Below are positions 1 through 64,000 of a stretch of 64,000 bases of DNA, one piece after another. The DNA comes from an uncultured Isosphaeraceae bacterium (GTDB lineage Bacteria > Planctomycetota > Planctomycetia > Isosphaerales > Isosphaeraceae), in contig CAMFLR010000004.1 of assembly GCA_945957605.1 (NCBI GenBank), positions 124,001-188,000 of the forward strand. Direction: 5' to 3'. The position numbers and the translations under genes were made by a program. Positions within the stretch are counted from its first letter, which is position 1, and the number at the start of each line of letters is the position of its first letter. The notes beneath the pieces were generated by a model that was not told the origin of the DNA, did no database searches, and saw nothing but the letters and a program-made list of their open reading frames with translations.

Positions 1-1
1 C

Positions 2-3000
2 GAAATTGAAATGACGCCCGAAGAGTACCGGGCAATGCAGCCGTCGCCTCCAGCAGGTATGCCGGGTAGCCCGGCGCAAGCAGCTCCACCAAGAAAAAGG
101 GGCGATCGCGATATCGAGCGAAATCTTTTTGGCGTCGAGTTCCCCTGGGCGCAAGGGACTCTCAAGTCGGGAGGCCTGACGCTTGAAAAAGCTGCGCTTC
201 GTTATGCCGGCAATGCGTCCTACCTGGCGTCGGCCTTCGGGCTGAAGCGTTCGCTGTATGTTGAGCTCGATGGGGCGACGAAGTCGGACCTTCATTCTCT
301 CCGATCGCTGGCGTTTCAGAGTGGGGCGCTCGACGCAACGAAATCACGCGAGGCGCTTGCCTTTGAATTGTTCCGCAAAGCCGGCGTCCCCGCGCCCCGT
401 ACAGCACTCGCCGAAGTTACGCTCACCGTACCTGGCGAGCGTAACAAGGCGTTGCTTGGCGTTTATACACTCGTCGAGCCTTTCGATGCGTCGTTCTTGA
501 AGAACCATTTCGGGGTCGATAAGGGATTGCTTCTCCGACCGCAAGGGCTTCGTGGACTCGACTACCTTGGCGATGACTGGTCGAAATACCGTGCGAATTA
601 TCGTCCGGCCGTCGAACCATCATCGGAAAATGCACAACGGTTTATCGCATTCGTCAAACTTGTGCAGCAAGCAGGCGACGAGCAGTTTCAGAAGGAGATT
701 GGTCAGTATCTTGATGTCGACCGATTTTTGCGCTTCATGGCGATGCAGTCGTTCCTCGCGAATGCCGATGGCTTTTTCACTCTTGCATACAACTATGCGA
801 TAGTCCTCGATCCCAAAATCGGGAGATTTGTCTTCATTCCCGGCGATCAGGAATTGTCGTTTGCGAACTTCTTGATGATGGGTTCGGCCGAGCAATTGAT
901 GGATATGAGCATCGACCATCCCTACGGTGGTCAGAATCGCCTGGCCGATCGATTGCTCGCAATACCATCGGTCCGGGACACTCAGAAGAAAATTCTCAAG
1001 GAGCTGGCTGCGACGGTTTTCGTCAAAGAGCGACTTCTGGAACAAATCACCGCGCTTGAACGGACAACGAAGCCGATCCTTGAGCGTGAACTGGCGGCGC
1101 GAGCCGAACGCGGCGAACCACCCGCGGGATTCGGCCCGCCAGGCACTCCCTCCGCTCCCGATCTCCGCACCTTTGTCGAGAAGCGACTCGCTTCGATTGC
1201 CGATCAGCTCGCGGGCAAGAAGTCGGGATATCGGCCACAGTTCAACTTCGCGCCACCGCGTGCAAATTTGCCGCCAACTCCGATCGACGATCGCACGATT
1301 GGGGACGTTGTGAAGGCGCCGGAGGGCTTCAAGGTAAGCCTGTTCGCCGCGCCACCGAAGGTGGGTTATCCCGTGGCTATCAGCGTCGCGCCCGACGGCG
1401 CTGTGTTCGTAGCTGTTGACGAGCAAGGTTCGCTCGGGCGAACGGCGGGCGGCGGGCGCGTGGTCCGATGCATCGACGAAAACGGCGACGGCAAGGCTGA
1501 CCGAGTCAGCATTTTCGCCCGAATGGAGCATCCTCGCGGAGTGATTGCCCAGGACGGAGAGGTCTGGGTTTTGCACCCGCCGATTTTGAGCCGGTACGAA
1601 GACGACGATGGCGATGGCGTGGCCGACCATGAAGAAACGCTCGTCACCGGCCTGACGACCCGCCTACTTGACGAACGCGGAGGCGATCATACGACCAATG
1701 GGATTCGCATGGGCGTCGACGGCTGGATTTACATCGCTGTAGGCGATTATGGGTTTCACAAAGCTACTGGTAAGGACGGCACCACCATCTCCCAGCGCGG
1801 TGGTGGAATTCTCCGCGTTCGCCCCGATGGAACCGGCCTCGAAGTTTTCGCCACTGGCCTGCGCAATCCATTCGCAGTCGCCATTGACCCGTTCATGAAC
1901 ATTTTTACGCGAGATAACACAAACGACGGCGCCGGCTGGGATGAGCGTGTAAGTCACATTTTGCAGACGGCCGATTATGGCTACCCGTTGCGATTCACGC
2001 GATTTACCGATGAGATCATGACGCCATTGAGGGCATACGGGCAGGGGGGCGGTACGGGTGCACTTTTCATTCAGGACGATCGCTGGCCCCAAGCCTATCG
2101 TGGCGCGTTGCTCACGGGTGACTGGGGCCGCAATGAGGTGTATCGCCATGAATTGACGCCATCGGGTGCATCGTTTCGCGCAAGCTCCGACGTCTTTCTC
2201 ACAATGCCCAGACCGACGGGCATGGACATGGGACCAGACGGACGGCTCTATGTCGCAAGCTGGCGCGGCGGCGAGGCGAGCGTACATGTCGGTCCCGACG
2301 TTGGCTTCATCGCTTGCATCACACCGCCTGGCTGGAAGTCGTCGCCGCACCGAGACTTTGAACAAATGACGCTCGGTGAACTCACAACCGCACTTTGCAG
2401 CAAGAGAGCGGTCGAAAGCTTTGACGCCCAGCGCGAGATTATCCGGCGAGGCGGATCGCCTCGATTGACGATGACGCTCTCGCGGCTCGCCGCCGATCCC
2501 ACAAGACCGCTGAACGGACGCGTCGCAGCCATGCTCGCTCTCAAACAACTCAACGGTACGCGTTCTCACGAATTGATGCGGCGCCTTCTCTGGGACGACA
2601 CGATTCGCGAATTTGCCCTGCGAGCGCTTGCTGGCCGCAAGAATCAGCTAGGCGGTTTGGAGAGTGATCTATTCATTCGAGCACTTTCCGATCGATCCCC
2701 ACGCGTTCGCGCCCAGGCACTGATCGCGCTCGGCCGTCTGGGACGAGCCGACGTCGCTTCGCAAATTATCCCATTGACTGACCTGGAGAGCCTTCAGAGC
2801 AAACCGTCGAATGTGCCCACGCACGCGCAGGCGGATCCGAATCGGGCAATTCCTCATCTTTCCTATCGAACGCTCGTCGAGTTGCACGCGGTTGAGGCTT
2901 GTGTTGATGCAATCGACGGTCCACACCGCGCCGGCGCGCTTCGTGCGCTAAAGTCGATGTATGATGCTGCGGCTGTCGAAGGGCTGATCAAAAAACTGGG

Positions 3001-3814
3001 ATCGATGCGCGATGCCAACGCGCGACGAGACGTCCTCGCCACTTTGGTGCGTCTCTACCACAAAGAGGCGGAATACGACGGCAGTTGGTGGGGCATTCGG
3101 CCCGATACCGCGGGGCCGTATTACGACCCGCGCGAGTGGGAGTGCAGCAAACGGATTGCGACTGTGCTTCAGGCAGCCCTGCAGGATGGCGATGTCGAGA
3201 CCAAGCAGTTTCTTCGCGACCAACTCGCACTGCATCGAGTTCGGCTTCCAGGCATCTCGGCCGACACGAAGGTCAATGTGCACGCGGCCGAAGACGAGCC
3301 TCGCGTCGTGCTCGCAAAGGCAGATCCGAAGAATCCCAATCAGATCGGAAATATGACCTACGAGGCGGTTGCCCAGGCAGTCCTCAACACAAAAGGTAAC
3401 GCGGATCGGGGCAAGACGGTTTTCACGACCCAGTCGTGTCGCGCCTGCCATACCGATGCCGATGGCCAGATGCCAAAAGGGCCACATCTGGTTGATATCG
3501 GTAAACGGTACAGCTACGGCGAACTGGTCGAATCAATCCTCAAACCGAACACAAAGATTGCCCAAGGCTACGAAGCGTATAACTTCGCGATGAGCGACGG
3601 CCGCGTCTTCTCCGGGTTCGTCGTCAGCGAAGGGCCAGCCTCTGTTCAAATTCGCGATGCCTCCGGATCGCTTCGCGAATTGAAGCGTTCAGAGATCGAC
3701 CAACGTCGCCGCAATGAAACCTCGACCATGCCCGAAGGACTTGCCGCCACGCTCTCGGCCGAACAATTCGCCGATCTTGTTGCCTATCTCCAATCATTGG
3801 CGCCAACGAAATGA
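2..3814 (+). CDS. CotH-domain / PVC-type dehydrogenase / haem-binding fusion protein (5' truncated)
   Basis: The frame is open to the left window edge and there is no signal peptide at the first ATG (position 11), so the true start is probably upstream. Counting from that ATG, residues about 35-350 resemble the CotH kinase-like spore coat domain (FPWAQG, YAGNASY and REALAFELFRKAGVPAPRT-type motifs). Residues about 435-770 form a beta-propeller of the membrane-bound dehydrogenase type found in Pirellula/Verrucomicrobium, with Ca-loop-like DENGDGKAD and DDDGDGVAD stretches. Residues about 780-1050 are helical, HEAT-like. The C-terminus carries a cytochrome c-like domain with CRACH at about 1143-1147. 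By family knowledge this is a periplasmic or surface redox/sugar dehydrogenase-like protein; substrate unknown. The CotH fusion is the unusual part. The EF-hand gene follows 85 bp downstream on the same strand. Confidence 0.85.
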   Translation, partial: EIEMTPEEYRAMQPSPPAGMPGSPAQAAPPRKRGDRDIERNLFGVEFPWAQGTLKSGGLTLEKAALRYAGNASYLASAFGLKRSLYVELDGATKSDLHSLRSLAFQSGALDATKSREALAFELFRKAGVPAPRTALAEVTLTVPGERNKALLGVYTLVEPFDASFLKNHFGVDKGLLLRPQGLRGLDYLGDDWSKYRANYRPAVEPSSENAQRFIAFVKLVQQAGDEQFQKEIGQYLDVDRFLRFMAMQSFLANADGFFTLAYNYAIVLDPKIGRFVFIPGDQELSFANFLMMGSAEQLMDMSIDHPYGGQNRLADRLLAIPSVRDTQKKILKELAATVFVKERLLEQITALERTTKPILERELAARAERGEPPAGFGPPGTPSAPDLRTFVEKRLASIADQLAGKKSGYRPQFNFAPPRANLPPTPIDDRTIGDVVKAPEGFKVSLFAAPPKVGYPVAISVAPDGAVFVAVDEQGSLGRTAGGGRVVRCIDENGDGKADRVSIFARMEHPRGVIAQDGEVWVLHPPILSRYEDDDGDGVADHEETLVTGLTTRLLDERGGDHTTNGIRMGVDGWIYIAVGDYGFHKATGKDGTTISQRGGGILRVRPDGTGLEVFATGLRNPFAVAIDPFMNIFTRDNTNDGAGWDERVSHILQTADYGYPLRFTRFTDEIMTPLRAYGQGGGTGALFIQDDRWPQAYRGALLTGDWGRNEVYRHELTPSGASFRASSDVFLTMPRPTGMDMGPDGRLYVASWRGGEASVHVGPDVGFIACITPPGWKSSPHRDFEQMTLGELTTALCSKRAVESFDAQREIIRRGGSPRLTMTLSRLAADPTRPLNGRVAAMLALKQLNGTRSHELMRRLLWDDTIREFALRALAGRKNQLGGLESDLFIRALSDRSPRVRAQALIALGRLGRADVASQIIPLTDLESLQSKPSNVPTHAQADPNRAIPHLSYRTLVELHAVEACVDAIDGPHRAGALRALKSMYDAAAVEGLIKKLGSMRDANARRDVLATLVRLYHKEAEYDGSWWGIRPDTAGPYYDPREWECSKRIATVLQAALQDGDVETKQFLRDQLALHRVRLPGISADTKVNVHAAEDEPRVVLAKADPKNPNQIGNMTYEAVAQAVLNTKGNADRGKTVFTTQSCRACHTDADGQMPKGPHLVDIGKRYSYGELVESILKPNTKIAQGYEAYNFAMSDGRVFSGFVVSEGPASVQIRDASGSLRELKRSEIDQRRRNETSTMPEGLAATLSAEQFADLVAYLQSLAPTK

Positions 3815-3899
3815 TCGATACTCAAGGATGGGGATTATCTCGTGCTGAATCAGCACAGGTTGGACACCCGCTCATTGAGCGAATCGAAGGAGCTACTCG

Positions 3900-4457
3900 A
3901 TGAAGTTCCTCAGCGCAATTCTCGACGGCATGCTCGATCGCTCTCTCGATGAGTTGATCGGTGCAGTGGCCATCGCAGGCATCATCGCCCTTGTGGCGGC
4001 CGCCGTCTTCGCGATTGCAACGCGTAAAACTCCCACGACGCCAACTTTTGTCGGTAGCCTGGCGCTGGCTGCGGGCGTGATCAGCATGATCCTTGTCGCT
4101 GGATATCTCAAGTACGTCGAAAGCAGGGATAGCTCGCGTAACTTTGTTAACGGACCGAGAATGCCACCTTGGCCTGCCGGCGCAATGGCACGACCTCCCA
4201 TGCCTCCTTGGCCCATGCCGACGTCTGGCGTCCATTTTCTCATGAACATGGACGAGAATCACGACGGCAAAGTGAACACGGAAGAGGCGACGCGATTCAT
4301 CCGAGCGGCCGATAGCGATGGTGACGGATTCGCCAATCGCCAGGATATCGATCGGATGATTCAGGCGCGGTTTCCGCTGGCATTCAAATCGCCAATGCCG
4401 CCGATCGTACCACCTTCGCAACCAAAGGTTGAAAGTACGACCGAACCCGCCAAGTGA
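3900..4457 (+). CDS. EF-hand membrane protein
   Basis: A 185-residue protein. A good Shine-Dalgarno (GAAGGAG) lies 8 nt before the ATG. Two hydrophobic segments near residues 20-40 and 55-75 should anchor it in the membrane, followed by a Pro/Met-rich linker (PPMPPWPMP). Two EF-hand loops come next: DENHDGKVNTEE near residue 117 and DSDGDGFANRQD near residue 138, both with correctly spaced Asp/Asn/Gly ligands. This suggests a calcium-binding protein exposed on one face of a membrane. The tail is Pro-rich. It follows the CotH/cytochrome gene and may be co-transcribed with it. Specific role unknown. Confidence 0.8.
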   Translation: MKFLSAILDGMLDRSLDELIGAVAIAGIIALVAAAVFAIATRKTPTTPTFVGSLALAAGVISMILVAGYLKYVESRDSSRNFVNGPRMPPWPAGAMARPPMPPWPMPTSGVHFLMNMDENHDGKVNTEEATRFIRAADSDGDGFANRQDIDRMIQARFPLAFKSPMPPIVPPSQPKVESTTEPAK

Positions 4458-4604
4458 AGACTCAAGGCGAACGTTCGTCACGATGCGAATTCGCTGCACA
4501 CTGGAAATTGCCGCGATAACGCATTCGCATTTGACTCGCGGCTCGCGTATTCTGCTGAAGCCAGCACCAACCACGTCTCACACCGGGTCTGCGAGGCCAC
4601 ACGA

Positions 4605-6044
4605 ATGCGACGCACCATCATCGCGAGTTTGCTCGTCGGGATCGCTGTGCCCGCTGGGGCGCAAGATGCGAAATCGCCAACACAGGCACAAGTGGCGACG
4701 CAGCAAGACCACAAGCAGATGATGGACGCGCTCGGGATCAAGTCGCTGCGTTCGGGTGCGAATGGCATGAATCGCAACGCAGCCAATGCAGCGAATTACG
4801 ACGAGTCGAAGGTGCGTACTTTCACGCTTCCCGATCCGCTCGTGTGCAAAGATGGCACGAAGGTGACCTCGGCCGAACTCTGGTGGAACAAGCGCCGGCC
4901 GGAAATCGTAGAGGACTTTGAACGCGAAGTTTACGGGCGCGTGCCCAAGGATACGCCGAAGGTGAACTGGGAGGTTGTCGAGAAGAAGGAAGAAAAGGTC
5001 GGCGATATCGCGGCGATCACCAGACGACTGGTGGGGCATGTCGATAATTCGAGCCATCCTGAAATCAAAGTTGATATTCAGCTCACGCTTACGACGCCTG
5101 CGAATGCGCACGGACCTGTTCCCGTGATGATGGAATTTGGCTTCAGTTTCGGGCCGCGGCCTGGCGGAGCACCCGGCAAAGCCGCAACCAAGGGAGCCGG
5201 CGCAGATGCAAAATCGGCGACGAAGGGGGCCCCGCCGGGCTTCGGTTTCGGCGGACAAGGACCTACCTGGCAGCAACAGGTGCTCGCGAAAGGTTGGGGT
5301 TATGCGATCATCGTTCCCAACAGCATTCAGGCCGACAATGGTGCTGGGTTGACGAAAGGAATCATCGGCCTGTGCAATAAGGGCCAGCCGAGGAAGCCGG
5401 AAGATTGGGGATCGCTTCGCGCGTGGGCCTGGGGAGCAAGCCGCGCACTCGACTATTTCGAGACGGAGCCGACGGTCGACGCGAAGCAGGTTGGGATCGA
5501 AGGGCTTTCGCGCTACGGCAAAGCCGCGCTGGTTACGATGGCATTCGACCAACGGTTCGCGATCGGCTTCATCGGATCGTCTGGTGAAGGAGGTGCCAAA
5601 CTGCACCGTCGCAATTTTGGCGAGTTGGTCGAGAATCTCACGAGTTCAGGCGAATACCACTGGATGGCGGGTAACTTCCTGAAATACGGCGGCCCGCAAA
5701 CGCCCGACGACTTGCCGGTCGATGCACACGAACTGATTGCGCTTTGCGCCCCACGCCCGACGTTCATCAGCTACGGTGCGTCATCAGGGCCGGGGGCGGA
5801 GGGGCAGTGGGTTGACCAGCGTGGCAGTTTTCAGGCGGCAGTCGCAGCGGGGCCTGTTTACAAACTGCTGGGCAAGAAAGACCTGGGAACCTCGGATTTC
5901 CCTGAAGTTGAAACGGGCATCGTCGCGGGAGAATTGGCGTTTCGTCAGCATCGCGGCGGACATACCACCGGTCCCAACTGGCCGACATTTCTGATGTTTG
6001 CTGATCGTTACATCAAAACGAGCGAAGCCAAGCGCGAGAAGTGA
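4605..6044 (+). CDS. Secreted glucuronoyl-esterase-like (CE15) alpha/beta hydrolase
   Basis: A 479-residue protein with a signal peptide at residues 1-19 (ends PAGAQ). The alpha/beta-hydrolase core shows the nucleophile elbow G-L-S302-R-Y-G and a C-terminal catalytic His in GGHTTGPNWP (His453), the arrangement of carbohydrate esterase family 15 and related acetylxylan esterase-like proteins. A low-complexity Gly/Ala/Lys insert near residues 185-215 separates N-terminal strands from the catalytic part. By family, CE15 enzymes cleave the ester between glucuronoxylan and lignin; planctomycetes carry many divergent members, so the substrate here is open. GAGG lies about 10 nt before the ATG. It converges with the DUF4272 gene across a hairpin. 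Confidence 0.8.
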   Translation: MRRTIIASLLVGIAVPAGAQDAKSPTQAQVATQQDHKQMMDALGIKSLRSGANGMNRNAANAANYDESKVRTFTLPDPLVCKDGTKVTSAELWWNKRRPEIVEDFEREVYGRVPKDTPKVNWEVVEKKEEKVGDIAAITRRLVGHVDNSSHPEIKVDIQLTLTTPANAHGPVPVMMEFGFSFGPRPGGAPGKAATKGAGADAKSATKGAPPGFGFGGQGPTWQQQVLAKGWGYAIIVPNSIQADNGAGLTKGIIGLCNKGQPRKPEDWGSLRAWAWGASRALDYFETEPTVDAKQVGIEGLSRYGKAALVTMAFDQRFAIGFIGSSGEGGAKLHRRNFGELVENLTSSGEYHWMAGNFLKYGGPQTPDDLPVDAHELIALCAPRPTFISYGASSGPGAEGQWVDQRGSFQAAVAAGPVYKLLGKKDLGTSDFPEVETGIVAGELAFRQHRGGHTTGPNWPTFLMFADRYIKTSEAKREK

Positions 6045-6060
6045 ATCCACAAACAGCAGA

Positions 6061-6106
6061 TTGGCGGCATCGCGTGCGTAACCGATCGTTCGCACGCGAA
6101 CGCCAA
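6061..6106. terminator. Bidirectional hairpin between convergent genes
   Basis: Arms TTGGCG (6061-6066) and CGCCAA (6101-6106) enclose CGCGTGCG (6071-6078) and CGCACGCG (6091-6098). This gives 14 paired bases with a small internal bulge and a 12-nt loop. It lies exactly between two convergent stop codons (6044 and 6133). There is no U-tract, so termination is inferred from position and structure. Confidence 0.6.
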
Positions 6107-6132
6107 GCGAGCCGCACGCAACAATGCCACAA

Positions 6133-7401
6133 TCACGTCGCCACGCTCGCTTCAGAGTAGTCTTCCGGCCCTTCCCATAACCAGTTCACAGCTTGATGAC
6201 GCTCATGGGCCGCACTGTGTGCGGATGAGAAAACATCGGCGGAAGCCTTGTCGAGTCGCTTACGATTGAGAGCCAAATCCCCTTTCACAAGCGGCAGGCC
6301 ATTGAGGTCGAGGGGACCAAACCAGCAGGTTTTGGCGAAATCCGCAAAGTCCATCACTTGCGGCCTGAGACGGAAATTACGCAGTCGCCAATGAAGGGCG
6401 AAGAGTCGGCTGCGCAAGGTGCCGATCTCCTCGCGAGCGCGAAGCACGGGCGAGGCCAATAACTTCGCAGCCGCTTCGGCATCGAACAATCCGAGGTTTT
6501 TCCAGAGGGGATTCATATTGACGAGTTGATCATGCGGTGGGATCTCGGACTTGCGAAGTGCCCACGCCAGAACAACTAGCCCTTCGAGCCGCCAAGTTGA
6601 CACGATCTGCTGTCTCGGTTCGAGACGGCCCAACGGGCACTGGAGAACCTCCGACTCATCGGGGCCGAATTCATCGTCAATCTTGATGTCTTGAACCCAG
6701 GTCAGAAGGTCCTTGTACGTCGACTGCGACTTTTTGCTCTTCGCATCCTGTTCGAGGATTCCTCGCGCGGTGACGGCTGTTAATGCGAGTGCCCGACGCG
6801 CAACCCGTTCGGCAGTTGGCGCCGCCAACTTGTTTTCCTCGTCGTCGACAGCCCCTGGCCGCGACTTCTCGTGCATTGCCGCCCCCATCGGTTCTTCAGC
6901 AGAAACCGCTGCAATCACACGGGGCCAGACTGCATCCTCGTCTTGCTTTCCGTTAGCTCCGACAAGTACGCGCCCGCCCGCATCTCGAAGCGCTGATGGG
7001 GTGAATAGAACGCCATCGAGTAGTTCCGCGACGGCGAATAGGACTTCAAGTCGAGGATCGCCTTCAGGATCAAATTCCGGCTCAAATTGGGTTCCAAGAG
7101 AAAACTTGAACGTGGTGGTGAGCATGAGGACGAAAGATTTTCTTTCCGTCTCCGGAAATCGCGAGAAGTAACCTCGCATCCCGTTCATTTGGGACGACCA
7201 GTTCGGCTCGGAATAGTAGTCTGGGTCGTGAGTAAACGTCAGCGTGCGCCGGGCTTTCCCTGTTCCGAACGGAACGACTGCATTCCGCCAGTTGTCATCC
7301 GAGCCGTCGACTTCGACGTCTGGAACGAGTTCGCGGAGCCGACGAGCAACGCCGGCGGGGTCGGCGATTCGTGTAAAAAGCGTTATCGGTTCCAAGGCCA
7401 T
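6133..7401 (-). CDS. DUF4272 domain-containing protein
   Basis: A 422-residue soluble protein with no signal peptide or membrane segment. The central and C-terminal part (about residues 190-400) matches what I know of DUF4272: the RVARRALALTAVTARGILEQ helix, then TWRLEGLVVLAWAL and an R-S-R-L-F-ALHWRLRNFRL segment. The N-terminal 180 residues are an alpha/beta region of unknown type that may measure or bind something. DUF4272 proteins have no established function. The gene stands alone on the minus strand between two convergent or divergent plus-strand genes. The start is the first in-frame ATG and lacks a strong Shine-Dalgarno, so it is moderately sure. Confidence 0.7.
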   Translation of the reverse strand: MALEPITLFTRIADPAGVARRLRELVPDVEVDGSDDNWRNAVVPFGTGKARRTLTFTHDPDYYSEPNWSSQMNGMRGYFSRFPETERKSFVLMLTTTFKFSLGTQFEPEFDPEGDPRLEVLFAVAELLDGVLFTPSALRDAGGRVLVGANGKQDEDAVWPRVIAAVSAEEPMGAAMHEKSRPGAVDDEENKLAAPTAERVARRALALTAVTARGILEQDAKSKKSQSTYKDLLTWVQDIKIDDEFGPDESEVLQCPLGRLEPRQQIVSTWRLEGLVVLAWALRKSEIPPHDQLVNMNPLWKNLGLFDAEAAAKLLASPVLRAREEIGTLRSRLFALHWRLRNFRLRPQVMDFADFAKTCWFGPLDLNGLPLVKGDLALNRKRLDKASADVFSSAHSAAHERHQAVNWLWEGPEDYSEASVAT

Positions 7402-7627
7402 GGCAGAACTCGTCGTTAGGGATGAGTTAACGGGCGAAGCGGATCATCCCGCTGGTTTCACCAACTGTGTCTTATCGCGAGTCGAGCGCGATTTCCAATT
7501 GCACGTCATGTTGAAAGACAATTTCGATTGCCAAGGTTGCTAATGAACTTCCTTTTCGTCCGTTTAACCTTGAGAAGGCTTATTTCGGCCGACGTTTCCG
7601 CGGCCTTGGCACGCTCGGGAGGCGAAC

Positions 7628-8797
7628 ATGCGTCAATTCGGTTTCGCACTGGTCGGTATTATGCTGCTGGCTTCGTCGGCGTGGGCGCAGCACGATCCGG
7701 CCGAGAAGGTGAAGGACGTCGCCGGCGCAAAGCCAACCATTGAACTTGTTTTTGTGATCGATACAACCTCGTCGATGGGTGGCTTGATCGAAGGAGCGAA
7801 GCAAAAGGTCTGGGGCATCGTCAACGAGGTGATGAAGTCGCCCTCGAAGCCGGAGGTTCGGATGGGGCTCGTCGCGTTTCGCGATCACGGCGATGCTTAT
7901 GTGACGAATGTTTTGCCGATCACGCGCGACCTCGACAAGGTTTATTCGACGCTCATGGCGTATGCCGCAGTGGGCGGAGGCGACGCGCCCGAGGATGTTC
8001 GCCAGGCGCTTTGTGATGGCGTTCGCAAAGCGGGCTGGGCCGAGCGATCACCCAATGTCGCCCAGATTCTCTTTCTCGTCGGCGATGCGCCGCCGCATAA
8101 CGATTACAGCGACGAGCCCGACACGATTGCATCGGCATCTGAGGCTGTGAAGAAGGGAATCATCGTCAATACGATTCAGTGCGGCAACATGCAGGGCACC
8201 GACACCGCGTGGAAAGCAATCGCTCGCGCGGGTGAAGGCGAGTATTTTGCGATCGCACAGAACGGCGGTGTCGTTGCGGTCGCCACGCCTTTTGATGCTG
8301 AACTGGCGAAGCTTGGCGCGAAGGTCGGCAGCACTTACATGGCCTTTGGCGGTGGTATGGCCGGCCCAGCCGCTGCCGAGTTCCGCAGGCAAAAAGCGGG
8401 TATGCAGGCTCGCCTGGAAGCGTCGGTAACGGCTGCCGCTCCCAAGGCCGCGGCCGCCGATCGTGCCTACAACAAAGCAATCAATGCCGCAGCGTATGAC
8501 GATAGCGACCTTGTGCAGGCAGTTGAAAACGGCAAGGTCAAGCTCGAATCGATCAAGACCGAAGAGTTGCCGGATGAGCTTCAGAAGCTCACGCCCGAAG
8601 CCCGGCAAAAGATGGTCGACGAGAAGATCGCCGAGCGCAAGAAGATCCGCGAACAGATCGTCGAGCTGTCGAAGAAGCGAGACGCCTATATCGCTGAGGT
8701 GCAAAAGAAGCAGGCCGATGCGAGCAAGTCGGGATTTGACTCAGCAGTGAGCGATGCACTCAAGGCCCAGATTTCTCGTAGGGTGGTCAAGCCATAA
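7628..8797 (+). CDS. Secreted von Willebrand factor A domain protein
   Basis: A 389-residue protein. GGGAGG precedes the ATG by about 7 nt. Residues 1-20 form a signal peptide ending in SAWA. A VWA domain spans about residues 36-225, with the MIDAS start D45-T-T-S-S and a later RDHGDA segment and FLVGDAPPH strand. The remainder (about 240-389) is Ala/Lys/Glu-rich and strongly helical with a likely coiled coil (residues 320-370: RKKIREQIVELSKKRDAYIA region). It probably binds a protein ligand through a divalent metal outside the cytoplasm. It differs from the CoxE-like VWA at 26.3 kb, which is cytoplasmic. Partner unknown. Confidence 0.8.
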   Translation: MRQFGFALVGIMLLASSAWAQHDPAEKVKDVAGAKPTIELVFVIDTTSSMGGLIEGAKQKVWGIVNEVMKSPSKPEVRMGLVAFRDHGDAYVTNVLPITRDLDKVYSTLMAYAAVGGGDAPEDVRQALCDGVRKAGWAERSPNVAQILFLVGDAPPHNDYSDEPDTIASASEAVKKGIIVNTIQCGNMQGTDTAWKAIARAGEGEYFAIAQNGGVVAVATPFDAELAKLGAKVGSTYMAFGGGMAGPAAAEFRRQKAGMQARLEASVTAAAPKAAAADRAYNKAINAAAYDDSDLVQAVENGKVKLESIKTEELPDELQKLTPEARQKMVDEKIAERKKIREQIVELSKKRDAYIAEVQKKQADASKSGFDSAVSDALKAQISRRVVKP

Positions 8798-8817
8798 ACT
8801 ACTCGATCTCGAAACTC

Positions 8818-8861
8818 AAATGCAGAGCCGAAGCAACGGAATGCCTCGGCTCTGCATTTTT
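8818..8861 (+). terminator. Rho-independent terminator
   Basis: A perfect 14-bp stem: AAATGCAGAGCCGA (8818-8831) pairs with TCGGCTCTGCATTT (8846-8859), with a 14-nt loop and continuing T residues to 8861. It lies 20 bp after the VWA gene and just before the end of the convergent efflux gene. The flank on the other side is T-rich when read on the minus strand, so it may work in both directions. Confidence 0.85.
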
Positions 8862-8896
8862 GTCATCGCTCAGAATCATTACGTTCATAGGCCCGA

Positions 8897-10504
8897 CTAC
8901 TCCGCGCCGATGTGTTCTCCCTTCTCCGCGACCGATCGCTTCATGAGCAAGACGAGGAAAACAAGCGAAACGGCGAGTGCGGAGAAGAGCCAGAAGGCGT
9001 CGAAGTACGACATCGAGGAGGCTTGCTGCTGACGCAAATCCGCGAGTGCCTGCCAGGTCATAAGTTGCGAGGCGGCCGGGTCGCCCGTTTCGTGCAAGAA
9101 ATACGCGTGCCCCTGTGTGGCATAGTCGTTGAGCGTGGGATTGAGCGGGTCGAGAAACTCGCCAATTCGCGAAAGGTGAAATTGCTCGCGGCGAATCACG
9201 AACGTTTGCGCCATCGAGGTTCCCACGCTACCACCTTCATTTCGCAACAAGGCGAACAAGCCCACGGCCGCGCCCCGGAGATGGGGGGGAATATACTTGA
9301 ATGCGGCGACGTTGATCGAAACGAAGATCAACGAGAGTCCCGAAATGAACACCACCCGCGGCCAGACGACCTGGAATGGGCTGATGTAAATGTTCATTTG
9401 CGACATCCAGAAATTGCCCACCGCCATCACGAGCAATCCCAGCGCGATGAAGATACGCGCGTCGATTCCGCGGCCGATCAGTGCGCCGACGATCACCAAT
9501 CCCATGATCGAGAATAAGCCAGCAGGTGACTGCACGAGGCCGGAGACGTACGCGTCGTACCCGAATTGCGATTGCAGCAGGCCGGGAAGTGATGTCGTTC
9601 CACCGTAGAGCACGCCGTATGCACAAAAGATGATGATGCAACATGCGGCGTAATTTCGTTCGCCCAGGGGACGAAAGTCGATCACAGGATTCTTGATGCG
9701 CAGCTCACGTATGATGAGTGCGATCAACCCGCCGGCGAACAGAATAAACAGCGTTTGTACGCGCCAGAATGGGTCGTTGTACCAGTCCCATTCCTGCCCT
9801 TTGCTCAAGAGGATTTCCCAGGCGGAAATCACCAGAATGAGCATCCCGAGTCCGATGTAGTCGAAGTTGAGCGGCTTGCCGCGCTGTTCGGCGCGTTGTT
9901 TCTTGAGATAGTCAGGATCATCGACAAGGAAATACGCCGCCGCCAGGCTTGCGATTCCTACAGGCACGTTGATGTAGAAAATCCAGCGCCAATCATATGT
10001 CACCGTGAGATAGCCGCCCAATGTCGGCCCAACCACGGGTGCGAGCAGCGCGGCGAAGCCGAACATGGTTTGAGCTGCGCCTTGCTTTTCCGGCGGGAAA
10101 CTATCGAGCAAAATCGCCTGGCTCGAAGGTTGTAGTCCACCGCCGCCCAGCCCCTGAAGCACACGGAAGAAGATGAGCTGTTCGAGACTTGTGGCGATGC
10201 CGCAAAGCCCGGAAGCAATCGTAAAAACAGCGATAGACAGCAGGAAATAGTTGCGCCTGCCAAGATGGGCCGAGAGCCAGCCGGTGATCGGCAGAATCGT
10301 GGCGTTGGCGGCGAGATAGCTGGTCAGGACCCACTCGGCATCAACGCTCGCGGCCGACAGTCCTCCAGCAATGTACCGCAGTGCGACGTTGGCGATCGTC
10401 GTATCCAGCACTTCCATGAACGTGGGAATAACGACCGCGACGGCGATCATCCACGGGTTCACTGCGGGCCGCGCGAGGGAGGTAGGTTGTGCAATACTCG
10501 ACAT
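8897..10504 (-). CDS. DHA2-family multidrug efflux MFS permease (EmrB/QacA-like)
   Basis: A 535-residue, 14-helix MFS permease. It shows the DHA2 signatures: motif A-like GWLSAHLGRRNYFL, motif C GFAALLAPVVGPTLGGYL, and the N-terminal VLDTTIANVAL of EmrB proteins. I chose the ATG at 10504 (MSSIAQPTS) over an upstream in-frame start because a perfect AAGGAGG sits 5 nt before it. That Shine-Dalgarno overlaps the stop codon of the membrane-fusion gene, indicating translational coupling. By family it exports hydrophobic drugs or metabolites together with the adjacent adaptor; an outer-membrane channel gene is not in the window. Confidence 0.88.
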   Translation of the reverse strand: MSSIAQPTSLARPAVNPWMIAVAVVIPTFMEVLDTTIANVALRYIAGGLSAASVDAEWVLTSYLAANATILPITGWLSAHLGRRNYFLLSIAVFTIASGLCGIATSLEQLIFFRVLQGLGGGGLQPSSQAILLDSFPPEKQGAAQTMFGFAALLAPVVGPTLGGYLTVTYDWRWIFYINVPVGIASLAAAYFLVDDPDYLKKQRAEQRGKPLNFDYIGLGMLILVISAWEILLSKGQEWDWYNDPFWRVQTLFILFAGGLIALIIRELRIKNPVIDFRPLGERNYAACCIIIFCAYGVLYGGTTSLPGLLQSQFGYDAYVSGLVQSPAGLFSIMGLVIVGALIGRGIDARIFIALGLLVMAVGNFWMSQMNIYISPFQVVWPRVVFISGLSLIFVSINVAAFKYIPPHLRGAAVGLFALLRNEGGSVGTSMAQTFVIRREQFHLSRIGEFLDPLNPTLNDYATQGHAYFLHETGDPAASQLMTWQALADLRQQQASSMSYFDAFWLFSALAVSLVFLVLLMKRSVAEKGEHIGAE

Positions 10505-10509
10505 GCCCG

Positions 10510-10516
10510 CCTCCTT
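10510..10516 (-). promoter_or_regulatory. Strong Shine-Dalgarno overlapping the upstream stop codon
   Basis: Read on the minus strand this is AAGGAGG, 5 nt from the ATG at 10504. It shares two bases with the TAA of the membrane-fusion gene (10515-10517). It decides the start of the permease gene. Confidence 0.8.
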
Positions 10517-12020
10517 ATTTTGACGTCGGAGGATTGGGGCGTCGAATTTCTTGAAGCCGCTTGCCTGCGCCGGGACCGCTGGGTGCTTCATTCACGAAGA
10601 TGAACGGAGTCACTGAAAGACCGGCGAACAACGTTTCTTGCTCGGGGTCGTAATCTTCGAGTTCGATACGCACCGGCAAGCGTTGAACGATCTTCACAAA
10701 GTTGCCCGTCGCATTCTGGGGCGGCAGAAGTGCGAGGGTTTGCCCGGTCCCCATTGTCAGTCCAGACACTCGCCCGCGGAAACGCTTGCGATCGCCGTAC
10801 ATATCGACATCAATCTCGGCGCGATGGCCGATGCGGATATCGGCGAGTTGCGTTTCCTTGAAGTTCGCGTCGATCCAGATTTCGTTGAGTGAGCGGATTG
10901 CCATCACCGACTGTCCGGCAGAGACGTTGTTTCCCGGATTGACATTGCGTCGCGTGACAACGCCATCGATCTCGGCGCGGACGTCGCAGTAACGCAGATC
11001 AAGTTCGGCCTTGGCGAGGTCGCGCTGGGCTTGTTCGCGTCGCGCATTCGCCTGGCGAACCGCGGGGGATTCGGGGACGATTCGCTCGAGAATGCGATCG
11101 ATATTCCCTTCCTTGTCGCGGCTCATGAATTCTTCGATCGCTTTCGTGGGGGTTTGCGTCGAGGAAACAAGCGGCAGGCCGACCTCCGCCAGATTCTGGA
11201 CAAGCTGGGCGAGTGCCTGTCGCACACCGGAGTAATTCTCTTTCAGGTCGGCAGGAACGTCGGTAAGTTCTCCCTTTTCCGGACGCGGCGGCAGGCCGAG
11301 CGATACGCGGGTTTCGAACACCTCTTCGAGTGATTCAGTCACAAGGGCTTCGGCAACGCGTTCGGCCTCTCTGCGTTGGTCGAGGTCTTCGCGAGAAATC
11401 GCATTGCGGCCCATCAGCGCTTCGCCGCGGTTGCGATCGGCGCGAGCGCGTTGAAGGGTGGCCTCTTTGCTGTGCATCGTTGCGACTCGCGCACGAAGCA
11501 GCGCGACGCGGTTATCCACGTCCTCCATCGCCGAAATCAGCCCCCAGCGCATGCTGCGCGCTTTGCCGAGCGTCGCCCGTACCTGTGCTTCCGCCGCCTT
11601 GAAATCGGCCTCGGCGTTATCAACGGCGGCCTTTTTGATCGCCACCTGCACGCGATAGGGCTCAGAATCAAGCTGAACGAGCAGGTCGCCCAGGCTCACA
11701 CGCATGTTGTCATCGACAAACACACGTGCAACCTGCCCCGAGACGCGGGGGGCAACGAGCGTAACGTGGCTATTCACGTATGCGTCGTCGGTCGAGGCAG
11801 TGTTTAGCGCTCGTTTGATCCACGGTGCTGCGTAAGCGCCCGCTCCTACGAGTGCGAACAAAACGACGAGCCCAATCACGAGCCTGCGCAGTCCTTTGCG
11901 ATGGTGCGGATGTTCAACTTTTGCCGGTTTGTCGGCGTGTTCGGAAGCCGTTTTCACCGCCCCGTCGCCAGGCTCAGGTACGGTTCCCGGCGCTCCCTGG
12001 TGCGTGTCGCCCGTGTTCAT
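10515..12020 (-). CDS. HlyD/EmrA-family membrane fusion protein
   Basis: A 501-residue periplasmic adaptor. The N-terminal 48 residues are cytoplasmic and His/Lys-rich, followed by one membrane helix at about 48-70. Then comes DDAYVNSHVTLVAPRVSGQV, the standard biotinyl-lipoyl-like start of EmrA proteins. A long helical hairpin (about 115-330) and the second lipoyl half (DVRAEIDGVVTRRNVNPGNNV) follow, then a beta-barrel (NEIWIDANFKETQL). The helical hairpin is longer than in E. coli EmrA. It is followed directly by the permease gene. Together they form a drug/metabolite efflux pair. No adjacent repressor is visible. Confidence 0.88.
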   Translation of the reverse strand: MNTGDTHQGAPGTVPEPGDGAVKTASEHADKPAKVEHPHHRKGLRRLVIGLVVLFALVGAGAYAAPWIKRALNTASTDDAYVNSHVTLVAPRVSGQVARVFVDDNMRVSLGDLLVQLDSEPYRVQVAIKKAAVDNAEADFKAAEAQVRATLGKARSMRWGLISAMEDVDNRVALLRARVATMHSKEATLQRARADRNRGEALMGRNAISREDLDQRREAERVAEALVTESLEEVFETRVSLGLPPRPEKGELTDVPADLKENYSGVRQALAQLVQNLAEVGLPLVSSTQTPTKAIEEFMSRDKEGNIDRILERIVPESPAVRQANARREQAQRDLAKAELDLRYCDVRAEIDGVVTRRNVNPGNNVSAGQSVMAIRSLNEIWIDANFKETQLADIRIGHRAEIDVDMYGDRKRFRGRVSGLTMGTGQTLALLPPQNATGNFVKIVQRLPVRIELEDYDPEQETLFAGLSVTPFIFVNEAPSGPGAGKRLQEIRRPNPPTSK

Positions 12021-12236
12021 GATGGCTTTCGCTCCAATGAAAACCCGTTGGCCCTGTGTGCGTCGTGCTCTGAGGCTGTGTGATGAATCAGCATATCCAT
12101 CGCAGGCTGCTCATGCGCAGCCGATTTGGGGGAATCATATGCAATGGAGGCAAGTCTGATGACACCTTTAAGACACTTCTTGAAACTCTCGGTATGTCGC
12201 ATAGCCGCAAGCTTGCATTTGTGATGTTTCGTGTGA

Positions 12237-15200
12237 TCAATGAAAATCGCGTGACGACTGGCTGACATTGGAAACGAGCGTGGTCAGGTCTTTCATGCTC
12301 CTGACGATGATGTGAATCACACCTTCCTGCCGTTGCAACAAGCCGTGAGCAACGAGCGCCCGCGCGCGACGAGCGACGCGGTGGTAGCGTTCCCAGACGT
12401 GTTTCCAGACGATCAGATTAACCGTACCGGTTTCATCTTCAAGCGTCATGAAGGTCACTCCCTTGGCTGTGCCAGGGCGTTGCCGCAGAAGAACCAGGCC
12501 GGCGACACGGTACAGTTTTTCCGGCTCGAGATGCGCCAACTCGACAGCGGCAACCACGCGCTGCTGGGTCAAAAACGCGCGAAAGGGCTCAAACGGATGC
12601 CCACGAAGCGACAAGCCTTGCGAGTGATAGTCTTGCACAACCTCCTGCGCGGGGGAGAGCAGGGGAAGGGGCGGTGGAGGCTCGTCGGGAAGGTTGAAAA
12701 ACAGCGGCGTGGAATCAATGGGTTCAATGGCTTGCCAGATTGCCGGTCGTCGCGAAAGACCGAACGGAGCGAAAACATCGGCTGCGGCCAGACGGCCAAG
12801 AACGCCGCTGCCGAATCCTGTTCGACTCACGAGATCGTTATACGAGGTAAATGGACCTGTCTGGCGCGCTTGCACCAGGATATTGGCTGCAGCTTCAGGC
12901 ATTCCTTTGATACGCGACCACCCCAAACGTACCGCCAATTTTCCGTCGGTCTCGCTCCGTTCGAGCGTGCTATCCCACTCACTCTGGTTGATATCAACCG
13001 GCCGTACTTCAACGCCATGCGCGCGAGCGTCGCTTACAAGTTGCGATGGCGAGTAAAACCCCATCGGCTGGCTATTGAGCAGCGCGGCCAAAAACGCAGC
13101 GGGATGATGGCATTTGATCCACGCTGAGACGTACGCCAAATGCGCAAACGAGACAGCGTGCGATTCAGGAAAACCGTAAGAGCCAAAGCCTTCAAGTTGG
13201 CGGAACAGGCTTTTGGCAAATTCCTCGGTATAACCATTTGCGAGCATGCCTTCGATCAACTTTCCTTCAAATTGCTCGATCATGCCGTTGCGTCGCCAGG
13301 CCGCCATCGCTCGTCGCAATTGATCAGCCTCGCCTGCTTCAAACTTCGCCGCCACGATCACAAGCTTCATCGCTTGTTCCTGAAAAAGCGGCACTCCCAG
13401 AGTTTTTTCCAGAACTTTGCGGACTTCTTCCTTGGGATACTCAACCTTCTCCAATCCACTACGTCGACGCAAATAGGGATGAACCATGTCACCCTGAATC
13501 GGCCCAGGGCGAACGATCGCCACTTCAATAACCAGGTCGTAGAACTTCGCCGGTTTAAGCCGAGGAAGCATGCTCATTTGCGCGCGCGATTCAATTTGGA
13601 ATACGCCAATCGTATCTGCGAGTTGGATCATAGCGTACGTCGCTGGATCATCCTCGGGAATCGACGCGAGTGTAAAAGTCTGGTTCTCGTGCTGTTCGAT
13701 CAGATCGAATGCGCGACGAATCGCGGAGAGCATGCCCAGCGCGAGGCAATCTACTTTCAGAATACATAGTGCATCGAGGTCATCTTTATCCCACTGAAGC
13801 ACGGTTCGACCGGGCATGCTGGCGTTTTCAATTGGTACGAGCTCGCAGAGCGGCGGCTGGGAAAGCACCATCCCGCCGACGTGCTGCGAAAGGTGCCGCG
13901 GAAAGCCGAGGATTTGCCGGACGAGATGGATGAGCTGCCGGCCGACTCGCGTCGTGGGATCCATGCCGGCTTCGTGAAACCGCGCGACCATTTCGTCGAC
14001 TGTGTCTGCATAGTGCCCAATCGTTTTTGCGAGTGCATCGACACGGTCGAGCGACAGACCGAGCGCCTTGCCCACGTCGCGGATGGCGGAACGAGGACGA
14101 TAGGTGATCAACTCGGCCGTCATGCCCGATCGCTCGCGACCGTATTTGTCATAAACGTATTGAATTACTTCTTCTCTGCGTTGATGTTCGAAATCGACGT
14201 CGATATCAGGGGCTTCGTTGCGCTCGCGCGAGATAAATCGTTCGAAGAGTACGTCGATGATATCGGGGTCGACCGACGTCACTTCCAGGCAGAAACAAAC
14301 GGCGGAGTTTGCTGCCGATCCGCGTCCCTGGCAGAGAATTCCGCGCGAGCGGGCGAAGCGCACCAAGTCCCACACCGTCAAAAAATAGGCGGCGTAGTTC
14401 ATGTCGCGAATGATCGCCAACTCGTGTTCCAAAAGCCTCAGAACCTTTTCCGGCACACCTTTGGGATAACGTTTCGCTGCCCCTAGATAAGTTAGGCGTG
14501 CAAGGTGGTCAGATGGCGTTTCCCCTTCGGGACAGACCTCGATCGGATAGTCATATTTCAGCTCGTCGAGCGAGAAGTTGCAGCCGTCGGCAATCTCAAC
14601 GGTTCGTTCGATCGCTTCTGGGCATCGCGCAAAGAGTGAGTGTTGTTCATCGAGCGATCGCAGCCGCCGTTCGGCGTTGGGAAAACGAACAGCTCCAAGC
14701 TCGGCGACTGTTGTTTTGAGGCGAATTGCCGTGAGCACATCTTGAAGGTAACGCCGGGTTGCGTCGTGATAGTGAACGTCTCCGCCTGCAACGAGTGGGA
14801 CTTTGGCCTCGCGTGCGGCAAGTTGCCAAGCTTCTAGTTGCCTTGCGTCGCTCGAACCGCGATGTAACTCGGCCACGGCGTATGTGCGGCCGGGGAAGGC
14901 TTCTGCCCATCTTTGAAGCTGAGTTTTGGGATCGGCGGAATGAGGGAGCAAAACGCCGGCGAGCAGGCCGTCGGCATGTTCGGCCACGTCGGCGAAGGTG
15001 AAATGACATTCGCCTTTTGGGGCTTGCATCCTTCCGCGCGTGAGGAGCCGACAGAGCCGCCCGTAGCCGTGGCGGTTCGTGGCCCAGAGTAGCGCGGGTG
15101 GGGAATCCGCCGGGGTGATCTCCGCGCCGACGATCAACTTGAGCCCGACTTTTTTCGCTGCGATGTGTGCCCGAACGACGCCTGAGAGCGTGTTGCGATC

Positions 15201-15392
15201 GGTGATTGCTATTCCCGCATAGCCGAGTTGAGCGGCCGTGGTGACAAGTTCGTCGGGATGAGACGCTCCCTCAAGAAAGGAAAAGTTGCTTTTGCAATGC
15301 AACTCGACCATTCGGAACGGCGATGGCTCCTGTCCCTCGACCTTTGAGACGAGAGCGGGCGTGTAGAGTCGAGGGTGTTGGAGTTCGGGCAT
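12237..15392 (-). CDS. dnaE2: Error-prone DNA polymerase III alpha, DnaE2 (ImuC)
   Basis: A 1051-residue C-family polymerase, the usual length for DnaE2. The N-terminal PHP domain begins at about residue 29 (ELHCKSNFSFLEGASHPDELV region) with an imperfect metal-binding set, as is usual in DnaE2. The polymerase active-site motif PDIDVDF is at about residues 395-401. The C-terminal OB domain (GTVNLIVWKHVWERY) closes the protein, and the C-terminal tau-binding region of replicative DnaE1 is absent. It starts 6 bp after imuB ends. By family knowledge it performs mutagenic translesion synthesis with ImuA/ImuB in the DNA-damage response. Confidence 0.93.
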   Translation of the reverse strand: MPELQHPRLYTPALVSKVEGQEPSPFRMVELHCKSNFSFLEGASHPDELVTTAAQLGYAGIAITDRNTLSGVVRAHIAAKKVGLKLIVGAEITPADSPPALLWATNRHGYGRLCRLLTRGRMQAPKGECHFTFADVAEHADGLLAGVLLPHSADPKTQLQRWAEAFPGRTYAVAELHRGSSDARQLEAWQLAAREAKVPLVAGGDVHYHDATRRYLQDVLTAIRLKTTVAELGAVRFPNAERRLRSLDEQHSLFARCPEAIERTVEIADGCNFSLDELKYDYPIEVCPEGETPSDHLARLTYLGAAKRYPKGVPEKVLRLLEHELAIIRDMNYAAYFLTVWDLVRFARSRGILCQGRGSAANSAVCFCLEVTSVDPDIIDVLFERFISRERNEAPDIDVDFEHQRREEVIQYVYDKYGRERSGMTAELITYRPRSAIRDVGKALGLSLDRVDALAKTIGHYADTVDEMVARFHEAGMDPTTRVGRQLIHLVRQILGFPRHLSQHVGGMVLSQPPLCELVPIENASMPGRTVLQWDKDDLDALCILKVDCLALGMLSAIRRAFDLIEQHENQTFTLASIPEDDPATYAMIQLADTIGVFQIESRAQMSMLPRLKPAKFYDLVIEVAIVRPGPIQGDMVHPYLRRRSGLEKVEYPKEEVRKVLEKTLGVPLFQEQAMKLVIVAAKFEAGEADQLRRAMAAWRRNGMIEQFEGKLIEGMLANGYTEEFAKSLFRQLEGFGSYGFPESHAVSFAHLAYVSAWIKCHHPAAFLAALLNSQPMGFYSPSQLVSDARAHGVEVRPVDINQSEWDSTLERSETDGKLAVRLGWSRIKGMPEAAANILVQARQTGPFTSYNDLVSRTGFGSGVLGRLAAADVFAPFGLSRRPAIWQAIEPIDSTPLFFNLPDEPPPPLPLLSPAQEVVQDYHSQGLSLRGHPFEPFRAFLTQQRVVAAVELAHLEPEKLYRVAGLVLLRQRPGTAKGVTFMTLEDETGTVNLIVWKHVWERYHRVARRARALVAHGLLQRQEGVIHIIVRSMKDLTTLVSNVSQSSRDFH

Positions 15393-15398
15393 GACGCG

Positions 15399-16907
15399 TC
15401 ACTCGAAGAAACCGTGGAGGAACCACCGTTCCGAATGGTCGTCGCGAAAAATCCAGGCATGGGTACCGTCGATCCACTCGGTCCGGTAATAGTCGCGCTG
15501 GATATCGGTTTCGCGCCACCAGCCGGTCTCGATGCGTTCGGGTCCCCAGGCGCGAACCACATCGTTCTTTTGCGACCGCCAGAGCACACGTTCGGGCGGT
15601 CCGCCAGGGAATTTTGAGATGACGCCGATCGGTTCAGGAATTCCAAGCAACTGGCAAGGCCGGTCGCGCGATTGATTTTCTGTCATCACAGGTGCGAGAG
15701 CATCGGCGGGCTTCTCGGTCGTCCAGGGAACGAGCCGCATCGAATGCTCGGGCTGAGCGTCGGGGAGCGTTTCGGCCCAGGCAATGCTTGTGTTTCCCAG
15801 CCGGCTGCCCAGCTTTTCGACGAGTCCGATAATCTCGCGTGCGAAGTTCGTATCGAGGTCGCGGTCGAACCAGTTTTCTTGCGATTGAGACATCCAGCCG
15901 AGACGTCGGACCGTCCATTGAATGGCGATCACGCCTCCCGACCAGCGACAACGCTCCAGGCGAAGATTCAGGAGTTGGGCGAGGTGTTGCTCGTCGCGCG
16001 AGGGCTGGACGAGACAAATCTCGAGCCGCACGACGTCAACCTCTGTTTGCAACTCTCCCTCAACCTCTTGAAGACCCGCGCCGGGAATATCGGCCATTGA
16101 TAAGAGTGCGGCGAGCATTTGCCGGCAGAGATTGGCCACCATTTCGCGGTCTTCGAGCGGCACATCCCACTCGTGTGCGATCGTTAACGGTTCATTCAGC
16201 CGTTCGGGAATGAACATCTCTGCACGAATGGCCAGGGCCTGGTCGAGTCGCTGGCTGAGAATCGCTCCAAACCGGCTTGCTAGCGACTCGCGCGGAAGTT
16301 TCAGCAGGTCGCGGATTGTCCGCAGGCCGAGTGTATTCAGGCGTTCGAGAATGGCTTCGGGTAGACGCAGTAATTCCACAGGTAAGGCGGAGAGTGCGGC
16401 TTGCTCGCTTCCTGCAGGAATCACTGCGGAATTTACAGCGTGCGCGACGGCCCAGGCGGCTCCCACGCTACCGGCGAGCGCGAGTTGAATGTGGAAGGCG
16501 CGATTGTGCCAGTAGTCGCGCACTGTGTTGAGGTAGGTTTCTTCGCCGCCCCAAAGCGTGGGACAACCTGTTACATCGCAAAGGAGCGATTCAGGTTGGC
16601 TGCTTTCTTCCAGGCCAACCCATGGGGAAAACTGCTGACTATCGAGCGCGAGTTGTCGTAGAACCTGGCGGTCTGTAGCCAGGTCATCGGGAAGAAAAAC
16701 CGCTTTGGGGAGGAGAACCTTTGCCTCGACCAGCGGTTGGCCGGGTGATACTCCCATGCGTTCGGCCTGTGGACCGCATACAGAAACCAGCGGGCGCTGG
16801 CCGTCGGTGCTGAACAGGACGATTTCCGATCGTTTAAGCTCGGGCCGTGCGCTCCGAAGCCGCTGGATGGGCCATCTCGGGAACCAAACGCACAACACCC
16901 TCCGCAT
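15399..16907 (-). CDS. imuB: ImuB, catalytically inactive Y-family polymerase homologue
   Basis: A 502-residue protein. I chose the ATG at 16907 (MRRVLCVWFPRWPIQRL) because it matches ImuB family starts and has TGGGAG upstream; the frame stays open further upstream but that part lies inside imuA. Y-family fold is seen in ERMGVSPGQPLVEAKVLLP and the HhH region (RLNTLGLRTIRDLLKLP). The first catalytic Asp of active polymerases is replaced (CVWFPRW), and the usual SIDE acids are replaced (SLLCDVTG). This is the family hallmark of ImuB, which acts as a hub linking DnaE2 to the beta clamp. The C-terminal WIDGTHAWIFRD...WFLHGFF is also typical. It overlaps imuA by 74 bp. Confidence 0.9.
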   Translation of the reverse strand: MRRVLCVWFPRWPIQRLRSARPELKRSEIVLFSTDGQRPLVSVCGPQAERMGVSPGQPLVEAKVLLPKAVFLPDDLATDRQVLRQLALDSQQFSPWVGLEESSQPESLLCDVTGCPTLWGGEETYLNTVRDYWHNRAFHIQLALAGSVGAAWAVAHAVNSAVIPAGSEQAALSALPVELLRLPEAILERLNTLGLRTIRDLLKLPRESLASRFGAILSQRLDQALAIRAEMFIPERLNEPLTIAHEWDVPLEDREMVANLCRQMLAALLSMADIPGAGLQEVEGELQTEVDVVRLEICLVQPSRDEQHLAQLLNLRLERCRWSGGVIAIQWTVRRLGWMSQSQENWFDRDLDTNFAREIIGLVEKLGSRLGNTSIAWAETLPDAQPEHSMRLVPWTTEKPADALAPVMTENQSRDRPCQLLGIPEPIGVISKFPGGPPERVLWRSQKNDVVRAWGPERIETGWWRETDIQRDYYRTEWIDGTHAWIFRDDHSERWFLHGFFE

Positions 16908-17559
16908 GGTCGATCTCCCAGACCTGGGCGATACCTCCCAGCCCGCCCCGGTGATAGAGTACGTCGATTCGAATCCGTCTAGCGTCGCGTCCACCACCTG
17001 AAAGCGGTGTAGCAAGAAGTCTTACGTCGGCCCACGCCGGCTCGCTTCGTGCACATTCGGGACGGAAGAAGATTCCCACTCCTCCCCCCGATTCGGCGGC
17101 AAGCTGCCAGCGGCGGTAAACCCGCGTGTGGATTTTCTGGTCGAGCCAGGCCCAGGTCGTCGTTACGCCCGAGCAGCGCAGGCATTGCTCGATCGCCCAG
17201 CACGTCTCATTACGATTCGTGGGACGAATCAGCAAGGTTCTGGCTGGATGAACACCCCAGCCTGTGAGTGCAGGTGGATAACACGTGCCGGCTGCGTCGA
17301 CGATCGCAAGAAACCCGCGCGACAGTCCGCGTTGAGACATCAATTGCATGGCCGACGCGACGCGTCCCGCCCCTTCGCCTGCGGACAGCCATTCCACGAG
17401 ACCGCCGGCCTTCAGTTCGAGGTCGAGGATCTGACCTTTTTGCGTCGATGACTCGACTGCCGCCTCATCACGCCTGAAAGAGAAAAGGCCAAGTCTTTTA
17501 CGCAACTCAGAAAGAGTTTCACCCTCTCTTTGCGACGAAGTTGGAATTTGTCTCGGCAT
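16834..17559 (-). CDS. imuA: ImuA, RecA-like mutasome accessory protein
   Basis: A 241-residue protein from the ATG at 17559, which has GGGAGGGG about 4-10 nt upstream; the frame extends to 17676 but without such a site. A RecA/SulA-like core is visible: GGLVEWLSAGEGAGRVASAMQL (degenerate P-loop without GKT), the FLAIVDAAGTCYPPAL strand, LLIRPTNRNETCWAIEQCLRC, and the TWAWLDQ strand. The context imuA-imuB-dnaE2 makes the call firm. By family, ImuA joins ImuB and DnaE2 in damage-induced mutagenesis. It is the first gene of the operon; a LexA site is expected upstream but I could not identify one confidently. Confidence 0.85.
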   Translation of the reverse strand: MPRQIPTSSQREGETLSELRKRLGLFSFRRDEAAVESSTQKGQILDLELKAGGLVEWLSAGEGAGRVASAMQLMSQRGLSRGFLAIVDAAGTCYPPALTGWGVHPARTLLIRPTNRNETCWAIEQCLRCSGVTTTWAWLDQKIHTRVYRRWQLAAESGGGVGIFFRPECARSEPAWADVRLLATPLSGGGRDARRIRIDVLYHRGGLGGIAQVWEIDHAEGVVRLVPEMAHPAASERTARA

Positions 17560-17563
17560 CAGC

Positions 17564-17570
17564 CCCTCCC
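17564..17570 (-). promoter_or_regulatory. Shine-Dalgarno deciding the imuA start
   Basis: Read on the minus strand this is GGGAGGG, 4 nt before the ATG at 17559. The longer in-frame start at 17676 has no comparable site. Confidence 0.6.
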
Positions 17571-17922
17571 ACCGTTTGGCCCTGCGCGAGATACTATTCA
17601 TTCGTTCACGATGCGTCAATACCTTAGAAGCCAATTGGCGGAATGTTCGTTTAAGAATCGGCTCCAGCTCGTGCATTCACTTGGCTTCAATTAGACATGC
17701 TTGAGAAACATTTCGAATCATTGTAGGTTTTAACTGGCACTTTTTTCGGGTCGTTATAAGCGTAATAATCCGCAGAAAACGGCCTGATTTGCGAATAATT
17801 GAGGGTTTTCAGCACGCATCATCATAGGTCACAAACGACTCTTCTCACCGTTCGAGGCATCAAACATGCACGGATTCTTCATGTCTTGTTTTGACATAAG
17901 TTCTTTGAGAACAACGCCGTTT

Positions 17923-17991
17923 GCCCCCTAGGGAATTCGCGCAACTTCCTGAGTAAGGGAGTAGGGGGGAGACCCTAGGGGCGACTAGGGG
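17923..17991 (+). repeat. CTAGGGG repeat cluster in the leader of the small-protein/sigma region
   Basis: TAGGG cores start at 17929, 17962, 17976 and 17986. The first (GCCCCCTAGGG, 17923-17933) and third (CCCTAGGGGC, 17973-17982) are each near-palindromes and also pair with each other as an inverted repeat. The cluster ends about 90 bp before the ATG at 18085, a position suited to an operator or a leader hairpin. Function is inferred from position only. Confidence 0.45.
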
Positions 17992-18084
17992 AGATTTCCA
18001 ATCGTTTAGGAAAACATTTTTGCCAAGAATAAGACCGTCGAGAGAAAATTCACGACCTACACCATGAGCGACGAGGGATCCACG

Positions 18085-18369
18085 ATGGCCACCACCGCGA
18101 CGCAGCGGTCCAACGACTTCGCCCGTCTGATTCGTGTTCGCGAGGAATTTGAGCTTCTGGTCAACCAGTCGAATAAGCTGCATGAGTTGATCCAATCCAG
18201 CCGCCGCTACATCGCGAACGCGGGAAGCAACTCACGCCTTGGCGCAGCCTACCTCGACATGCTGATTCCGCAGTACCGGACAACGCTCGCCCAGTTGAAC
18301 CGCAAGCGACACGAAGCGCTGGAGCTTCTGATCGGCACCGACCGTCCCCAAGCTAACGCTGTTGCCTAA
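18085..18369 (+). CDS. Small helical protein, planctomycete-type, unknown function
   Basis: A 94-residue protein from the ATG at 18085, which has GAGGG about 10 nt upstream; an ATG 21 bp earlier lacks a Shine-Dalgarno. The sequence is Arg/Leu/Asn-rich and almost wholly helical, with heptad-like spacing (RVREEFELLVNQSNKLHELI, then YRTTLAQLNRKRHEALELL), so a short helical hairpin or coiled coil is likely. There is no signal peptide or membrane segment. It is followed by another small gene and an RpoD-like sigma factor, all on the plus strand with gaps of 69 and 51 bp. I recognise no domain. Confidence 0.65.
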   Translation: MATTATQRSNDFARLIRVREEFELLVNQSNKLHELIQSSRRYIANAGSNSRLGAAYLDMLIPQYRTTLAQLNRKRHEALELLIGTDRPQANAVA

Positions 18370-18438
18370 TTCTTCCCCTCTGCCTGACGCCGTGACGCTG
18401 CGACGATCAGGACCTTTTTCGACGAAAGAAAAACAAAG

Positions 18439-18654
18439 ATGATGACCACCTCCGCCCACGCCACCACGATCAATCGCCCGACGCCCGCCAACTCGACTGG
18501 CGACCATAGCCAGTCTCACAGCGACGCTGAACTCGAGTTCATGGCCGCGATCCAGGAATACAAGGCCCGCAGCGGCCGGATGTTCCCCACCTGGAGCGAG
18601 GTGTTGGAAGTGCTCCGCGAAATCGGCTACCAGAAGCCGCTTTTGGTGTCGTAA
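18439..18654 (+). CDS. Small planctomycete-type protein with [14 protein letters not shown] motif
   Basis: A 71-residue protein; it may start at either of two tandem ATGs. The first 30 residues are Thr/Ser-rich and look disordered. Residues 31-68 carry a compact conserved-looking block ([32 protein letters not shown]) that I recall from many small planctomycete proteins of unknown function. The spacing F-P-T-W-S-E-V-L suggests an amphipathic helix that could contact a larger partner. It lies 51 bp before an RpoD-like sigma factor gene and is probably co-transcribed with it, so a role in transcription control is possible but unproven. Confidence 0.7.
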
Positions 18655-18705
18655 CCCCTTAATTCTTATTTACTTCCTTGAATATCGCACCAGGAGCTTA
18701 CCCCA

Positions 18706-19545
18706 ATGTCGAAGATGAATCACTCTCGAGACGCCTCAGGCATAGCTTCCTACATCAAGGAAATCCGTTCGACGCCGCTCTTGTCCGCTGAAGAGGAACG
18801 CGACCTCGCCGCCAGAATCGCGATGGGCGACGTGGCTGCCCGCGACCTACTCGTTCGGGCCAACCTCCGACTGGTGGTCAATATCGCCAAGGGATATCAG
18901 AACCGCGGCGTGTCTTACGAAGACCTGATCGCCGAAGGCAACCTTGGCTTGATTCGCGCCACGGAAGGATACGACGGCCGCAGTGGCGTCCGGTTCTGCA
19001 CCTACGCCTCATTCTGGATCAAGCAGTCAATTCGTGCCGTTACGATCAAGCACGGCCGATTCATCCGCGTCCCCTTCTACGCGGTTTCGCTGCTCGCGAA
19101 GTGGCGACGTGCGACCATCGCTCTCACCGAGCAGTTGGGACGCGAGCCGCTCGAGGCCGAAATCGCCGCCGAGCTGGGGCTCAAGCCGAAGAAGCTCAAA
19201 GTTGCCCGCCAGGCGCTTCAAACCGCGGGACTCACGGTTCACAGCAACAGCTCGGGATCTGACGACGAGAACGACGCGAACAGCGTTTCGTTCGAGGGAC
19301 TGATCGACACGCGTGAACGCATCCCCGAAGAACGTCTCGCTGAGCTCGAACAGAACAAAGACCTCCGCAACCGCATTGCCCGTCTCGACCCGCGCGAGGA
19401 AAGCGTCCTCCGCATGCGATTCGGCCTGAACGGCGAAAAGCCGCGTACGCTTCAAGAAGTCGGCCAGTTCCTCGGCCTTACGCGTGAACGCATTCGTCAG
19501 CTTGAACGGAGCGCCCTGGGCGCGCTCGCAGCCTGCGACGATTAA
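18706..19545 (+). CDS. RNA polymerase sigma factor, sigma-70 family (RpoD/RpoS-like, group 2)
   Basis: A 279-residue sigma factor. AGGAG lies 9 nt before the ATG. Region 1.2 is at residues 13-35 (SYIKEIRSTPLLSAEEE). Regions 2.1-2.4 are at about 45-115 (ANLRLVVNIAKGYQNRG, DLIAEGNLGLIRA, FCTYASFWIKQSI). Region 3 follows (RFIRVPFYAVSLLAKW), and region 4 is at about 225-275 (RTLQEVGQFLGLTRERIRQLE). It lacks region 1.1 and the large non-conserved insert of housekeeping RpoD, so it is an alternative factor of the RpoD class. An acidic Ser/Asp linker (about residues 180-195) precedes region 4. The promoter set is unknown. Confidence 0.9.
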   Translation: MSKMNHSRDASGIASYIKEIRSTPLLSAEEERDLAARIAMGDVAARDLLVRANLRLVVNIAKGYQNRGVSYEDLIAEGNLGLIRATEGYDGRSGVRFCTYASFWIKQSIRAVTIKHGRFIRVPFYAVSLLAKWRRATIALTEQLGREPLEAEIAAELGLKPKKLKVARQALQTAGLTVHSNSSGSDDENDANSVSFEGLIDTRERIPEERLAELEQNKDLRNRIARLDPREESVLRMRFGLNGEKPRTLQEVGQFLGLTRERIRQLERSALGALAACDD

Positions 19546-19589
19546 GCTCGCGCTCAATCGTCTTGTCGTGAATTGCGAAAGTGGCGAGC
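19546..19589. terminator. Weak hairpin between convergent sigma and response-regulator genes
   Basis: GCTCGC (19546-19551) pairs with GCGAGC (19584-19589), with an inner CAAT/ATTG helix. It fills exactly the gap between the two stop codons. No U-tract is present. Confidence 0.3.
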
Positions 19590-19590
19590 C

Positions 19591-20244
19591 TCAGTCGTCG
19601 GACTTGATCAGACCGGTACGAATCGCATAACGAACCAGGCCCGCCACGTCGTGAATGCCAAGCCGCTCCATCAGGCCAGATCGGTGCGCTTCAGCGGTTT
19701 TCACGCTGATTTTGAGCTGCTTGGCGATCGCCTTGGTTGGTAGCCCTTCCGCAACGAGGCGGAGCACTTCAATTTGCCGCGGTGTCAGCGGTCCGCTGCT
19801 TTCCGACTCCGCCTTCGCCATTCGCGCGAATTCGGCCGTCACATGGCCCAAAACGGCGGGACTCATATAGCCTTCACCACGCGCAACGGCTCGAACGGCG
19901 CAACCGAGTTCGTCGGGATTTGCATCCTTGAGAATATATCCCGCCGTCCCAAGCGCCATCGCCTTGGTCGCATATTCCTTATCGGCATGCATCGAGAGCA
20001 CAAGCACGCGCGTATCGGGCCATTCGTCTGCAACGCGAGACGCCAGTTCCAGCCCGCTCATTCCAGGCATCGAGATATCAGTTAGCAGCACGTCGGGTTT
20101 ATGTTCCGCTATGGCCTTGAGCGCCTGCTCACCATTTCCAGCTTCTGCCACAACGGTCACTTCCGGAATCCCTTCCAGAATCGCGCGTACGCCACTTCTA
20201 AGGATGGCGTGATCGTCCGCGAGAATCACTCGAATCTCACTCAT
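19591..20244 (-). CDS. NarL/FixJ-family response regulator
   Basis: A 217-residue two-domain regulator from the ATG at 20244, preceded by GGAGGGTTGAT. The receiver domain has acidic pocket D10-D11, phospho-acceptor D56 (LLTDISMPGMSG), and the KD pair in GYILKDANPDE. The LuxR-type HTH is at about 150-205 (LTPRQIEVLRLVAEGLPTKAIAKQL). The ATG comes one base after the stop codon of the long histidine kinase gene, so the two form a translationally coupled two-component pair. The target genes are not known; the regulator is expected to bind DNA as a phosphorylated dimer. Confidence 0.92.
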   Translation of the reverse strand: MSEIRVILADDHAILRSGVRAILEGIPEVTVVAEAGNGEQALKAIAEHKPDVLLTDISMPGMSGLELASRVADEWPDTRVLVLSMHADKEYATKAMALGTAGYILKDANPDELGCAVRAVARGEGYMSPAVLGHVTAEFARMAKAESESSGPLTPRQIEVLRLVAEGLPTKAIAKQLKISVKTAEAHRSGLMERLGIHDVAGLVRYAIRTGLIKSDD

Positions 20245-20245
20245 A

Positions 20246-23200
20246 TCAACCCTCCGCCTCACCGTTCACATGTGCGTCCAGGGCTTCCCGGAAAGGCAGC
20301 ATCGCCCGGATCAGGGTACCTAGCCCGTCGCCAGATTCGATCGTCAAACGGCCTCCCACCAACATCGCCCGCTCTTGCATTCCTAGAACACCAAAGCTCG
20401 ACCCCGCTTTTGCGCGATCCTGCGCATCGTTGACATTGAAGCCAACGCCGTCGTCATGAATTCTCAAAATCAGTTCCTCGTTGCGTCTTTCGAGCCTGAC
20501 CTGAACCTCGCTGGCCTCTGCGTGCTTCGCCACGTTGTTGAGTGCTTCTTGCACGATGCGATAACACGCAGTTTCGACCTCCGCGTCACACCTGCCGAGC
20601 CCGGTATCGGCAATAAAATCAATCCGAATTCCCAGCCGAAGCGCAGCGCCCTCGCAGTAGCTACGCAACGAAACGACCAGCCCGTAATCATCAAGCAAGC
20701 TCGGCCGTAAGTGCACGGAAAGGCTGCGCACCTGTGCAATCGTCCGATTCACGAGGCCGAGACTCTCTTCCAGCCTTCGGGCCGCGCTCGGCGCTGCAGG
20801 ATTCTGCACCGCCGCGTGCAAGTTGATCTTGAGCGCAGCCAGCCCCTGGCCAGTTTCGTCGTGAAGTTCGTGTGCAATTCGCCGGCGCTCGGCCTCCTCA
20901 GCCATGACTAAACGCCGAGACATCATTTCGAGCCGATCTTTGGCGCGAAGAATCTCGTCGTGCAGCAGCGATTGCTGAATCGCGATCGCAAGATGGTCGA
21001 TCACCTCGCGAATGACCTCGATCGCCCCATTTCCAAACGCATTGGCAACATCCGAGCCAAGCATGAGCACGCCGATGAGCTTGAGACGATCGGTCAACGG
21101 AACAAGCGCGTACGACTGCAAGCCGGCGGTGTTGAATGGCTCCATGAAAGTCCCCGCGAGCGAGACGCCGGCAAGATCGTCTGCAACAACGATTCGGCCT
21201 TCCTTCAGTGTCTCGAACTCGGGCCACACAACTTCGCCGAACGCGATGGTTGTCCCCTTCGGTTGCGCCTCGAGTGCATGCCCAAGCGCACTAAGCACGA
21301 TAAGCTTCTGGCGATCTTCGTCGACGACCATCGCCGCACCGGTCTGACAGATGACGAGCGTCGCAAGGTGCTGCAATGTGGCTTCAGCCACTTCTTCGGG
21401 CGATTGCGCTGCCAGAATCGCCAGGTCAATTGCGCGCAAACTTTCCAGCCGAACCGCGTAATTCCGGAGCGCTTCCTGCGCACGATGGCGTTCGCTCACG
21501 TCTGAGAAGTAAATCAAGAGTTCTTCGTTCGAAGGATAGGCGTGAACATGAAGCCATTTGCTCACAGGCGAAGGATAGAAGTCTTCGATGGAGACCGGTG
21601 TTTGCTCGACGACCGCTCGATGACAACCGCGTTCGAAACTCGTGCCCGCGAATTCGGGAAATGCTTTCCAGATGTTCGTACCAACAAGCCGTTTGGCAGA
21701 TTTGTCGAAGAACGGTTCAACGCGAGGATGAACGTACGTGATCTGCCAGTGCGAGTCGGCGATCAGATAACCGTCGGTCATGCTTTCGAGAACGGCGACT
21801 AACTGTTGCCTCGACTTGCTAAGCACCTCCTCAGCAACTTTTCGCTCAGTGATTTCCTGCGTCACGCCAACGATTCGAGTCGGATTCCCCGCCTCGTCGT
21901 AACTGTGGCGGCCAAAGTCGGCAAGCCAGCGCATCGTGCCGTCGGGCAATACCACGCGATATTCAAACCGGTATGGCTCTCTCACTTTTCGCGCGTGAGC
22001 CAGCGATCGCCTCAACGGCCCAAGATCATCGCTGTGGACGCGCGCCAGAATTGACTCGACGTTGCCGTCAAACGTCTCGGCGGTGAAACCGAATAATTCT
22101 TGCTGACGGTCCGACCACACGATGCGACCTTTGACGAGATCGACGTCCCAGGTTCCGAGGTCGGCTGCCCACGTGGCCATTGCGAGACGATCGTTGCTCT
22201 CTCGCAGTGATTCGCTGGCCAGCTTGCGCTGACTGATGTCTTCGGCGAAGATAATAAGCCCACCGACGCTTCCATCATCCGCATGCCAGGGATGCACTTC
22301 CCATCGTATGCTTTGGCGTTTGCCGTTCGCCCACTCGATTACATCGTCCTCCGCGTGCTCGATCGATCCCTCGAGACAACGAGCGTGAACGTCTTTCCAG
22401 CGCTGGGGGAGGTCGGGAAAAATGTCGTAGTGCGACTTGCCAAAGGGATCGTCGGTACTCGGTCCGAAGTCGGTCAACCAACGTCTACTGGCGGCAAGAT
22501 AGTGCATCTTGGTGTCGAGCATTGCGATTGCCGCCGGCGCGTGTTCGACGAATAATCGCAGCTTTTCGTTACTCTCTCGAAGCGCGGATTCAGCAAGTTT
22601 TCGTTGCGTAATATCCTGGCAGGTACCGATCAGGCTCACGCGGTGATCGGCATGTTCAACGACGGGATTAGGCTCGGCCCAGACATGAATGAAACGAGTT
22701 GTTCCATTTGGCCTGACGATACGTGTTTCGAGCTCGAATGGCTGGCCTTGTCGCAGCGAGTGCTCAACTCCTGATACGATCGCGCGTCGATCCTGGTTCG
22801 ATACTGCATTGAAAACAAGTTCACTTGATACAGTGACGGAGTTGGGCTCGTAACCAAAAATCCGATACGTTTCTTCCGACCAGCGCAAGCCTTCAAACGT
22901 GAATCGCCCGTCCGATTGCAGGCGAAGATCCCACTCCCAGCTTCCCACGTGCGCCATTTTTTGCGAGTGAGCGAGAACTCGCTCGCGATGCCGAAGGTGT
23001 TCCTCGGCGAGCTTTTTCGCCGTGACGTTGTGGTGACTGATCACAATCCTGCGCGGTCCTTCACCCTGGAACGGCGAAAGCCGCCCGATGAACCACCTGC
23101 GCTCGGTTTCTGAATGGAGGTCGTACTCCAGCTCGAAGCGGTCGCGGCGTCCTTCGAGCATTTCATTGATCGCAATCGTGAACGCTCGAGCGTCCTCACG

Positions 23201-24862
23201 CCCCGCCGCGATCGCTGATTCACATGCCGTGAGATAATTCGCACCTTCAGCGAAAGCACCGTCCGCGAACGGTCCGACCGCCCCCATCTGCCGCGAAAAT
23301 TCGCGCCATGCGCGATTCGTGGCGATGATCTCGCCCGTTTCGTCAATCACCGCGATCAGGTCGGAAAGCGAATCGAGGACCGATCGAGCCAGCCGTTCCG
23401 TCTCGCGCCGGGTCCGCTCGGATTTGAGCCGCTCGGTGATATCACGATGAATTCGCGCAATTCCGATCGGAGCGCCTGCCTGGTCGCGCACGACCGAGAT
23501 CGTCACTGTCACATCGATCGAGGTGCCGTCCTTGCGAGACCGTCTCGTCTCGAAATTACGGATCGCCTGTCCGGCTTTTACTCGTTCGAGCAATTCGGCC
23601 GGTTCGGAGGGCCTGTCGGGGCAAACCAAAATTGACGAGCTCTTCCGTCCGACCACCTCTGCCGCCGTGTAACCAAAAATGCGCTGGGAACTGGCGTTCC
23701 ACGAGACGATCAGCCCGTTAAGGTCCTCGCTAATCACCGCGTCGTCGGAGCTCTCGACGATGGCCGCGAGCCGCGCATTGACGTCAGACGCGCGCTTGCG
23801 ATCGGTCACGTCGCGAATGATTTTCGAGGCGCCGATGATTTGTCCCTGAGCGTCGCGAATCGGCGAAATAGTGATCGCGACGTCGAGCGCTTGCCCGTTT
23901 TTCGAGAGGCGAACAGACTCGAAATGCTCGATGCGTTCGCCGTCCTTCAAACGATCGAGAAACTCCCGCTCCTCACCTCGCCGCTCTTTGGGAATGATAC
24001 GATCGAGCGGCGCCCCAAGCATTTCGTACGCGGGATAGCCGAGCAACCGCTCCGCGCCTGAGTTCCAGGAACGGACGAGCCCGTCGAGACCAATACTGAT
24101 GATCGCGTCGTCTGAGTTTTCGATGATCGCGGCGAGTCGCGCGTGACTATCATCGGCCTTGCGTCGTTCGGTGACGTCACGTCCGACGATGACCACTTTT
24201 TGCGACAAGTTGCCCTGCATCGTCCGCACCGGCGCGACGACGTATTCAAAGTCGCGCGGCCCTGACTTTGTCGCCGAGACGATATCGCCACGCTGAGATT
24301 CACCACTTTCGAGGACATTCTGCCGGATTTCGTGCAGCGGCTGCATGACGTCCGTCGGCAAACGCAGTTCCGACCACGATTTGCCCACCATGTCGTCGGG
24401 CCAACGTTCCAGAAATTCCGCGGCGGTCGTTCCGACTTGCAGGAACTTTCCGTTCTGATCGAGAACGTAGATGTGGTCGACCGACGCGTCAATGACGCTC
24501 TTGAGCGATTCGGCATGAAGTTTCAGTCGCCGACGCGACATTTTCAGCCAGTGAGACGCCGCACTCAGCACAACGCCGGTGAGAACGAGCAGAAGAAATC
24601 TCAATGGTTGCTGCTGTGCGGACTCTATGTCCTTGGGCTTGCTTCCCAAAGCGACGATCAACGTATTGAAAACGCCCGGCCCGAATCCACACGCCCACGC
24701 GGTGAGCATGATCATGAGCGCGAATACCAACCCAGGGGCGTCTTTTACGTACTTAAAGCCGGGAATGAGGAACAGCATCACAGAAAGCACCAAAATCACG
24801 ATCGCCAATAAATAGCGGGCAATCGTGAGGATTGTTGCTTTAATAATTCGGTTTGCTTTCAT
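20246..24862 (-). CDS. Multi-PAS sensor histidine kinase (8 PAS, GAF, HisKA_3, HATPase)
   Basis: About 1538 residues from the ATG at 24862 (MKANRI); a GTG 42 bp upstream is also in frame. Hydrophobic segments at about 10-110 form a membrane module resembling DUF4118. I count eight consecutive PAS domains between about 120 and 1130, several ending in the PAC signature (RDVTDRK, RDITERL, QDITQRK, QEITERK). A GAF domain follows at about 1135-1310. The HisKA_3 box ERRRIAHELHDETGQ contains the likely phospho-His1334, and the HATPase_c part has NNVAKHAEAS and DDGVGF. It is a NarL-class partner for the regulator that follows by one base. The number of PAS domains suggests integration of several redox or ligand cues. 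Confidence 0.9.
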   Translation of the reverse strand: MKANRIIKATILTIARYLLAIVILVLSVMLFLIPGFKYVKDAPGLVFALMIMLTAWACGFGPGVFNTLIVALGSKPKDIESAQQQPLRFLLLVLTGVVLSAASHWLKMSRRRLKLHAESLKSVIDASVDHIYVLDQNGKFLQVGTTAAEFLERWPDDMVGKSWSELRLPTDVMQPLHEIRQNVLESGESQRGDIVSATKSGPRDFEYVVAPVRTMQGNLSQKVVIVGRDVTERRKADDSHARLAAIIENSDDAIISIGLDGLVRSWNSGAERLLGYPAYEMLGAPLDRIIPKERRGEEREFLDRLKDGERIEHFESVRLSKNGQALDVAITISPIRDAQGQIIGASKIIRDVTDRKRASDVNARLAAIVESSDDAVISEDLNGLIVSWNASSQRIFGYTAAEVVGRKSSSILVCPDRPSEPAELLERVKAGQAIRNFETRRSRKDGTSIDVTVTISVVRDQAGAPIGIARIHRDITERLKSERTRRETERLARSVLDSLSDLIAVIDETGEIIATNRAWREFSRQMGAVGPFADGAFAEGANYLTACESAIAAGREDARAFTIAINEMLEGRRDRFELEYDLHSETERRWFIGRLSPFQGEGPRRIVISHHNVTAKKLAEEHLRHRERVLAHSQKMAHVGSWEWDLRLQSDGRFTFEGLRWSEETYRIFGYEPNSVTVSSELVFNAVSNQDRRAIVSGVEHSLRQGQPFELETRIVRPNGTTRFIHVWAEPNPVVEHADHRVSLIGTCQDITQRKLAESALRESNEKLRLFVEHAPAAIAMLDTKMHYLAASRRWLTDFGPSTDDPFGKSHYDIFPDLPQRWKDVHARCLEGSIEHAEDDVIEWANGKRQSIRWEVHPWHADDGSVGGLIIFAEDISQRKLASESLRESNDRLAMATWAADLGTWDVDLVKGRIVWSDRQQELFGFTAETFDGNVESILARVHSDDLGPLRRSLAHARKVREPYRFEYRVVLPDGTMRWLADFGRHSYDEAGNPTRIVGVTQEITERKVAEEVLSKSRQQLVAVLESMTDGYLIADSHWQITYVHPRVEPFFDKSAKRLVGTNIWKAFPEFAGTSFERGCHRAVVEQTPVSIEDFYPSPVSKWLHVHAYPSNEELLIYFSDVSERHRAQEALRNYAVRLESLRAIDLAILAAQSPEEVAEATLQHLATLVICQTGAAMVVDEDRQKLIVLSALGHALEAQPKGTTIAFGEVVWPEFETLKEGRIVVADDLAGVSLAGTFMEPFNTAGLQSYALVPLTDRLKLIGVLMLGSDVANAFGNGAIEVIREVIDHLAIAIQQSLLHDEILRAKDRLEMMSRRLVMAEEAERRRIAHELHDETGQGLAALKINLHAAVQNPAAPSAARRLEESLGLVNRTIAQVRSLSVHLRPSLLDDYGLVVSLRSYCEGAALRLGIRIDFIADTGLGRCDAEVETACYRIVQEALNNVAKHAEASEVQVRLERRNEELILRIHDDGVGFNVNDAQDRAKAGSSFGVLGMQERAMLVGGRLTIESGDGLGTLIRAMLPFREALDAHVNGEAEG

Positions 24863-24904
24863 CACCCATTTCCGCCCGCCGCGGCGAACTACGTGGCGAC
24901 TCAC

Positions 24905-25855
24905 AATGCCGCGATCGTCATAAAATGTTTATGCTGCCCAGCTTCCCTGCATTTCGTGGACCTTGCGGACTCGCCTGCCGCAACAATTGCATCGCTCCCG
25001 GCAATTCTTAATTTAGCGTGAAGGGTTGGGGGGCACAACAAGGGCGATCGAATCATTTCGTTTCGTCGAAAATCGGCGAGTCTTCGCCAGCGCAGGAACT
25101 CGGCCACGGTTTCAGCCCTTCGATTGGCGAACCGCATTCACCGCCGGAAATCTGCATAAAGAGCCGATTCCGGAGAGAGTGCCAGATTCTCACTTGCCGA
25201 GTGGTGCGCTGCGCGCGATTTCAAGCCTCAACGAATTCCCGTGCTCTCGAGCGAATCGTCGCGCGCTTGCTGCTTCACATTTTCAGCTAACAAAAGGCAA
25301 AACGCAACGCTTCCTCCGAGATTTTTAGGCTCATTTTTGACCGATCGTGCACCTAATTCTGAATCTGTAAATCTTACAATTCTGAACGAATCTTGAAACT
25401 CTTGTTGATCGCGATCCAAGCGACTTGCAGCGCATCGTGCCCTAATGTTCAGACGGCTCGCAAAGCATCTCATTATCGAATCGGAGTTTTGTTTGACATC
25501 GACATGAATTGTGATGCTTCGCGCAGTTAGATTAAGGCGAAAACCGATTCTTAGAATAGAGAACTGGGCGAAATCGAACAAAAGTAGGAGGAAGAAAGTA
25601 CCAATTGCAGGATCGTTTTTGTTTTGGATCGTGGTGATTTGGCGGCAGAATTGCACCATCAATGGAGCTTCATGGCGAACCTAAGTGCAATGACGTGTGC
25701 GTGATGATGGGGATACCCCTAGAGACATCCGCGGGTATTACCTCAGGGACAAAATCGCTGGGCAAGCCTAGGATTGTCTCATGGAACAACGACACACGCT
25801 TCAACTGGCAACTCGGGTTCCGGGCAAAACAAGTCACGCTTATCACGGGAAAGCG
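24905..25855. other. Long noncoding stretch upstream of a receiver gene
   Basis: About 950 bp with no gene I can support; the open frames inside it have no recognisable domain and poor composition. The part at 25260-25680 is clearly more AT-rich than the genome around it. Visible elements are a GGCGA/TCGCC hairpin at 25075-25088 and a GGGGATACCCCTAG palindrome at 25709-25722 that shares CTAGGGG (minus strand) with the cluster at 17.9 kb. A TTGACA also occurs near 25494. An sRNA or a long leader is possible. Confidence 0.45.
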
Positions 25856-26257
25856 ATGAAAACGCTACGGATCCTAGTTGTCGACGATAGCCCGGTTTTT
25901 CTGCGAGCCGCCGTTGGCGTTCTCACAGATTTACCTTGCCTCGAGATTGTGGGCGAGGCAGGTTCGGGCTCAGAGGCGCTCGCCCTCGCTGAAAAGTTCA
26001 CGCCAAATCTCGTGCTAACCGATCTGGCCATGCCTCAAATGGATGGGCTTGAACTGACCAGGCGCCTCATGAAGTTTGCGAGTCCACCTGAAGTCGTGAT
26101 CATGACCGCGCATACCCAGCCGGAATATCACGCTGCGGCACGAGCTGCAGGCGCCTCTGGATTCGTCCTCAAACCCGACCTTTCCGTCGATCTCCCTGCA
26201 TTACTTCAAAAGCTCGGCGCCCCGTACGCAAACGACGACTTGCCAATCGGTGAATAA
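25856..26257 (+). CDS. Single-domain response regulator (CheY-like receiver)
   Basis: A 133-residue protein from the ATG at 25856, with ACGGGAAAG upstream; the frame extends further upstream without receiver homology. Acidic pocket D10-D11, phospho-acceptor D56 (LVLTDLAMPQMDGLEL), the Thr of VVIMTAH, and the Lys of FVLKPD are all present, so phosphotransfer is likely functional. No output domain follows; the last 15 residues are a short tail. No kinase gene is adjacent on this strand, but the large histidine kinase lies about 1 kb away, divergently. It could be a stand-alone receiver that competes for or relays phosphate. Confidence 0.85.
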   Translation: MKTLRILVVDDSPVFLRAAVGVLTDLPCLEIVGEAGSGSEALALAEKFTPNLVLTDLAMPQMDGLELTRRLMKFASPPEVVIMTAHTQPEYHAAARAAGASGFVLKPDLSVDLPALLQKLGAPYANDDLPIGE

Positions 26258-26286
26258 CCCCGCTGGCCCGATGAACCTCAGCGTTC

Positions 26287-26310
26287 AGCGAAACGCCGAC
26301 CTGTTTCGCT
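26287..26310. terminator. Hairpin between convergent receiver and VWA genes
   Basis: AGCGAAAC (26287-26294) and GTTTCGCT (26303-26310) form a perfect 8-bp stem with an 8-nt loop, ending 3 bp from the stop of the VWA gene. There is no U-tract; position suggests transcription termination or 3'-end protection. Confidence 0.4.
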
Positions 26311-26313
26311 AGA

Positions 26314-27459
26314 TCACCTCAATGCGCACGCCGTGACGATGTCGTTGCGCGCGGCCCAAGCGGCGACGTCGCCGCGGGTGATCGCTGTCGCCATGAGGTC
26401 AGGAAATTTGTCGGGACTGCATGCGAAAGACGGAATTCCCAGCTCCGCCAGCGCGGATGCATTGTGCTGGTCGAAACAAGGCGCACCGCTATCATTGAGC
26501 GCGAGCAAGCAAACCGTTCTGACTCCCGCCGCAGTTAGATGAGCTAGTCGCGCAAGCATCTGACGCGCATCCCCACCTTCAAAAAGATCAGTGATCAACA
26601 CCAGAATCGTTTGATTGGGACGCGTGATGATCTGCTGGCAATACGCGATCGCGCGATTGATATCGGTTCCACCACCGAGCTGAGTACCGAAAAGCAGCTC
26701 GACCGGGTCGCGCAGTTCTTCCGTAAGATCGACGACAGCGGTGTCAAACACGACCATACGCGTGCTCACGGCGCGAATCGACGCCAGCACCGCGCCAAAA
26801 ATTCCCGAATAAACCACACTCGTGGCCATCGATCCGCTCTGGTCGACGCAAAGCACGATATCGCGAAGGCTACCCCGTTTGTTGCCGAAGCCGACGAGCC
26901 GGTCGGCAATGAGCGTTTTGCGATCGGGTAAATAATTGTGCAAATTCTTGCGAATTGTGCGCTGCCAGTCGATCTCTCGGAGTCTTGGCCGGTTTGATCG
27001 CGTCGCGCGATTCAAACTACCGCGCACAGCCTGTACGAGCGGGTTATGCAACTTGCGTTCGAGTTCCTCGACAACCTTTCGCACCACTGCGCGAGCCGTC
27101 TCGCGCGTTTTCGCAGGAATGACCCGGCTTAACGACAGCAAAGTGGCAACCAAATGGACATCGGGTGAGACGCTTTGCAAAAGCTCTGGTTCAAGCAACA
27201 TCTGCTGAAGGCCCAACCGCGTGAACGCATCGCGCTGCATGACCTGGACAACCGACGCGGGAAAGTATTGACGAATATCGCCGAGCCAGCGATTGACGTT
27301 GGGCGATGATTTCCCTAAACCTGCAGTACGTTCGCTGTCGTAAAGAGCCGCGAGCGCGTTGTCCATCCTGGCGGCATCTCCGGACAGATCGCCGCACGAC
27401 TCATCAGCCGCCTGGCCCAGAATTAGCCGCCAACGCCGCAGCCGATCTGCTTCAGTCAT
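26314..27459 (-). CDS. CoxE-like VWA domain protein (last gene of MoxR/SWIM cassette)
   Basis: A 381-residue cytoplasmic protein without signal peptide. The N-terminal 190 residues are helical and basic. A VWA domain starts at about 198 with an intact MIDAS (D206-Q-S-G-S), then LGGGTDINRA and LVLITDLFEGGD. The layout matches CoxE-type VWA proteins that pair with MoxR AAA+ ATPases. Its ATG overlaps the stop codon of the DUF5682 gene by 4 bp (ATGA), showing tight coupling. By analogy with CbbQ/CbbO and RavA/ViaA pairs, it likely delivers a target to the MoxR ATPase encoded upstream. The target is unknown. Confidence 0.85.
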   Translation of the reverse strand: MTEADRLRRWRLILGQAADESCGDLSGDAARMDNALAALYDSERTAGLGKSSPNVNRWLGDIRQYFPASVVQVMQRDAFTRLGLQQMLLEPELLQSVSPDVHLVATLLSLSRVIPAKTRETARAVVRKVVEELERKLHNPLVQAVRGSLNRATRSNRPRLREIDWQRTIRKNLHNYLPDRKTLIADRLVGFGNKRGSLRDIVLCVDQSGSMATSVVYSGIFGAVLASIRAVSTRMVVFDTAVVDLTEELRDPVELLFGTQLGGGTDINRAIAYCQQIITRPNQTILVLITDLFEGGDARQMLARLAHLTAAGVRTVCLLALNDSGAPCFDQHNASALAELGIPSFACSPDKFPDLMATAITRGDVAAWAARNDIVTACALR

Positions 27460-29792
27460 CGTGCGACTCCCAGAATTCGGGCCAAAATGGGCAAAACCCG
27501 CGCGGCCCGATCCATGTCGACCCTCGTTTCGACCGCAACGCGTTTGCCAGCCGACGACTGTTCCGATGCCTTCAGGTTCTTCACCTTCTCGCCCATCGTC
27601 CGGCGCTCGGGTTGCGTAAAATTCGCAAACGCGCGTCGAACAAGCGGCAAGATCTCGTCAAATGTTTCCGCGCTCAACTCGACTAGCCAGCGATCAAGCG
27701 CTTGCCAGAGCGCATCACGATGAACGACCAGCAGACCACTTCCGCGGAGCATACCCTGAAGCCACGACGTTGCTTGCAACGGGGGCGAAACCGGCGAGAG
27801 CTCGAGCCTCGTACGCCGGTGCAATTCGTCGTCGTCGATCTTGCTGGCTTCGAGAAGTTGCCTGCACGCGAGACCGCGAATCAGGGCATGAGCCGCGTCA
27901 TCATCCATGAGCGACGCGAGCAACGATAACCACTCTTCGTGAAGCACGTCGAATTCGAGCAGTTCGAGACTCTGCTGCACATTGTCGATACTCGAGGCGA
28001 TTTCGAAGGCCGCATCTTCATCAATCGATCGACACGCCAGTGGCAAACCAACAACGATCCGCTCAAAGAATCCGGAAATGATCGGCCGCAACCGCTCGGT
28101 ATCAACCTTGCGCACATCGCTGTAGCGTGCGACGCGTGCCAGCGGCGGAAGCGCATTTGCCAAGTGGCGAACGTCAGCCGAAACTGCCGCGACCGCCTGA
28201 AGACGCGCGAGAATATGTTCGAGCGCAAGTGGCAGATCTGCAACGAGCACTTCAGCAAGTAAACTCGTAAGAGCCGGCAGTTCGTTCGTCTTTTCCGCAC
28301 GATCGATCGCGAATCCCGATGCGGCCCGTTCGACCGTCGTGCCCCAGACCGACATTTCAATCAGGCGAACTACGAACTCAACCTGCCACTTGAGCTGCCA
28401 GAGCTCATGAAAACTCCCAGACTTGCCGCGCGTCTCGGTTGGCTCGCCCCAGAGGATTTGCATCAGCCGCAGGCGATGAAGCAATCGGCTGCGATTACGA
28501 TCGGTCTCGTTGCGAAGGTCGAGATCAAGCGGCTTGATCTCGGTCGTCGGCTTCAGTCGCAGCGATTTTTGCAAGGCTTCCAAGTCGCGCTGAAGCGGAA
28601 CGCTGGGGGCGTCGGAGGGAACGGTGCCCAGCCGTTCGCCGATTTCGAGTCGTTCGCGAATCAGGCGCAGGGGCGCGGGATTACCATTACAGAGCGTGGC
28701 AAGCATCGCGTCGTTCAACTCGGCATGTCCGACGAGCGGCAGTCCACGCATTGCCGCGAGCGCTTCGCCAAGCCGCACTGCTTCGATCACCGTTGCAGAC
28801 GACGCGTCAATGTCCTCTTCACGCATCAGGCGCGCGGCCGTTGCGACCCATCGCAAAGCCGCCGTGCGCGGAGTTTTCCACAAATGTTCGTACCACCCTG
28901 GTGATCTGACCCCCGCGCCATAGCCGCTCTGATATGACAGCCGCGAATAGGTCCAGGGTGTCCAGGTCGCGTCGACTTTTTCCTTGTGAAGCGATTTGAG
29001 TAAGTTCGCGTCAGACGTGCTCCGCTCGCGTTTTGCAAGCGCGGGCACGTGCCATGCACCGCAGACGACCGCGATGCGTCCGAACCCCTCGCGTTCGGCC
29101 TTGCGAATCGTTTCACGCATGGCGGCCTCACGCTCAGGTTCGAAGTCTCGAGCGCGATATCCAGAAGCAGACTCGCGAGCGGCACGCAGTTCCGTCATTG
29201 CTTCCGCGATACCTTCAAACAGTCCCGCTGGATCGATTCGCTGCTCGATCTGATGTTCCCACCACAACTCGCGGTCGCTGTATCCGGCGGCCATTGCCAG
29301 CATTCCGAGCGGATCGTCGTCGAGTGCGACATCCTCGGTCAATTCCTCTTCGAGCTTCGTCTCGTCTGAGACGGCTTCATCGAGCGGCTTGTCGTCGATT
29401 ATTTCAACCGCCTCTGGAGTGGCGTTCTTCGCCTCTTCAATCGCTTTGGCCAGCGCATCGACTCGCGTTTTCTCCATCGCCAATCGATTTCGCAACGGCA
29501 GGTCCATGAATCGAACGGGAATACTTCGTTTCGTGCCGTACTGCAGCGCCTGCCATTCCGGAGAGAAGATCGCGAAGGGGTAAAACACGCCGCGCTGGGG
29601 ATCGTCGGTCGGATAAACCAGCAGGGCTACTGGCGGCACAAGTTCTTGCGAGGCAAGGAACGTCAGCAACTGCTCAGCATCGGGAGGCCCTTCGATGAGA
29701 ATCGCATCGGGCTCGAGCGTTTCGAGCGCGCTCAGCAGACTTCGCGCGCATCCTGGGCCGTGGTGTCGAATGCCGAAAAGATGAACGGCCAT
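27456..29792 (-). CDS. DUF5682 protein (TraB/ChaN/TIKI-like fold)
   Basis: A 778-residue soluble protein. Its N-terminal 300 residues show the spaced motifs of the TraB/ChaN/EreA superfamily: HLFGIRHHGPG (His10-His11), ILIEGPPDAE, a conserved-type Arg/Glu pair in REAAMRETI, and VVCGAWHVPAL (second His). These are the residues thought to bind metal or form the active site in that superfamily. An acidic insert lies at about 125-165. The C-terminal 450 residues are helical with no domain I recognise. GAGG lies 7 nt before the ATG. It sits between the MoxR ATPase and the VWA gene. A hydrolase role is inferred from the fold, not shown. Confidence 0.8.
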   Translation of the reverse strand: MAVHLFGIRHHGPGCARSLLSALETLEPDAILIEGPPDAEQLLTFLASQELVPPVALLVYPTDDPQRGVFYPFAIFSPEWQALQYGTKRSIPVRFMDLPLRNRLAMEKTRVDALAKAIEEAKNATPEAVEIIDDKPLDEAVSDETKLEEELTEDVALDDDPLGMLAMAAGYSDRELWWEHQIEQRIDPAGLFEGIAEAMTELRAARESASGYRARDFEPEREAAMRETIRKAEREGFGRIAVVCGAWHVPALAKRERSTSDANLLKSLHKEKVDATWTPWTYSRLSYQSGYGAGVRSPGWYEHLWKTPRTAALRWVATAARLMREEDIDASSATVIEAVRLGEALAAMRGLPLVGHAELNDAMLATLCNGNPAPLRLIRERLEIGERLGTVPSDAPSVPLQRDLEALQKSLRLKPTTEIKPLDLDLRNETDRNRSRLLHRLRLMQILWGEPTETRGKSGSFHELWQLKWQVEFVVRLIEMSVWGTTVERAASGFAIDRAEKTNELPALTSLLAEVLVADLPLALEHILARLQAVAAVSADVRHLANALPPLARVARYSDVRKVDTERLRPIISGFFERIVVGLPLACRSIDEDAAFEIASSIDNVQQSLELLEFDVLHEEWLSLLASLMDDDAAHALIRGLACRQLLEASKIDDDELHRRTRLELSPVSPPLQATSWLQGMLRGSGLLVVHRDALWQALDRWLVELSAETFDEILPLVRRAFANFTQPERRTMGEKVKNLKASEQSSAGKRVAVETRVDMDRAARVLPILARILGVAR

Positions 29793-29842
29793 GCTTAAGC
29801 CTCGACGGGAAGCAGGTCAAACCGACGACTATTCCCGCCGAA

Positions 29843-30964
29843 TTACAACACTTCGCGGCAGGCGCGATAAAGATCCTTCCAAGTGTCGCGCTCCTTGACG
29901 ACCGTTTGCAAATACTCGAGCCAAACAACCTTGTCTTGCACGGGATCTTTTACGATCGCCCCGGTCATCCCCGCGGCGATATCGGCGGCCGTGAGCACGC
30001 CGTCGCCGAAGTACGCGGCAATCGACATTCCGCCGGCCATCACGGAAATCGCCTCTGCCGTGCTGAGGGTTCCCGACGGCGATTTGATCTTCGTTTTGCC
30101 ATCGATCGTCAAACCGTCGCGCAGCTCGCGGAAGATTGTCACGACGCGACGGATCTCATCGAGTGCGGGCTTTTCGGCGGGCAATTCGAGCGCACGACCA
30201 AGCTGAGACACGCGACGCTCGACAATTTCAACTTCGTCGTCAAACTTGTCGGGTACCGGCAAAACGACGGTATTAAACCGTCTCAATAGTGCGCTCGAAA
30301 GCTCGTTGACCCCCTTGTCGCGATTGTTGGCCGTCGCAATCACGCTAAAACCCTTGTTCGCCTGAACCTCGGTGTTCAGCTCGGGAATTGGCAGCGTCTT
30401 TTCCGAGAGGATTGTGATGAGCGAGTCCTGCACGTCGCTGGCGATGCGCGTTAGTTCTTCAACCCGAGCGAGTTTTCCATCGCGCATCGCACGCATCATT
30501 GGGCTGGGGACCATGGCGTCGAGCGATGGACCTTCGGCGAGAAGTCGCGCGTAGTTCCAGCCGTAGCGAAGCGCCGACTCATCGGTGCCGGCCGTGCCCT
30601 GGATGAGCAGTGATGAATTGCCCGAAATCGCGGCGGCAAGATGTTCGCTCACCCACGACTTCGCCGTGCCTGGCAGACCGTAGAGCAGGAGCGCGCGGTC
30701 GGTGGCGAGCGTTGCGACGGCAATTTCGATGAGTCGATCGTTACCGATGTACTTGGGAGTTACGTCGAACCCGTTTTCAAGCTTTCCGCCGGTGAGATAG
30801 ATTTTTACTGCCCAGGGCGAAAGCTCCCAATTTGGCGGCTTCGGCCGTTTGTCAATCAGCCGTAATGCAGCGAGTTCTTCAGCGAACTCATGCTCGGCAT
30901 GACGGCGCAGGACCGCACTCGCATTCTGGGAAGCGACCGCAGTTTCGGGTTTTGACTTGGCCAT
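29843..30964 (-). CDS. MoxR-type AAA+ ATPase
   Basis: A 373-residue AAA+ protein. Walker A is G-L-P-G-T-A-K-S at 96-103. The Walker B region reads LARVEEL, with Glu-Glu in place of Asp-Glu, followed by SDVQDSLITILSEKTLPI. Sensor 1 is in VIATANNRD and the arginine finger lies in LSSALLRRFN. The lid follows. MoxR ATPases act as hexameric chaperones that remodel a partner bound by a VWA protein; here the VWA gene is two genes downstream. There is a 43-bp gap to the upstream DUF5691 gene. The first 45 residues are a charged helical extension not typical of small MoxR proteins. Confidence 0.88.
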   Translation of the reverse strand: MAKSKPETAVASQNASAVLRRHAEHEFAEELAALRLIDKRPKPPNWELSPWAVKIYLTGGKLENGFDVTPKYIGNDRLIEIAVATLATDRALLLYGLPGTAKSWVSEHLAAAISGNSSLLIQGTAGTDESALRYGWNYARLLAEGPSLDAMVPSPMMRAMRDGKLARVEELTRIASDVQDSLITILSEKTLPIPELNTEVQANKGFSVIATANNRDKGVNELSSALLRRFNTVVLPVPDKFDDEVEIVERRVSQLGRALELPAEKPALDEIRRVVTIFRELRDGLTIDGKTKIKSPSGTLSTAEAISVMAGGMSIAAYFGDGVLTAADIAAGMTGAIVKDPVQDKVVWLEYLQTVVKERDTWKDLYRACREVL

Positions 30965-31007
30965 GATCTGTGTACTCCGACCTAATTACTCGGCGAGAGA
31001 GATGATT

Positions 31008-32609
31008 TCAAAGTGCCTCGTACAGACGCTTTCGCAGGCGAATCGAATCTTGAAACGACTCAAGGAGCTCGTGCCAGTAGTCGTAGCCGCTCTTTTCGTC
31101 GCGTGAGTGCGGTGAACGAAGCGCGTCATCGAAACACGCACAATGAAGCCGAACTGCGGCCGCTATCGCGCCGTTGCGCCAGTTCGCCGATGGGTACGAT
31201 TGTGTGCTGGTCGAGCCGTAGTTCTTCCACAACCAGTTCAAAAAGACGCGGCTGAACTCCTCGCTCCAGATACCCGATACGGCACCGAGTGCGGCATTCA
31301 GATCTGCAGCATCCGAGTACGCCCCAGCGGCGAGGATTTTCATCAAGCGCGGTTCGGCGTCGACCGGTGGCATTACAGCAAGAATGTCGTCCAAAAAATC
31401 GGGAGGCGATTCATTCGGCTTCTGCTCGCCGCGCTGCCACGCAAAATCCCAGATCGCTCGCATCCAGTCTTCGGCGTGAAACAAAGTCGCCGCCTTAGCG
31501 ATGGCTTCGTGAAATAACGCAGCGTCCTCAATATGAGCCGACGCCTCAAGAATTTGCATCGGCGATACGCCCGAAATCTCCTCCCAAAATTGCGGCTTTA
31601 CCCGCGATACGACCTGAAGAAACCACCACGCACGCTCCCCGGTCCCGGTAGGCGGCTTCGCTTCAATGCCGTCTGGAATCCATTCTTTGGGTAAGGTCGC
31701 TGGCAAGGTGATTTCCATTCGAGTGCCGGACTCTTTGCCTGCCACTGGCGCCCTCAATATTGAGCCAATTCCCGGTGGCCCCGACTCAATTCGTACCATT
31801 TCCTTTGCGCGTTCTCGCATCCGACGAGCCAGATCCGAACCATCAATTGTCGCCAACGCTTCTTGCGCTTCACTCCGAACGCCGGCGCTGCGATCTTTCT
31901 GCGTTTGCTCGAGGAACGGAATGTCATCGGCATCGAGCGCAACGCAAAACGCCTCCAAGAGTCGAGTTCGCGCATCGGCCTTTTCGACATTCCAAACGCC
32001 GGACAGCCACTCTCTTGCCTTTCCGCGATCAAGCTTCCGCGCGAGCTTGAGCAACTCTGCACGCGAGTTCAAATCACCTTCGAGCCAAACCGTTTCCGCG
32101 TCGTCGGGCAAACGGTCAACCGTTTCCGCCGAATCAACATGATGCCGCGCCCATTGCCAGCCTTCGTTGAACTGCGCCAGCCAACGCCCACGCTCGCCAA
32201 TCACTCCGCGAACAGCCGAGCGAACATCGCGGCGATTCGAGTGATCGAGCACGCGCGGAAGCAGAGCAGGGGGCAGTACGTAATTCGCGTCGTGAATCGC
32301 CGTAAGTGATCCAATCAAAAGTTCATAAGCGTTTAGCGATCGGTCCAGCAACTCCGCCACGACCGCGGACGCCGCAGGTGAGCAAATTCGACGCGTCTCC
32401 TCCGGGCTCGGCGCGGGAACTTCTGGCGCCGAATCCGGGACGAATCCCGCGCGATCGTGCACGAGCATCGCACCCGCCGACAACAGCAATCGCCGTTCGG
32501 GCGAAAGCTCGTTTCGGGCGTCAACGATTGATGCAGCGGGATGATCGAGCGGCTCTTGCGGCCCCGATCGCGCCGTCCCAACGATCGCGCGTTGCACAAT
32601 CGCGTTCAT
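31008..32609 (-). CDS. DUF5691 helical-repeat protein
   Basis: A 533-residue soluble protein with no signal peptide. It is all-helical, resembling HEAT/ARM-type repeats, for example RAELLKLARKLDRGKAREWL and RDVRSAVRGVIGERGRWLAQFN. The opening motif (AIVQRAIVGTARS) matches my memory of DUF5691, a family found beside SWIM-domain proteins. It could act as scaffold or substrate adaptor for the ATPase encoded next. Its ATG overlaps the stop codon of the SWIM gene by 4 bp, so translation is coupled. No catalytic motif is visible. Confidence 0.75.
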   Translation of the reverse strand: MNAIVQRAIVGTARSGPQEPLDHPAASIVDARNELSPERRLLLSAGAMLVHDRAGFVPDSAPEVPAPSPEETRRICSPAASAVVAELLDRSLNAYELLIGSLTAIHDANYVLPPALLPRVLDHSNRRDVRSAVRGVIGERGRWLAQFNEGWQWARHHVDSAETVDRLPDDAETVWLEGDLNSRAELLKLARKLDRGKAREWLSGVWNVEKADARTRLLEAFCVALDADDIPFLEQTQKDRSAGVRSEAQEALATIDGSDLARRMRERAKEMVRIESGPPGIGSILRAPVAGKESGTRMEITLPATLPKEWIPDGIEAKPPTGTGERAWWFLQVVSRVKPQFWEEISGVSPMQILEASAHIEDAALFHEAIAKAATLFHAEDWMRAIWDFAWQRGEQKPNESPPDFLDDILAVMPPVDAEPRLMKILAAGAYSDAADLNAALGAVSGIWSEEFSRVFLNWLWKNYGSTSTQSYPSANWRNGAIAAAVRLHCACFDDALRSPHSRDEKSGYDYWHELLESFQDSIRLRKRLYEAL

Positions 32610-33928
32610 GACGCACGCTCCGAAATCGCAACATAGACGTCGTCAATCACCGCGCCCAGCGGCTCGAATGCGACACCATTCCAGAGTCCGGCGAACGTCG
32701 TCGCCACACCACCCGTCATCGCAAGCATCGTCCAGCGCGGGCTGCGCGCTACTGGCACAGCGAAACCGTCGGCGTCGCATAGCTGCCATGGGCCTGACGA
32801 AACCGGCGCCAAACGCGCATCGGCAATTACGCCAACAGTCCGTTCGATCCAGGGCTGGCAGGCGGTGGCCTCGGCTGCATGCGTCAGCATTTCGGCAATG
32901 CTGGAACCGACAAGCTTACCGCTATAGCGCGGCTCATCTGAGCTTCGTTTCAAGATTTGTGCACGCTGAGGAAAAGCGCTTTCATAAAATGAGATTTCGC
33001 CGTCGATCACTGTCGACGGAACGATCGATTGTGGAAACGGCTGCGTACCAAACGCGAATTGAAGAACGAGTGCAGTTCGCGCAGTAGACAAGCCAAGTAG
33101 CCAGTTTCGCTCGACGCGAATCCGCTCTTCGTCAGTCACCGATTGACCGAGAACAAGCCAGCGATCGTACACTGCTTGCAACGTGCTCGGGGAGTCCAGT
33201 TCATCGACATTCCAGCCGATCATCTGCCGGACGTCGGCTGCAAGGCGAGGATCGAGGCTCGAAATACGGCCGTACGCTTCGGTTAGCAAGCTCAAACGGC
33301 CAAGTTCGCCGAGAAATCGTTCCGGCCAATCTGGGCCCGATGAGACAATTTCGCCAAGACGCTCGACGCGACCAGCCAGTCCCCTTGCCTGCGCATTCAC
33401 AAGCCGTTTGGCCTGATCTTGCCAGAACGTGAGATTGTGACGATCGAGCGCACCGAGACCCCCGCGAACGAGGTCTGCCATCCACAAATCGAGCTGCGAG
33501 ATTCCGTCGTTGACATTAGCGACACGCTTTGCCGCTCGTTTCGCCTGAGCCTCCGTATCGACTGGCTTCGACTCCGCCGCTTGTTGCTTTTCTTCCTTCT
33601 TTTTGGCGGTTTCTGTGCGTTTTTCGAGCCAGCTCGACACCCATTCAGGCGCGGCTCCCTCCGTTACATGGGCGCCGGATCCAGCAAGAAATAAAAGGCC
33701 GAGAACGTGCTTGCAGGGCAGCTTTCGGCTCGGGCATGTGCAGTTGTACGCAAAGGAACCACGATCGATCTTAACTTGATAAAGCGCACTCCCCTGGCAC
33801 TCACCCCAGAGCGATTGAGCGTCGCGACCCGTGCCACGCCAGTCTTTAGGACCGCCCAACTTCCTGCCAGCGGCGAGCGAACTCGCGTCCGGCGCGAGAG
33901 CGGAAATTTGCTCGGCAGTTAGCTCCAT
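32606..33928 (-). CDS. SWIM zinc-finger protein (first gene of MoxR/VWA cassette)
   Basis: A 440-residue protein. GGAGGG lies 5 nt before the ATG. The SWIM zinc finger is at residues 63-74, with C63-T-C65, C72 and H74 (CTCPSRKLPCKH). A charged Lys/Glu/Ala linker (about 100-140) follows, then a helical domain and a C-terminal beta-rich region without a known family. SWIM fingers bind DNA or proteins. As the leading gene of a five-gene cassette it may recognise the target that the MoxR/VWA pair then remodels. The upstream neighbour on the same strand is an LLM oxidoreductase gene 128 bp away. Confidence 0.85.
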   Translation of the reverse strand: MELTAEQISALAPDASSLAAGRKLGGPKDWRGTGRDAQSLWGECQGSALYQVKIDRGSFAYNCTCPSRKLPCKHVLGLLFLAGSGAHVTEGAAPEWVSSWLEKRTETAKKKEEKQQAAESKPVDTEAQAKRAAKRVANVNDGISQLDLWMADLVRGGLGALDRHNLTFWQDQAKRLVNAQARGLAGRVERLGEIVSSGPDWPERFLGELGRLSLLTEAYGRISSLDPRLAADVRQMIGWNVDELDSPSTLQAVYDRWLVLGQSVTDEERIRVERNWLLGLSTARTALVLQFAFGTQPFPQSIVPSTVIDGEISFYESAFPQRAQILKRSSDEPRYSGKLVGSSIAEMLTHAAEATACQPWIERTVGVIADARLAPVSSGPWQLCDADGFAVPVARSPRWTMLAMTGGVATTFAGLWNGVAFEPLGAVIDDVYVAISERAS

Positions 33929-34056
33929 GCCGGCCCTCCATCGCGGCGCGTCGCCTCAGATGCGACGTATGGCCGACATTATGGCGAGCGCGCAACAACG
34001 GTACAAGTGGCCAGTATTTTTTGCGAGTTGAGCGGGAACGACACGACCACAGCGCT

Positions 34057-35049
34057 TCAATCGTCCGCGGTCATAAGCAGTCGCAGGCTATCCAACACCT
34101 TCGCGTGATCGAGGCCATCCCAGCGAACTTCCAGGTTAGCGACGTCGAACGGCGATTCGGCATGAAGCGCGTTGAGCTCGCGCATGACCGTTTCGCCGCT
34201 GCCAACGATGAAATTGATCGGATGAGCGCAGAGCCCAGCAATGTCGCGCGGTTCGCTCATCTCGGCTGCGATCTTCCCCTCGCGCTGGAATCTTCGCCAG
34301 AGTTTGCGAAGCGCAGGCTCGGCACGTGCGTATGCATCTTCATCGGTTGTCCCAACGATCACCGGCCGATTTGCGGCGATGAGCCCGCGTCCTCCCGATG
34401 CGCGATAAAACAGCGAATACTCGCGATATTGGGCCGGCGTTCGCAGATGGGAAAACATCATATTGAAACCAAGCTCCCCCGCAATGCGTGCCGATCCGGC
34501 ACTATTCACTGCGAGCCAGCAGCGGCTTGCCAGATCTTGAGAGGCACGCGGAAGAGCACGATGGACCGGAAGCTGATACCAAGGTGAATCGGGTGGATTT
34601 TCTCCGCCACGCCAGACCGATTGAATCACCTTGAGCGCGCTTTTGAATCGCCCATGCCGCTCCTGCTCGTCGGTCACATTTTGACCAAAGAGGCCGAATT
34701 CTTCAGGTGTGCTCCCACTTCCAAACCCAACCGCCATACGACCGCTCGTCAGGACATCGGCAACAGCCGTCTGCTCAGCAACATCGAGCGGATGGTGAAG
34801 ATTCAAACAAATAATTGCCGTTCCTAGATGAATCTGCTTTGTACGACCAGCCATGTGCACAGCGAAGAGCAGGGGCGTAGGAAGATGCCCCTCGTGCGCA
34901 TGGGCGTGATGCTCAGAAAACCAGGCGTAACGCACGCCAAGCTCGTCGGCAAGTTCCACAACTTCCGCAACTTCGCGATACACCTCTTTCGAAGCGCGAT
35001 CGGCAGGGCCTTCGAGATGATCGGTCACGCCGATGGAGAACTTCGCCAA
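34057..35049 (-). CDS. LLM-class flavin-dependent oxidoreductase (luciferase-like)
   Basis: A 330-residue TIM-barrel protein of the bacterial luciferase-like family: YAWFSEHHAHAHEG, LHHPLDVAEQTAVADVLTSGRMAVGFGSG and GRFKSALKVIQSVW are the expected blocks. Members oxidise substrates with reduced FMN or F420. The start is a TTG at 35049 with AAGGG about 8 nt upstream; no ATG fits the conserved N-terminus (KFSIGVTDHLEG). The gene follows the MFS permease by 11 bp, so it probably acts on a compound imported by that permease. Substrate unknown. Confidence 0.85.
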   Translation of the reverse strand: MAKFSIGVTDHLEGPADRASKEVYREVAEVVELADELGVRYAWFSEHHAHAHEGHLPTPLLFAVHMAGRTKQIHLGTAIICLNLHHPLDVAEQTAVADVLTSGRMAVGFGSGSTPEEFGLFGQNVTDEQERHGRFKSALKVIQSVWRGGENPPDSPWYQLPVHRALPRASQDLASRCWLAVNSAGSARIAGELGFNMMFSHLRTPAQYREYSLFYRASGGRGLIAANRPVIVGTTDEDAYARAEPALRKLWRRFQREGKIAAEMSEPRDIAGLCAHPINFIVGSGETVMRELNALHAESPFDVANLEVRWDGLDHAKVLDSLRLLMTADD

Positions 35050-35060
35050 GTGTGCGGCCC

Positions 35061-36437
35061 TTAAGATGTGAATTCGGGATCTGCTGTGACCGCTTTGCGC
35101 GCGGGATGAAAAAAGAGCGCGAGAAATATCGCTGCGAAGAGTGAGACACCCACGGGAACGAGAAACAATCGATGAAAATCAACCACATTGACGAGCTTGC
35201 CGCCAATGGTTTGTGGAGTACTGAATAGGGCTCCGAGATAGCTCCAAAGAAAATTAGCAGCGAAGACGGAGATTCCCAAAATCATCAAGTTGAACAGGCT
35301 TTGTGCGCTGGTGCGAACGTCGCTGGGGAAATGCTCGTCGACGTAAATGAACAGTGCACCGAAGAAGCAAGCGTAGGCAAATCCATGAACGAGATTCACG
35401 GCAATCACCGCCCAAACGGTGTCGCGCGTGCCCATCGCGTAAACGCCAAACCGTACGACCTGACTCAGAATGCCGATGATCATCGTCATTCGCCAGCCGA
35501 GCCGCTTGAGCGTCATGCCTAGCATCGCCATCGCGATCACTTCCATCACCTGGCCCACGCTCATGGCGAAGGCGATGAAATTCTCGGGAACTCCAATCGA
35601 CTGAAGAAATCGGCTCGTCCAGATGTAGTAACAGTTGTGAACTAGCGAATCGAAGAACGTGACCGTGTAGAGCACACAGACGCTCGGGATGCGCAGCAGT
35701 TTGATCGCCTCCCAGGGTGCGAAATTCTGCTTTAGACGCGGAGCAGGGGGCGTGTGAGGAAGAGAGAGGCAGAATAACGCCAGCGCGAGCGACGCGGTTC
35801 CCGCAACAGCAAATGTGCCGGTGAGCGCCCCTTGAAGAGCCGCGCCGGTTTTGAGTGTCGTGAGTGCCTTGCCGATCCACGGCAGCCAGCCACCAACTTC
35901 GGCGTGCGAAGGGACACGCGACCAGTCGATGGGGATGAAAATCAATGGCCAGGCGGCCGCAACCCAACCGACCGTGCCCCAAAGGCGAATCGACCCAAAT
36001 TCCTTGCGAGCATCGCTTAGGTTCGCGAATGCAATGGCATTTGCTGCCGATAACGTTGGAACATAAAAGAAGCAGTGCACAAGCATAAGCCCGAAGAACG
36101 GCCAAAATGTTTTTGCATAGACAAGCCCCCACATCGAAATGCCACCGATGAAATGGCTCACCGCGAGATATTTTTCTTGCGCCATCACGCGATCGGCAAG
36201 TTGACCGCCAAAGAAGAGGCCGGTGACAGTTGCCAGGGCGAAGGCGTTGAACACCCAGGCCTGCTGATCCTTCGAGAAGCCAAGGTATTTCTCGCCCATG
36301 TACAGGCCGAGCAGAGGAAACCATGCCCCTTTGATTGTGTATTCAAGAAAGAACAGGAGTTGCAGTTTCCACTTGGAATTCACAGCGGATTTCGCTTTGC
36401 GCTTGGGGCTAAAAAGGGGCGATCGATCATTCAACAA
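35061..36437 (-). CDS. MFS permease, nucleoside:H+ symporter-like
   Basis: A 458-residue, 12-helix transporter. Blocks such as LLFFLEYTIKGAWFPLLGLYMGEKYLGFS, GGQLADRVMAQEKYLAVSH and FGSIRLWGTVGWVAAAW resemble the NupG/XapB nucleoside symporter branch of MFS. The C-terminal half contains GMTLKRLGWRMTMIIGIL. The start is uncertain: the longest frame uses TTG at 36437 and a GTG about 54 bp later is also possible; neither has a clear Shine-Dalgarno. It is the first gene of a two-gene unit with the LLM oxidoreductase. Nucleoside transport is a family inference only. Confidence 0.8.
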   Translation of the reverse strand: MLNDRSPLFSPKRKAKSAVNSKWKLQLLFFLEYTIKGAWFPLLGLYMGEKYLGFSKDQQAWVFNAFALATVTGLFFGGQLADRVMAQEKYLAVSHFIGGISMWGLVYAKTFWPFFGLMLVHCFFYVPTLSAANAIAFANLSDARKEFGSIRLWGTVGWVAAAWPLIFIPIDWSRVPSHAEVGGWLPWIGKALTTLKTGAALQGALTGTFAVAGTASLALALFCLSLPHTPPAPRLKQNFAPWEAIKLLRIPSVCVLYTVTFFDSLVHNCYYIWTSRFLQSIGVPENFIAFAMSVGQVMEVIAMAMLGMTLKRLGWRMTMIIGILSQVVRFGVYAMGTRDTVWAVIAVNLVHGFAYACFFGALFIYVDEHFPSDVRTSAQSLFNLMILGISVFAANFLWSYLGALFSTPQTIGGKLVNVVDFHRLFLVPVGVSLFAAIFLALFFHPARKAVTADPEFTS

Positions 36438-36622
36438 CTGGCGAGACGTTCGGGCGGCAGGGTTCTATCTCATCAGCGTTCCGTCTCGTCGTCAACCCCG
36501 AGCCGAGTTGATCGCCGGGCGAATCCACAAGCGACTTTCGAACGCCAGAAACGCGGTGTACGATGTCGACTCTCAGTCTGGGCCGTCACACCGCGTCAAA
36601 AATCCCTCCGCGAGAAGCCAAC

Positions 36623-37444
36623 ATGCACCGATTCGGTTCGTTTTTCATTGTGTGCTGCATTCTTGCTCCACAAGCCGTGCGAGCAGAACACGAAGGCAAG
36701 TTGCAGATTCTGCTCCTCGGCGACAGCACGACCATTGGCAGCGTTTGCCGTAAAGAAGAGCCGAAATCTCGGCATCTCGAAGACGTCATTCGTACCTTGC
36801 TTGCGACCGATGCCGACCTACCGCCGACCAATGTCATCAATCAGGGGCGCGACGGCGAGTTCGTCCATGGTTTGCTCGCGAACGGCCGGTACGATAAGGA
36901 GATCGCCAAGCTGCCGGGAATCGATTATGTGCTGATTCGCTACGGCCTGAACGACCGTGCGAGACGCGAGAACTTCGATGTCAACTTTCCCAAGGATCTC
37001 GTCGAACTAATTGCGCGGGTACGCAAAGATTTTCCGAAGGCGACCATCGTACTGATGACCATCATTCCTTACATGTCGCCCGAGGCCGATGCGCAAATCA
37101 ACGGACACATCAAAACTGTCGCGGATGCAGAAAAAGTCATTCATTTTGACGTTTACGCGCGTTACAAATCCGAACTCGCCAGCGGCGTGAATATGCTCAA
37201 TTACCGGCGCTATCCTTTGGCGAAGATTCCCGAAAACCGGAAGAAGTGGGTTGAGCCCTATATTCGCGGCGATTCAGTCGTGGTCATGGACAATCGGCTC
37301 GATGCACATTTCCGCGACCTTCCCGGCTGGTTCGGCGACCGCCATCCCAGTCCGGCGGGGTATCACGTCATTGGAGACGAGACGGCCAAATTCCTGGCGC
37401 CGCTGATTCGTGAGAAGCACGGCGTTACCAAGATCGCGAAGTAA
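36623..37444 (+). CDS. Secreted SGNH/GDSL hydrolase
   Basis: A 273-residue protein from the ATG at 36623, chosen because a signal peptide begins there (ends near AVRA). Block I is GDST (residues 33-36, nucleophile Ser35). Block II is NQGRDG, block III is YGLND, and block V is DRHPSPAGYH with the catalytic Asp/His pair. This complete set predicts an active esterase or acetylhydrolase acting outside the cytoplasm, perhaps on polysaccharide acetyl groups. It converges with the DUF1501 gene with only 3 bp between stop codons. Confidence 0.85.
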   Translation: MHRFGSFFIVCCILAPQAVRAEHEGKLQILLLGDSTTIGSVCRKEEPKSRHLEDVIRTLLATDADLPPTNVINQGRDGEFVHGLLANGRYDKEIAKLPGIDYVLIRYGLNDRARRENFDVNFPKDLVELIARVRKDFPKATIVLMTIIPYMSPEADAQINGHIKTVADAEKVIHFDVYARYKSELASGVNMLNYRRYPLAKIPENRKKWVEPYIRGDSVVVMDNRLDAHFRDLPGWFGDRHPSPAGYHVIGDETAKFLAPLIREKHGVTKIAK

Positions 37445-37447
37445 TGT

Positions 37448-38929
37448 TCACGCGATGATTTCGTCAATCGGCTTGCCGTGATCGATGTCGAGCCGCTTTC
37501 TTCCGGGAATTTCCAAGCGGCGCGAGTCGAGACCAAGCTGCTTCAGAATCGTAGCGTGAATATCGGTGACGTAGTGGCGGTGCTCGACGGCGTGGAAGCC
37601 GATCTCATCGGTTTTACCGTGCACGACGCCGCCCTTGATCCCTCCGCCCGCCATCCACACGGAAAAACCGTAAATGTGATGGTCGCGGCCGTCGGCCCCT
37701 TGCGAGCCTGGCGTGCGACCAAATTCGCTGGCGAAGAGAACGATAGTCGAGTCGAGCAACCCGCGCTGTTTCAAATCCTTCAACAGGCCGGCAATTGGCT
37801 TGTCGACGGCCTTGAAGTTCTTTTCGTGATTGCCCCGAAGGCCGCTGTGTGCATCCCACGCCCCCGCTCCGCCGGCGCCATGCTGAACCTGGATGAATCG
37901 TACGCCACGCTCGATGAACCGGCGCGTCGCGAGCATTTGCATGCCGAACTCACGCGTGGCGGGGTCGTCGAGCCCGTACATGTCGCGGGTTGATTTCGAT
38001 TCCGTGTCGAACTTGAGAGCCTCGGGCATCGACGTTTGCATGCGATATGCGAGTTCGTATGCTTTGATGCGAGCCGCAAGCGCGGGGTCGTTGGGATACT
38101 CGACCGACTTCATCTGGTTCAGCCGGCCAACGAGGTTGAATCCTACCTTTTGCTCGTCGGCGTCGAGCCCGCGCGAAGACTTGGCGTAGTCGAGCGGATT
38201 GGCAGGATCGATGCGAAGGGGAATCGCATCGTGCGCGGGGCCGAGATAGTGGCCGTCCTTCGCGTTCCAGTATTCGCGATTACCCAACGAAAGGAACTGC
38301 GGTAGGTTATCGTTCAGCGAGCCGAGGCCGTAGTGAACCCAAGCTCCCAGCGTGGGAAACTCGCCGTCGAGCATGTGCCGGCCGGAATGAAATTGCGTTT
38401 GCGCTCCGTGATTGTCGTCGGTCGTGTACATCGATCGAACTATCGAAATGTCGTCGACGCACGTTCCCAGATGCGGCAGCCAGTCGCTGAGTTCAATCCC
38501 GCTTTTGCCGTACTTTTTGAATCCGACTTGAAGCGGATAGAGTTTGTTTCGCTGCTGGCCGTTCGCATCGTTAATGACGGTGACGCGCGCCAGTTTGAGT
38601 TTCTCAGGATTTTGCACATCCTTGAACGGCGATTCGGCGATCGATTTACCCGCGTGCTTGTTCAACTCCGGCTTGGGGTCGAACGACTCAACCTGCGAGA
38701 CGCCGCCATTCATGAACAGCCAGACGACGCTTTTGGCCTTGGGCTGAAAGTGCGGCTTGCCGTCAGGCGGAAGCCATTCGGCTGGAGCATCCGCCCGGGC
38801 GATTCCTTCACGCGCGAGCATCGCGCCAAGTACAAGGCCGGTGAACCCCATGCCCATGTCGGAGAGAAATCCGCGACGATGCGAACCCGTGCAGTTCGCA
38901 TGAATGTTTTCAGAATGACGTGTGGACAT
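37448..38929 (-). CDS. DUF1501 domain protein
   Basis: A 493-residue protein from the ATG at 38929, with GAGG 9 nt upstream. The Tat-like signal [16 protein letters not shown] is near residues 18-35. The DUF1501 core (alkaline-phosphatase-like fold) is recognised by [68 protein letters not shown] and [17 protein letters not shown]. It follows the PSCyt gene by 30 bp, the usual planctomycete pairing. By family it may be an exported sulfatase/phosphatase-like enzyme; no activity is established to my knowledge. Confidence 0.9.
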
Positions 38930-38959
38930 GAGCAATATCCTCGACGCAACCCGATCGCT

Positions 38960-41900
38960 TTAGCGCACGGTCACGAAGTCGTTGTGATTGATCAACGCCT
39001 GAACCAGGTTGATTCGGGCCTGAAGTTCGGGCTCGGCGTTCTTTCGTCGCTTCGCAAGCTCGGTCCATTGGGCCATGGCATCGTGAACGGCGAGTTGTTC
39101 ATCTGCCGACGGCTCGAAACTGAGGATCGTCAAGAACGCCGATTTAACGAATTCCTTCTCGCTGGCTTTGGGTTGATTCGACAAGATCTTGCGAGTGATC
39201 TTTTCCGCGGCGGCGTTCGCGAGCGTGCTGTTTTCCAGGGCGAGTGCCTGCTGAGGAACGATGCTTTCCGCACGTCTGTAGCATTCGAGCACACCAGCGT
39301 CGTCGAACATTTCCAGGAATTTCTGATGCTGGTTGTGGCTATGCACGAAATACAGGCTGCGCCGTTTCGAATCGACGTTTTCGACGGGAATCGACGGCCC
39401 GCCGCGTTTGAGATCAAGCTCTCCGGCAAGTGAGAGCAAACTGTCGCGAATCAACTCCGATTGCATTCGCACCGGGTTGGCCCGCCAGTAATAGCGATTT
39501 TCGGCGTCGTGCTTCAACGTCTCCCGCGAGGCGCCGTCGTTGGAACTTGAAAGCCGGTACGTGTTCGAGGTCACGATCAACCGGTGAATGTGCCTCATGC
39601 TCCAGTTGTGTTCGATCAGTTCCAGGGCGAGCCAGTCGAGCAATTCGGGGTGCGTTGGTGGCGTTCCTTTACGGCCGAAGTCAAAAACGGTGGGGACCAG
39701 AGGCGTGCCGAAATGACGATTCCAGATATGATTGACCGCAACTCGCGCAACGAGCGGATGCTTACGATCGGTCATCCATTGAGCCAATGCACTGCGGCGT
39801 CCCGTGCTGGTTTTCGGGAACGGCTTCTTCCGCGATTCCTCGGTCTCAAGATTCGATTCAAACGTCTTGAGCGAACCAGAAAGCGAAGTGTAAGCCTCGC
39901 CCGGCGACTTCACCGCTTTTATTGCCTTCTCGAGCCCTTCTTGAGCACTCTTCAGTTTCTTTTCCGCTTCAGCTTTTTTCGCGGCAGGTCCAAAGTCGAC
40001 AGCGAGCCGAGCACTCGCTACCTCTTTTTCGGCCATCGTCACATCCGATTGACGTTCGAGCTTTGCCGCATTCGTCACCAATTTCGTCATTTCCGCCGAT
40101 TGCGGTTGTTGCAGCCTCGCTCGGTCGGCCGCGACGCGGGCTTTCAAAAGCTCCGGCTGCGCTTCTACATGTCGCAAAGTCGTTTCGGCGATTTCGAGAC
40201 TTAGCTTCGCCCGCTCGATCGCCCTCGGTCCGGAAAGTGGCAACTCCAGCGGTTTGCCTGGCTCGATCATCGCGACTTCAGGTGAGAGCGTGCGCAATTC
40301 GAACCGCGAAAGTTCCGCGCGAGCGTCGAACGTGCTTATTTCGAATTGTCCCTGTTGTCGCGGAATCGGCAATCGATACGCGACCGACGGCGCACCATCA
40401 ACGATTAGATTCACTAACGTTCCGCGCACGCGAACGATGAGCTCGTGCGGTTTGTTGAGCGAAATCGGTCGATTCTCTGCGCCTTCCGGTGGATAAACAA
40501 ACGCCGATCCTCGCTTGTAGCAAACTTGCGACTTCGGTCCAGGTCCGTGCGAGCTCAAGTAGACCGAGATATCGTTCTGATCGGTCACGTCGAAATGAAT
40601 CCCGACCGACTTCCACATCTCGCCGCCCGTCGGTTTGTAGACGAGCTTCGCCTCGAAATCGGTCGGCGTTGGCGATTTCAGACGCAACGTCGCATTCGAT
40701 GCGCCAGTTTGTGATTGAATCAGCTTCCCTTGATCATACTTCCAGGATCCGCTGCGTGTCTGCCAAACATCAGGCTTGGCCGCCGAGAAGTCGTCCGCAA
40801 CGATCGCCTTCGAAACCACAGCCGTCGATTGCGGTACATTCACACGCTTTTCAGCCTCGGCAAGCTTCAGGCGAGCTTCAACCACTTCGTTTCGTGCCTG
40901 CTTGATTTGGCCTTTCGCATTCTTGAGCGCCGCTTCCACGACAAACGGACGCAGACCAGGCTGAATGGCATCAGGCGGCAGCACAACTTGCGTGATTCGA
41001 ATCGGTTGCGGCGTCAGGAATGCCGGAAGCACTGATTCGATGACGCGATTCTTGTCTGGGTTGCGATCATCGCCGCGAATGTGGAGAAACGTCCGCGTTT
41101 CGAGGTTGCAATCGAAGGGGCGCGGGATGCCGTCCTTCTCGACATCAAGCTCGCCAGGAACCATGTCGGTGCGAACCTGATAGGGCTCAAAGAACGATCG
41201 GAAACGATAGTAATCGGCCTGCGAAATCGGGTCGTACTTGTGGTCGTGGCACTTGCTGCAATTCATCGTCAGGCCGAGCATCGCCTTGCTCGTGTGCTCA
41301 ATCGTTTCGTCGAGCCAGCTTGTCCGGTTGAACTTGAAATACTGACGCGCAAGAAATCCGCTGCCGCGAAGTCGGTCGAGATCGTTGGGGTAAAGCTCAT
41401 CGGACGCGAGCATCTCGCGGATCATCTGGTCGTACCCCTTGTCGGAGTTCAGCGACTCAATAATCCAATCGCGCCAGTGCCAGATGTGCTTCTGCGAATT
41501 CCGCACTTCGGCCCCCAGGCCCCACCAATCGCTATAACGCCAGACATCCATCCAGTGCCGCCCCCAACGCTCGCCGTAAGCGGGGCTACCGAGCAGGCGA
41601 TCCGCCACCTTCTCATAAGCGTCGGGCGATTGATCGGCGACGAAAGCGTCAAGTTCCGCAAGCGTTGGCGGCAGGCCAATGAGGTCGAGCGTGACTCGCC
41701 GCAGCCAGATCCGCCGATCCGCTGTGCGTTGCGGAATGAGTCCGCGGTTCTGATGTTCGTGCGCGACAAATGCGTCGATCGGATTCTTCACCCAGTTCTG
41801 GTGCGATTTGTCGAGCGTGGGAATGGCTGGGCGAACCGGCGGCTTGAACGCCCAGTGATCGCGGGGATCGCTCTCGGGCTTTTCGTCGGCGGGTGATTTC

Positions 41901-42247
41901 GCCCCCTGAGAAACCCAGGCGCGTATCGCCGCGATTTCTGCCGGTTTGAGCCGTTCGCCCTCAGGAGGCATGCGGTCCGACTCATCGTTCGAAGCGACGC
42001 GTTCGAGAAGCAAACTTCCCTCAACGTCCCTCGGCTCAATTGCCGCGCCGTTTTCGCCGCCTTTAATCGCCAGGGCCGCCGTATCGAGCCTCAAGCCTCC
42101 TTTTTGCTTGAGCACGCCGTGGCATGCATAGCAACGCGCTTGCAAAACTGGCTTGACCTGCCGGACGTAGTCAACGGCGTCGTCCCCGCGCGCAGGCTGC
42201 GTAATTATCACCAACAGAAATAAACCAACAAGTGCGCGGAAGTGCAT
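38960..42247 (-). CDS. PSCyt1/DUF1549/DUF1553 protein with inserted LamG-like domain
   Basis: A 1095-residue secreted protein. It has a signal peptide (residues 1-21) and a planctomycete cytochrome c-like domain with C39-Y-A-C42-H43 and Met ligand region (DRMPPEG). DUF1549 follows at about 155-360 and contains WMDVWRYSDWWG and a second CSKCH motif near 330. An insert at about 490-670 resembles a concanavalin-like sugar/lectin domain (DFSAAKPDVWQTRSGSW, VGIHFDVTDQNDISVYL). A coiled-coil stretch rich in Ala/Lys/Glu comes next. DUF1553 is C-terminal (about 840-1090; QWMTDRKHPLVARVAVNHIW). Together with the adjacent DUF1501 gene it likely forms a surface complex for polysaccharide processing. Confidence 0.88.
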   Translation of the reverse strand: MHFRALVGLFLLVIITQPARGDDAVDYVRQVKPVLQARCYACHGVLKQKGGLRLDTAALAIKGGENGAAIEPRDVEGSLLLERVASNDESDRMPPEGERLKPAEIAAIRAWVSQGAKSPADEKPESDPRDHWAFKPPVRPAIPTLDKSHQNWVKNPIDAFVAHEHQNRGLIPQRTADRRIWLRRVTLDLIGLPPTLAELDAFVADQSPDAYEKVADRLLGSPAYGERWGRHWMDVWRYSDWWGLGAEVRNSQKHIWHWRDWIIESLNSDKGYDQMIREMLASDELYPNDLDRLRGSGFLARQYFKFNRTSWLDETIEHTSKAMLGLTMNCSKCHDHKYDPISQADYYRFRSFFEPYQVRTDMVPGELDVEKDGIPRPFDCNLETRTFLHIRGDDRNPDKNRVIESVLPAFLTPQPIRITQVVLPPDAIQPGLRPFVVEAALKNAKGQIKQARNEVVEARLKLAEAEKRVNVPQSTAVVSKAIVADDFSAAKPDVWQTRSGSWKYDQGKLIQSQTGASNATLRLKSPTPTDFEAKLVYKPTGGEMWKSVGIHFDVTDQNDISVYLSSHGPGPKSQVCYKRGSAFVYPPEGAENRPISLNKPHELIVRVRGTLVNLIVDGAPSVAYRLPIPRQQGQFEISTFDARAELSRFELRTLSPEVAMIEPGKPLELPLSGPRAIERAKLSLEIAETTLRHVEAQPELLKARVAADRARLQQPQSAEMTKLVTNAAKLERQSDVTMAEKEVASARLAVDFGPAAKKAEAEKKLKSAQEGLEKAIKAVKSPGEAYTSLSGSLKTFESNLETEESRKKPFPKTSTGRRSALAQWMTDRKHPLVARVAVNHIWNRHFGTPLVPTVFDFGRKGTPPTHPELLDWLALELIEHNWSMRHIHRLIVTSNTYRLSSSNDGASRETLKHDAENRYYWRANPVRMQSELIRDSLLSLAGELDLKRGGPSIPVENVDSKRRSLYFVHSHNQHQKFLEMFDDAGVLECYRRAESIVPQQALALENSTLANAAAEKITRKILSNQPKASEKEFVKSAFLTILSFEPSADEQLAVHDAMAQWTELAKRRKNAEPELQARINLVQALINHNDFVTVR

Positions 42248-42540
42248 GGAACGTGCACCCTCAACTCGGCTATTACGAAAACGTTCGCCGTATCGCCCTG
42301 ATGTTAAACATTTCTGGCAGAAGTCGCCACTGCTTAATCAGTCCCCTGTGAGGATTGAGCAAATGCACGCATTTAGAACGCATTTGGAAATTCCCGCGAG
42401 GAATTTGTCCCATCGTCTCACGGAATGCAATTGAAGCGGTGTGTGAGAAACGCGCCGAAGGTCGAACAAGGAAGCTGGACTTGCCAAGGGGTCGGGCTCT
42501 TTCGGGTGCGCGGTGCATCACATGCCGAGGGAATCATCCG

Positions 42541-45500
42541 ATGTCGCGTCACAGGGTCTGGTCGATGGAGTCGCGTGGTGTTCGTAGGAATCGGTCAGGT
42601 ATGCGACCGCGCGTGCCTGGTTGCGAAGTGGATGTGCTCGAGAATCGCGCTTTGATGGCAGTCCGGTTCGCCCCACAGTTTGGCGCTGAGTACGCTCTCA
42701 ACGAAGGGGGCAACACTCTCACGAATCCACCCTTGTACCTGATCTTTTGGGGTTCGCAGTGGGATACGGCAACATCCCCTTCAAAAAGTGATGTGATTCA
42801 GGCCGCCCAAACCCTGTTCACGGGACATAGTCTGTACGGTAGTGGCCTCAGCAAGTACGGCGCGACGAGCAATGCCCCTGGAATGGGCAACGCCAAATAT
42901 GTCGAATCGGTCGAGTCGTCGCTTCCGCTCCCGTTCGATGCGCCGCAGAACAAGTACTTTCCGTTCAGCCCGTCAGAAATTCAGAATGTCGTGAACGACG
43001 CGATCGATAACCTTGGCTTACCCGAGCCCGACGACACGACCAACGCCCCCATTTACGTCGTCCTTACTCCGCCGGGAATTCTCTCCACGCAGCCCAATGC
43101 AATCGGTTATCACACAAGTATGGATACGGGGAGCGTATTCGATCCCGATGATGCATCCTATGCATGGATCGGCAACAAGGGAACGCTTGATAGCGTGACG
43201 ACGGTGTTATCCCATGAGGTGATCGAAGCGACTAGCGATCCTTATGCCTCGAACGCGATTATTGCAGTGCCAGGCGCGAATTGGTCGGGGGAAAACGACG
43301 CGACTGACGACGAAATCGCCGACAAAGAGGCGCAAAACTATACAGCACGCATCGACGGCCTGCTCGTGCAATCCTACTGGTCGCAGGCCGATGGTTTTTA
43401 CATCGTCGACTCCGGCGTGCAAAACTTCGACGTTGCGAACAAGGTCCTCACGATCAACGGCGATCAACTCGCGAACAAGAACGACACAATTACAATCGAC
43501 GTTCTTGGAACCGACGCCGTAATTACCATGAACGGTGAAACAGCGACGATTCCGCTCGCGGAAGTGAGCAGCATCGTCGTCAATTCGGGTGCCGGTAACG
43601 ACGTCGTGAATGTCGAAGGCCTCTACCAATACAACCCGTTAACCATCAACCTTGGCTCGGGTAATGATCGAGTGAATTTCACTCCATCGAGCGGGGACGT
43701 CTTCTACGTCGGCGGGACGATTACGATCAATGGCGGCACTGGCACCGACTCAATCTCGGTCAACGACGCGAACGACAATTACGTACAGCAGGAATACTGG
43801 TTCGGACCGGATGAGATCCAGACCGAGTCGTTCGACGTCAAATACAACGGCATCTCGTCGATTCAATTGAAGGGCGGAAACGATGGCAACGGGTTTGATG
43901 TCACCAGCCTCGATGCTGGCATATCACTGTCGCTCACGGGCGGACTTGGAGGCGACGCTTTTCAGGTCGAAGCCAACGATGGGCCTGTGACTATCGATGG
44001 ATTTTATGGCAACGACTCAACGGTGATCGGGTCGATCGGCTCGAGTACCGCCAATGTGAACGGGCAGGTCAACGTTCACGACTCAGCGGGCCACATGGCT
44101 CTTCAGGTCGATGCAAAGTTAGATCCCGTCGCACGCACCTTTGCGCTCGACGCGCCCTTGTTCGCGCCTGGCGTTGGTCGCATTAGCGGGCTGACGAACG
44201 CCGATATCCTCTATGATTATGCTTCGACAAATTCGGTCTACCTCATCGCCCCGACCATTAGCGCGGACACCGCGAACGTCCTTGCGACCGGCTCGCCAAC
44301 GATTCTTGATTTGGGCGATACCAAGTCGGTGGTAAACGTAGGCAACGCCGGCGATACATCGGGAATTCTGGCGAACCTGACGATTTCGCGCGACAATGGC
44401 TTCATCGGTGTCGACAACTCGGCAGGGCTATCACCTCAAACCATCACGCTCAATCAGATTCCTGGTAGCGGAGGCGGCCCGACCATTGGATCGATCAGCG
44501 GAATCGCGCCGGCGTCGATCATTTACACCGCAAATTCTTCGCTCTCGCTTTTACTTTCGACCGACACCAAGACGAATCATGTCAAGGTGCTGGGCGCGCC
44601 GGTGAAAACGCAAATCAACGATCTCGGCCCCGATCTCGTGACGGTCGGCGGCAGCGGAGTGAATGTCGCGGCAATTACAGGTCCGCTGACGTTGGTTGCG
44701 ATCAATCTCGGCGCAGTCGTGACCATTGATGACAGTGCAGACACACAAGCTCGCACGATCACCGTTGACGCCTCGCAATCGGCCCCGGCGTACCAACGCA
44801 TCTCCGGATTCGCAGCATCGCCGATCGTCACTGCCGGCAATTGCAACAGCGTGCAAATCGATACCGGCTCGGGTGCTGATATGGTCAACATTGCGGGAAC
44901 GCTCTATCTCACAACCATTGCAAACACGAGCGGTGCCGATTCTGTAAACGTCGGCCATGCTGGCTCGACCTCTGCATTGCAACAACCTGTCTATATCTGG
45001 CCTGTCGGCGGCAAGACGGCGCTCACGATCGATGATTCGGCATCGACAACTCCGCTCACGGTTGCAAATGACATCCTCAACCTCAGCTTCGGCCAGTTCG
45101 GCCGCGTCACGGGAATTGCACCTGCACCAATCTATTATCAAACGATTGGTACCGGTTCACTGACGTTGAACACCGGCGCGGGCGCCGATGTGGCGAACCT
45201 CAATTCGACAGCCATTCCGACGTATGTGAACACATCGAGCGGGAATGATCAGATCAATCTCGCGTCCGGGCTGCACAACCTTTCAAGTATCCTTGGTCCG
45301 GTGGCCATCGATGGCGGAACCGGGAACAACACAATCACGAGCTACGATCAATCAAGCGCCTCACCTGCGCTTTATGCCATTGCTAAAGACAATCTCACTC
45401 GCTCGGGAGCGGCGTTGGTCAAGTACGCCAATATCACCTACAACACGCTCTACGGCGGATCGGGGACAAATCAAATCAACGTCACCAGCGCACTCGCGAG

Positions 45501-46533
45501 CATGTTGACGAGCGTTGTTGCCGGCGCTGGTGCAAACACCTTCAAGCTTGGTGTCGGCCAGAATCTCGATGCGATTCAAGGCCAGGTCAATCTCTACGGT
45601 GGATCGGGAGCAAACACGCTTACCGCCGACGATTCCGCCAATCTGCTCGCGCATAACTGGACGATCACCACGTCCAATCTGACGCGCAGCAGCATGGGGA
45701 CGATCGTGTTTTCGGGCATCGGTTCCATCAACATCAAGGGCGGACAGGCGATCGATGCCTTGACGGCGAACACGCTGTTCCTGAACACGTCAATCGCGTT
45801 CGACGGTGGAGGTGGAGCGAATTTGGTGACGACGCCAATCAGCGGTTCGCTCATCAATCTTACTGCACCAAACGCAGGCAATCTCGGATTCAATAAGGTC
45901 ACGTTTACGAATACGTCGAACGTGAAGATGCAGGGGACCAATACGATTATCGTCTCTCCCGGCGCTGGTCTTTCGGGCCTTCTCCAAGGAACGAGCAACA
46001 CGAATACAATCGACTTTTCGCAGTGGACGAGTCCGCTCGCAGTCAATCTCGCGTCGGGAACGGCCACGAACTTCGGCGGTCTGAGCGGCGTGCGAAACGT
46101 GCTGGGCGGGCAGGGGGGTAATACGCTCACAGGCGATGCAGGTAACAACATTCTCGTCGGCGGCGATGGCAATGACACGATCAACGGTGGCGGGGGGAAT
46201 GACCTGATCATCGGCGGCCTGGGCACCGACACGCTCAACGGCAACGGCGGTAATTGCCTGATCATCGCCGCGAAAACGGTGTATGACCACCAATATGACG
46301 CGCTTCGTAATATCGAAAACGAATGGTCACGGACGGATATCGGCTATACCGCGAAGATCAACGATCTCCGCAATGGCGGCGGGCTCAACGGTTCAACCAC
46401 GCTCGACTCGACCAAGGTCGTTGACTACGCCATTGCCGACATAATCTCCGGCCAAGGCGGCACCGACTGGTTCTTCGGCATCACGTCGCTGGATCAGATT
46501 ACAGACCTCGTTGCGGGTGAAGTTGTGAACTGA
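42541..46533 (+). CDS. Giant secreted protein: EXORDIUM-like domain plus beta-roll repeats
   Basis: A 1330-residue protein from the ATG at 42541, with GAGGG 9 nt upstream; the frame opens 186 bp earlier but that part is basic and unlikely to be coding. The N-terminus carries the planctomycete export-type motif DVLENRALMA at about 31-41. Residues about 55-300 resemble EXORDIUM/Phi-1 proteins, with LYLIFWGSQW, LSKYGA and a metallopeptidase-like SHEVIEATSDP (about 223-233). The rest is a long chain of beta-helix/RTX-like repeats (SGAGNDVVNV, NLGSGNDRVNF), ending in GGDGNDTINGGGGNDLIIGG near 1198-1227. The final block ENEWSRTDIGYTAKINDLRNG is a C-terminal module I recall from planctomycete giants. 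Likely a calcium-binding surface protein. Confidence 0.85.
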   Translation: MSRHRVWSMESRGVRRNRSGMRPRVPGCEVDVLENRALMAVRFAPQFGAEYALNEGGNTLTNPPLYLIFWGSQWDTATSPSKSDVIQAAQTLFTGHSLYGSGLSKYGATSNAPGMGNAKYVESVESSLPLPFDAPQNKYFPFSPSEIQNVVNDAIDNLGLPEPDDTTNAPIYVVLTPPGILSTQPNAIGYHTSMDTGSVFDPDDASYAWIGNKGTLDSVTTVLSHEVIEATSDPYASNAIIAVPGANWSGENDATDDEIADKEAQNYTARIDGLLVQSYWSQADGFYIVDSGVQNFDVANKVLTINGDQLANKNDTITIDVLGTDAVITMNGETATIPLAEVSSIVVNSGAGNDVVNVEGLYQYNPLTINLGSGNDRVNFTPSSGDVFYVGGTITINGGTGTDSISVNDANDNYVQQEYWFGPDEIQTESFDVKYNGISSIQLKGGNDGNGFDVTSLDAGISLSLTGGLGGDAFQVEANDGPVTIDGFYGNDSTVIGSIGSSTANVNGQVNVHDSAGHMALQVDAKLDPVARTFALDAPLFAPGVGRISGLTNADILYDYASTNSVYLIAPTISADTANVLATGSPTILDLGDTKSVVNVGNAGDTSGILANLTISRDNGFIGVDNSAGLSPQTITLNQIPGSGGGPTIGSISGIAPASIIYTANSSLSLLLSTDTKTNHVKVLGAPVKTQINDLGPDLVTVGGSGVNVAAITGPLTLVAINLGAVVTIDDSADTQARTITVDASQSAPAYQRISGFAASPIVTAGNCNSVQIDTGSGADMVNIAGTLYLTTIANTSGADSVNVGHAGSTSALQQPVYIWPVGGKTALTIDDSASTTPLTVANDILNLSFGQFGRVTGIAPAPIYYQTIGTGSLTLNTGAGADVANLNSTAIPTYVNTSSGNDQINLASGLHNLSSILGPVAIDGGTGNNTITSYDQSSASPALYAIAKDNLTRSGAALVKYANITYNTLYGGSGTNQINVTSALASMLTSVVAGAGANTFKLGVGQNLDAIQGQVNLYGGSGANTLTADDSANLLAHNWTITTSNLTRSSMGTIVFSGIGSINIKGGQAIDALTANTLFLNTSIAFDGGGGANLVTTPISGSLINLTAPNAGNLGFNKVTFTNTSNVKMQGTNTIIVSPGAGLSGLLQGTSNTNTIDFSQWTSPLAVNLASGTATNFGGLSGVRNVLGGQGGNTLTGDAGNNILVGGDGNDTINGGGGNDLIIGGLGTDTLNGNGGNCLIIAAKTVYDHQYDALRNIENEWSRTDIGYTAKINDLRNGGGLNGSTTLDSTKVVDYAIADIISGQGGTDWFFGITSLDQITDLVAGEVVN

Positions 46534-46568
46534 GCCATAAGGACACGTAATCGCACATTTGATAAAAA

Positions 46569-46673
46569 GCTCGGCTCTCGCGCGTATGGCAGAGGCATTG
46601 GTGTGAGCGGGTATGGATCGACTCTGGGTCGTCCCGCAAAGCAATGCCGATGTGAAGTGAGCGAGAGCCGAGC
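46569..46673. repeat. Nested long stem-loop element (candidate structured RNA)
   Basis: Four nested perfect arms. GCTCGGCTCTCGC (46569-46581) pairs with GCGAGAGCCGAGC (46661-46673). GGCATTG (46594-46600) pairs with CAATGCC (46642-46648). GCGGG (46607-46611) pairs with CCCGC (46633-46637). CGAC (46619-46622) pairs with GTCG (46628-46631). Read on the minus strand, the outer stem is followed by TTTTTATC, like an intrinsic terminator. It lies between the giant surface protein and the ECF sigma gene. No gene on the minus strand ends here. Confidence 0.6.
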
Positions 46674-46863
46674 GCATTCAACCAGGGTTGGGAGGCGAAT
46701 TCGCAACACGTAGGCAGCGGGAACTGGGCGGCGGACGCACAATTTGTCACACTCGCAGAATGGCAGCGTTATGAGGAGCAATCCTTTCCCATGCGAAACC
46801 GGTCAGCCAGGCGTCTGCTGGATAGAAGCGGCAGAGCCGGCTCTGGCCCATCGCTCTGCGGAT

Positions 46864-47505
46864 ATGCCATTCATGCTTTCATCCGTCGAAAGTCTCGCGC
46901 CGTCTGCGGACTTGCCGCAATCAACGTCGTTTGCAGGATTTCTAAACCGAGTTCGCGCCGGCGACGAACTTGCCGCCGTAGAACTTGTTGCGCGGTTCGA
47001 GCCGGCACTCAGGCTGGAGATCAAGCTGCGCATGGGCGATCCGCGATTGCGCCGATTGCTCGAACCGGCCGACATCAGCCAGTCGGTGCTGCGTAGTTTT
47101 TTCGCGCGCGCGGGCGCGGGGCAGTTCGACGTTCAATCGCCGCAGCAGTTGCTCGGTCTGCTGTTAACGATGGCGCGAAACAAGGTGGCGATTCAGGCGC
47201 GAAAGCAACAAGCAGTAAAACGCGACGTCCGAAAACTCGTCAGCCTGCAAAATGAGCACGCGACTCTTATCGCACGCGACCCTAGCCCGAGCCGTCAAAT
47301 GATGGGCCGCGAAACACTGAACGAACTGACGGCACGGCTCTCTGCCGACGACCAGCGAATTGCGGAAATGCGCGGACTCGGATTCGATTGGAAGGAAATC
47401 GCCGACGAGTTGGGAGGTACAGCGCAGTCTCGGCGAAAGCAATTCGCCCGCGCGCTTCAACGGGCCGGCGCCGAGATCCAACAGGCTGAGGCAGCCCATG
47501 AGTGA
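46864..47505 (+). CDS. ECF-type RNA polymerase sigma factor
   Basis: About 213 residues from the ATG at 46864; the frame also allows 46771, 46744 (TTG) and 46873. I prefer a late start because family homology begins at FAGFLNRVRAGDELAAVELVARFEPAL. Region 2 includes DPRLRRLLEPADISQSVLRSFFARAGAGQFD, and a LLTMARNKVAIQARKQQAVKRD helix follows. Region 4 is at the C-terminus (LSADDQRIAEMRGLGFDWKEIADELGGT), with the HTH matching planctomycete-expanded ECF groups. Its last codons overlap the start of the Ser/Thr kinase gene by 8 bp. ECF-kinase pairing suggests regulation by phosphorylation rather than by a classical anti-sigma factor, which is not seen here. Confidence 0.88.
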   Translation: MPFMLSSVESLAPSADLPQSTSFAGFLNRVRAGDELAAVELVARFEPALRLEIKLRMGDPRLRRLLEPADISQSVLRSFFARAGAGQFDVQSPQQLLGLLLTMARNKVAIQARKQQAVKRDVRKLVSLQNEHATLIARDPSPSRQMMGRETLNELTARLSADDQRIAEMRGLGFDWKEIADELGGTAQSRRKQFARALQRAGAEIQQAEAAHE

Positions 47506-50500
47506 CGCGCGATCGAACGGGGCAAGTGGCTACCATCGTTCGCCCGCGGCGTTGCTGCTGCAATCGCTCGAAGACCAGGCGCGTCCGCCGTCGCTCAGCA
47601 CGCTCGCGGCGGCAGCCGGCCCTCTCTCGATGGACGAACTGCTTCTCGTTCTTCGCGTCGATCAACGACGGCGGCTCACAACTGGACTACGCATCGAAGT
47701 TGTCGATTACCTCGCGCGATTTCCGCAGCTTGCAACCGATGCCGAATCACTCTTCGAGCTGATTTACAGCGAGTGGCTCATTCGCGAGGAAATCGGCGAG
47801 CATCCGACCGTCGATGAATATGCCGAGCTTTTCCCCACGTTTGCCGACCGTTTGCGTTTGCAGCTCGAAGTGCATGACAGTCTCGGTTTCACGCCGCTCG
47901 ACACGCGTTTACCAGGGGACGACGACGCCTTTTCGACTGGCCGATCGATCGCGTTCGATGATGAAACATCGCTGCCGGAAATCGAAGGGTACGACGTCGT
48001 TGGCGAGCTTGGCCGCGGCGGTATGGGGATTGTTTATCGGGCGCGCCAGCAAGCACCTCGTCGCGAAGTCGCGCTAAAAATGATTTTGGCTGGCGTGCTC
48101 GCCTCCAACCAGGAAAGGATTCGTTTTCAAAACGAAGCAGAGTCGGTCGCGGCGCTCGACCATCCCAACATCGTGCCGATTTTGGAGTTGGGAAGGCATC
48201 GCGGCTTGCTATACTTCACGATGCGCTTAATCGCGGGCGGCAGCCTCGCGGATCAACTCGACCGCTTTCGCAACGACTTCCGCGCGATTGCAAACTTGAT
48301 GCTCGAGGTCACCTCGGCGGTCAAGCATGCACACGAGCGAGGTTTGCTGCATCGCGATCTCAAACCTGCGAATATTCTGCTTGATGACGCCGGCCGGCCG
48401 TACGTCACGGACTTCGGACTCGCGAAGCGAACACACGCCGACCCCGGACACACCCGCACCGGGTGGTTTATTGGTTCGCCCGGCTACATGGCGCCAGAAC
48501 AGGCGAGTGGCAAGCCGTCGAGCATTACGACCGCAACCGATATTTACGGCCTCGGCTCGATTCTCTATTCAATGCTGACTGGCCGCCCGCCTTTTGAAGG
48601 GCCTTCAGTTCAAGACACCATCAATCTGTTGCGCGATCGGCCTCCAGAACCTCCCTCACGTTTCAATTCCAGAACGCCGAAGCCGCTCGAAATCATCTGC
48701 CTCAAGTGCCTCGAGAAAGATCCGGCTCGCCGCTATTCGACGACCGAAGCGTTTGCAACGGACTTGAAACGCTGGCTCGCGGGATTGCCGATCAACGCCA
48801 AATCGGTTGGTCCGTGGGAGCGAGCACGCCTTTGGATTCGCCGTAGCCCGACGCAAGCAGCACTCTGTTTTGCACTCGCGCTGGCGTTGCTCGGTGGAAT
48901 CGTCACCTCAGGTGCGCTCTGGTATCGTGCCGAGGCAAATCTTCGCATCGCTGAAGCATCGGCACGGAACGAGCGTGATGCAAAGATGCGTGCGCTCGCG
49001 CGTTTCAACCTCGCGCTTCGTGCAATCAAGGACATTTATAGTCGCGAGAGTATCAATAATCTTCAATCGGAACATGATCTGGAAGGTGCGCGCCGGAATC
49101 TGTATCGCCAGGCGGGGGCGTACTACAAGAAACTGCGAAGTTCACTCTCGGATGATCCGACCCCGGAGGCTCGTGAACAGCTAGCGTGGGCTTGTTTCGA
49201 GCTGGGAGTTGTGACGTTCGAATACGATCTTAAGGGAGCTCGCGAGGAAGCGACGGCGGCGTTTGACACGGCGGCAGCCGTACTGCGCGAGCTTTGCGAA
49301 GAAGCGCCGAACGACGCGGAGCGTGCTTTGACGCTGGCCCATTTTCATTACGAACGCGGCCGATGCGAGCTTACTCGCGAACTCTATGATGAGGCAATTG
49401 ATTCACTAGATATCGCGCGGTCGATGTTTGAAAAGCTCGCAAATCGTCCAGAAGTTCGCGAGCGTGCTCTCGTTGATCTGAGTTGGAGTCTTGGCAATAT
49501 CGCCGCGATTGAAGTCGGTCGCAAACGATTTGATGTCGCGCTCAGGCTTCACGAACAGGTGCGCGAGATTCGCAGTCAACTTCTGGTCCAATATCCCAAT
49601 AAATTGACTCACAAACTCGACTCGGCCTGGGTGCTGATGGATCTGGCAATCGTGCACAACGGTGAGCGTCGGATCGATATTGCACTCGAGCTAGCGCGGA
49701 AATCGAGCGATGATCTGGAAAAATACGCCCGCGAGAATCCGCGAAATCGCGATGCCCTAAGCCGGTGCGCCGAGGCAATGACGTATCGCGCGGCCTGCGA
49801 GGGCAATTCTGGCCACACATCGGAGATGATTCGCACGAGCAATCGTGCAATCGAACTCGCCGAACAGTTGGTCGTCCTCGATGGCAATGAACCACGCCAT
49901 GTTGAAGCGCTCGCCAATCTCTATGCTGATCACGCCAACCGACTTGTCAAGTTGAAGGATCCAACCGCAGCGCGGCCACTCTTAGCACGATCGATCGAAT
50001 TGCTTGAAAAAGTTGTCGAACAGCAACCGACAAATCATCATGCGCAGACATGGTTGGCTATTCATTACACTTCGCAATACAACCTTGCTCTCTCAAACAA
50101 AGAGTTTGTAAAAGCACAGCCACTGATTGACCGAGCAATCGACCTGCGTAAGGAGGTTTACCTCAGTACACCCTACAAGGAAAGCAATCTCGCGTTGCTT
50201 CTCTCTCTCGATGTCCGGCGCGGGCTTCTCCAGGAGAAAATTGGAGACTTTACGAAAGCGAGAGAGACTGTCGCACGCGTTGGACTTCAGTTACCTAGCC
50301 TTACGCAAAGTCATGCAGATATACGATACAACTTGGGTTGTTTACTCTCGCGACTCTCCGGAGCAACCGGGCGCTCCGATGACGCCGAGTGTGCAATGGT
50401 TGAGTTGAAAAAGGCGGCGGAGGGGGGATTTCGTAACCCCAAGAGCTATCGCAACGATCCCGATCTTGTTCCGCTCGCAGGTCGACGCGATTTCCAGGAA

Positions 50501-50545
50501 TTGCTCCTCGATCTGAGTTTCCCTGACGACCCATTTACGCGTTGA
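47498..50545 (+). CDS. Membrane Ser/Thr protein kinase with TPR-like periplasmic domain
   Basis: A 1015-residue protein from the ATG at 47498, which overlaps the sigma factor stop codon by 8 bp and has GAGG 8 nt upstream. Residues 1-160 are a planctomycete-type N-terminal region (IREEIGEHPTVDEYAELFP). The Hanks kinase domain spans about 165-430: glycine loop GRGGMGIVYRAR, Lys in VALKMIL, HRDLKPANIL, DFGLAK and APEQASG. All catalytic residues are present. One membrane helix is at about 452-475. Residues 480-1010 are helical with TPR-like repeats (ALRLHEQVREIRSQL, RPLLARSIELLEKV). The kinase probably senses a signal through its TPR region and phosphorylates the sigma factor. Confidence 0.9.
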   Translation: MSDARSNGASGYHRSPAALLLQSLEDQARPPSLSTLAAAAGPLSMDELLLVLRVDQRRRLTTGLRIEVVDYLARFPQLATDAESLFELIYSEWLIREEIGEHPTVDEYAELFPTFADRLRLQLEVHDSLGFTPLDTRLPGDDDAFSTGRSIAFDDETSLPEIEGYDVVGELGRGGMGIVYRARQQAPRREVALKMILAGVLASNQERIRFQNEAESVAALDHPNIVPILELGRHRGLLYFTMRLIAGGSLADQLDRFRNDFRAIANLMLEVTSAVKHAHERGLLHRDLKPANILLDDAGRPYVTDFGLAKRTHADPGHTRTGWFIGSPGYMAPEQASGKPSSITTATDIYGLGSILYSMLTGRPPFEGPSVQDTINLLRDRPPEPPSRFNSRTPKPLEIICLKCLEKDPARRYSTTEAFATDLKRWLAGLPINAKSVGPWERARLWIRRSPTQAALCFALALALLGGIVTSGALWYRAEANLRIAEASARNERDAKMRALARFNLALRAIKDIYSRESINNLQSEHDLEGARRNLYRQAGAYYKKLRSSLSDDPTPEAREQLAWACFELGVVTFEYDLKGAREEATAAFDTAAAVLRELCEEAPNDAERALTLAHFHYERGRCELTRELYDEAIDSLDIARSMFEKLANRPEVRERALVDLSWSLGNIAAIEVGRKRFDVALRLHEQVREIRSQLLVQYPNKLTHKLDSAWVLMDLAIVHNGERRIDIALELARKSSDDLEKYARENPRNRDALSRCAEAMTYRAACEGNSGHTSEMIRTSNRAIELAEQLVVLDGNEPRHVEALANLYADHANRLVKLKDPTAARPLLARSIELLEKVVEQQPTNHHAQTWLAIHYTSQYNLALSNKEFVKAQPLIDRAIDLRKEVYLSTPYKESNLALLLSLDVRRGLLQEKIGDFTKARETVARVGLQLPSLTQSHADIRYNLGCLLSRLSGATGRSDDAECAMVELKKAAEGGFRNPKSYRNDPDLVPLAGRRDFQELLLDLSFPDDPFTR

Positions 50546-50552
50546 CGAGACT

Positions 50553-51746
50553 TCACGTTTCAATCAGATGAGCCGCAGCGTTTTCGAGCGCCTTTGCAAC
50601 ATCGCGCAAAAATGCCGCTGCGGGAACGCCGTCAATTGCTGCGTGATCGAAGGTCAGGCTCAGCGTTATCCGATCACGCACAGCGGTTCGGTCGTCGCCG
50701 AGTACCATCAATTCGCGGCGAATAGCTCCCAGACCGAGAATCGAGATTTCGGGGAAGTTGATGATCGGGGTAAAGCCGTCGATCCCCCATGCGCCCAGGT
50801 TCGTAATCGAAATGACGCCGCCTTGCATTTCGTTCGCGGTGAGACGACCGGCCCGAGCTCGGTCGATGAGGGCTTTCGACTCGCGCGCAACGGTAAGCAA
50901 ACCCTTATCCGCCACATTTCGTATCACGGGAACAACGAGGCCTTCGTCCGTATTAACGGCGATACCGATTCCGTTGCTGGCGCAGGGCACGAGCGAACGT
51001 TGGTCGTCGGACCACGTCATCGCGAGACCAAGGTGCCGCCTGAGGACACGCGACACGAGGCATGCGACGATATCCGTCATCGCCGGGACAACTTCGGCAG
51101 ATGCGGCTTTGAATTGCTGGCGAAGTGCGACGAGATTGGTTGCGTCTGCAATCGTCGTGAGTGTGACCGGTACCGTGCGATCGCGACTGTTGCGCAACCG
51201 GTCTGCAATCGCTCGGCGTCTCGGCGAAAGCGATACCGGTATTCCATGCGCGGGCTCGATCGAGTGTCCTGCATTTATGGCTGCAGCGCGGACGTCGGCC
51301 TCACGAATTCGGCCTTCACGACCAGTTCCGGCCAGTGACGTCCAATCGACTCCAATCTCTTCCGCGACGCGCTTCGCACGCGGTGTGGCGACCGGAGCAT
51401 CGGTCTCAGGTTGAATGTCGGCTACGGTTGTCGGCGCTGGTGCATCCTGCCGGGTGGCCGGTTCGTCGGGAGCATTTTGAACGGGCGAGGGGACAGCCTC
51501 GTTACTTTCGAGCAAATATCCCAGCAGTGCACCAACGGGCAGAACGGTATCAGGCGCGGGGGCATCGTCGGGAATGTGCAGGCGGCCGGCGTCGATTGAC
51601 TCGATTTGCTGAACAGCTTTGTCGCTCTCGAGTTCGAATAGCGCGTCGCCTTCGCGAACGTCGTCACCCGGCTTTTTGAGCCAGCCGATGAACTTCCCCT
51701 CTTCCATCGACCAGCCCAGGCGGGGGACGCGAATTTCGTGTGCCAT
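50553..51746 (-). CDS. 2-oxoacid dehydrogenase E2 (dihydrolipoamide acyltransferase)
   Basis: A 397-residue E2 from the ATG at 51746. One lipoyl domain with the modified Lys43 (ESDKAV), an Ala/Pro-rich linker (75-120), and a peripheral-subunit-binding domain (RAKRVAEEIGVDWTSLAGTGREGRIREADV). The acyltransferase core has H368-A-A-I-D372-G (DHxxxDG). All expected catalytic residues are present. It is the last gene of the nine-gene operon and directly follows the fused E1 gene. The E3 (lipoamide dehydrogenase) is not in the window. Acyl specificity (pyruvate, branched or other 2-oxoacid) cannot be read from sequence. Confidence 0.92.
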   Translation of the reverse strand: MAHEIRVPRLGWSMEEGKFIGWLKKPGDDVREGDALFELESDKAVQQIESIDAGRLHIPDDAPAPDTVLPVGALLGYLLESNEAVPSPVQNAPDEPATRQDAPAPTTVADIQPETDAPVATPRAKRVAEEIGVDWTSLAGTGREGRIREADVRAAAINAGHSIEPAHGIPVSLSPRRRAIADRLRNSRDRTVPVTLTTIADATNLVALRQQFKAASAEVVPAMTDIVACLVSRVLRRHLGLAMTWSDDQRSLVPCASNGIGIAVNTDEGLVVPVIRNVADKGLLTVARESKALIDRARAGRLTANEMQGGVISITNLGAWGIDGFTPIINFPEISILGLGAIRRELMVLGDDRTAVRDRITLSLTFDHAAIDGVPAAAFLRDVAKALENAAAHLIET

Positions 51747-51800
51747 GTCTCTTCTCACAGAAAATTCAAGCGAGATCTTATATCCACGCGCGTGCGAGTT

Positions 51801-53789
51801 TTACTCGTCAATCAAATCGCGGATCGCGCGGATGACATCGTCTTTTTGCGGCACGACCGCAGTTTCGAGCGATGGGGCATACGGTGTCGGGCAAAAGGTG
51901 CCTGTGAGCCGGCGGATTGGTGCGTCGAGGTCGTTGAAGCCGCGATCGACTACTTGCGCGGCGATCTCGGCGCTGAAACCGTACGGACTTGGTGGCTCAT
52001 CGACGATCAGCAGACGGCCGGTCTTGCGCACCGATTCAAGGATTGTGTCGGTGTCCAGCGGTGAAACTGTTCGTGGGTCGATCAGGTCGACGGTAATCCC
52101 GTGCTTTTCGAGTTCGTCGGCCGCTTCGTTCGCGAGATGCACCATGCGTGCGAGCGCTACAATTGTTACGTGCGTCCCTTCGCGAACCACTCGTGCCTTG
52201 CCGAATTCGATTTCGTGATGGCCTTCAGGCACCGGGCCTTTGACTTGCAGGATCTCGCGGTGTTCCAGAAACAGAACCGGATCGTTGCACCGGAGTGCGT
52301 GAGTGAGCAAGCCCTTCGCATCGGCAGGCGAAGACGGTACCACCACGCGCAACCCAGGCACCTGACCATAAATGCCGTAATAACTGCCGGAATGGTGCGT
52401 GGCCGCAGAATGGCCGATGCCAATGCATCCGCGCAGAAGAACGGGCATGTCGAGTCGTCCGCTCGACATATATTGAATCTTGGCGATCTGGTTAACGATT
52501 TCACCAAATCCATCGAGGACGAAGTCGGCGAACATGAAGTCGATAATCGGGCGAGTGCCGGTCATCGCCGCACCGCAAGCAAGGCCGACAAAGCCGCGCT
52601 CACTGATTGGGGTGTCGCACAAACGCTCGGGGCCGTACAGGTCATATAGCCCCTTGGTCGTCACGAAGTTTCCGCCGCGTTTCCCAATCCCCTCGCCCAT
52701 GACAAAGGTTGTGGGATCGTTCGCCATCGCTTCCGAAAGCGCTTCGAGCGTCGCCTGAGAATAGGTGATCGTTCTAGATGAAAATTCCTTTGCGGAGCTT
52801 CGGATCGGCAACGCGGGCGCGTAGACGTGGTTTGTTGCACTTGCAGGCGAAGGGACTGAGCTCGTCTCGGCGTATTCGCGTGCGTGGCGCACGGTTTCAG
52901 CGACTTCGCGGTCGATCTTGTCGAGTTGAGACGTGAGCATTGAATCAAATGCGACGGTTGTACGTAGCCGGGTGATTGGGCAACGCAGCTTCCATTCTTC
53001 AACCTCGTCGCGCGTGCGATAGGTGAAGTCGCCCATCCCTTCGGCGTGCGCGCGGGTGCGATAGGTCTTGCATTCGATCAGAGTGGGCCCCTCGCCGGCC
53101 CGCGCTCGGGCAACCGCTTCGCCCGCGACTCGATGCACTTCAAGCACATCGTTGCCATCGATCTCGAAGCCGGGAATGCCATAGGCCGCGCCTCGGGCAC
53201 CAACACTGGGATTGCCGCTCGCGTAGGCGAACGGCACTTCAGTGGCATATTGATTGTTTTCGCAAATGAACAGCACTGGAAGCTTCCAGATGCTGGCCAT
53301 GTTCAGTCCTTCATGGAAGGCGCCGTTGTTCACAGCACCGTCGCCGAAGAACGCAACACCCACCGTTCCGTTCTTGAGCAGCTTTGAACTGTAGCCACCG
53401 CCACACGCCTGAAGAATGCACGGGCCGACGATTCCACTCGTCCCCATCATGCCAATTTCGGGCGAAAACAGGTGCATACTGCCGCCACGTCCACGAGAGC
53501 AACCGGTCTCGCGGCCGAACAATTCAGCAATCAACTCCGCAGGTGGCATCCCCTTCGCCAGCGCATGGCCATGCCCGCGATGCGTACTGAACACGACATC
53601 TTCATGTTTCAGATGGGCACAAACGCCTGAAGCAATTGCCTCTTCGCCGACATACGTATGGCACGCGCCATGAATCAGCCCTCGCTGATGACATCGTGCG
53701 AGTTCTTCTTCAGTTTGCCTGATCGTTTGCATCAGACGATAGAGCTGCGTGACGGTTTCGACTGAGATATCGCTCAAGAGATTGCTCAT
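51801..53789 (-). CDS. Fused E1 alpha-beta 2-oxoacid dehydrogenase
   Basis: A 662-residue single-chain E1. The alpha part (1-320) has the ThDP motif G149-D-G-A-V-N-N155 through ENN (177-179) and SRGRGGSMHLF. The beta part (about 335-662) has VMGEGIGKRGGNF, PISERGFVGLACGAAM and the transketolase C-terminal LIDPRTVSPLDTDTIL. Most E1 enzymes of this type encode alpha and beta separately, so the chain is a fusion joined by a Ser/Pro/Ala linker (about 312-335). It precedes the E2 gene by 54 bp and follows the SDR by 6 bp. It decarboxylates a 2-oxoacid and passes the acyl group to E2 lipoyl. Confidence 0.92.
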   Translation of the reverse strand: MSNLLSDISVETVTQLYRLMQTIRQTEEELARCHQRGLIHGACHTYVGEEAIASGVCAHLKHEDVVFSTHRGHGHALAKGMPPAELIAELFGRETGCSRGRGGSMHLFSPEIGMMGTSGIVGPCILQACGGGYSSKLLKNGTVGVAFFGDGAVNNGAFHEGLNMASIWKLPVLFICENNQYATEVPFAYASGNPSVGARGAAYGIPGFEIDGNDVLEVHRVAGEAVARARAGEGPTLIECKTYRTRAHAEGMGDFTYRTRDEVEEWKLRCPITRLRTTVAFDSMLTSQLDKIDREVAETVRHAREYAETSSVPSPASATNHVYAPALPIRSSAKEFSSRTITYSQATLEALSEAMANDPTTFVMGEGIGKRGGNFVTTKGLYDLYGPERLCDTPISERGFVGLACGAAMTGTRPIIDFMFADFVLDGFGEIVNQIAKIQYMSSGRLDMPVLLRGCIGIGHSAATHHSGSYYGIYGQVPGLRVVVPSSPADAKGLLTHALRCNDPVLFLEHREILQVKGPVPEGHHEIEFGKARVVREGTHVTIVALARMVHLANEAADELEKHGITVDLIDPRTVSPLDTDTILESVRKTGRLLIVDEPPSPYGFSAEIAAQVVDRGFNDLDAPIRRLTGTFCPTPYAPSLETAVVPQKDDVIRAIRDLIDE

Positions 53790-53795
53790 TTGAAT

Positions 53796-54626
53796 TTATT
53801 TCTTCTCGCTGGGCAAAAAAGTCTGAACCACGTGCGGCTGATGTCCGGGGGTGCCTCCCGCGTTCATGGCAAGGTTGCCACCGTCCATCGCAATGATCGC
53901 GCCTGAAATCCATTCGGATGCATCCGACGCAAGCAACACTGCAAGCCCCATGATGTCTGCGGGTCGCCCGAGCCGCCCGGCGGGAATTCCTTTCAGGAAG
54001 CGTGCTTCAAGCGTGGGATCGTCGGCCATGCGGGCGGAGAGACTGGGGTTTAGCACCTGGGCGGGGAGTACTGCATTCACGCGGACTCCACGATGGCTCC
54101 ATTCGGTACTGAGCTCGCGCGTCATTTGCACGACCGCTCCCATTGCCATGCTGTAAGCGGCGTGACCTCGTCCCAAAGCTGTGATGCTCGCCAGCGAGCC
54201 GATATTCATAATCGACCCTTTGCCCTGTGCCAGCATGCGAATGCCCGCTTCCTGGCACATGGAAAACCGGCCGATCACCAGGTTTTGCAGAGTTCGTTCG
54301 AGATCGGCAATCGCCAGTGCCTCGGGATTGCCCAGGTGTCCGTCGCCTGCGATATTTCCCAGAAAATCGACGCGTCCGAACTCGCCGTCTACTCGTTTAA
54401 AGAGCGCGCGAATTGATTCGGGATCGGACACGTTGCAGTCTGAGACCAGCACGTTGCGACCGAGTTGACGCAACTCTTCCGCCGTATTCTCGGCTCCTGC
54501 GAGATTGCGGTCGATCAACATCAAATCGGCGCCGTAGTTTGCGAGTGCGCGTGCGGTCGCTTGCCCCATTCCTTGTGCGGCACCAGAGACGACTCCCACC
54601 TTGCCACTGAGATCAAATAAATTCAT
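53796..54626 (-). CDS. SDR-family oxidoreductase with altered YxxxK motif
   Basis: A 276-residue Rossmann protein of the classical SDR family. The NAD(P)-binding G15-A-A-Q-G-M-G21, the NIAG-like motif (GNIAGDG), catalytic-type Ser144 (NIGSLAS), and Tyr158 are present. The Lys that normally sits four residues after Tyr is Met162 (YSMAM). The C-terminal SEWISGAIIAMDGGNLA is normal. Ordinary SDR catalysis needs this Lys, so the protein may be slow, inactive, or use another residue. The last 25 residues are an extension rich in Gly/His. It lies between the transporter and the fused E1 gene in the operon. Confidence 0.88.
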   Translation of the reverse strand: MNLFDLSGKVGVVSGAAQGMGQATARALANYGADLMLIDRNLAGAENTAEELRQLGRNVLVSDCNVSDPESIRALFKRVDGEFGRVDFLGNIAGDGHLGNPEALAIADLERTLQNLVIGRFSMCQEAGIRMLAQGKGSIMNIGSLASITALGRGHAAYSMAMGAVVQMTRELSTEWSHRGVRVNAVLPAQVLNPSLSARMADDPTLEARFLKGIPAGRLGRPADIMGLAVLLASDASEWISGAIIAMDGGNLAMNAGGTPGHQPHVVQTFLPSEKK

Positions 54627-54644
54627 GCCTTTATTCCTTGGCCG

Positions 54645-56219
54645 TTATTTCATCAGCGATGGGAGGAGTTTGAACCAGAACACCAGCATGGTCAGACCAA
54701 GATAAAACAGGCCGCAGCCGGCCAGGCCGATCGTGTTGTACCAGCGTGGACGGACCTCGTGGGGCAGCAGCTTGTGATTGATCCAAAGGAGCTGAAATGC
54801 CGTTACACCGATAGCCAGGTTGTTGAAATTGGCGATGAAGTTTGTCATTCCCTGGGGGAAGTTGCTGAAGAAGTAGGCGAATGTGAATGACCACAGCAGG
54901 TAGGCGCCGAGAATCGCGTAGTAGATGTACTTCACCTGATGTGCCCGAAGTCTCGCCTGCACTCGAGCACTCGAGCTCCAGATGGCGTCGGTCCAGCGCC
55001 TGCTGAAATCATCGAGGATCGACATCTGACTGGGCAGCATCACCGTCAGACCGGTGAAGAGTGCGACGATCCACAGCACTTTCCCCATCGCGGGCGAAAA
55101 TCCTGCATGCCGCAATCCATCGGCGGTGACGATGGATTGTGCAACGCTCGCCTGCGCGGCGGTGATGGTGGAGTGCGGAACGAACTGCATGGAAAGCAGA
55201 GCGGGGAGGGCCATTCCCATGAAACAGCCGGGGCCCCAGACGAGGATCTGATCCGTGAGAATGTATTTCCACCACCCGCGCCAGCGGCGCAGATTCGATT
55301 CTGTGAGCGGAAACGCCTTGCCGACGTGGCTCAATGTCACATTATGGCTGCCGATGGCACTGGGGATTGCGCCGACTTCGCGCCCCATGCCCCAGCCCTT
55401 GTCGCGCACAAAGTTGGAATAGGTCGAGTTCGACAGTCCGCCGCCACCGGCGTATCCCGCGAACGCGCCGACAACCACAATGCTCGCGGTCGACATCAGC
55501 GGCCAGTGGCCTGTGTTGAACCACTCGACGAATCCGTTTGTGAGAACCTCGCGTCCCTGACTATCTTGCACCGGTACGTTGCCGAATTTGGCGAAGCCAC
55601 TAAAAACGCTCCACCAGTTCTCGGCGCGAACGCAAGTCAGCCCAAGTCCGAGACAGAAGCCAAGCACGACGATGACCTTGAGCGTCATCACGTGCTGCAG
55701 CACGTTGTAAATCTTTCCGCCAAGCAATACGGGGACTGCCACACCAAAAAGACATGCGTAGGCGAGGGGGGTGATTAGCCAGCGATCGTCGGGCGTAACG
55801 GGGCGGTCCAGATAGAGCGAGGCGATCATCGCTGCGCCGTGGGTCGAAAGACCGGGAACGAGCGCGGATGAGTTGAGCAGAAGCATCACGCCTATCCAGA
55901 ACCGCGGACCGGGCCGGCATCGCATGAAACCGGTGAAGATCGGCTCGCCGCAATAGAGTGCATAGCGACCCGCTTCGAGGTTGTAGAAAACCTGCAAAAT
56001 GATGGCGACCGTGGCGATCCACATCAGACCGCCGCCGTACTTGGCCGTCACTTCAGGACCGAGCAGCCATTCGCCGCCGCCGATTTGAATTCCCATCATC
56101 ACGATGCCCGGGCCAATGAAACTCGCCCAGTTCCGCCAGCTCAGCGGGACCGGTTCGGGCAGGTCGGCCGATCCCCAGGGGGGAATCGCATTCGATTTGA
56201 CGGGAGCTTGCTCGGCCAT
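54645..56219 (-). CDS. Nramp-like membrane transporter
   Basis: A 524-residue polytopic protein with about 12 hydrophobic segments. The start of the first helix (FIGPGIVMMGIQIGGGEWLLGPE) resembles the Nramp/APC-superfamily signature region, although the metal-binding DPGN motif of true Nramp proteins is not seen and IGGGEW replaces it. This suggests a divergent branch with a different substrate. Position inside the catabolic operon favours uptake of the organic substrate rather than metal transport. It follows the cyclase gene by 36 bp and precedes the SDR by 18 bp. Transporter assignment is firm; family and substrate are less so. Confidence 0.72.
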   Translation of the reverse strand: MAEQAPVKSNAIPPWGSADLPEPVPLSWRNWASFIGPGIVMMGIQIGGGEWLLGPEVTAKYGGGLMWIATVAIILQVFYNLEAGRYALYCGEPIFTGFMRCRPGPRFWIGVMLLLNSSALVPGLSTHGAAMIASLYLDRPVTPDDRWLITPLAYACLFGVAVPVLLGGKIYNVLQHVMTLKVIVVLGFCLGLGLTCVRAENWWSVFSGFAKFGNVPVQDSQGREVLTNGFVEWFNTGHWPLMSTASIVVVGAFAGYAGGGGLSNSTYSNFVRDKGWGMGREVGAIPSAIGSHNVTLSHVGKAFPLTESNLRRWRGWWKYILTDQILVWGPGCFMGMALPALLSMQFVPHSTITAAQASVAQSIVTADGLRHAGFSPAMGKVLWIVALFTGLTVMLPSQMSILDDFSRRWTDAIWSSSARVQARLRAHQVKYIYYAILGAYLLWSFTFAYFFSNFPQGMTNFIANFNNLAIGVTAFQLLWINHKLLPHEVRPRWYNTIGLAGCGLFYLGLTMLVFWFKLLPSLMK

Positions 56220-56255
56220 AACTGAGAGTTCCGTGCGGGAGAGTGGCGTGAAAAC

Positions 56256-57953
56256 TCAGTAGAGCACAATCGCACGGCCAGGACCGGCATGGCAGTCGCG
56301 AATCTTCAGCGCGGCGAAAAGGAAATATCCGCCAGCGGGCACCTTGCCGACGTTATGCAAAAACTCGACACCCACCATTTCCTGTTTGCCGAGCAGCCAG
56401 TAAGTCATCAGGGCGCGACTGGCATCAACTCCACCGAGGTCAGGCGCATCGGTGGCGACGCAGCGAATTCCTCGCGACTTGAGATACCGGATCGCCTCTG
56501 GCCCGGGAGCCGGCCAACCCTCGGCTTTTCCTGCGATTGGATCAGCCCACACGCCCGCATCGTTCGGGCTTGGCTTGAGGTAGTGGTCGAGATGGCCGGT
56601 CTGGAAAATCACCACCTCGCCCGCTTTGAGTGGGCCGCCTGCCTTCTCGGCCGCCTCAATGTGCGAGGGGAGGATTTCGGGAGATGTCGGCCAGGCTTTG
56701 CGATCGGTCGTGCCGACGAGCGAGCGAACGTCGATCACGCGAGCCGAGCCGCACGTCCAATCAAGCGGAATCTTTTCCGTGGTCAGGTCGCTAGTCCCTC
56801 TCGGGCCGTATTTCGACTCGAATTCGCGAAGCCAGGCGGCCGTCTTCGCGTCGTAAGCAGGTTCAGAACCTGGCCGTGGAAGAGCATACGAAGGCGGAAC
56901 AAGATGCGTCCCGGCTGATGCATCCATGAGATGCCCATGATGCCACATATCGAGATATTCGGAATACAAGAAGTCAAGCTTCAAATACGTTTGCCGATGT
57001 TGGCCTGCGCCGAACCCCGGCGATGTCAGCGGGAATCGCGGGGAAAGCACTGGAGAGAGATCGACGACTCGTTTGTTTTTGCAGCTTGCGATCAGTTTTG
57101 CGGGCAAATCGCCACCAGCGATCGAAAACGCGCGACACTCGCTGTAAGGCCCATTCTCATGTCGAGGCGCGAGCATGATGTAGAACGCCCCAGTCGCCGG
57201 CAACGCTGATAATCCTGTGGCGGACTCGGTCCAGATCATCCCGTGTTTGAGTCCGGCGTAGTGCGTCGGTTCGGCGAGTTCAGGTAGCGGGCCCATACTC
57301 GCACTATCGGTTCCCAGGGTCATCACGCCACGCGAGGCCAGAAATTCCATGCACGACGGATCCGGGTCGGGATAGGCTGGCGATTTTTTGTCGAGCGCAT
57401 CGGCGATGAATCGCAAACCGGCGGGAAGCGGCTGATAGTACTTGTCGGAATAATCACTTCGGAATAGCACCACATCGCCAAATCGCACAGGACGATTTTG
57501 GCTTTCAAAGCGCTGAACGTGCTCGGGTTTGACGAGTGGGCTTTCACCATGAGGTGCCTTGTCGAGCAGGTCGCGCACGTCGACCACGCACGCCTCGCCG
57601 CCGAATTGCCAGGCTTCGATATTATCGGTGTAGGCGAGGCCGAATGGTCCGGACTTCTCGCGTTTCAGATCGGGGCGGGCAACAGAATGCGGGGGAACGT
57701 CGAGCTGCGTTCCTGTGTTGCCATCAATAAGAATGACGTCGACATTGTACGCTGATTCAGCGCCAATCGTTCGCTGGTGCGTGATTTGGAATCGGGGGAA
57801 CGGATACGAAGGCCACGTGCAGGGATACTCGGGTGATACGAGCAATGAATTGTCGATGAAGCGCGTTTCCGTTGGTTTCTGTGCGAACGCGGATATTGTC
57901 GGAAGTAAAAACAAGATGAATGCAGAATATAATGGCGATTTCATCTTTATCAT
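56256..57953 (-). CDS. Tandem cyclase-family (kynurenine formamidase-like) exported protein
   Basis: A 565-residue protein from the ATG at 57953, with GGAGG 5 nt upstream. A signal peptide ends near SAFAQ. Two cyclase-type halves follow (about 35-285 and 290-565). The family metal motif HxGTHxDxPxH reads N-T-G-T-Q-L-D-V-P-P-H in the first half and S-A-G-T-H-L-V-P-P-S-Y in the second. So each half has lost different ligands. Repeated features such as GDVVLFRSDYSDKY and GEVVIFQTGHLDHY show the internal duplication. It could hydrolyse a cyclic ester or amide at a composite site or serve as a binding protein. It follows the sugar kinase gene by 13 bp. Confidence 0.82.
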   Translation of the reverse strand: MIKMKSPLYSAFILFLLPTISAFAQKPTETRFIDNSLLVSPEYPCTWPSYPFPRFQITHQRTIGAESAYNVDVILIDGNTGTQLDVPPHSVARPDLKREKSGPFGLAYTDNIEAWQFGGEACVVDVRDLLDKAPHGESPLVKPEHVQRFESQNRPVRFGDVVLFRSDYSDKYYQPLPAGLRFIADALDKKSPAYPDPDPSCMEFLASRGVMTLGTDSASMGPLPELAEPTHYAGLKHGMIWTESATGLSALPATGAFYIMLAPRHENGPYSECRAFSIAGGDLPAKLIASCKNKRVVDLSPVLSPRFPLTSPGFGAGQHRQTYLKLDFLYSEYLDMWHHGHLMDASAGTHLVPPSYALPRPGSEPAYDAKTAAWLREFESKYGPRGTSDLTTEKIPLDWTCGSARVIDVRSLVGTTDRKAWPTSPEILPSHIEAAEKAGGPLKAGEVVIFQTGHLDHYLKPSPNDAGVWADPIAGKAEGWPAPGPEAIRYLKSRGIRCVATDAPDLGGVDASRALMTYWLLGKQEMVGVEFLHNVGKVPAGGYFLFAALKIRDCHAGPGRAIVLY

Positions 57954-57966
57954 CTGCGCCTCCAAA

Positions 57967-59274
57967 TCAGGCGGACCGACGTCGTGCCAGGGAGAGTAAA
58001 CCGTTCAGAGTTTCTTCGCCGGAGACCTCACGACACGGGAGGTCGAAGCGCTGCTGGATAAGCGTGCGTAGGAGCGGGACCGATTGCGTCAATCCGCCAG
58101 AAAAGACGATTGCGGGCCAGGGGCGTTTCGCATTCAGCCGACTGGCGCAAACATCGTAATTCTCAGCCATCGACGCGAAAGCCGAGCGAAACAATTGCCC
58201 CACGCTCAGGTTTTCGGTCGTGATGTTGCTGATTCCGCCAACTAGTCCGAGCGGCCCGCCGAAGAACGAGAGATCGACGGCTAGCTCGCTCTCAGAGGAA
58301 CTGGAAGCAAGGTCGACAATGTGCTCCCAGGCGCGTTCGAGCGGTTTGCCTTCTTTCGTTGCGAGTTCGGTCAACAAGTTCACGAGAACGTTCAAGGACC
58401 GACCGGCGGGCAAATGAGTGATCGTGTTGAGAAAGTCGCCCTCGAAAAACATACGGCTCTGATAGGCTCCAGAGCGAAATTCTTTGACACGTTCACTGAC
58501 TTGCGAACCCGTAGATATGTTGATCGATAGCTCGCCGACTTTGAGACCAGCGCCAAAAAGTGCGCACTGCTGATCGCCGTAGGCACCGAAACATTCGATC
58601 GTGCGATCGGAATGCTTGTCATGCCCAACAGATTCCACCTGCCGCGAAAGCAGCGGTAAGCGTAGAGATTCGAGCCCCAATCGCTCGAACGCTTCGTGAT
58701 GCCAGTCATTCGCATGAAGATCGAGCAAGCCAATCGCATGCGTGACGTGCATGCGCGGAATCGAGCCACAAAGTTGGCTTAGTACAAAGTCACCGATTGA
58801 AATTGGTGTGGCATTCGCGGGAAGTTGATTGTTCTCTGCGAGCCAGTAGAGCAGCGTCGTTAGCGAGCCAGGTTGAAGTTCGCCGCCGACGGCCGCAAAT
58901 ACTTCGTCCGACAATCGCTCGCGAGCCGATTCGAGATACGTTTTCCCATCACGATGAGGCTGCAGACTTCGCTGGTCGCGCCAGGAGAGATAATTGCTAA
59001 TATCATTGCCGGTTTGATCGACAAGAATCACTCCGCCCATCTGTCCGCAACAAAAGAGTTGTGTTGCGTCGGGCGCAAAGGCGATCAGTTGGTCAATCAC
59101 AGTCCTGGTAGCGTCAATTACCTCATCTGGCGAGATTTCGACCCAGGACGCGGGCAAGCCGGAAATGGGGGCAGGAAACGACGTGGCGATGCAATGGCGC
59201 AGCTCGCCCGACGCAAGGTCGAGCACCGCGCCTTTGATCGACGTCGAGCCGATATCCAGCCCCAGACATTTCAT
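57967..59274 (-). CDS. FGGY-family carbohydrate kinase (sedoheptulokinase-like)
   Basis: A 435-residue sugar kinase. The N-terminal phosphate-1 motif LGLDIGSTSIKGAVLD is intact. QMGGVILVDQ, SWRDQR and FGAYGDQQCALFGAG match FGGY sedoheptulokinase-like members, and IVFSGGLTQSVPLLRTLI is the C-terminal adenosine motif. It is slightly shorter than xylulokinase or gluconokinase. Its ATG shares one base with the stop codon of the FAH-family gene (TGATG), a translational-coupling arrangement. It phosphorylates a sugar, polyol or sugar acid, which implies a polyhydroxy intermediate in the operon's pathway. Confidence 0.88.
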   Translation of the reverse strand: MKCLGLDIGSTSIKGAVLDLASGELRHCIATSFPAPISGLPASWVEISPDEVIDATRTVIDQLIAFAPDATQLFCCGQMGGVILVDQTGNDISNYLSWRDQRSLQPHRDGKTYLESARERLSDEVFAAVGGELQPGSLTTLLYWLAENNQLPANATPISIGDFVLSQLCGSIPRMHVTHAIGLLDLHANDWHHEAFERLGLESLRLPLLSRQVESVGHDKHSDRTIECFGAYGDQQCALFGAGLKVGELSINISTGSQVSERVKEFRSGAYQSRMFFEGDFLNTITHLPAGRSLNVLVNLLTELATKEGKPLERAWEHIVDLASSSSESELAVDLSFFGGPLGLVGGISNITTENLSVGQLFRSAFASMAENYDVCASRLNAKRPWPAIVFSGGLTQSVPLLRTLIQQRFDLPCREVSGEETLNGLLSLARRRSA

Positions 59275-60089
59275 CAGGCGTCCTTGGAAGCTTCGGCAAT
59301 CACGGGATTTGTCAGCGTGCCGATTCCTTCGATTTCAATCGTCACGGTGTCGCCAGGCTGCAGGAACACCGGCGGCTTGCGAGCACCACCGACGCCATGC
59401 GGAGTGCCGGTGAGAATGACCGTTCCCGGCAGAAGCTTCGTGCTGCCGCTCAAGAACTCGATGAGCGTGGGAACGTCGAAGATCATGTCATTCGTGTTCC
59501 AGTCCTGCATCACTTCGCCGTTCAGCACCGTCCGAATGGGGAGCGCGTTCGGATTGGTGATTTCGTCGGGCGTCACGATACAAGGGCCGAGAGGGCAGAA
59601 CGTCGCGAACGTTTTACCGCGGCACCATTGCGTTCCGCCGTACTTCATTTGCCAGTCACGCGCGCTGACATCGTTCGCACAGGTGTAGCCGAGAACATAT
59701 TTCAGTGCATCTTCGCGGGAGACGTTGTAACATTCCTTGCCGATGACGACAGCGAGTTCGCATTCGTAGTCAACCGCGTCGCTTTTCAACTGGCGAGGTA
59801 GAATGATGGGATCGCCGGGATTTTGGAGCGTTCCGCCATTCTTCATGAACACGACGGGCCATTCGGGGATCGCCTGACCGCCTTCCGCCGCGTGCTTGCG
59901 ATAATTCAGGCCGATGCAGATGATGTCGCGCGGCTCGATCGGTGCGAGCAGTTTCGCGACACTGGCCTTCGTCCCCGTATCTGTCAGCTTTCCGAACAAT
60001 TCACCGGATAGGAGCGTGACGGAGCCGTCATCGTGCGTGTTGCCGAAGTGGGTGGATCCAGACGCATCCTGGAAACGAATAATCTTCAT
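59274..60089 (-). CDS. Fumarylacetoacetate hydrolase (FAH) family protein
   Basis: A 271-residue protein from the ATG at 60089 (MKIIRFQDASG). FAH core: DIICIGLNYRKHAAEGG, metal-ligand acidic residues in VDYECELAVVIGKE, YTCANDVSARDWQ, and the C-terminal GTVILTGTPHGVG. Family members hydrolyse or decarboxylate 2,4-dioxo acids; in non-phosphorylative fuconate and rhamnonate pathways a related enzyme cleaves 2,4-diketo-3-deoxy sugar acids. GGGAG lies about 12 nt upstream of the ATG. It ends 1 bp inside the kinase start. The neighbouring dehydrogenases could supply a dioxo acid. Confidence 0.9.
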   Translation of the reverse strand: MKIIRFQDASGSTHFGNTHDDGSVTLLSGELFGKLTDTGTKASVAKLLAPIEPRDIICIGLNYRKHAAEGGQAIPEWPVVFMKNGGTLQNPGDPIILPRQLKSDAVDYECELAVVIGKECYNVSREDALKYVLGYTCANDVSARDWQMKYGGTQWCRGKTFATFCPLGPCIVTPDEITNPNALPIRTVLNGEVMQDWNTNDMIFDVPTLIEFLSGSTKLLPGTVILTGTPHGVGGARKPPVFLQPGDTVTIEIEGIGTLTNPVIAEASKDA

Positions 60090-60108
60090 GTGAGCGCAAT
60101 TCTCCCGA

Positions 60109-61182
60109 TCAGGTTTGAGCAACTTCAAGCCAGGCCGGCGACAAACCTGTCAGGCTGGCGGCAAACTTCAGTTTTTCGCGAACGTCGAGTGGCAGGTCAA
60201 TTCCCTCGCGCTGGGCACGTCGATGGCTGTTCCATTCGCGTTCGCCGGGAAGGAAGATACGATCAACACCCTCCGCGGTTGGCGCTGCGTGAATCTCTTC
60301 GATCAACGTTTTCAGACGGGCGTCAAACTCAGCGCGCGGGGCGATGGTTTCGACGTCGAGCACGATGAACGACGCATTATGCCATGAGGGACGCGAAGGC
60401 TCGTCGAACATCCAGCTTCCCACTTGCCAGGTCAAGTGCCCACCTGGCAGAACGCCAGAGAGAATCTCGCACCAGAGCCCAAACCCATACCCCTTATGCC
60501 CGGCCATCGGAGCGAGAGAAGCTTTGCCAGGATAGAGGCTGCCGTCGATCGTGGGCTTTCCATCGGGGCCGATGAGCCACGTGGGTGGGATCGGTTCGCC
60601 ACGCTGATGTGCGGCGTAAACCTTGCCGCCCGCGACCGCCGCCGTCGCCATGTCGAGCAAGATTGGTTCGCCATTGGCGACTGGCACACCATAGGCAATC
60701 GGGTTACTACCAAGCACTGGCCCGAGAGATCCGGGAGCACAAACGCTCGGAATATCATTGCCTGTGACCATCGCAATGAAACCGGCGCGCGCTGCGACAG
60801 CCGCATAATAGCCGGCCGCACCGATGTGCCCCGTATTTCGCAAACCGACATAGGCAATGCCGACCTGACGAGCCTTGCTCATTGCAAGCAGGACAGCGAA
60901 ATCGCCGCCGATTTGTCCAAGCGCAGATTCACCGTCGACAACCGCCCAGCCCGGTCCTTCACGCTCGATGCGCGGAGCAATATCAGGCCTGTAACCACCG
61001 CCCTGGAGCTTGCGAAGATACCCCGCGAGCAACTTCGTACCGTGGGTGAACACGCCCATTGCGTCGGTGGTTACGAGCGCATCGGCAGCGGTTCGCGCGT
61101 GGTCGAGCGGGAGGCCGACGCGCTGAAATGCGCTTTCGGTGAAGTGCGTCAGATCGGAAATCGAAACAGGATGTAAGTTCAT
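60109..61182 (-). CDS. Ldh-family (malate/L-lactate/YiaK-like) oxidoreductase
   Basis: A 357-residue NAD(P)-dependent 2-hydroxyacid dehydrogenase of the non-Rossmann Ldh_2 family. Diagnostic blocks are DAMGVFTHGTKLLAGYL, GESALGQIGGDFAV, VGLRNTGHIGAAGYYA, GSNPIAYGVP, LLDMATAAVAGGKVYAA and PMAGHKGYGFGL. Family members include malate, ureidoglycolate, sulfolactate and 2,3-diketo-L-gulonate reductases. In this operon it should reduce or oxidise a 2-hydroxy/2-oxo acid. It is the second gene, 20 bp after the hydroxyacid dehydrogenase gene and 19 bp before the FAH gene. Specificity unknown. Confidence 0.9.
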   Translation of the reverse strand: MNLHPVSISDLTHFTESAFQRVGLPLDHARTAADALVTTDAMGVFTHGTKLLAGYLRKLQGGGYRPDIAPRIEREGPGWAVVDGESALGQIGGDFAVLLAMSKARQVGIAYVGLRNTGHIGAAGYYAAVAARAGFIAMVTGNDIPSVCAPGSLGPVLGSNPIAYGVPVANGEPILLDMATAAVAGGKVYAAHQRGEPIPPTWLIGPDGKPTIDGSLYPGKASLAPMAGHKGYGFGLWCEILSGVLPGGHLTWQVGSWMFDEPSRPSWHNASFIVLDVETIAPRAEFDARLKTLIEEIHAAPTAEGVDRIFLPGEREWNSHRRAQREGIDLPLDVREKLKFAASLTGLSPAWLEVAQT

Positions 61183-61202
61183 CTGGGTTTTGTGACCGTG
61201 GT

Positions 61203-62162
61203 TCAGACACCGTTGACGACGCTGGGGAGCGGCTCGCCGCGGAGCGCTTTCACAGCGATGTTCGCTGCCGTTTCACGTAAGGTGCGAACAGCTCGGACGC
61301 TTGCCGACGCGATGTGCGATGAGGTAATGACGTTGGGCAGTTTACGCAGCGGGCTATCGAGCGGGATTGGTTCCGGATCGCAAACGTCAAGCGCGGCGGC
61401 GCCGACTCGGCCGCTTTCGAGTGCGTCGATGAGAGCGCCTGTTTCGATGAGGTCTCCTCGCGCGAGATTGATGATTATTGCGCCCGGCTTCAGACGACTG
61501 AGCGATCCTGCGTTGAGAATCTTGCGAGTTTGCTGAGTCGAAGGGCAGTGAAGCGTCAGTACGTCGGCGTGCGAGAGCACAACATCGAGCGGGGCCGATT
61601 CGCAGCCGGCGGCGGCGACGACTTCGGAGGGCACGGCTGGATCGAACACCAGGCGACGGCATTTGAACGGGGCAAGACGTGCGGCAACTTCGCGCCCAAT
61701 CCGGCCAAAGCCGACGAGGCCCACAGTCAGATCACGCAGGCACTTCAACTCAGCGAGCGGTGTTGCGAGTCCCCACTTGCCGTCGCGGATGTACTGGGTG
61801 TTTTGCACGACTTGCCGGGTCGTTGCGAGGATGAATGCGAGTGTGTGATCGGCGACTTCGTCAATGCAATAATCGGGCACGTTGCAGACGGGAATTCCTT
61901 GCGTCCAGGCGGCCTCTAGGTCGACGTTATCGACTCCAATTCCGTAACGCACGATGACTCGCGCACGCTTCATCGCCGCGATGACCTCGGCGGTGATCGG
62001 CGCGAATTGCGTGATCACTGCGTCGGCGTCACGGACGAGGGGAATCAGCGTCTCGGCGGTTTTACACTGCCCGTGAACGAGTTCGGCCCCCTGCGAGCGG
62101 AGGATAAGCTCCTCGACGTCGAGCGCCGGAAAGGTATAATCCGTGACGGCAACGGTCGGCAT
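61203..62162 (-). CDS. D-isomer-specific 2-hydroxyacid dehydrogenase (CtBP-like)
   Basis: A 319-residue dehydrogenase. It has the NAD-binding G151-F-G-R-I-G156, catalytic Arg235 (NLARGDLI), Glu264 (DPEPIP) and His283 (TSSHIAS). The RYGIGVDNVDLEAAWTQGIPVCNVPDYC segment and the short N-terminus match the C-terminal-binding-protein branch of bacterial 2-hydroxyacid dehydrogenases. It is the first gene of the nine-gene operon, with GAGGA about 9 nt before the ATG, and diverges from the GntR regulator. It probably catalyses an early oxidation or reduction of a 2-hydroxy sugar acid. Confidence 0.9.
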   Translation of the reverse strand: MPTVAVTDYTFPALDVEELILRSQGAELVHGQCKTAETLIPLVRDADAVITQFAPITAEVIAAMKRARVIVRYGIGVDNVDLEAAWTQGIPVCNVPDYCIDEVADHTLAFILATTRQVVQNTQYIRDGKWGLATPLAELKCLRDLTVGLVGFGRIGREVAARLAPFKCRRLVFDPAVPSEVVAAAGCESAPLDVVLSHADVLTLHCPSTQQTRKILNAGSLSRLKPGAIIINLARGDLIETGALIDALESGRVGAAALDVCDPEPIPLDSPLRKLPNVITSSHIASASVRAVRTLRETAANIAVKALRGEPLPSVVNGV

Positions 62163-62285
62163 GGCCGCGATTCCTCGCCGGTCGAGTGGGTCGAGCTGAA
62201 ACGGGTTTTAAATCGGATAGTCAGATAATCTACGTGCCGAAACGCCGTTTGCAAGCGCCGGCCGGCAAAATCGGGGAGTGGCGAG
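62163..62285. promoter_or_regulatory. Divergent promoter region of the catabolic operon and its GntR regulator
   Basis: A 123-bp spacer between divergent genes must hold both promoters. The stretch TAGTCAGATAATCTA (62218-62232) is AT-rich with only 3-bp symmetric ends (TAG/CTA), so an operator is not proven. Position makes this the expected binding region for the adjacent regulator. Confidence 0.5.
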
Positions 62286-62969
62286 ATGCGCGGAGCGTTG
62301 CCCCGCAAGAAGATTCGCGACGAGGTTGCGGAGCGAATCAAGCAGTTTATCGTGGCCGGCCACCTCGCGCCGGGTGATAAGCTGCCGAATGAAAGCGAGC
62401 TCGCCGAGTCGTTCGGCGTCAGCCGCTTGAGCGTGCGCGAGGCGACGAAGGCACTCGAGTTTCTGGGCATCGTCGAGTCAAAGACGGGCGTGGGACTGGC
62501 GGTCGGCCAGATCGACCTCTCGCGAATGACCGACCATCTCGGATTCCATCCTGCACTCCACAGCGTCGATCCGCTCGAATTGATCGACTCGCGCGTGATC
62601 ATCGAGACCGGTGTGTTGCCGCATGTCGCAATGCGAATGGCGGCGAATCCGGAGATTCATAAAACACTACAGGCGATCGTTGACGAATTCGGCGCTGCAC
62701 GCGATCTTTCGACGTTCATCGAACTCGATATTAAATTCCACCGGGCTCTGCTCGAAGCGAGCGGTCTTTCACCCTTGATCGCCTTTGGCGACCTTTTGCA
62801 GGTATTTTTCCAGCGCTTTCGCGATAGCATTCGCCGCGCGGAATGGAAGCAGGGGATGGAAACGCACCAGCACATTCTCGACCTGCTTCGCAAGCAGGAG
62901 ACGCAATCGGCGATTGCGGAACTGCGAACTCATATCGAGAGCCATAAGGCTCGAATCAAATCAAAGTAA
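62286..62969 (+). CDS. FadR-subfamily GntR transcriptional regulator
   Basis: A 227-residue regulator. The N-terminal winged helix (about 8-75) contains IRDEVAERIKQFIVAGHLAPGDKLPNE, LAESFGVSRLSVREATKALEFLGIV, the standard GntR signature. The helical FCD ligand-binding domain is at about 88-215, with Asp/His metal-ligand candidates in FIELDIKFHRALLEASG and GMETHQHILDLL. FadR-type regulators with FCD domains bind small carboxylic acids. It diverges from the nine-gene operon across 123 bp, so it is most likely the substrate-responsive repressor of that operon. Confidence 0.92.
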   Translation: MRGALPRKKIRDEVAERIKQFIVAGHLAPGDKLPNESELAESFGVSRLSVREATKALEFLGIVESKTGVGLAVGQIDLSRMTDHLGFHPALHSVDPLELIDSRVIIETGVLPHVAMRMAANPEIHKTLQAIVDEFGAARDLSTFIELDIKFHRALLEASGLSPLIAFGDLLQVFFQRFRDSIRRAEWKQGMETHQHILDLLRKQETQSAIAELRTHIESHKARIKSK

Positions 62970-63008
62970 GAATCGCGTGAGCAAGATTCAACTCGGGCCG
63001 AATGCCAA

Positions 63009-64000
63009 TCACCCCGAGATTACGCGCTGGAACGCCTCACCCTCGTTTAGCGTGGGACGTTCGGGCCGCCCTTTGTGGCGATAGACGAGCTTCATGTTGT
63101 CGATCCCGAGCAGCGCGAGAATCGTTGCGTGGAGGTCGTGCACATGCAGACGATCTTTCACCGCGCGTAGACCGAGATCGTCGGTTTCGCCATAGACCTG
63201 CCCGCCTTTCACGCCACCGCCAGCCATCCACATCGTGAAGCCGGTGGGGTTGTGATCGCGGCCGTCGCCTTTTTCCGACATCGGCGTGCGCCCGAACTCG
63301 CCGCCCCAGACGACGAGCGTTTCATCGAGCAGGCCGCGCCGTTTCAGGTCAGTCAAAAGCGCAGCAACGGGCTGGTCCATTCCAAGGCAAAGCTCGGTGT
63401 GATTCTTCTCAATCTGCGCGTGCGAATCCCACTTGCTGCCGGCACCGTGATAGAGCTGCACGAAGCGCACGCCGCGTTCGACGAGCCGGCGCGAGAGCAA
63501 GCAGAGGCGTCCGAAAGTCGCCGTTTCTTTGCGATCGAGCCCGTACAGTGCTTGCGTTTCCTTCGACTCGCGTGAGAGATCCACAACCTCGGGAGACTCG
63601 GCCTGCATGCGAAACGCGAGTTCGTAGCTCGAGATTCGCGCTTCGAGTTCAGTTTGCTCCGGATGCTTCGCCGCGTAGGAACGATTCATCTTGGAGAGCA
63701 GGTCGAGCTTGCCCTGTTGCTCGGCATCGCTCACACCTTCGGGCGTGTTGAGGTTGGGAATCGGCTCCTTGCCACCTTGAATTCGTACGCCCTGGAACAC
63801 GGCCGGCATGAAGCCTGCGCTCCAGTTGCGCGGGCCGTTGACGACCTGCGATGTGTTGTCCTGCATCACAACGAACGAAGGCAGGTTCTGATTTTCGGTT
63901 CCGAGGCCGTAGCTGACCCAACTGCCCAGCGAGGGACGTCCGCCAAGAATCGAGCCCGTGTTCATCTGGCAGACGCCGGCCGAGTGATTGATGCCATCGG
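63009..64000 (-). CDS. DUF1501 domain protein (N-terminus cut by window end)
   Basis: The frame is open to the right edge; beyond the internal Met at 63965 the codons continue as DGINHSAGVCQ, which is typical of the family, so the gene is truncated by the window. Visible blocks are GGRPSLGSWVSYGLGT, the FVQLYHGAG region, WGGEFGRTP, GRDHNPTGFTMWMAGGG and HVHDLHATILALLG. It is a distant paralogue of the DUF1501 gene at 37.4 kb but ends earlier. Its usual PSCyt partner gene, if present, would lie beyond the window. It converges with the GntR gene with 39 bp between stops. Confidence 0.88.
   Translation of the reverse strand, partial: DGINHSAGVCQMNTGSILGGRPSLGSWVSYGLGTENQNLPSFVVMQDNTSQVVNGPRNWSAGFMPAVFQGVRIQGGKEPIPNLNTPEGVSDAEQQGKLDLLSKMNRSYAAKHPEQTELEARISSYELAFRMQAESPEVVDLSRESKETQALYGLDRKETATFGRLCLLSRRLVERGVRFVQLYHGAGSKWDSHAQIEKNHTELCLGMDQPVAALLTDLKRRGLLDETLVVWGGEFGRTPMSEKGDGRDHNPTGFTMWMAGGGVKGGQVYGETDDLGLRAVKDRLHVHDLHATILALLGIDNMKLVYRHKGRPERPTLNEGEAFQRVISG

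Follow-up and report, generated by a model that had tools for sequence, protein, structure and literature searches.

A five-gene SWIM–DUF5691–MoxR–DUF5682–VWA cassette in a planctomycete and its possible kinship with the Deinococcus ddrTUVWX genes

The window analyzed here is a 64-kb stretch of planctomycete DNA, and the list of its open reading frames (ORFs) includes a run of five genes on the minus strand that spans positions 26314–33928. In the order of transcription, they encode a SWIM zinc-finger protein, a DUF5691 protein, a MoxR-type AAA+ ATPase, a DUF5682 protein, and a CoxE-type VWA protein. The first gene (32606..33928) specifies a product of 440 aa that is DdrT-like by position (Pfam SWIM, 1.3e-5). 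It is followed by the gene for DUF5691 (31008..32609), a probable helical adaptor of 533 aa (Pfam DUF5691, 4e-107), and by the gene for the 373-aa ATPase (29843..30964; Pfam AAA_5, 6e-36). The 778-aa DUF5682 protein (27456..29792; Pfam DUF5682, 6e-253) is predicted to join a TIKI/ChaN/EreA-fold N-domain to an alpha-solenoid C-domain, and the last gene (26314..27459) encodes a 381-aa VWA protein with an intact MIDAS (Pfam VWA_CoxE, 3e-48). The five domain calls of the initial annotation were confirmed in this way, each above the Pfam cut-off. The tight packing that it described was also found in the sequence: the genes share one strand, both 4-bp ORF overlaps read ATGA, and the spacers are 43 bp between DUF5691 and MoxR and 50 bp between MoxR and DUF5682. 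The anatomy of the five-gene cassette is secure. Its GC content is 58.6%, compared with 57.7% for the window, and the host genome, which measures 8.84 Mb, contains DUF1559 and DUF1501 genes, in keeping with a planctomycete origin. The neighboring genes are ordinary, with one for a luciferase-like monooxygenase upstream of the cassette and, downstream, a response regulator gene in convergent orientation and a gene for a PAS histidine kinase. The operon leader and probable promoter region was placed at 33929..34056 on the minus strand from the sequence and motif scans; a scan for consensus promoters and terminators returned nothing exceeding shuffled controls. Just ahead of the SWIM start, there is an inverted repeat, CGTCGC-N7-GCGACG (33949-33967, minus strand), which may serve as an operator or form a hairpin in the leader.

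The families of the individual proteins were collected by single-sequence searches with the window proteins (n=83 for VWA, 85 for MoxR, and 74 for SWIM); the DUF5682 and SWIM family profiles cross-matched VWA and DUF5691 owing to the fused proteins included in them. The Walker A motif is present in 85/85 MoxR family members and the MIDAS motif DxSxS in 83/83 VWA family members, which upholds the chaperone-type MoxR–VWA core with its MIDAS motif proposed at the outset. The solved chains closest to the MoxR protein are Midasin and NorQ, and a sequence search of the VWA protein against solved structures gave nothing useful. A SWIM finger of the CxCPSxKxPCKH type is found in 73 of the 74 family members, and SWIM domains can bind to protein as well as to DNA. 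DUF5691 had been called a helical scaffold. The sister cassettes of other planctomycetes make this plausible, since they carry a HEAT-repeat protein instead of DUF5691 and are otherwise composed of SWIM, MoxR, DUF5682, and VWA genes.

The full-length model of the DUF5682 protein (pLDDT 84) consists of an alpha/beta N-domain, which covers about residues 1–290, and a long solenoid-type helical C-domain. In Foldseek, this model had no match with E < 0.001 and mostly solenoid-type matches. For this reason, the N-domain was modeled alone from 43 sequences (pLDDT 86.7, pTM 0.84). Its structural matches were Tetrahymena complex IV chain DQ (Z 11.1), ChaN (9.9), HopBA1 (9.0), and EreC (7.8), in a comparison where unrelated folds score about Z 6; with Foldseek alone, the N-domain had no match with E < 0.001 (best E 6.5e-3). 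The Tetrahymena complex IV subunit and HopBA1 presumably belong, like ChaN and EreC, to the TIKI/ChaN/EreA superfamily. Weak Pfam matches of DUF5682 members to TraB_PrgY_gumN (4/43, best 1.6e-4) and to ChaN (one member, 2.5e-4) agree with the ChaN score and with the TraB/ChaN fold suggested earlier for this protein, and the N-domain is therefore predicted to have the TIKI/ChaN/EreA fold. Among 43 diverse DUF5682 sequences, R9, E34, S77-P78-E79, D97, G245, and H248 are invariant, and G7 and H10 are kept in at least 90%. Candidate counterparts of the TraB-type arrangement of two GxxH motifs and a conserved Glu in the window protein are GIRH, E34, and GAWH; some sister families carry another residue in place of the first Gly. 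DUF5682 shares the predicted fold and the conserved His/Glu positions with the TIKI/TraB, ChaN, and EreA-like superfamily but differs from it in having its own long C-terminal solenoid and a constant AAA+ partner. The conserved residues favor DUF5682 being an enzyme and do not favor any particular reaction. Since the TIKI superfamily takes in haem binders (ChaN) and non-protease hydrolases, the fold is no proof of proteolysis.

The cassette is conserved as a unit well beyond its host. A scan of named genomes with the cassette-type DUF5682 as the query returned at least 557 relatives, and the best 80 loci were taken; they belong to Chloroflexota, Planctomycetota, Cyanobacteria, Pseudomonadota, Bacteroidota, Verrucomicrobiota, Acidobacteria, Chthonomonas (Armatimonadota), Actinomycetota, and Trueperaceae. 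Among the loci of named genomes with enough flank, which represent about ten phyla, 51 of 55 hold all five genes together, and the gene order and strand of the window cassette recur in nearly all of the 51 complete loci. The initial annotation would have given up its reading if the five genes were not conserved together elsewhere, and the opposite was observed. Full or nearly full-length DUF5691 occurs in 11 of 246 genomes of the same phylum, and DUF5682 is also present in 11/11 of them, well beyond random expectation (hypergeometric 3e-12, uncorrected for kinship). The distribution of the cassette within the phylum is accordingly patchy. In the phylum of a Trueperaceae metagenome-assembled genome (G246), both families are found in the same 10 of 111 genomes, and at the curated cut-off, none of the 111 has either of them alone. 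The pairwise distances of the five proteins correlate across 72 loci (Mantel r 0.69–0.87). Mean pairwise identity is 72% for MoxR, 63% for VWA, 47% for DUF5682, 39% for SWIM, and 26% for DUF5691, so MoxR and VWA appear to form a conserved motor pair, with the other three proteins being more variable. A tree built from the concatenated proteins does not recover several phyla as single groups, which points to transfer or ancient duplication of the cassette.

Natural fusions and split loci suggest that the five proteins form two subassemblies, SWIM–DUF5691 and MoxR–DUF5682–VWA. SWIM is fused with DUF5691 at L102, L110, L147, and L154, and DUF5682 is fused with VWA at L070, L076, and L078. In a single-contig genome (G024; L066, L067), the SWIM–DUF5691 pair is located 347 kb from the MoxR–DUF5682–VWA trio, and L158 carries pair and trio in divergent orientation. 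The DUF5682–VWA fusions are single proteins of about 1130-1270 aa; at L076 and L078, the fusion adjoins MoxR, and a DUF4132 protein is encoded in the same gene run.

The genome that contains the window has a second DUF5682 locus of the type known from the yeh genes of E. coli (L003 4703-15803; G000:C1). Its order is WGR–DUF4132, MoxR, DUF5682, VWA_CoxE, a 726-aa protein, and an ATP-dependent DNA ligase. The 726-aa protein is without a Pfam match and is taken as YehQ-like by position only, and the ligase has an N-terminal SWIM-like CxC…CxH stretch. The ligase was considered as a general partner and rejected, as its homologues in four other genomes stand without DUF5682, MoxR, or VWA in the stretch read beside each of them (one of the four on a short contig). 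Homologous planctomycete ligases carry a C-terminal WGR domain (L211 13306-14622, L214 3863-5251), and the ligase beside the WGR–DUF4132 protein has no WGR in Pfam; from these sequences, WGR may have moved between the ligase and the DUF4132 protein. The E. coli K-12 locus includes yehI (DUF4132), yehK, yehL (MoxR), yehM (DUF5682), yehP (VWA), and yehQ (SWIM). YehL, YehM, and YehP are adjacent and follow the MoxR–DUF5682–VWA order of the cassette, and a SWIM protein, YehQ, is present as well. Unlike the cassette, the yeh locus is without DUF5691, its SWIM gene comes last, and DUF4132 stands in front; the identity between YehM and the cassette DUF5682 is only ~30% over about half its length. With at least 80% of the query covered, yehLMP DNA was found in 5165 of 5426 E. 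coli genomes (95%), and the yeh locus is core in this species. Several Chitinophagales loci combine the five-gene cassette with DUF4132. The comparison of these sister forms therefore indicates a constant MoxR–DUF5682–VWA core with changing recognition proteins.

An expression phenotype is available for a related operon. In Deinococcus deserti, ddrTUVWX (Deide_18730, SWIM, to Deide_18690, VWA-CoxE) belongs to the RDR regulon and is radiation-induced, from >5- to >10-fold, in an IrrE/DdrO-dependent manner, and the genes are held by further Deinococcus species (PMC5552922). The earlier remark that no experimental function is known for the cassette families was nearly right but missed this induction. 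No published mutant phenotype for the cassette genes was found in the literature. Like the cassette, ddrTUVWX is a five-gene operon that starts with SWIM and ends with a CoxE-like VWA gene. The likeness was judged via the loci of D. taeanensis (L159) and L188 as proxies for the Deide proteins, and the window cassette differs in its planctomycete host and in being without an RDRM operator. In D. taeanensis, the order of the five families is identical, and a single small ORF is added. The operator scans took the RDRM motif as given. An RDRM-like site with 1 of 10 conserved positions mismatched lies 36 to 20 bp ahead of the annotated SWIM start in D. taeanensis, a perfect TTATG-N7-CATAA is found 56 bp before the SWIM ORF at L188, and a site with one mismatch precedes the cassette at L194; the loci with these operators come from genomes of the Deinococcota group. 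At L192, upstream of position 4282, where a clear RDRM is missing, the palindrome TTCTGTTGTAGACAGAA is located 37 bp before the SWIM ORF and is possibly another regulator's site. Depletion of DdrO in D. radiodurans raises the expression of a DUF4132 gene and of a WGR gene (PMC8533742). Both are partner families of the sister loci, DUF4132 in those of the E. coli type and of Chitinophagales. Motif scans found neither a LexA nor an RDRM operator ahead of the window cassette (33929..34056). Upstream of 72 cassettes, neither the LexA boxes known from several phyla nor RDRM and similar palindromes exceeded the whole-locus expectation; a box common to lexA, recA, and the cassette was not found in the genome of the window, and E. 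coli yehI and yehL are not preceded by a good LexA box. With no operator at the window, no excess at the 72 cassettes, and no good box at yehI and yehL, control by damage may be particular to Deinococcus. Without an RDRM operator, the window cassette is a homologue of the ddrTUVWX genes and not a member of the regulon.

The reading that we prefer, though we hold it tentatively and at a little less than an even chance, is that the cassette is a single operon encoding a single machine, equivalent in planctomycetes to ddrTUVWX, and that this machine is used after DNA damage. The cassette encodes a MoxR AAA+ ATPase and a CoxE-type VWA protein, both with intact motifs, together with DUF5682. Known AAA+/MIDAS machines are CoxD–CoxE, NorQ–NorD, and Midasin, in which an AAA_5 ATPase has a VWA/MIDAS partner, as in the cassette; the cassette, in contrast, is linked neither to a fixed client enzyme nor to ribosomes and adds SWIM, DUF5691, and DUF5682. 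By analogy with these machines, the MoxR ring would hydrolyze ATP, and the VWA protein, as expected of its family, would grip a client through its MIDAS and transmit force to it. SWIM and DUF5691 would be the separate recognition or adaptor subassembly that delivers the client, as the fusions and split loci suggest, and DUF5682, going by its modeled fold, would act on, and perhaps cleave, the remodeled client. Judging from Deinococcus, the machine would be used after DNA damage, and its likeliest targets would be protein–DNA assemblies that need remodeling or removal for repair. A DNA-damage role of the cassette is held with moderate confidence, and the cassette probably helps cells to handle damaged DNA–protein complexes. 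Against this explanation speak the absence of a damage-type operator at the window cassette and of any excess before the 72 cassettes, the ability of SWIM to bind protein, the range of functions in the TIKI superfamily, the patchy distribution in the phylum, and the dispensability of the E. coli yeh locus, as the yeh region is absent from the viable reduced strain DGF-298 (PMC10652928).

The cassette might instead serve general protein quality control or stress remodeling with no special DNA link, in which case damage control in Deinococcus would be a local adoption. The lack of a DNA-damage operator beyond the Deinococcus group agrees with this explanation, as does the proposed chaperone role of MoxR proteins (PMC3893208). 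It is nevertheless unlikely, given that ddrTUVWX lies within a radiation regulon and that the DUF4132/WGR partner is likewise damage-controlled in D. radiodurans.

A conflict with invaders, which the initial annotation had also considered, fares no better. SWIM–DUF5691 would sense foreign nucleic acid or protein, and the chaperone would release DUF5682 as a toxic effector. MoxR–vWA pairs are the core of predicted ternary conflict systems, in which the vWA C-terminus bears rapidly exchanged effector domains and the third protein is VMAP, iSTAND, FtsH, or a beta-propeller (Kaur et al., eLife 2020, PMC7159879). The cassette shares with them the MoxR–vWA chaperone pair and a further conserved protein, and its MoxR protein barely passes the cut-off of Pfam bpMoxR, a model from conflict systems (28.8 bits, cut-off 27). 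Several of the proteins solved in the DUF5682 N-domain fold are toxins or effectors, and the patchy distribution and the intermixing of phyla in the tree would suit such a role. In the cassette, however, the third protein is DUF5682 and the gene set is fixed, without effector diversification: none of the 83 VWA family members has a C-terminal extension of more than 60 aa, and Pfam finds just SWIM, DUF5691, and DUF5682 beside the MoxR–vWA pair of the window, with no VMAP, iSTAND, FtsH-type, or beta-propeller partner. In PADLOC 2.0.0, the sole matches were weak ones to DpdE and IetA, located at the SWIM finger and Walker A segments (E 0.001–0.003), and an NCBIfam scan of the cassette gave no meaningful match. 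Placement in defense islands was rejected: among the 77 nearest flanking ORFs, genes for metabolism, regulation, or transport prevail, and a raw tally, with no matched background rate, shows a few PADLOC-type matches, many of which are generic enzymes. Carriage by phages was also set aside, with a single distant match in an unverified record. The sister locus is in 95% of E. coli genomes, and the Deinococcus operon is under radiation control. An anti-invader function is therefore considered unlikely as well. With an unextended VWA, DUF5682 as the third protein, no defense islands, and no meaningful NCBIfam or PADLOC match, the cassette is, with moderate confidence, closer to maintenance than to immunity.

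A maturation factor in which MoxR–VWA, like CoxD–CoxE or NorQ–NorD, loads a dedicated enzyme with a metal or cofactor is quite unlikely: the CoxE-type VWA, NorQ among the nearest solved MoxR relatives, and haem-binding ChaN inside the TIKI superfamily point to it, but no client enzyme recurs beside the cassette, flanking families differ between loci, and a SWIM adaptor and radiation induction would be unexpected.

The cassette links three gene sets, namely the DUF5691/DUF5682 operons of about ten phyla, the core locus yehI–yehQ of E. coli, and Deinococcus ddrTUVWX. The yeh locus makes the machine testable in a standard laboratory strain. A bolder proposal, which we regard as improbable, is that DUF5682 is a new TIKI-superfamily protease, fed by the MoxR–VWA unfoldase with proteins trapped on damaged DNA and selected by SWIM–DUF5691, and that E. 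coli Yeh and DdrTUVWX are one system. If this were true, E. coli and Deinococcus would share a protease-like bacterial AAA+ machine that deals with DNA–protein lesions and has so far been unrecognized as one system. Under the preferred reading, bacterial genome maintenance would gain a new branch, an AAA+ machine that is induced by damage and has a hydrolase-fold subunit.
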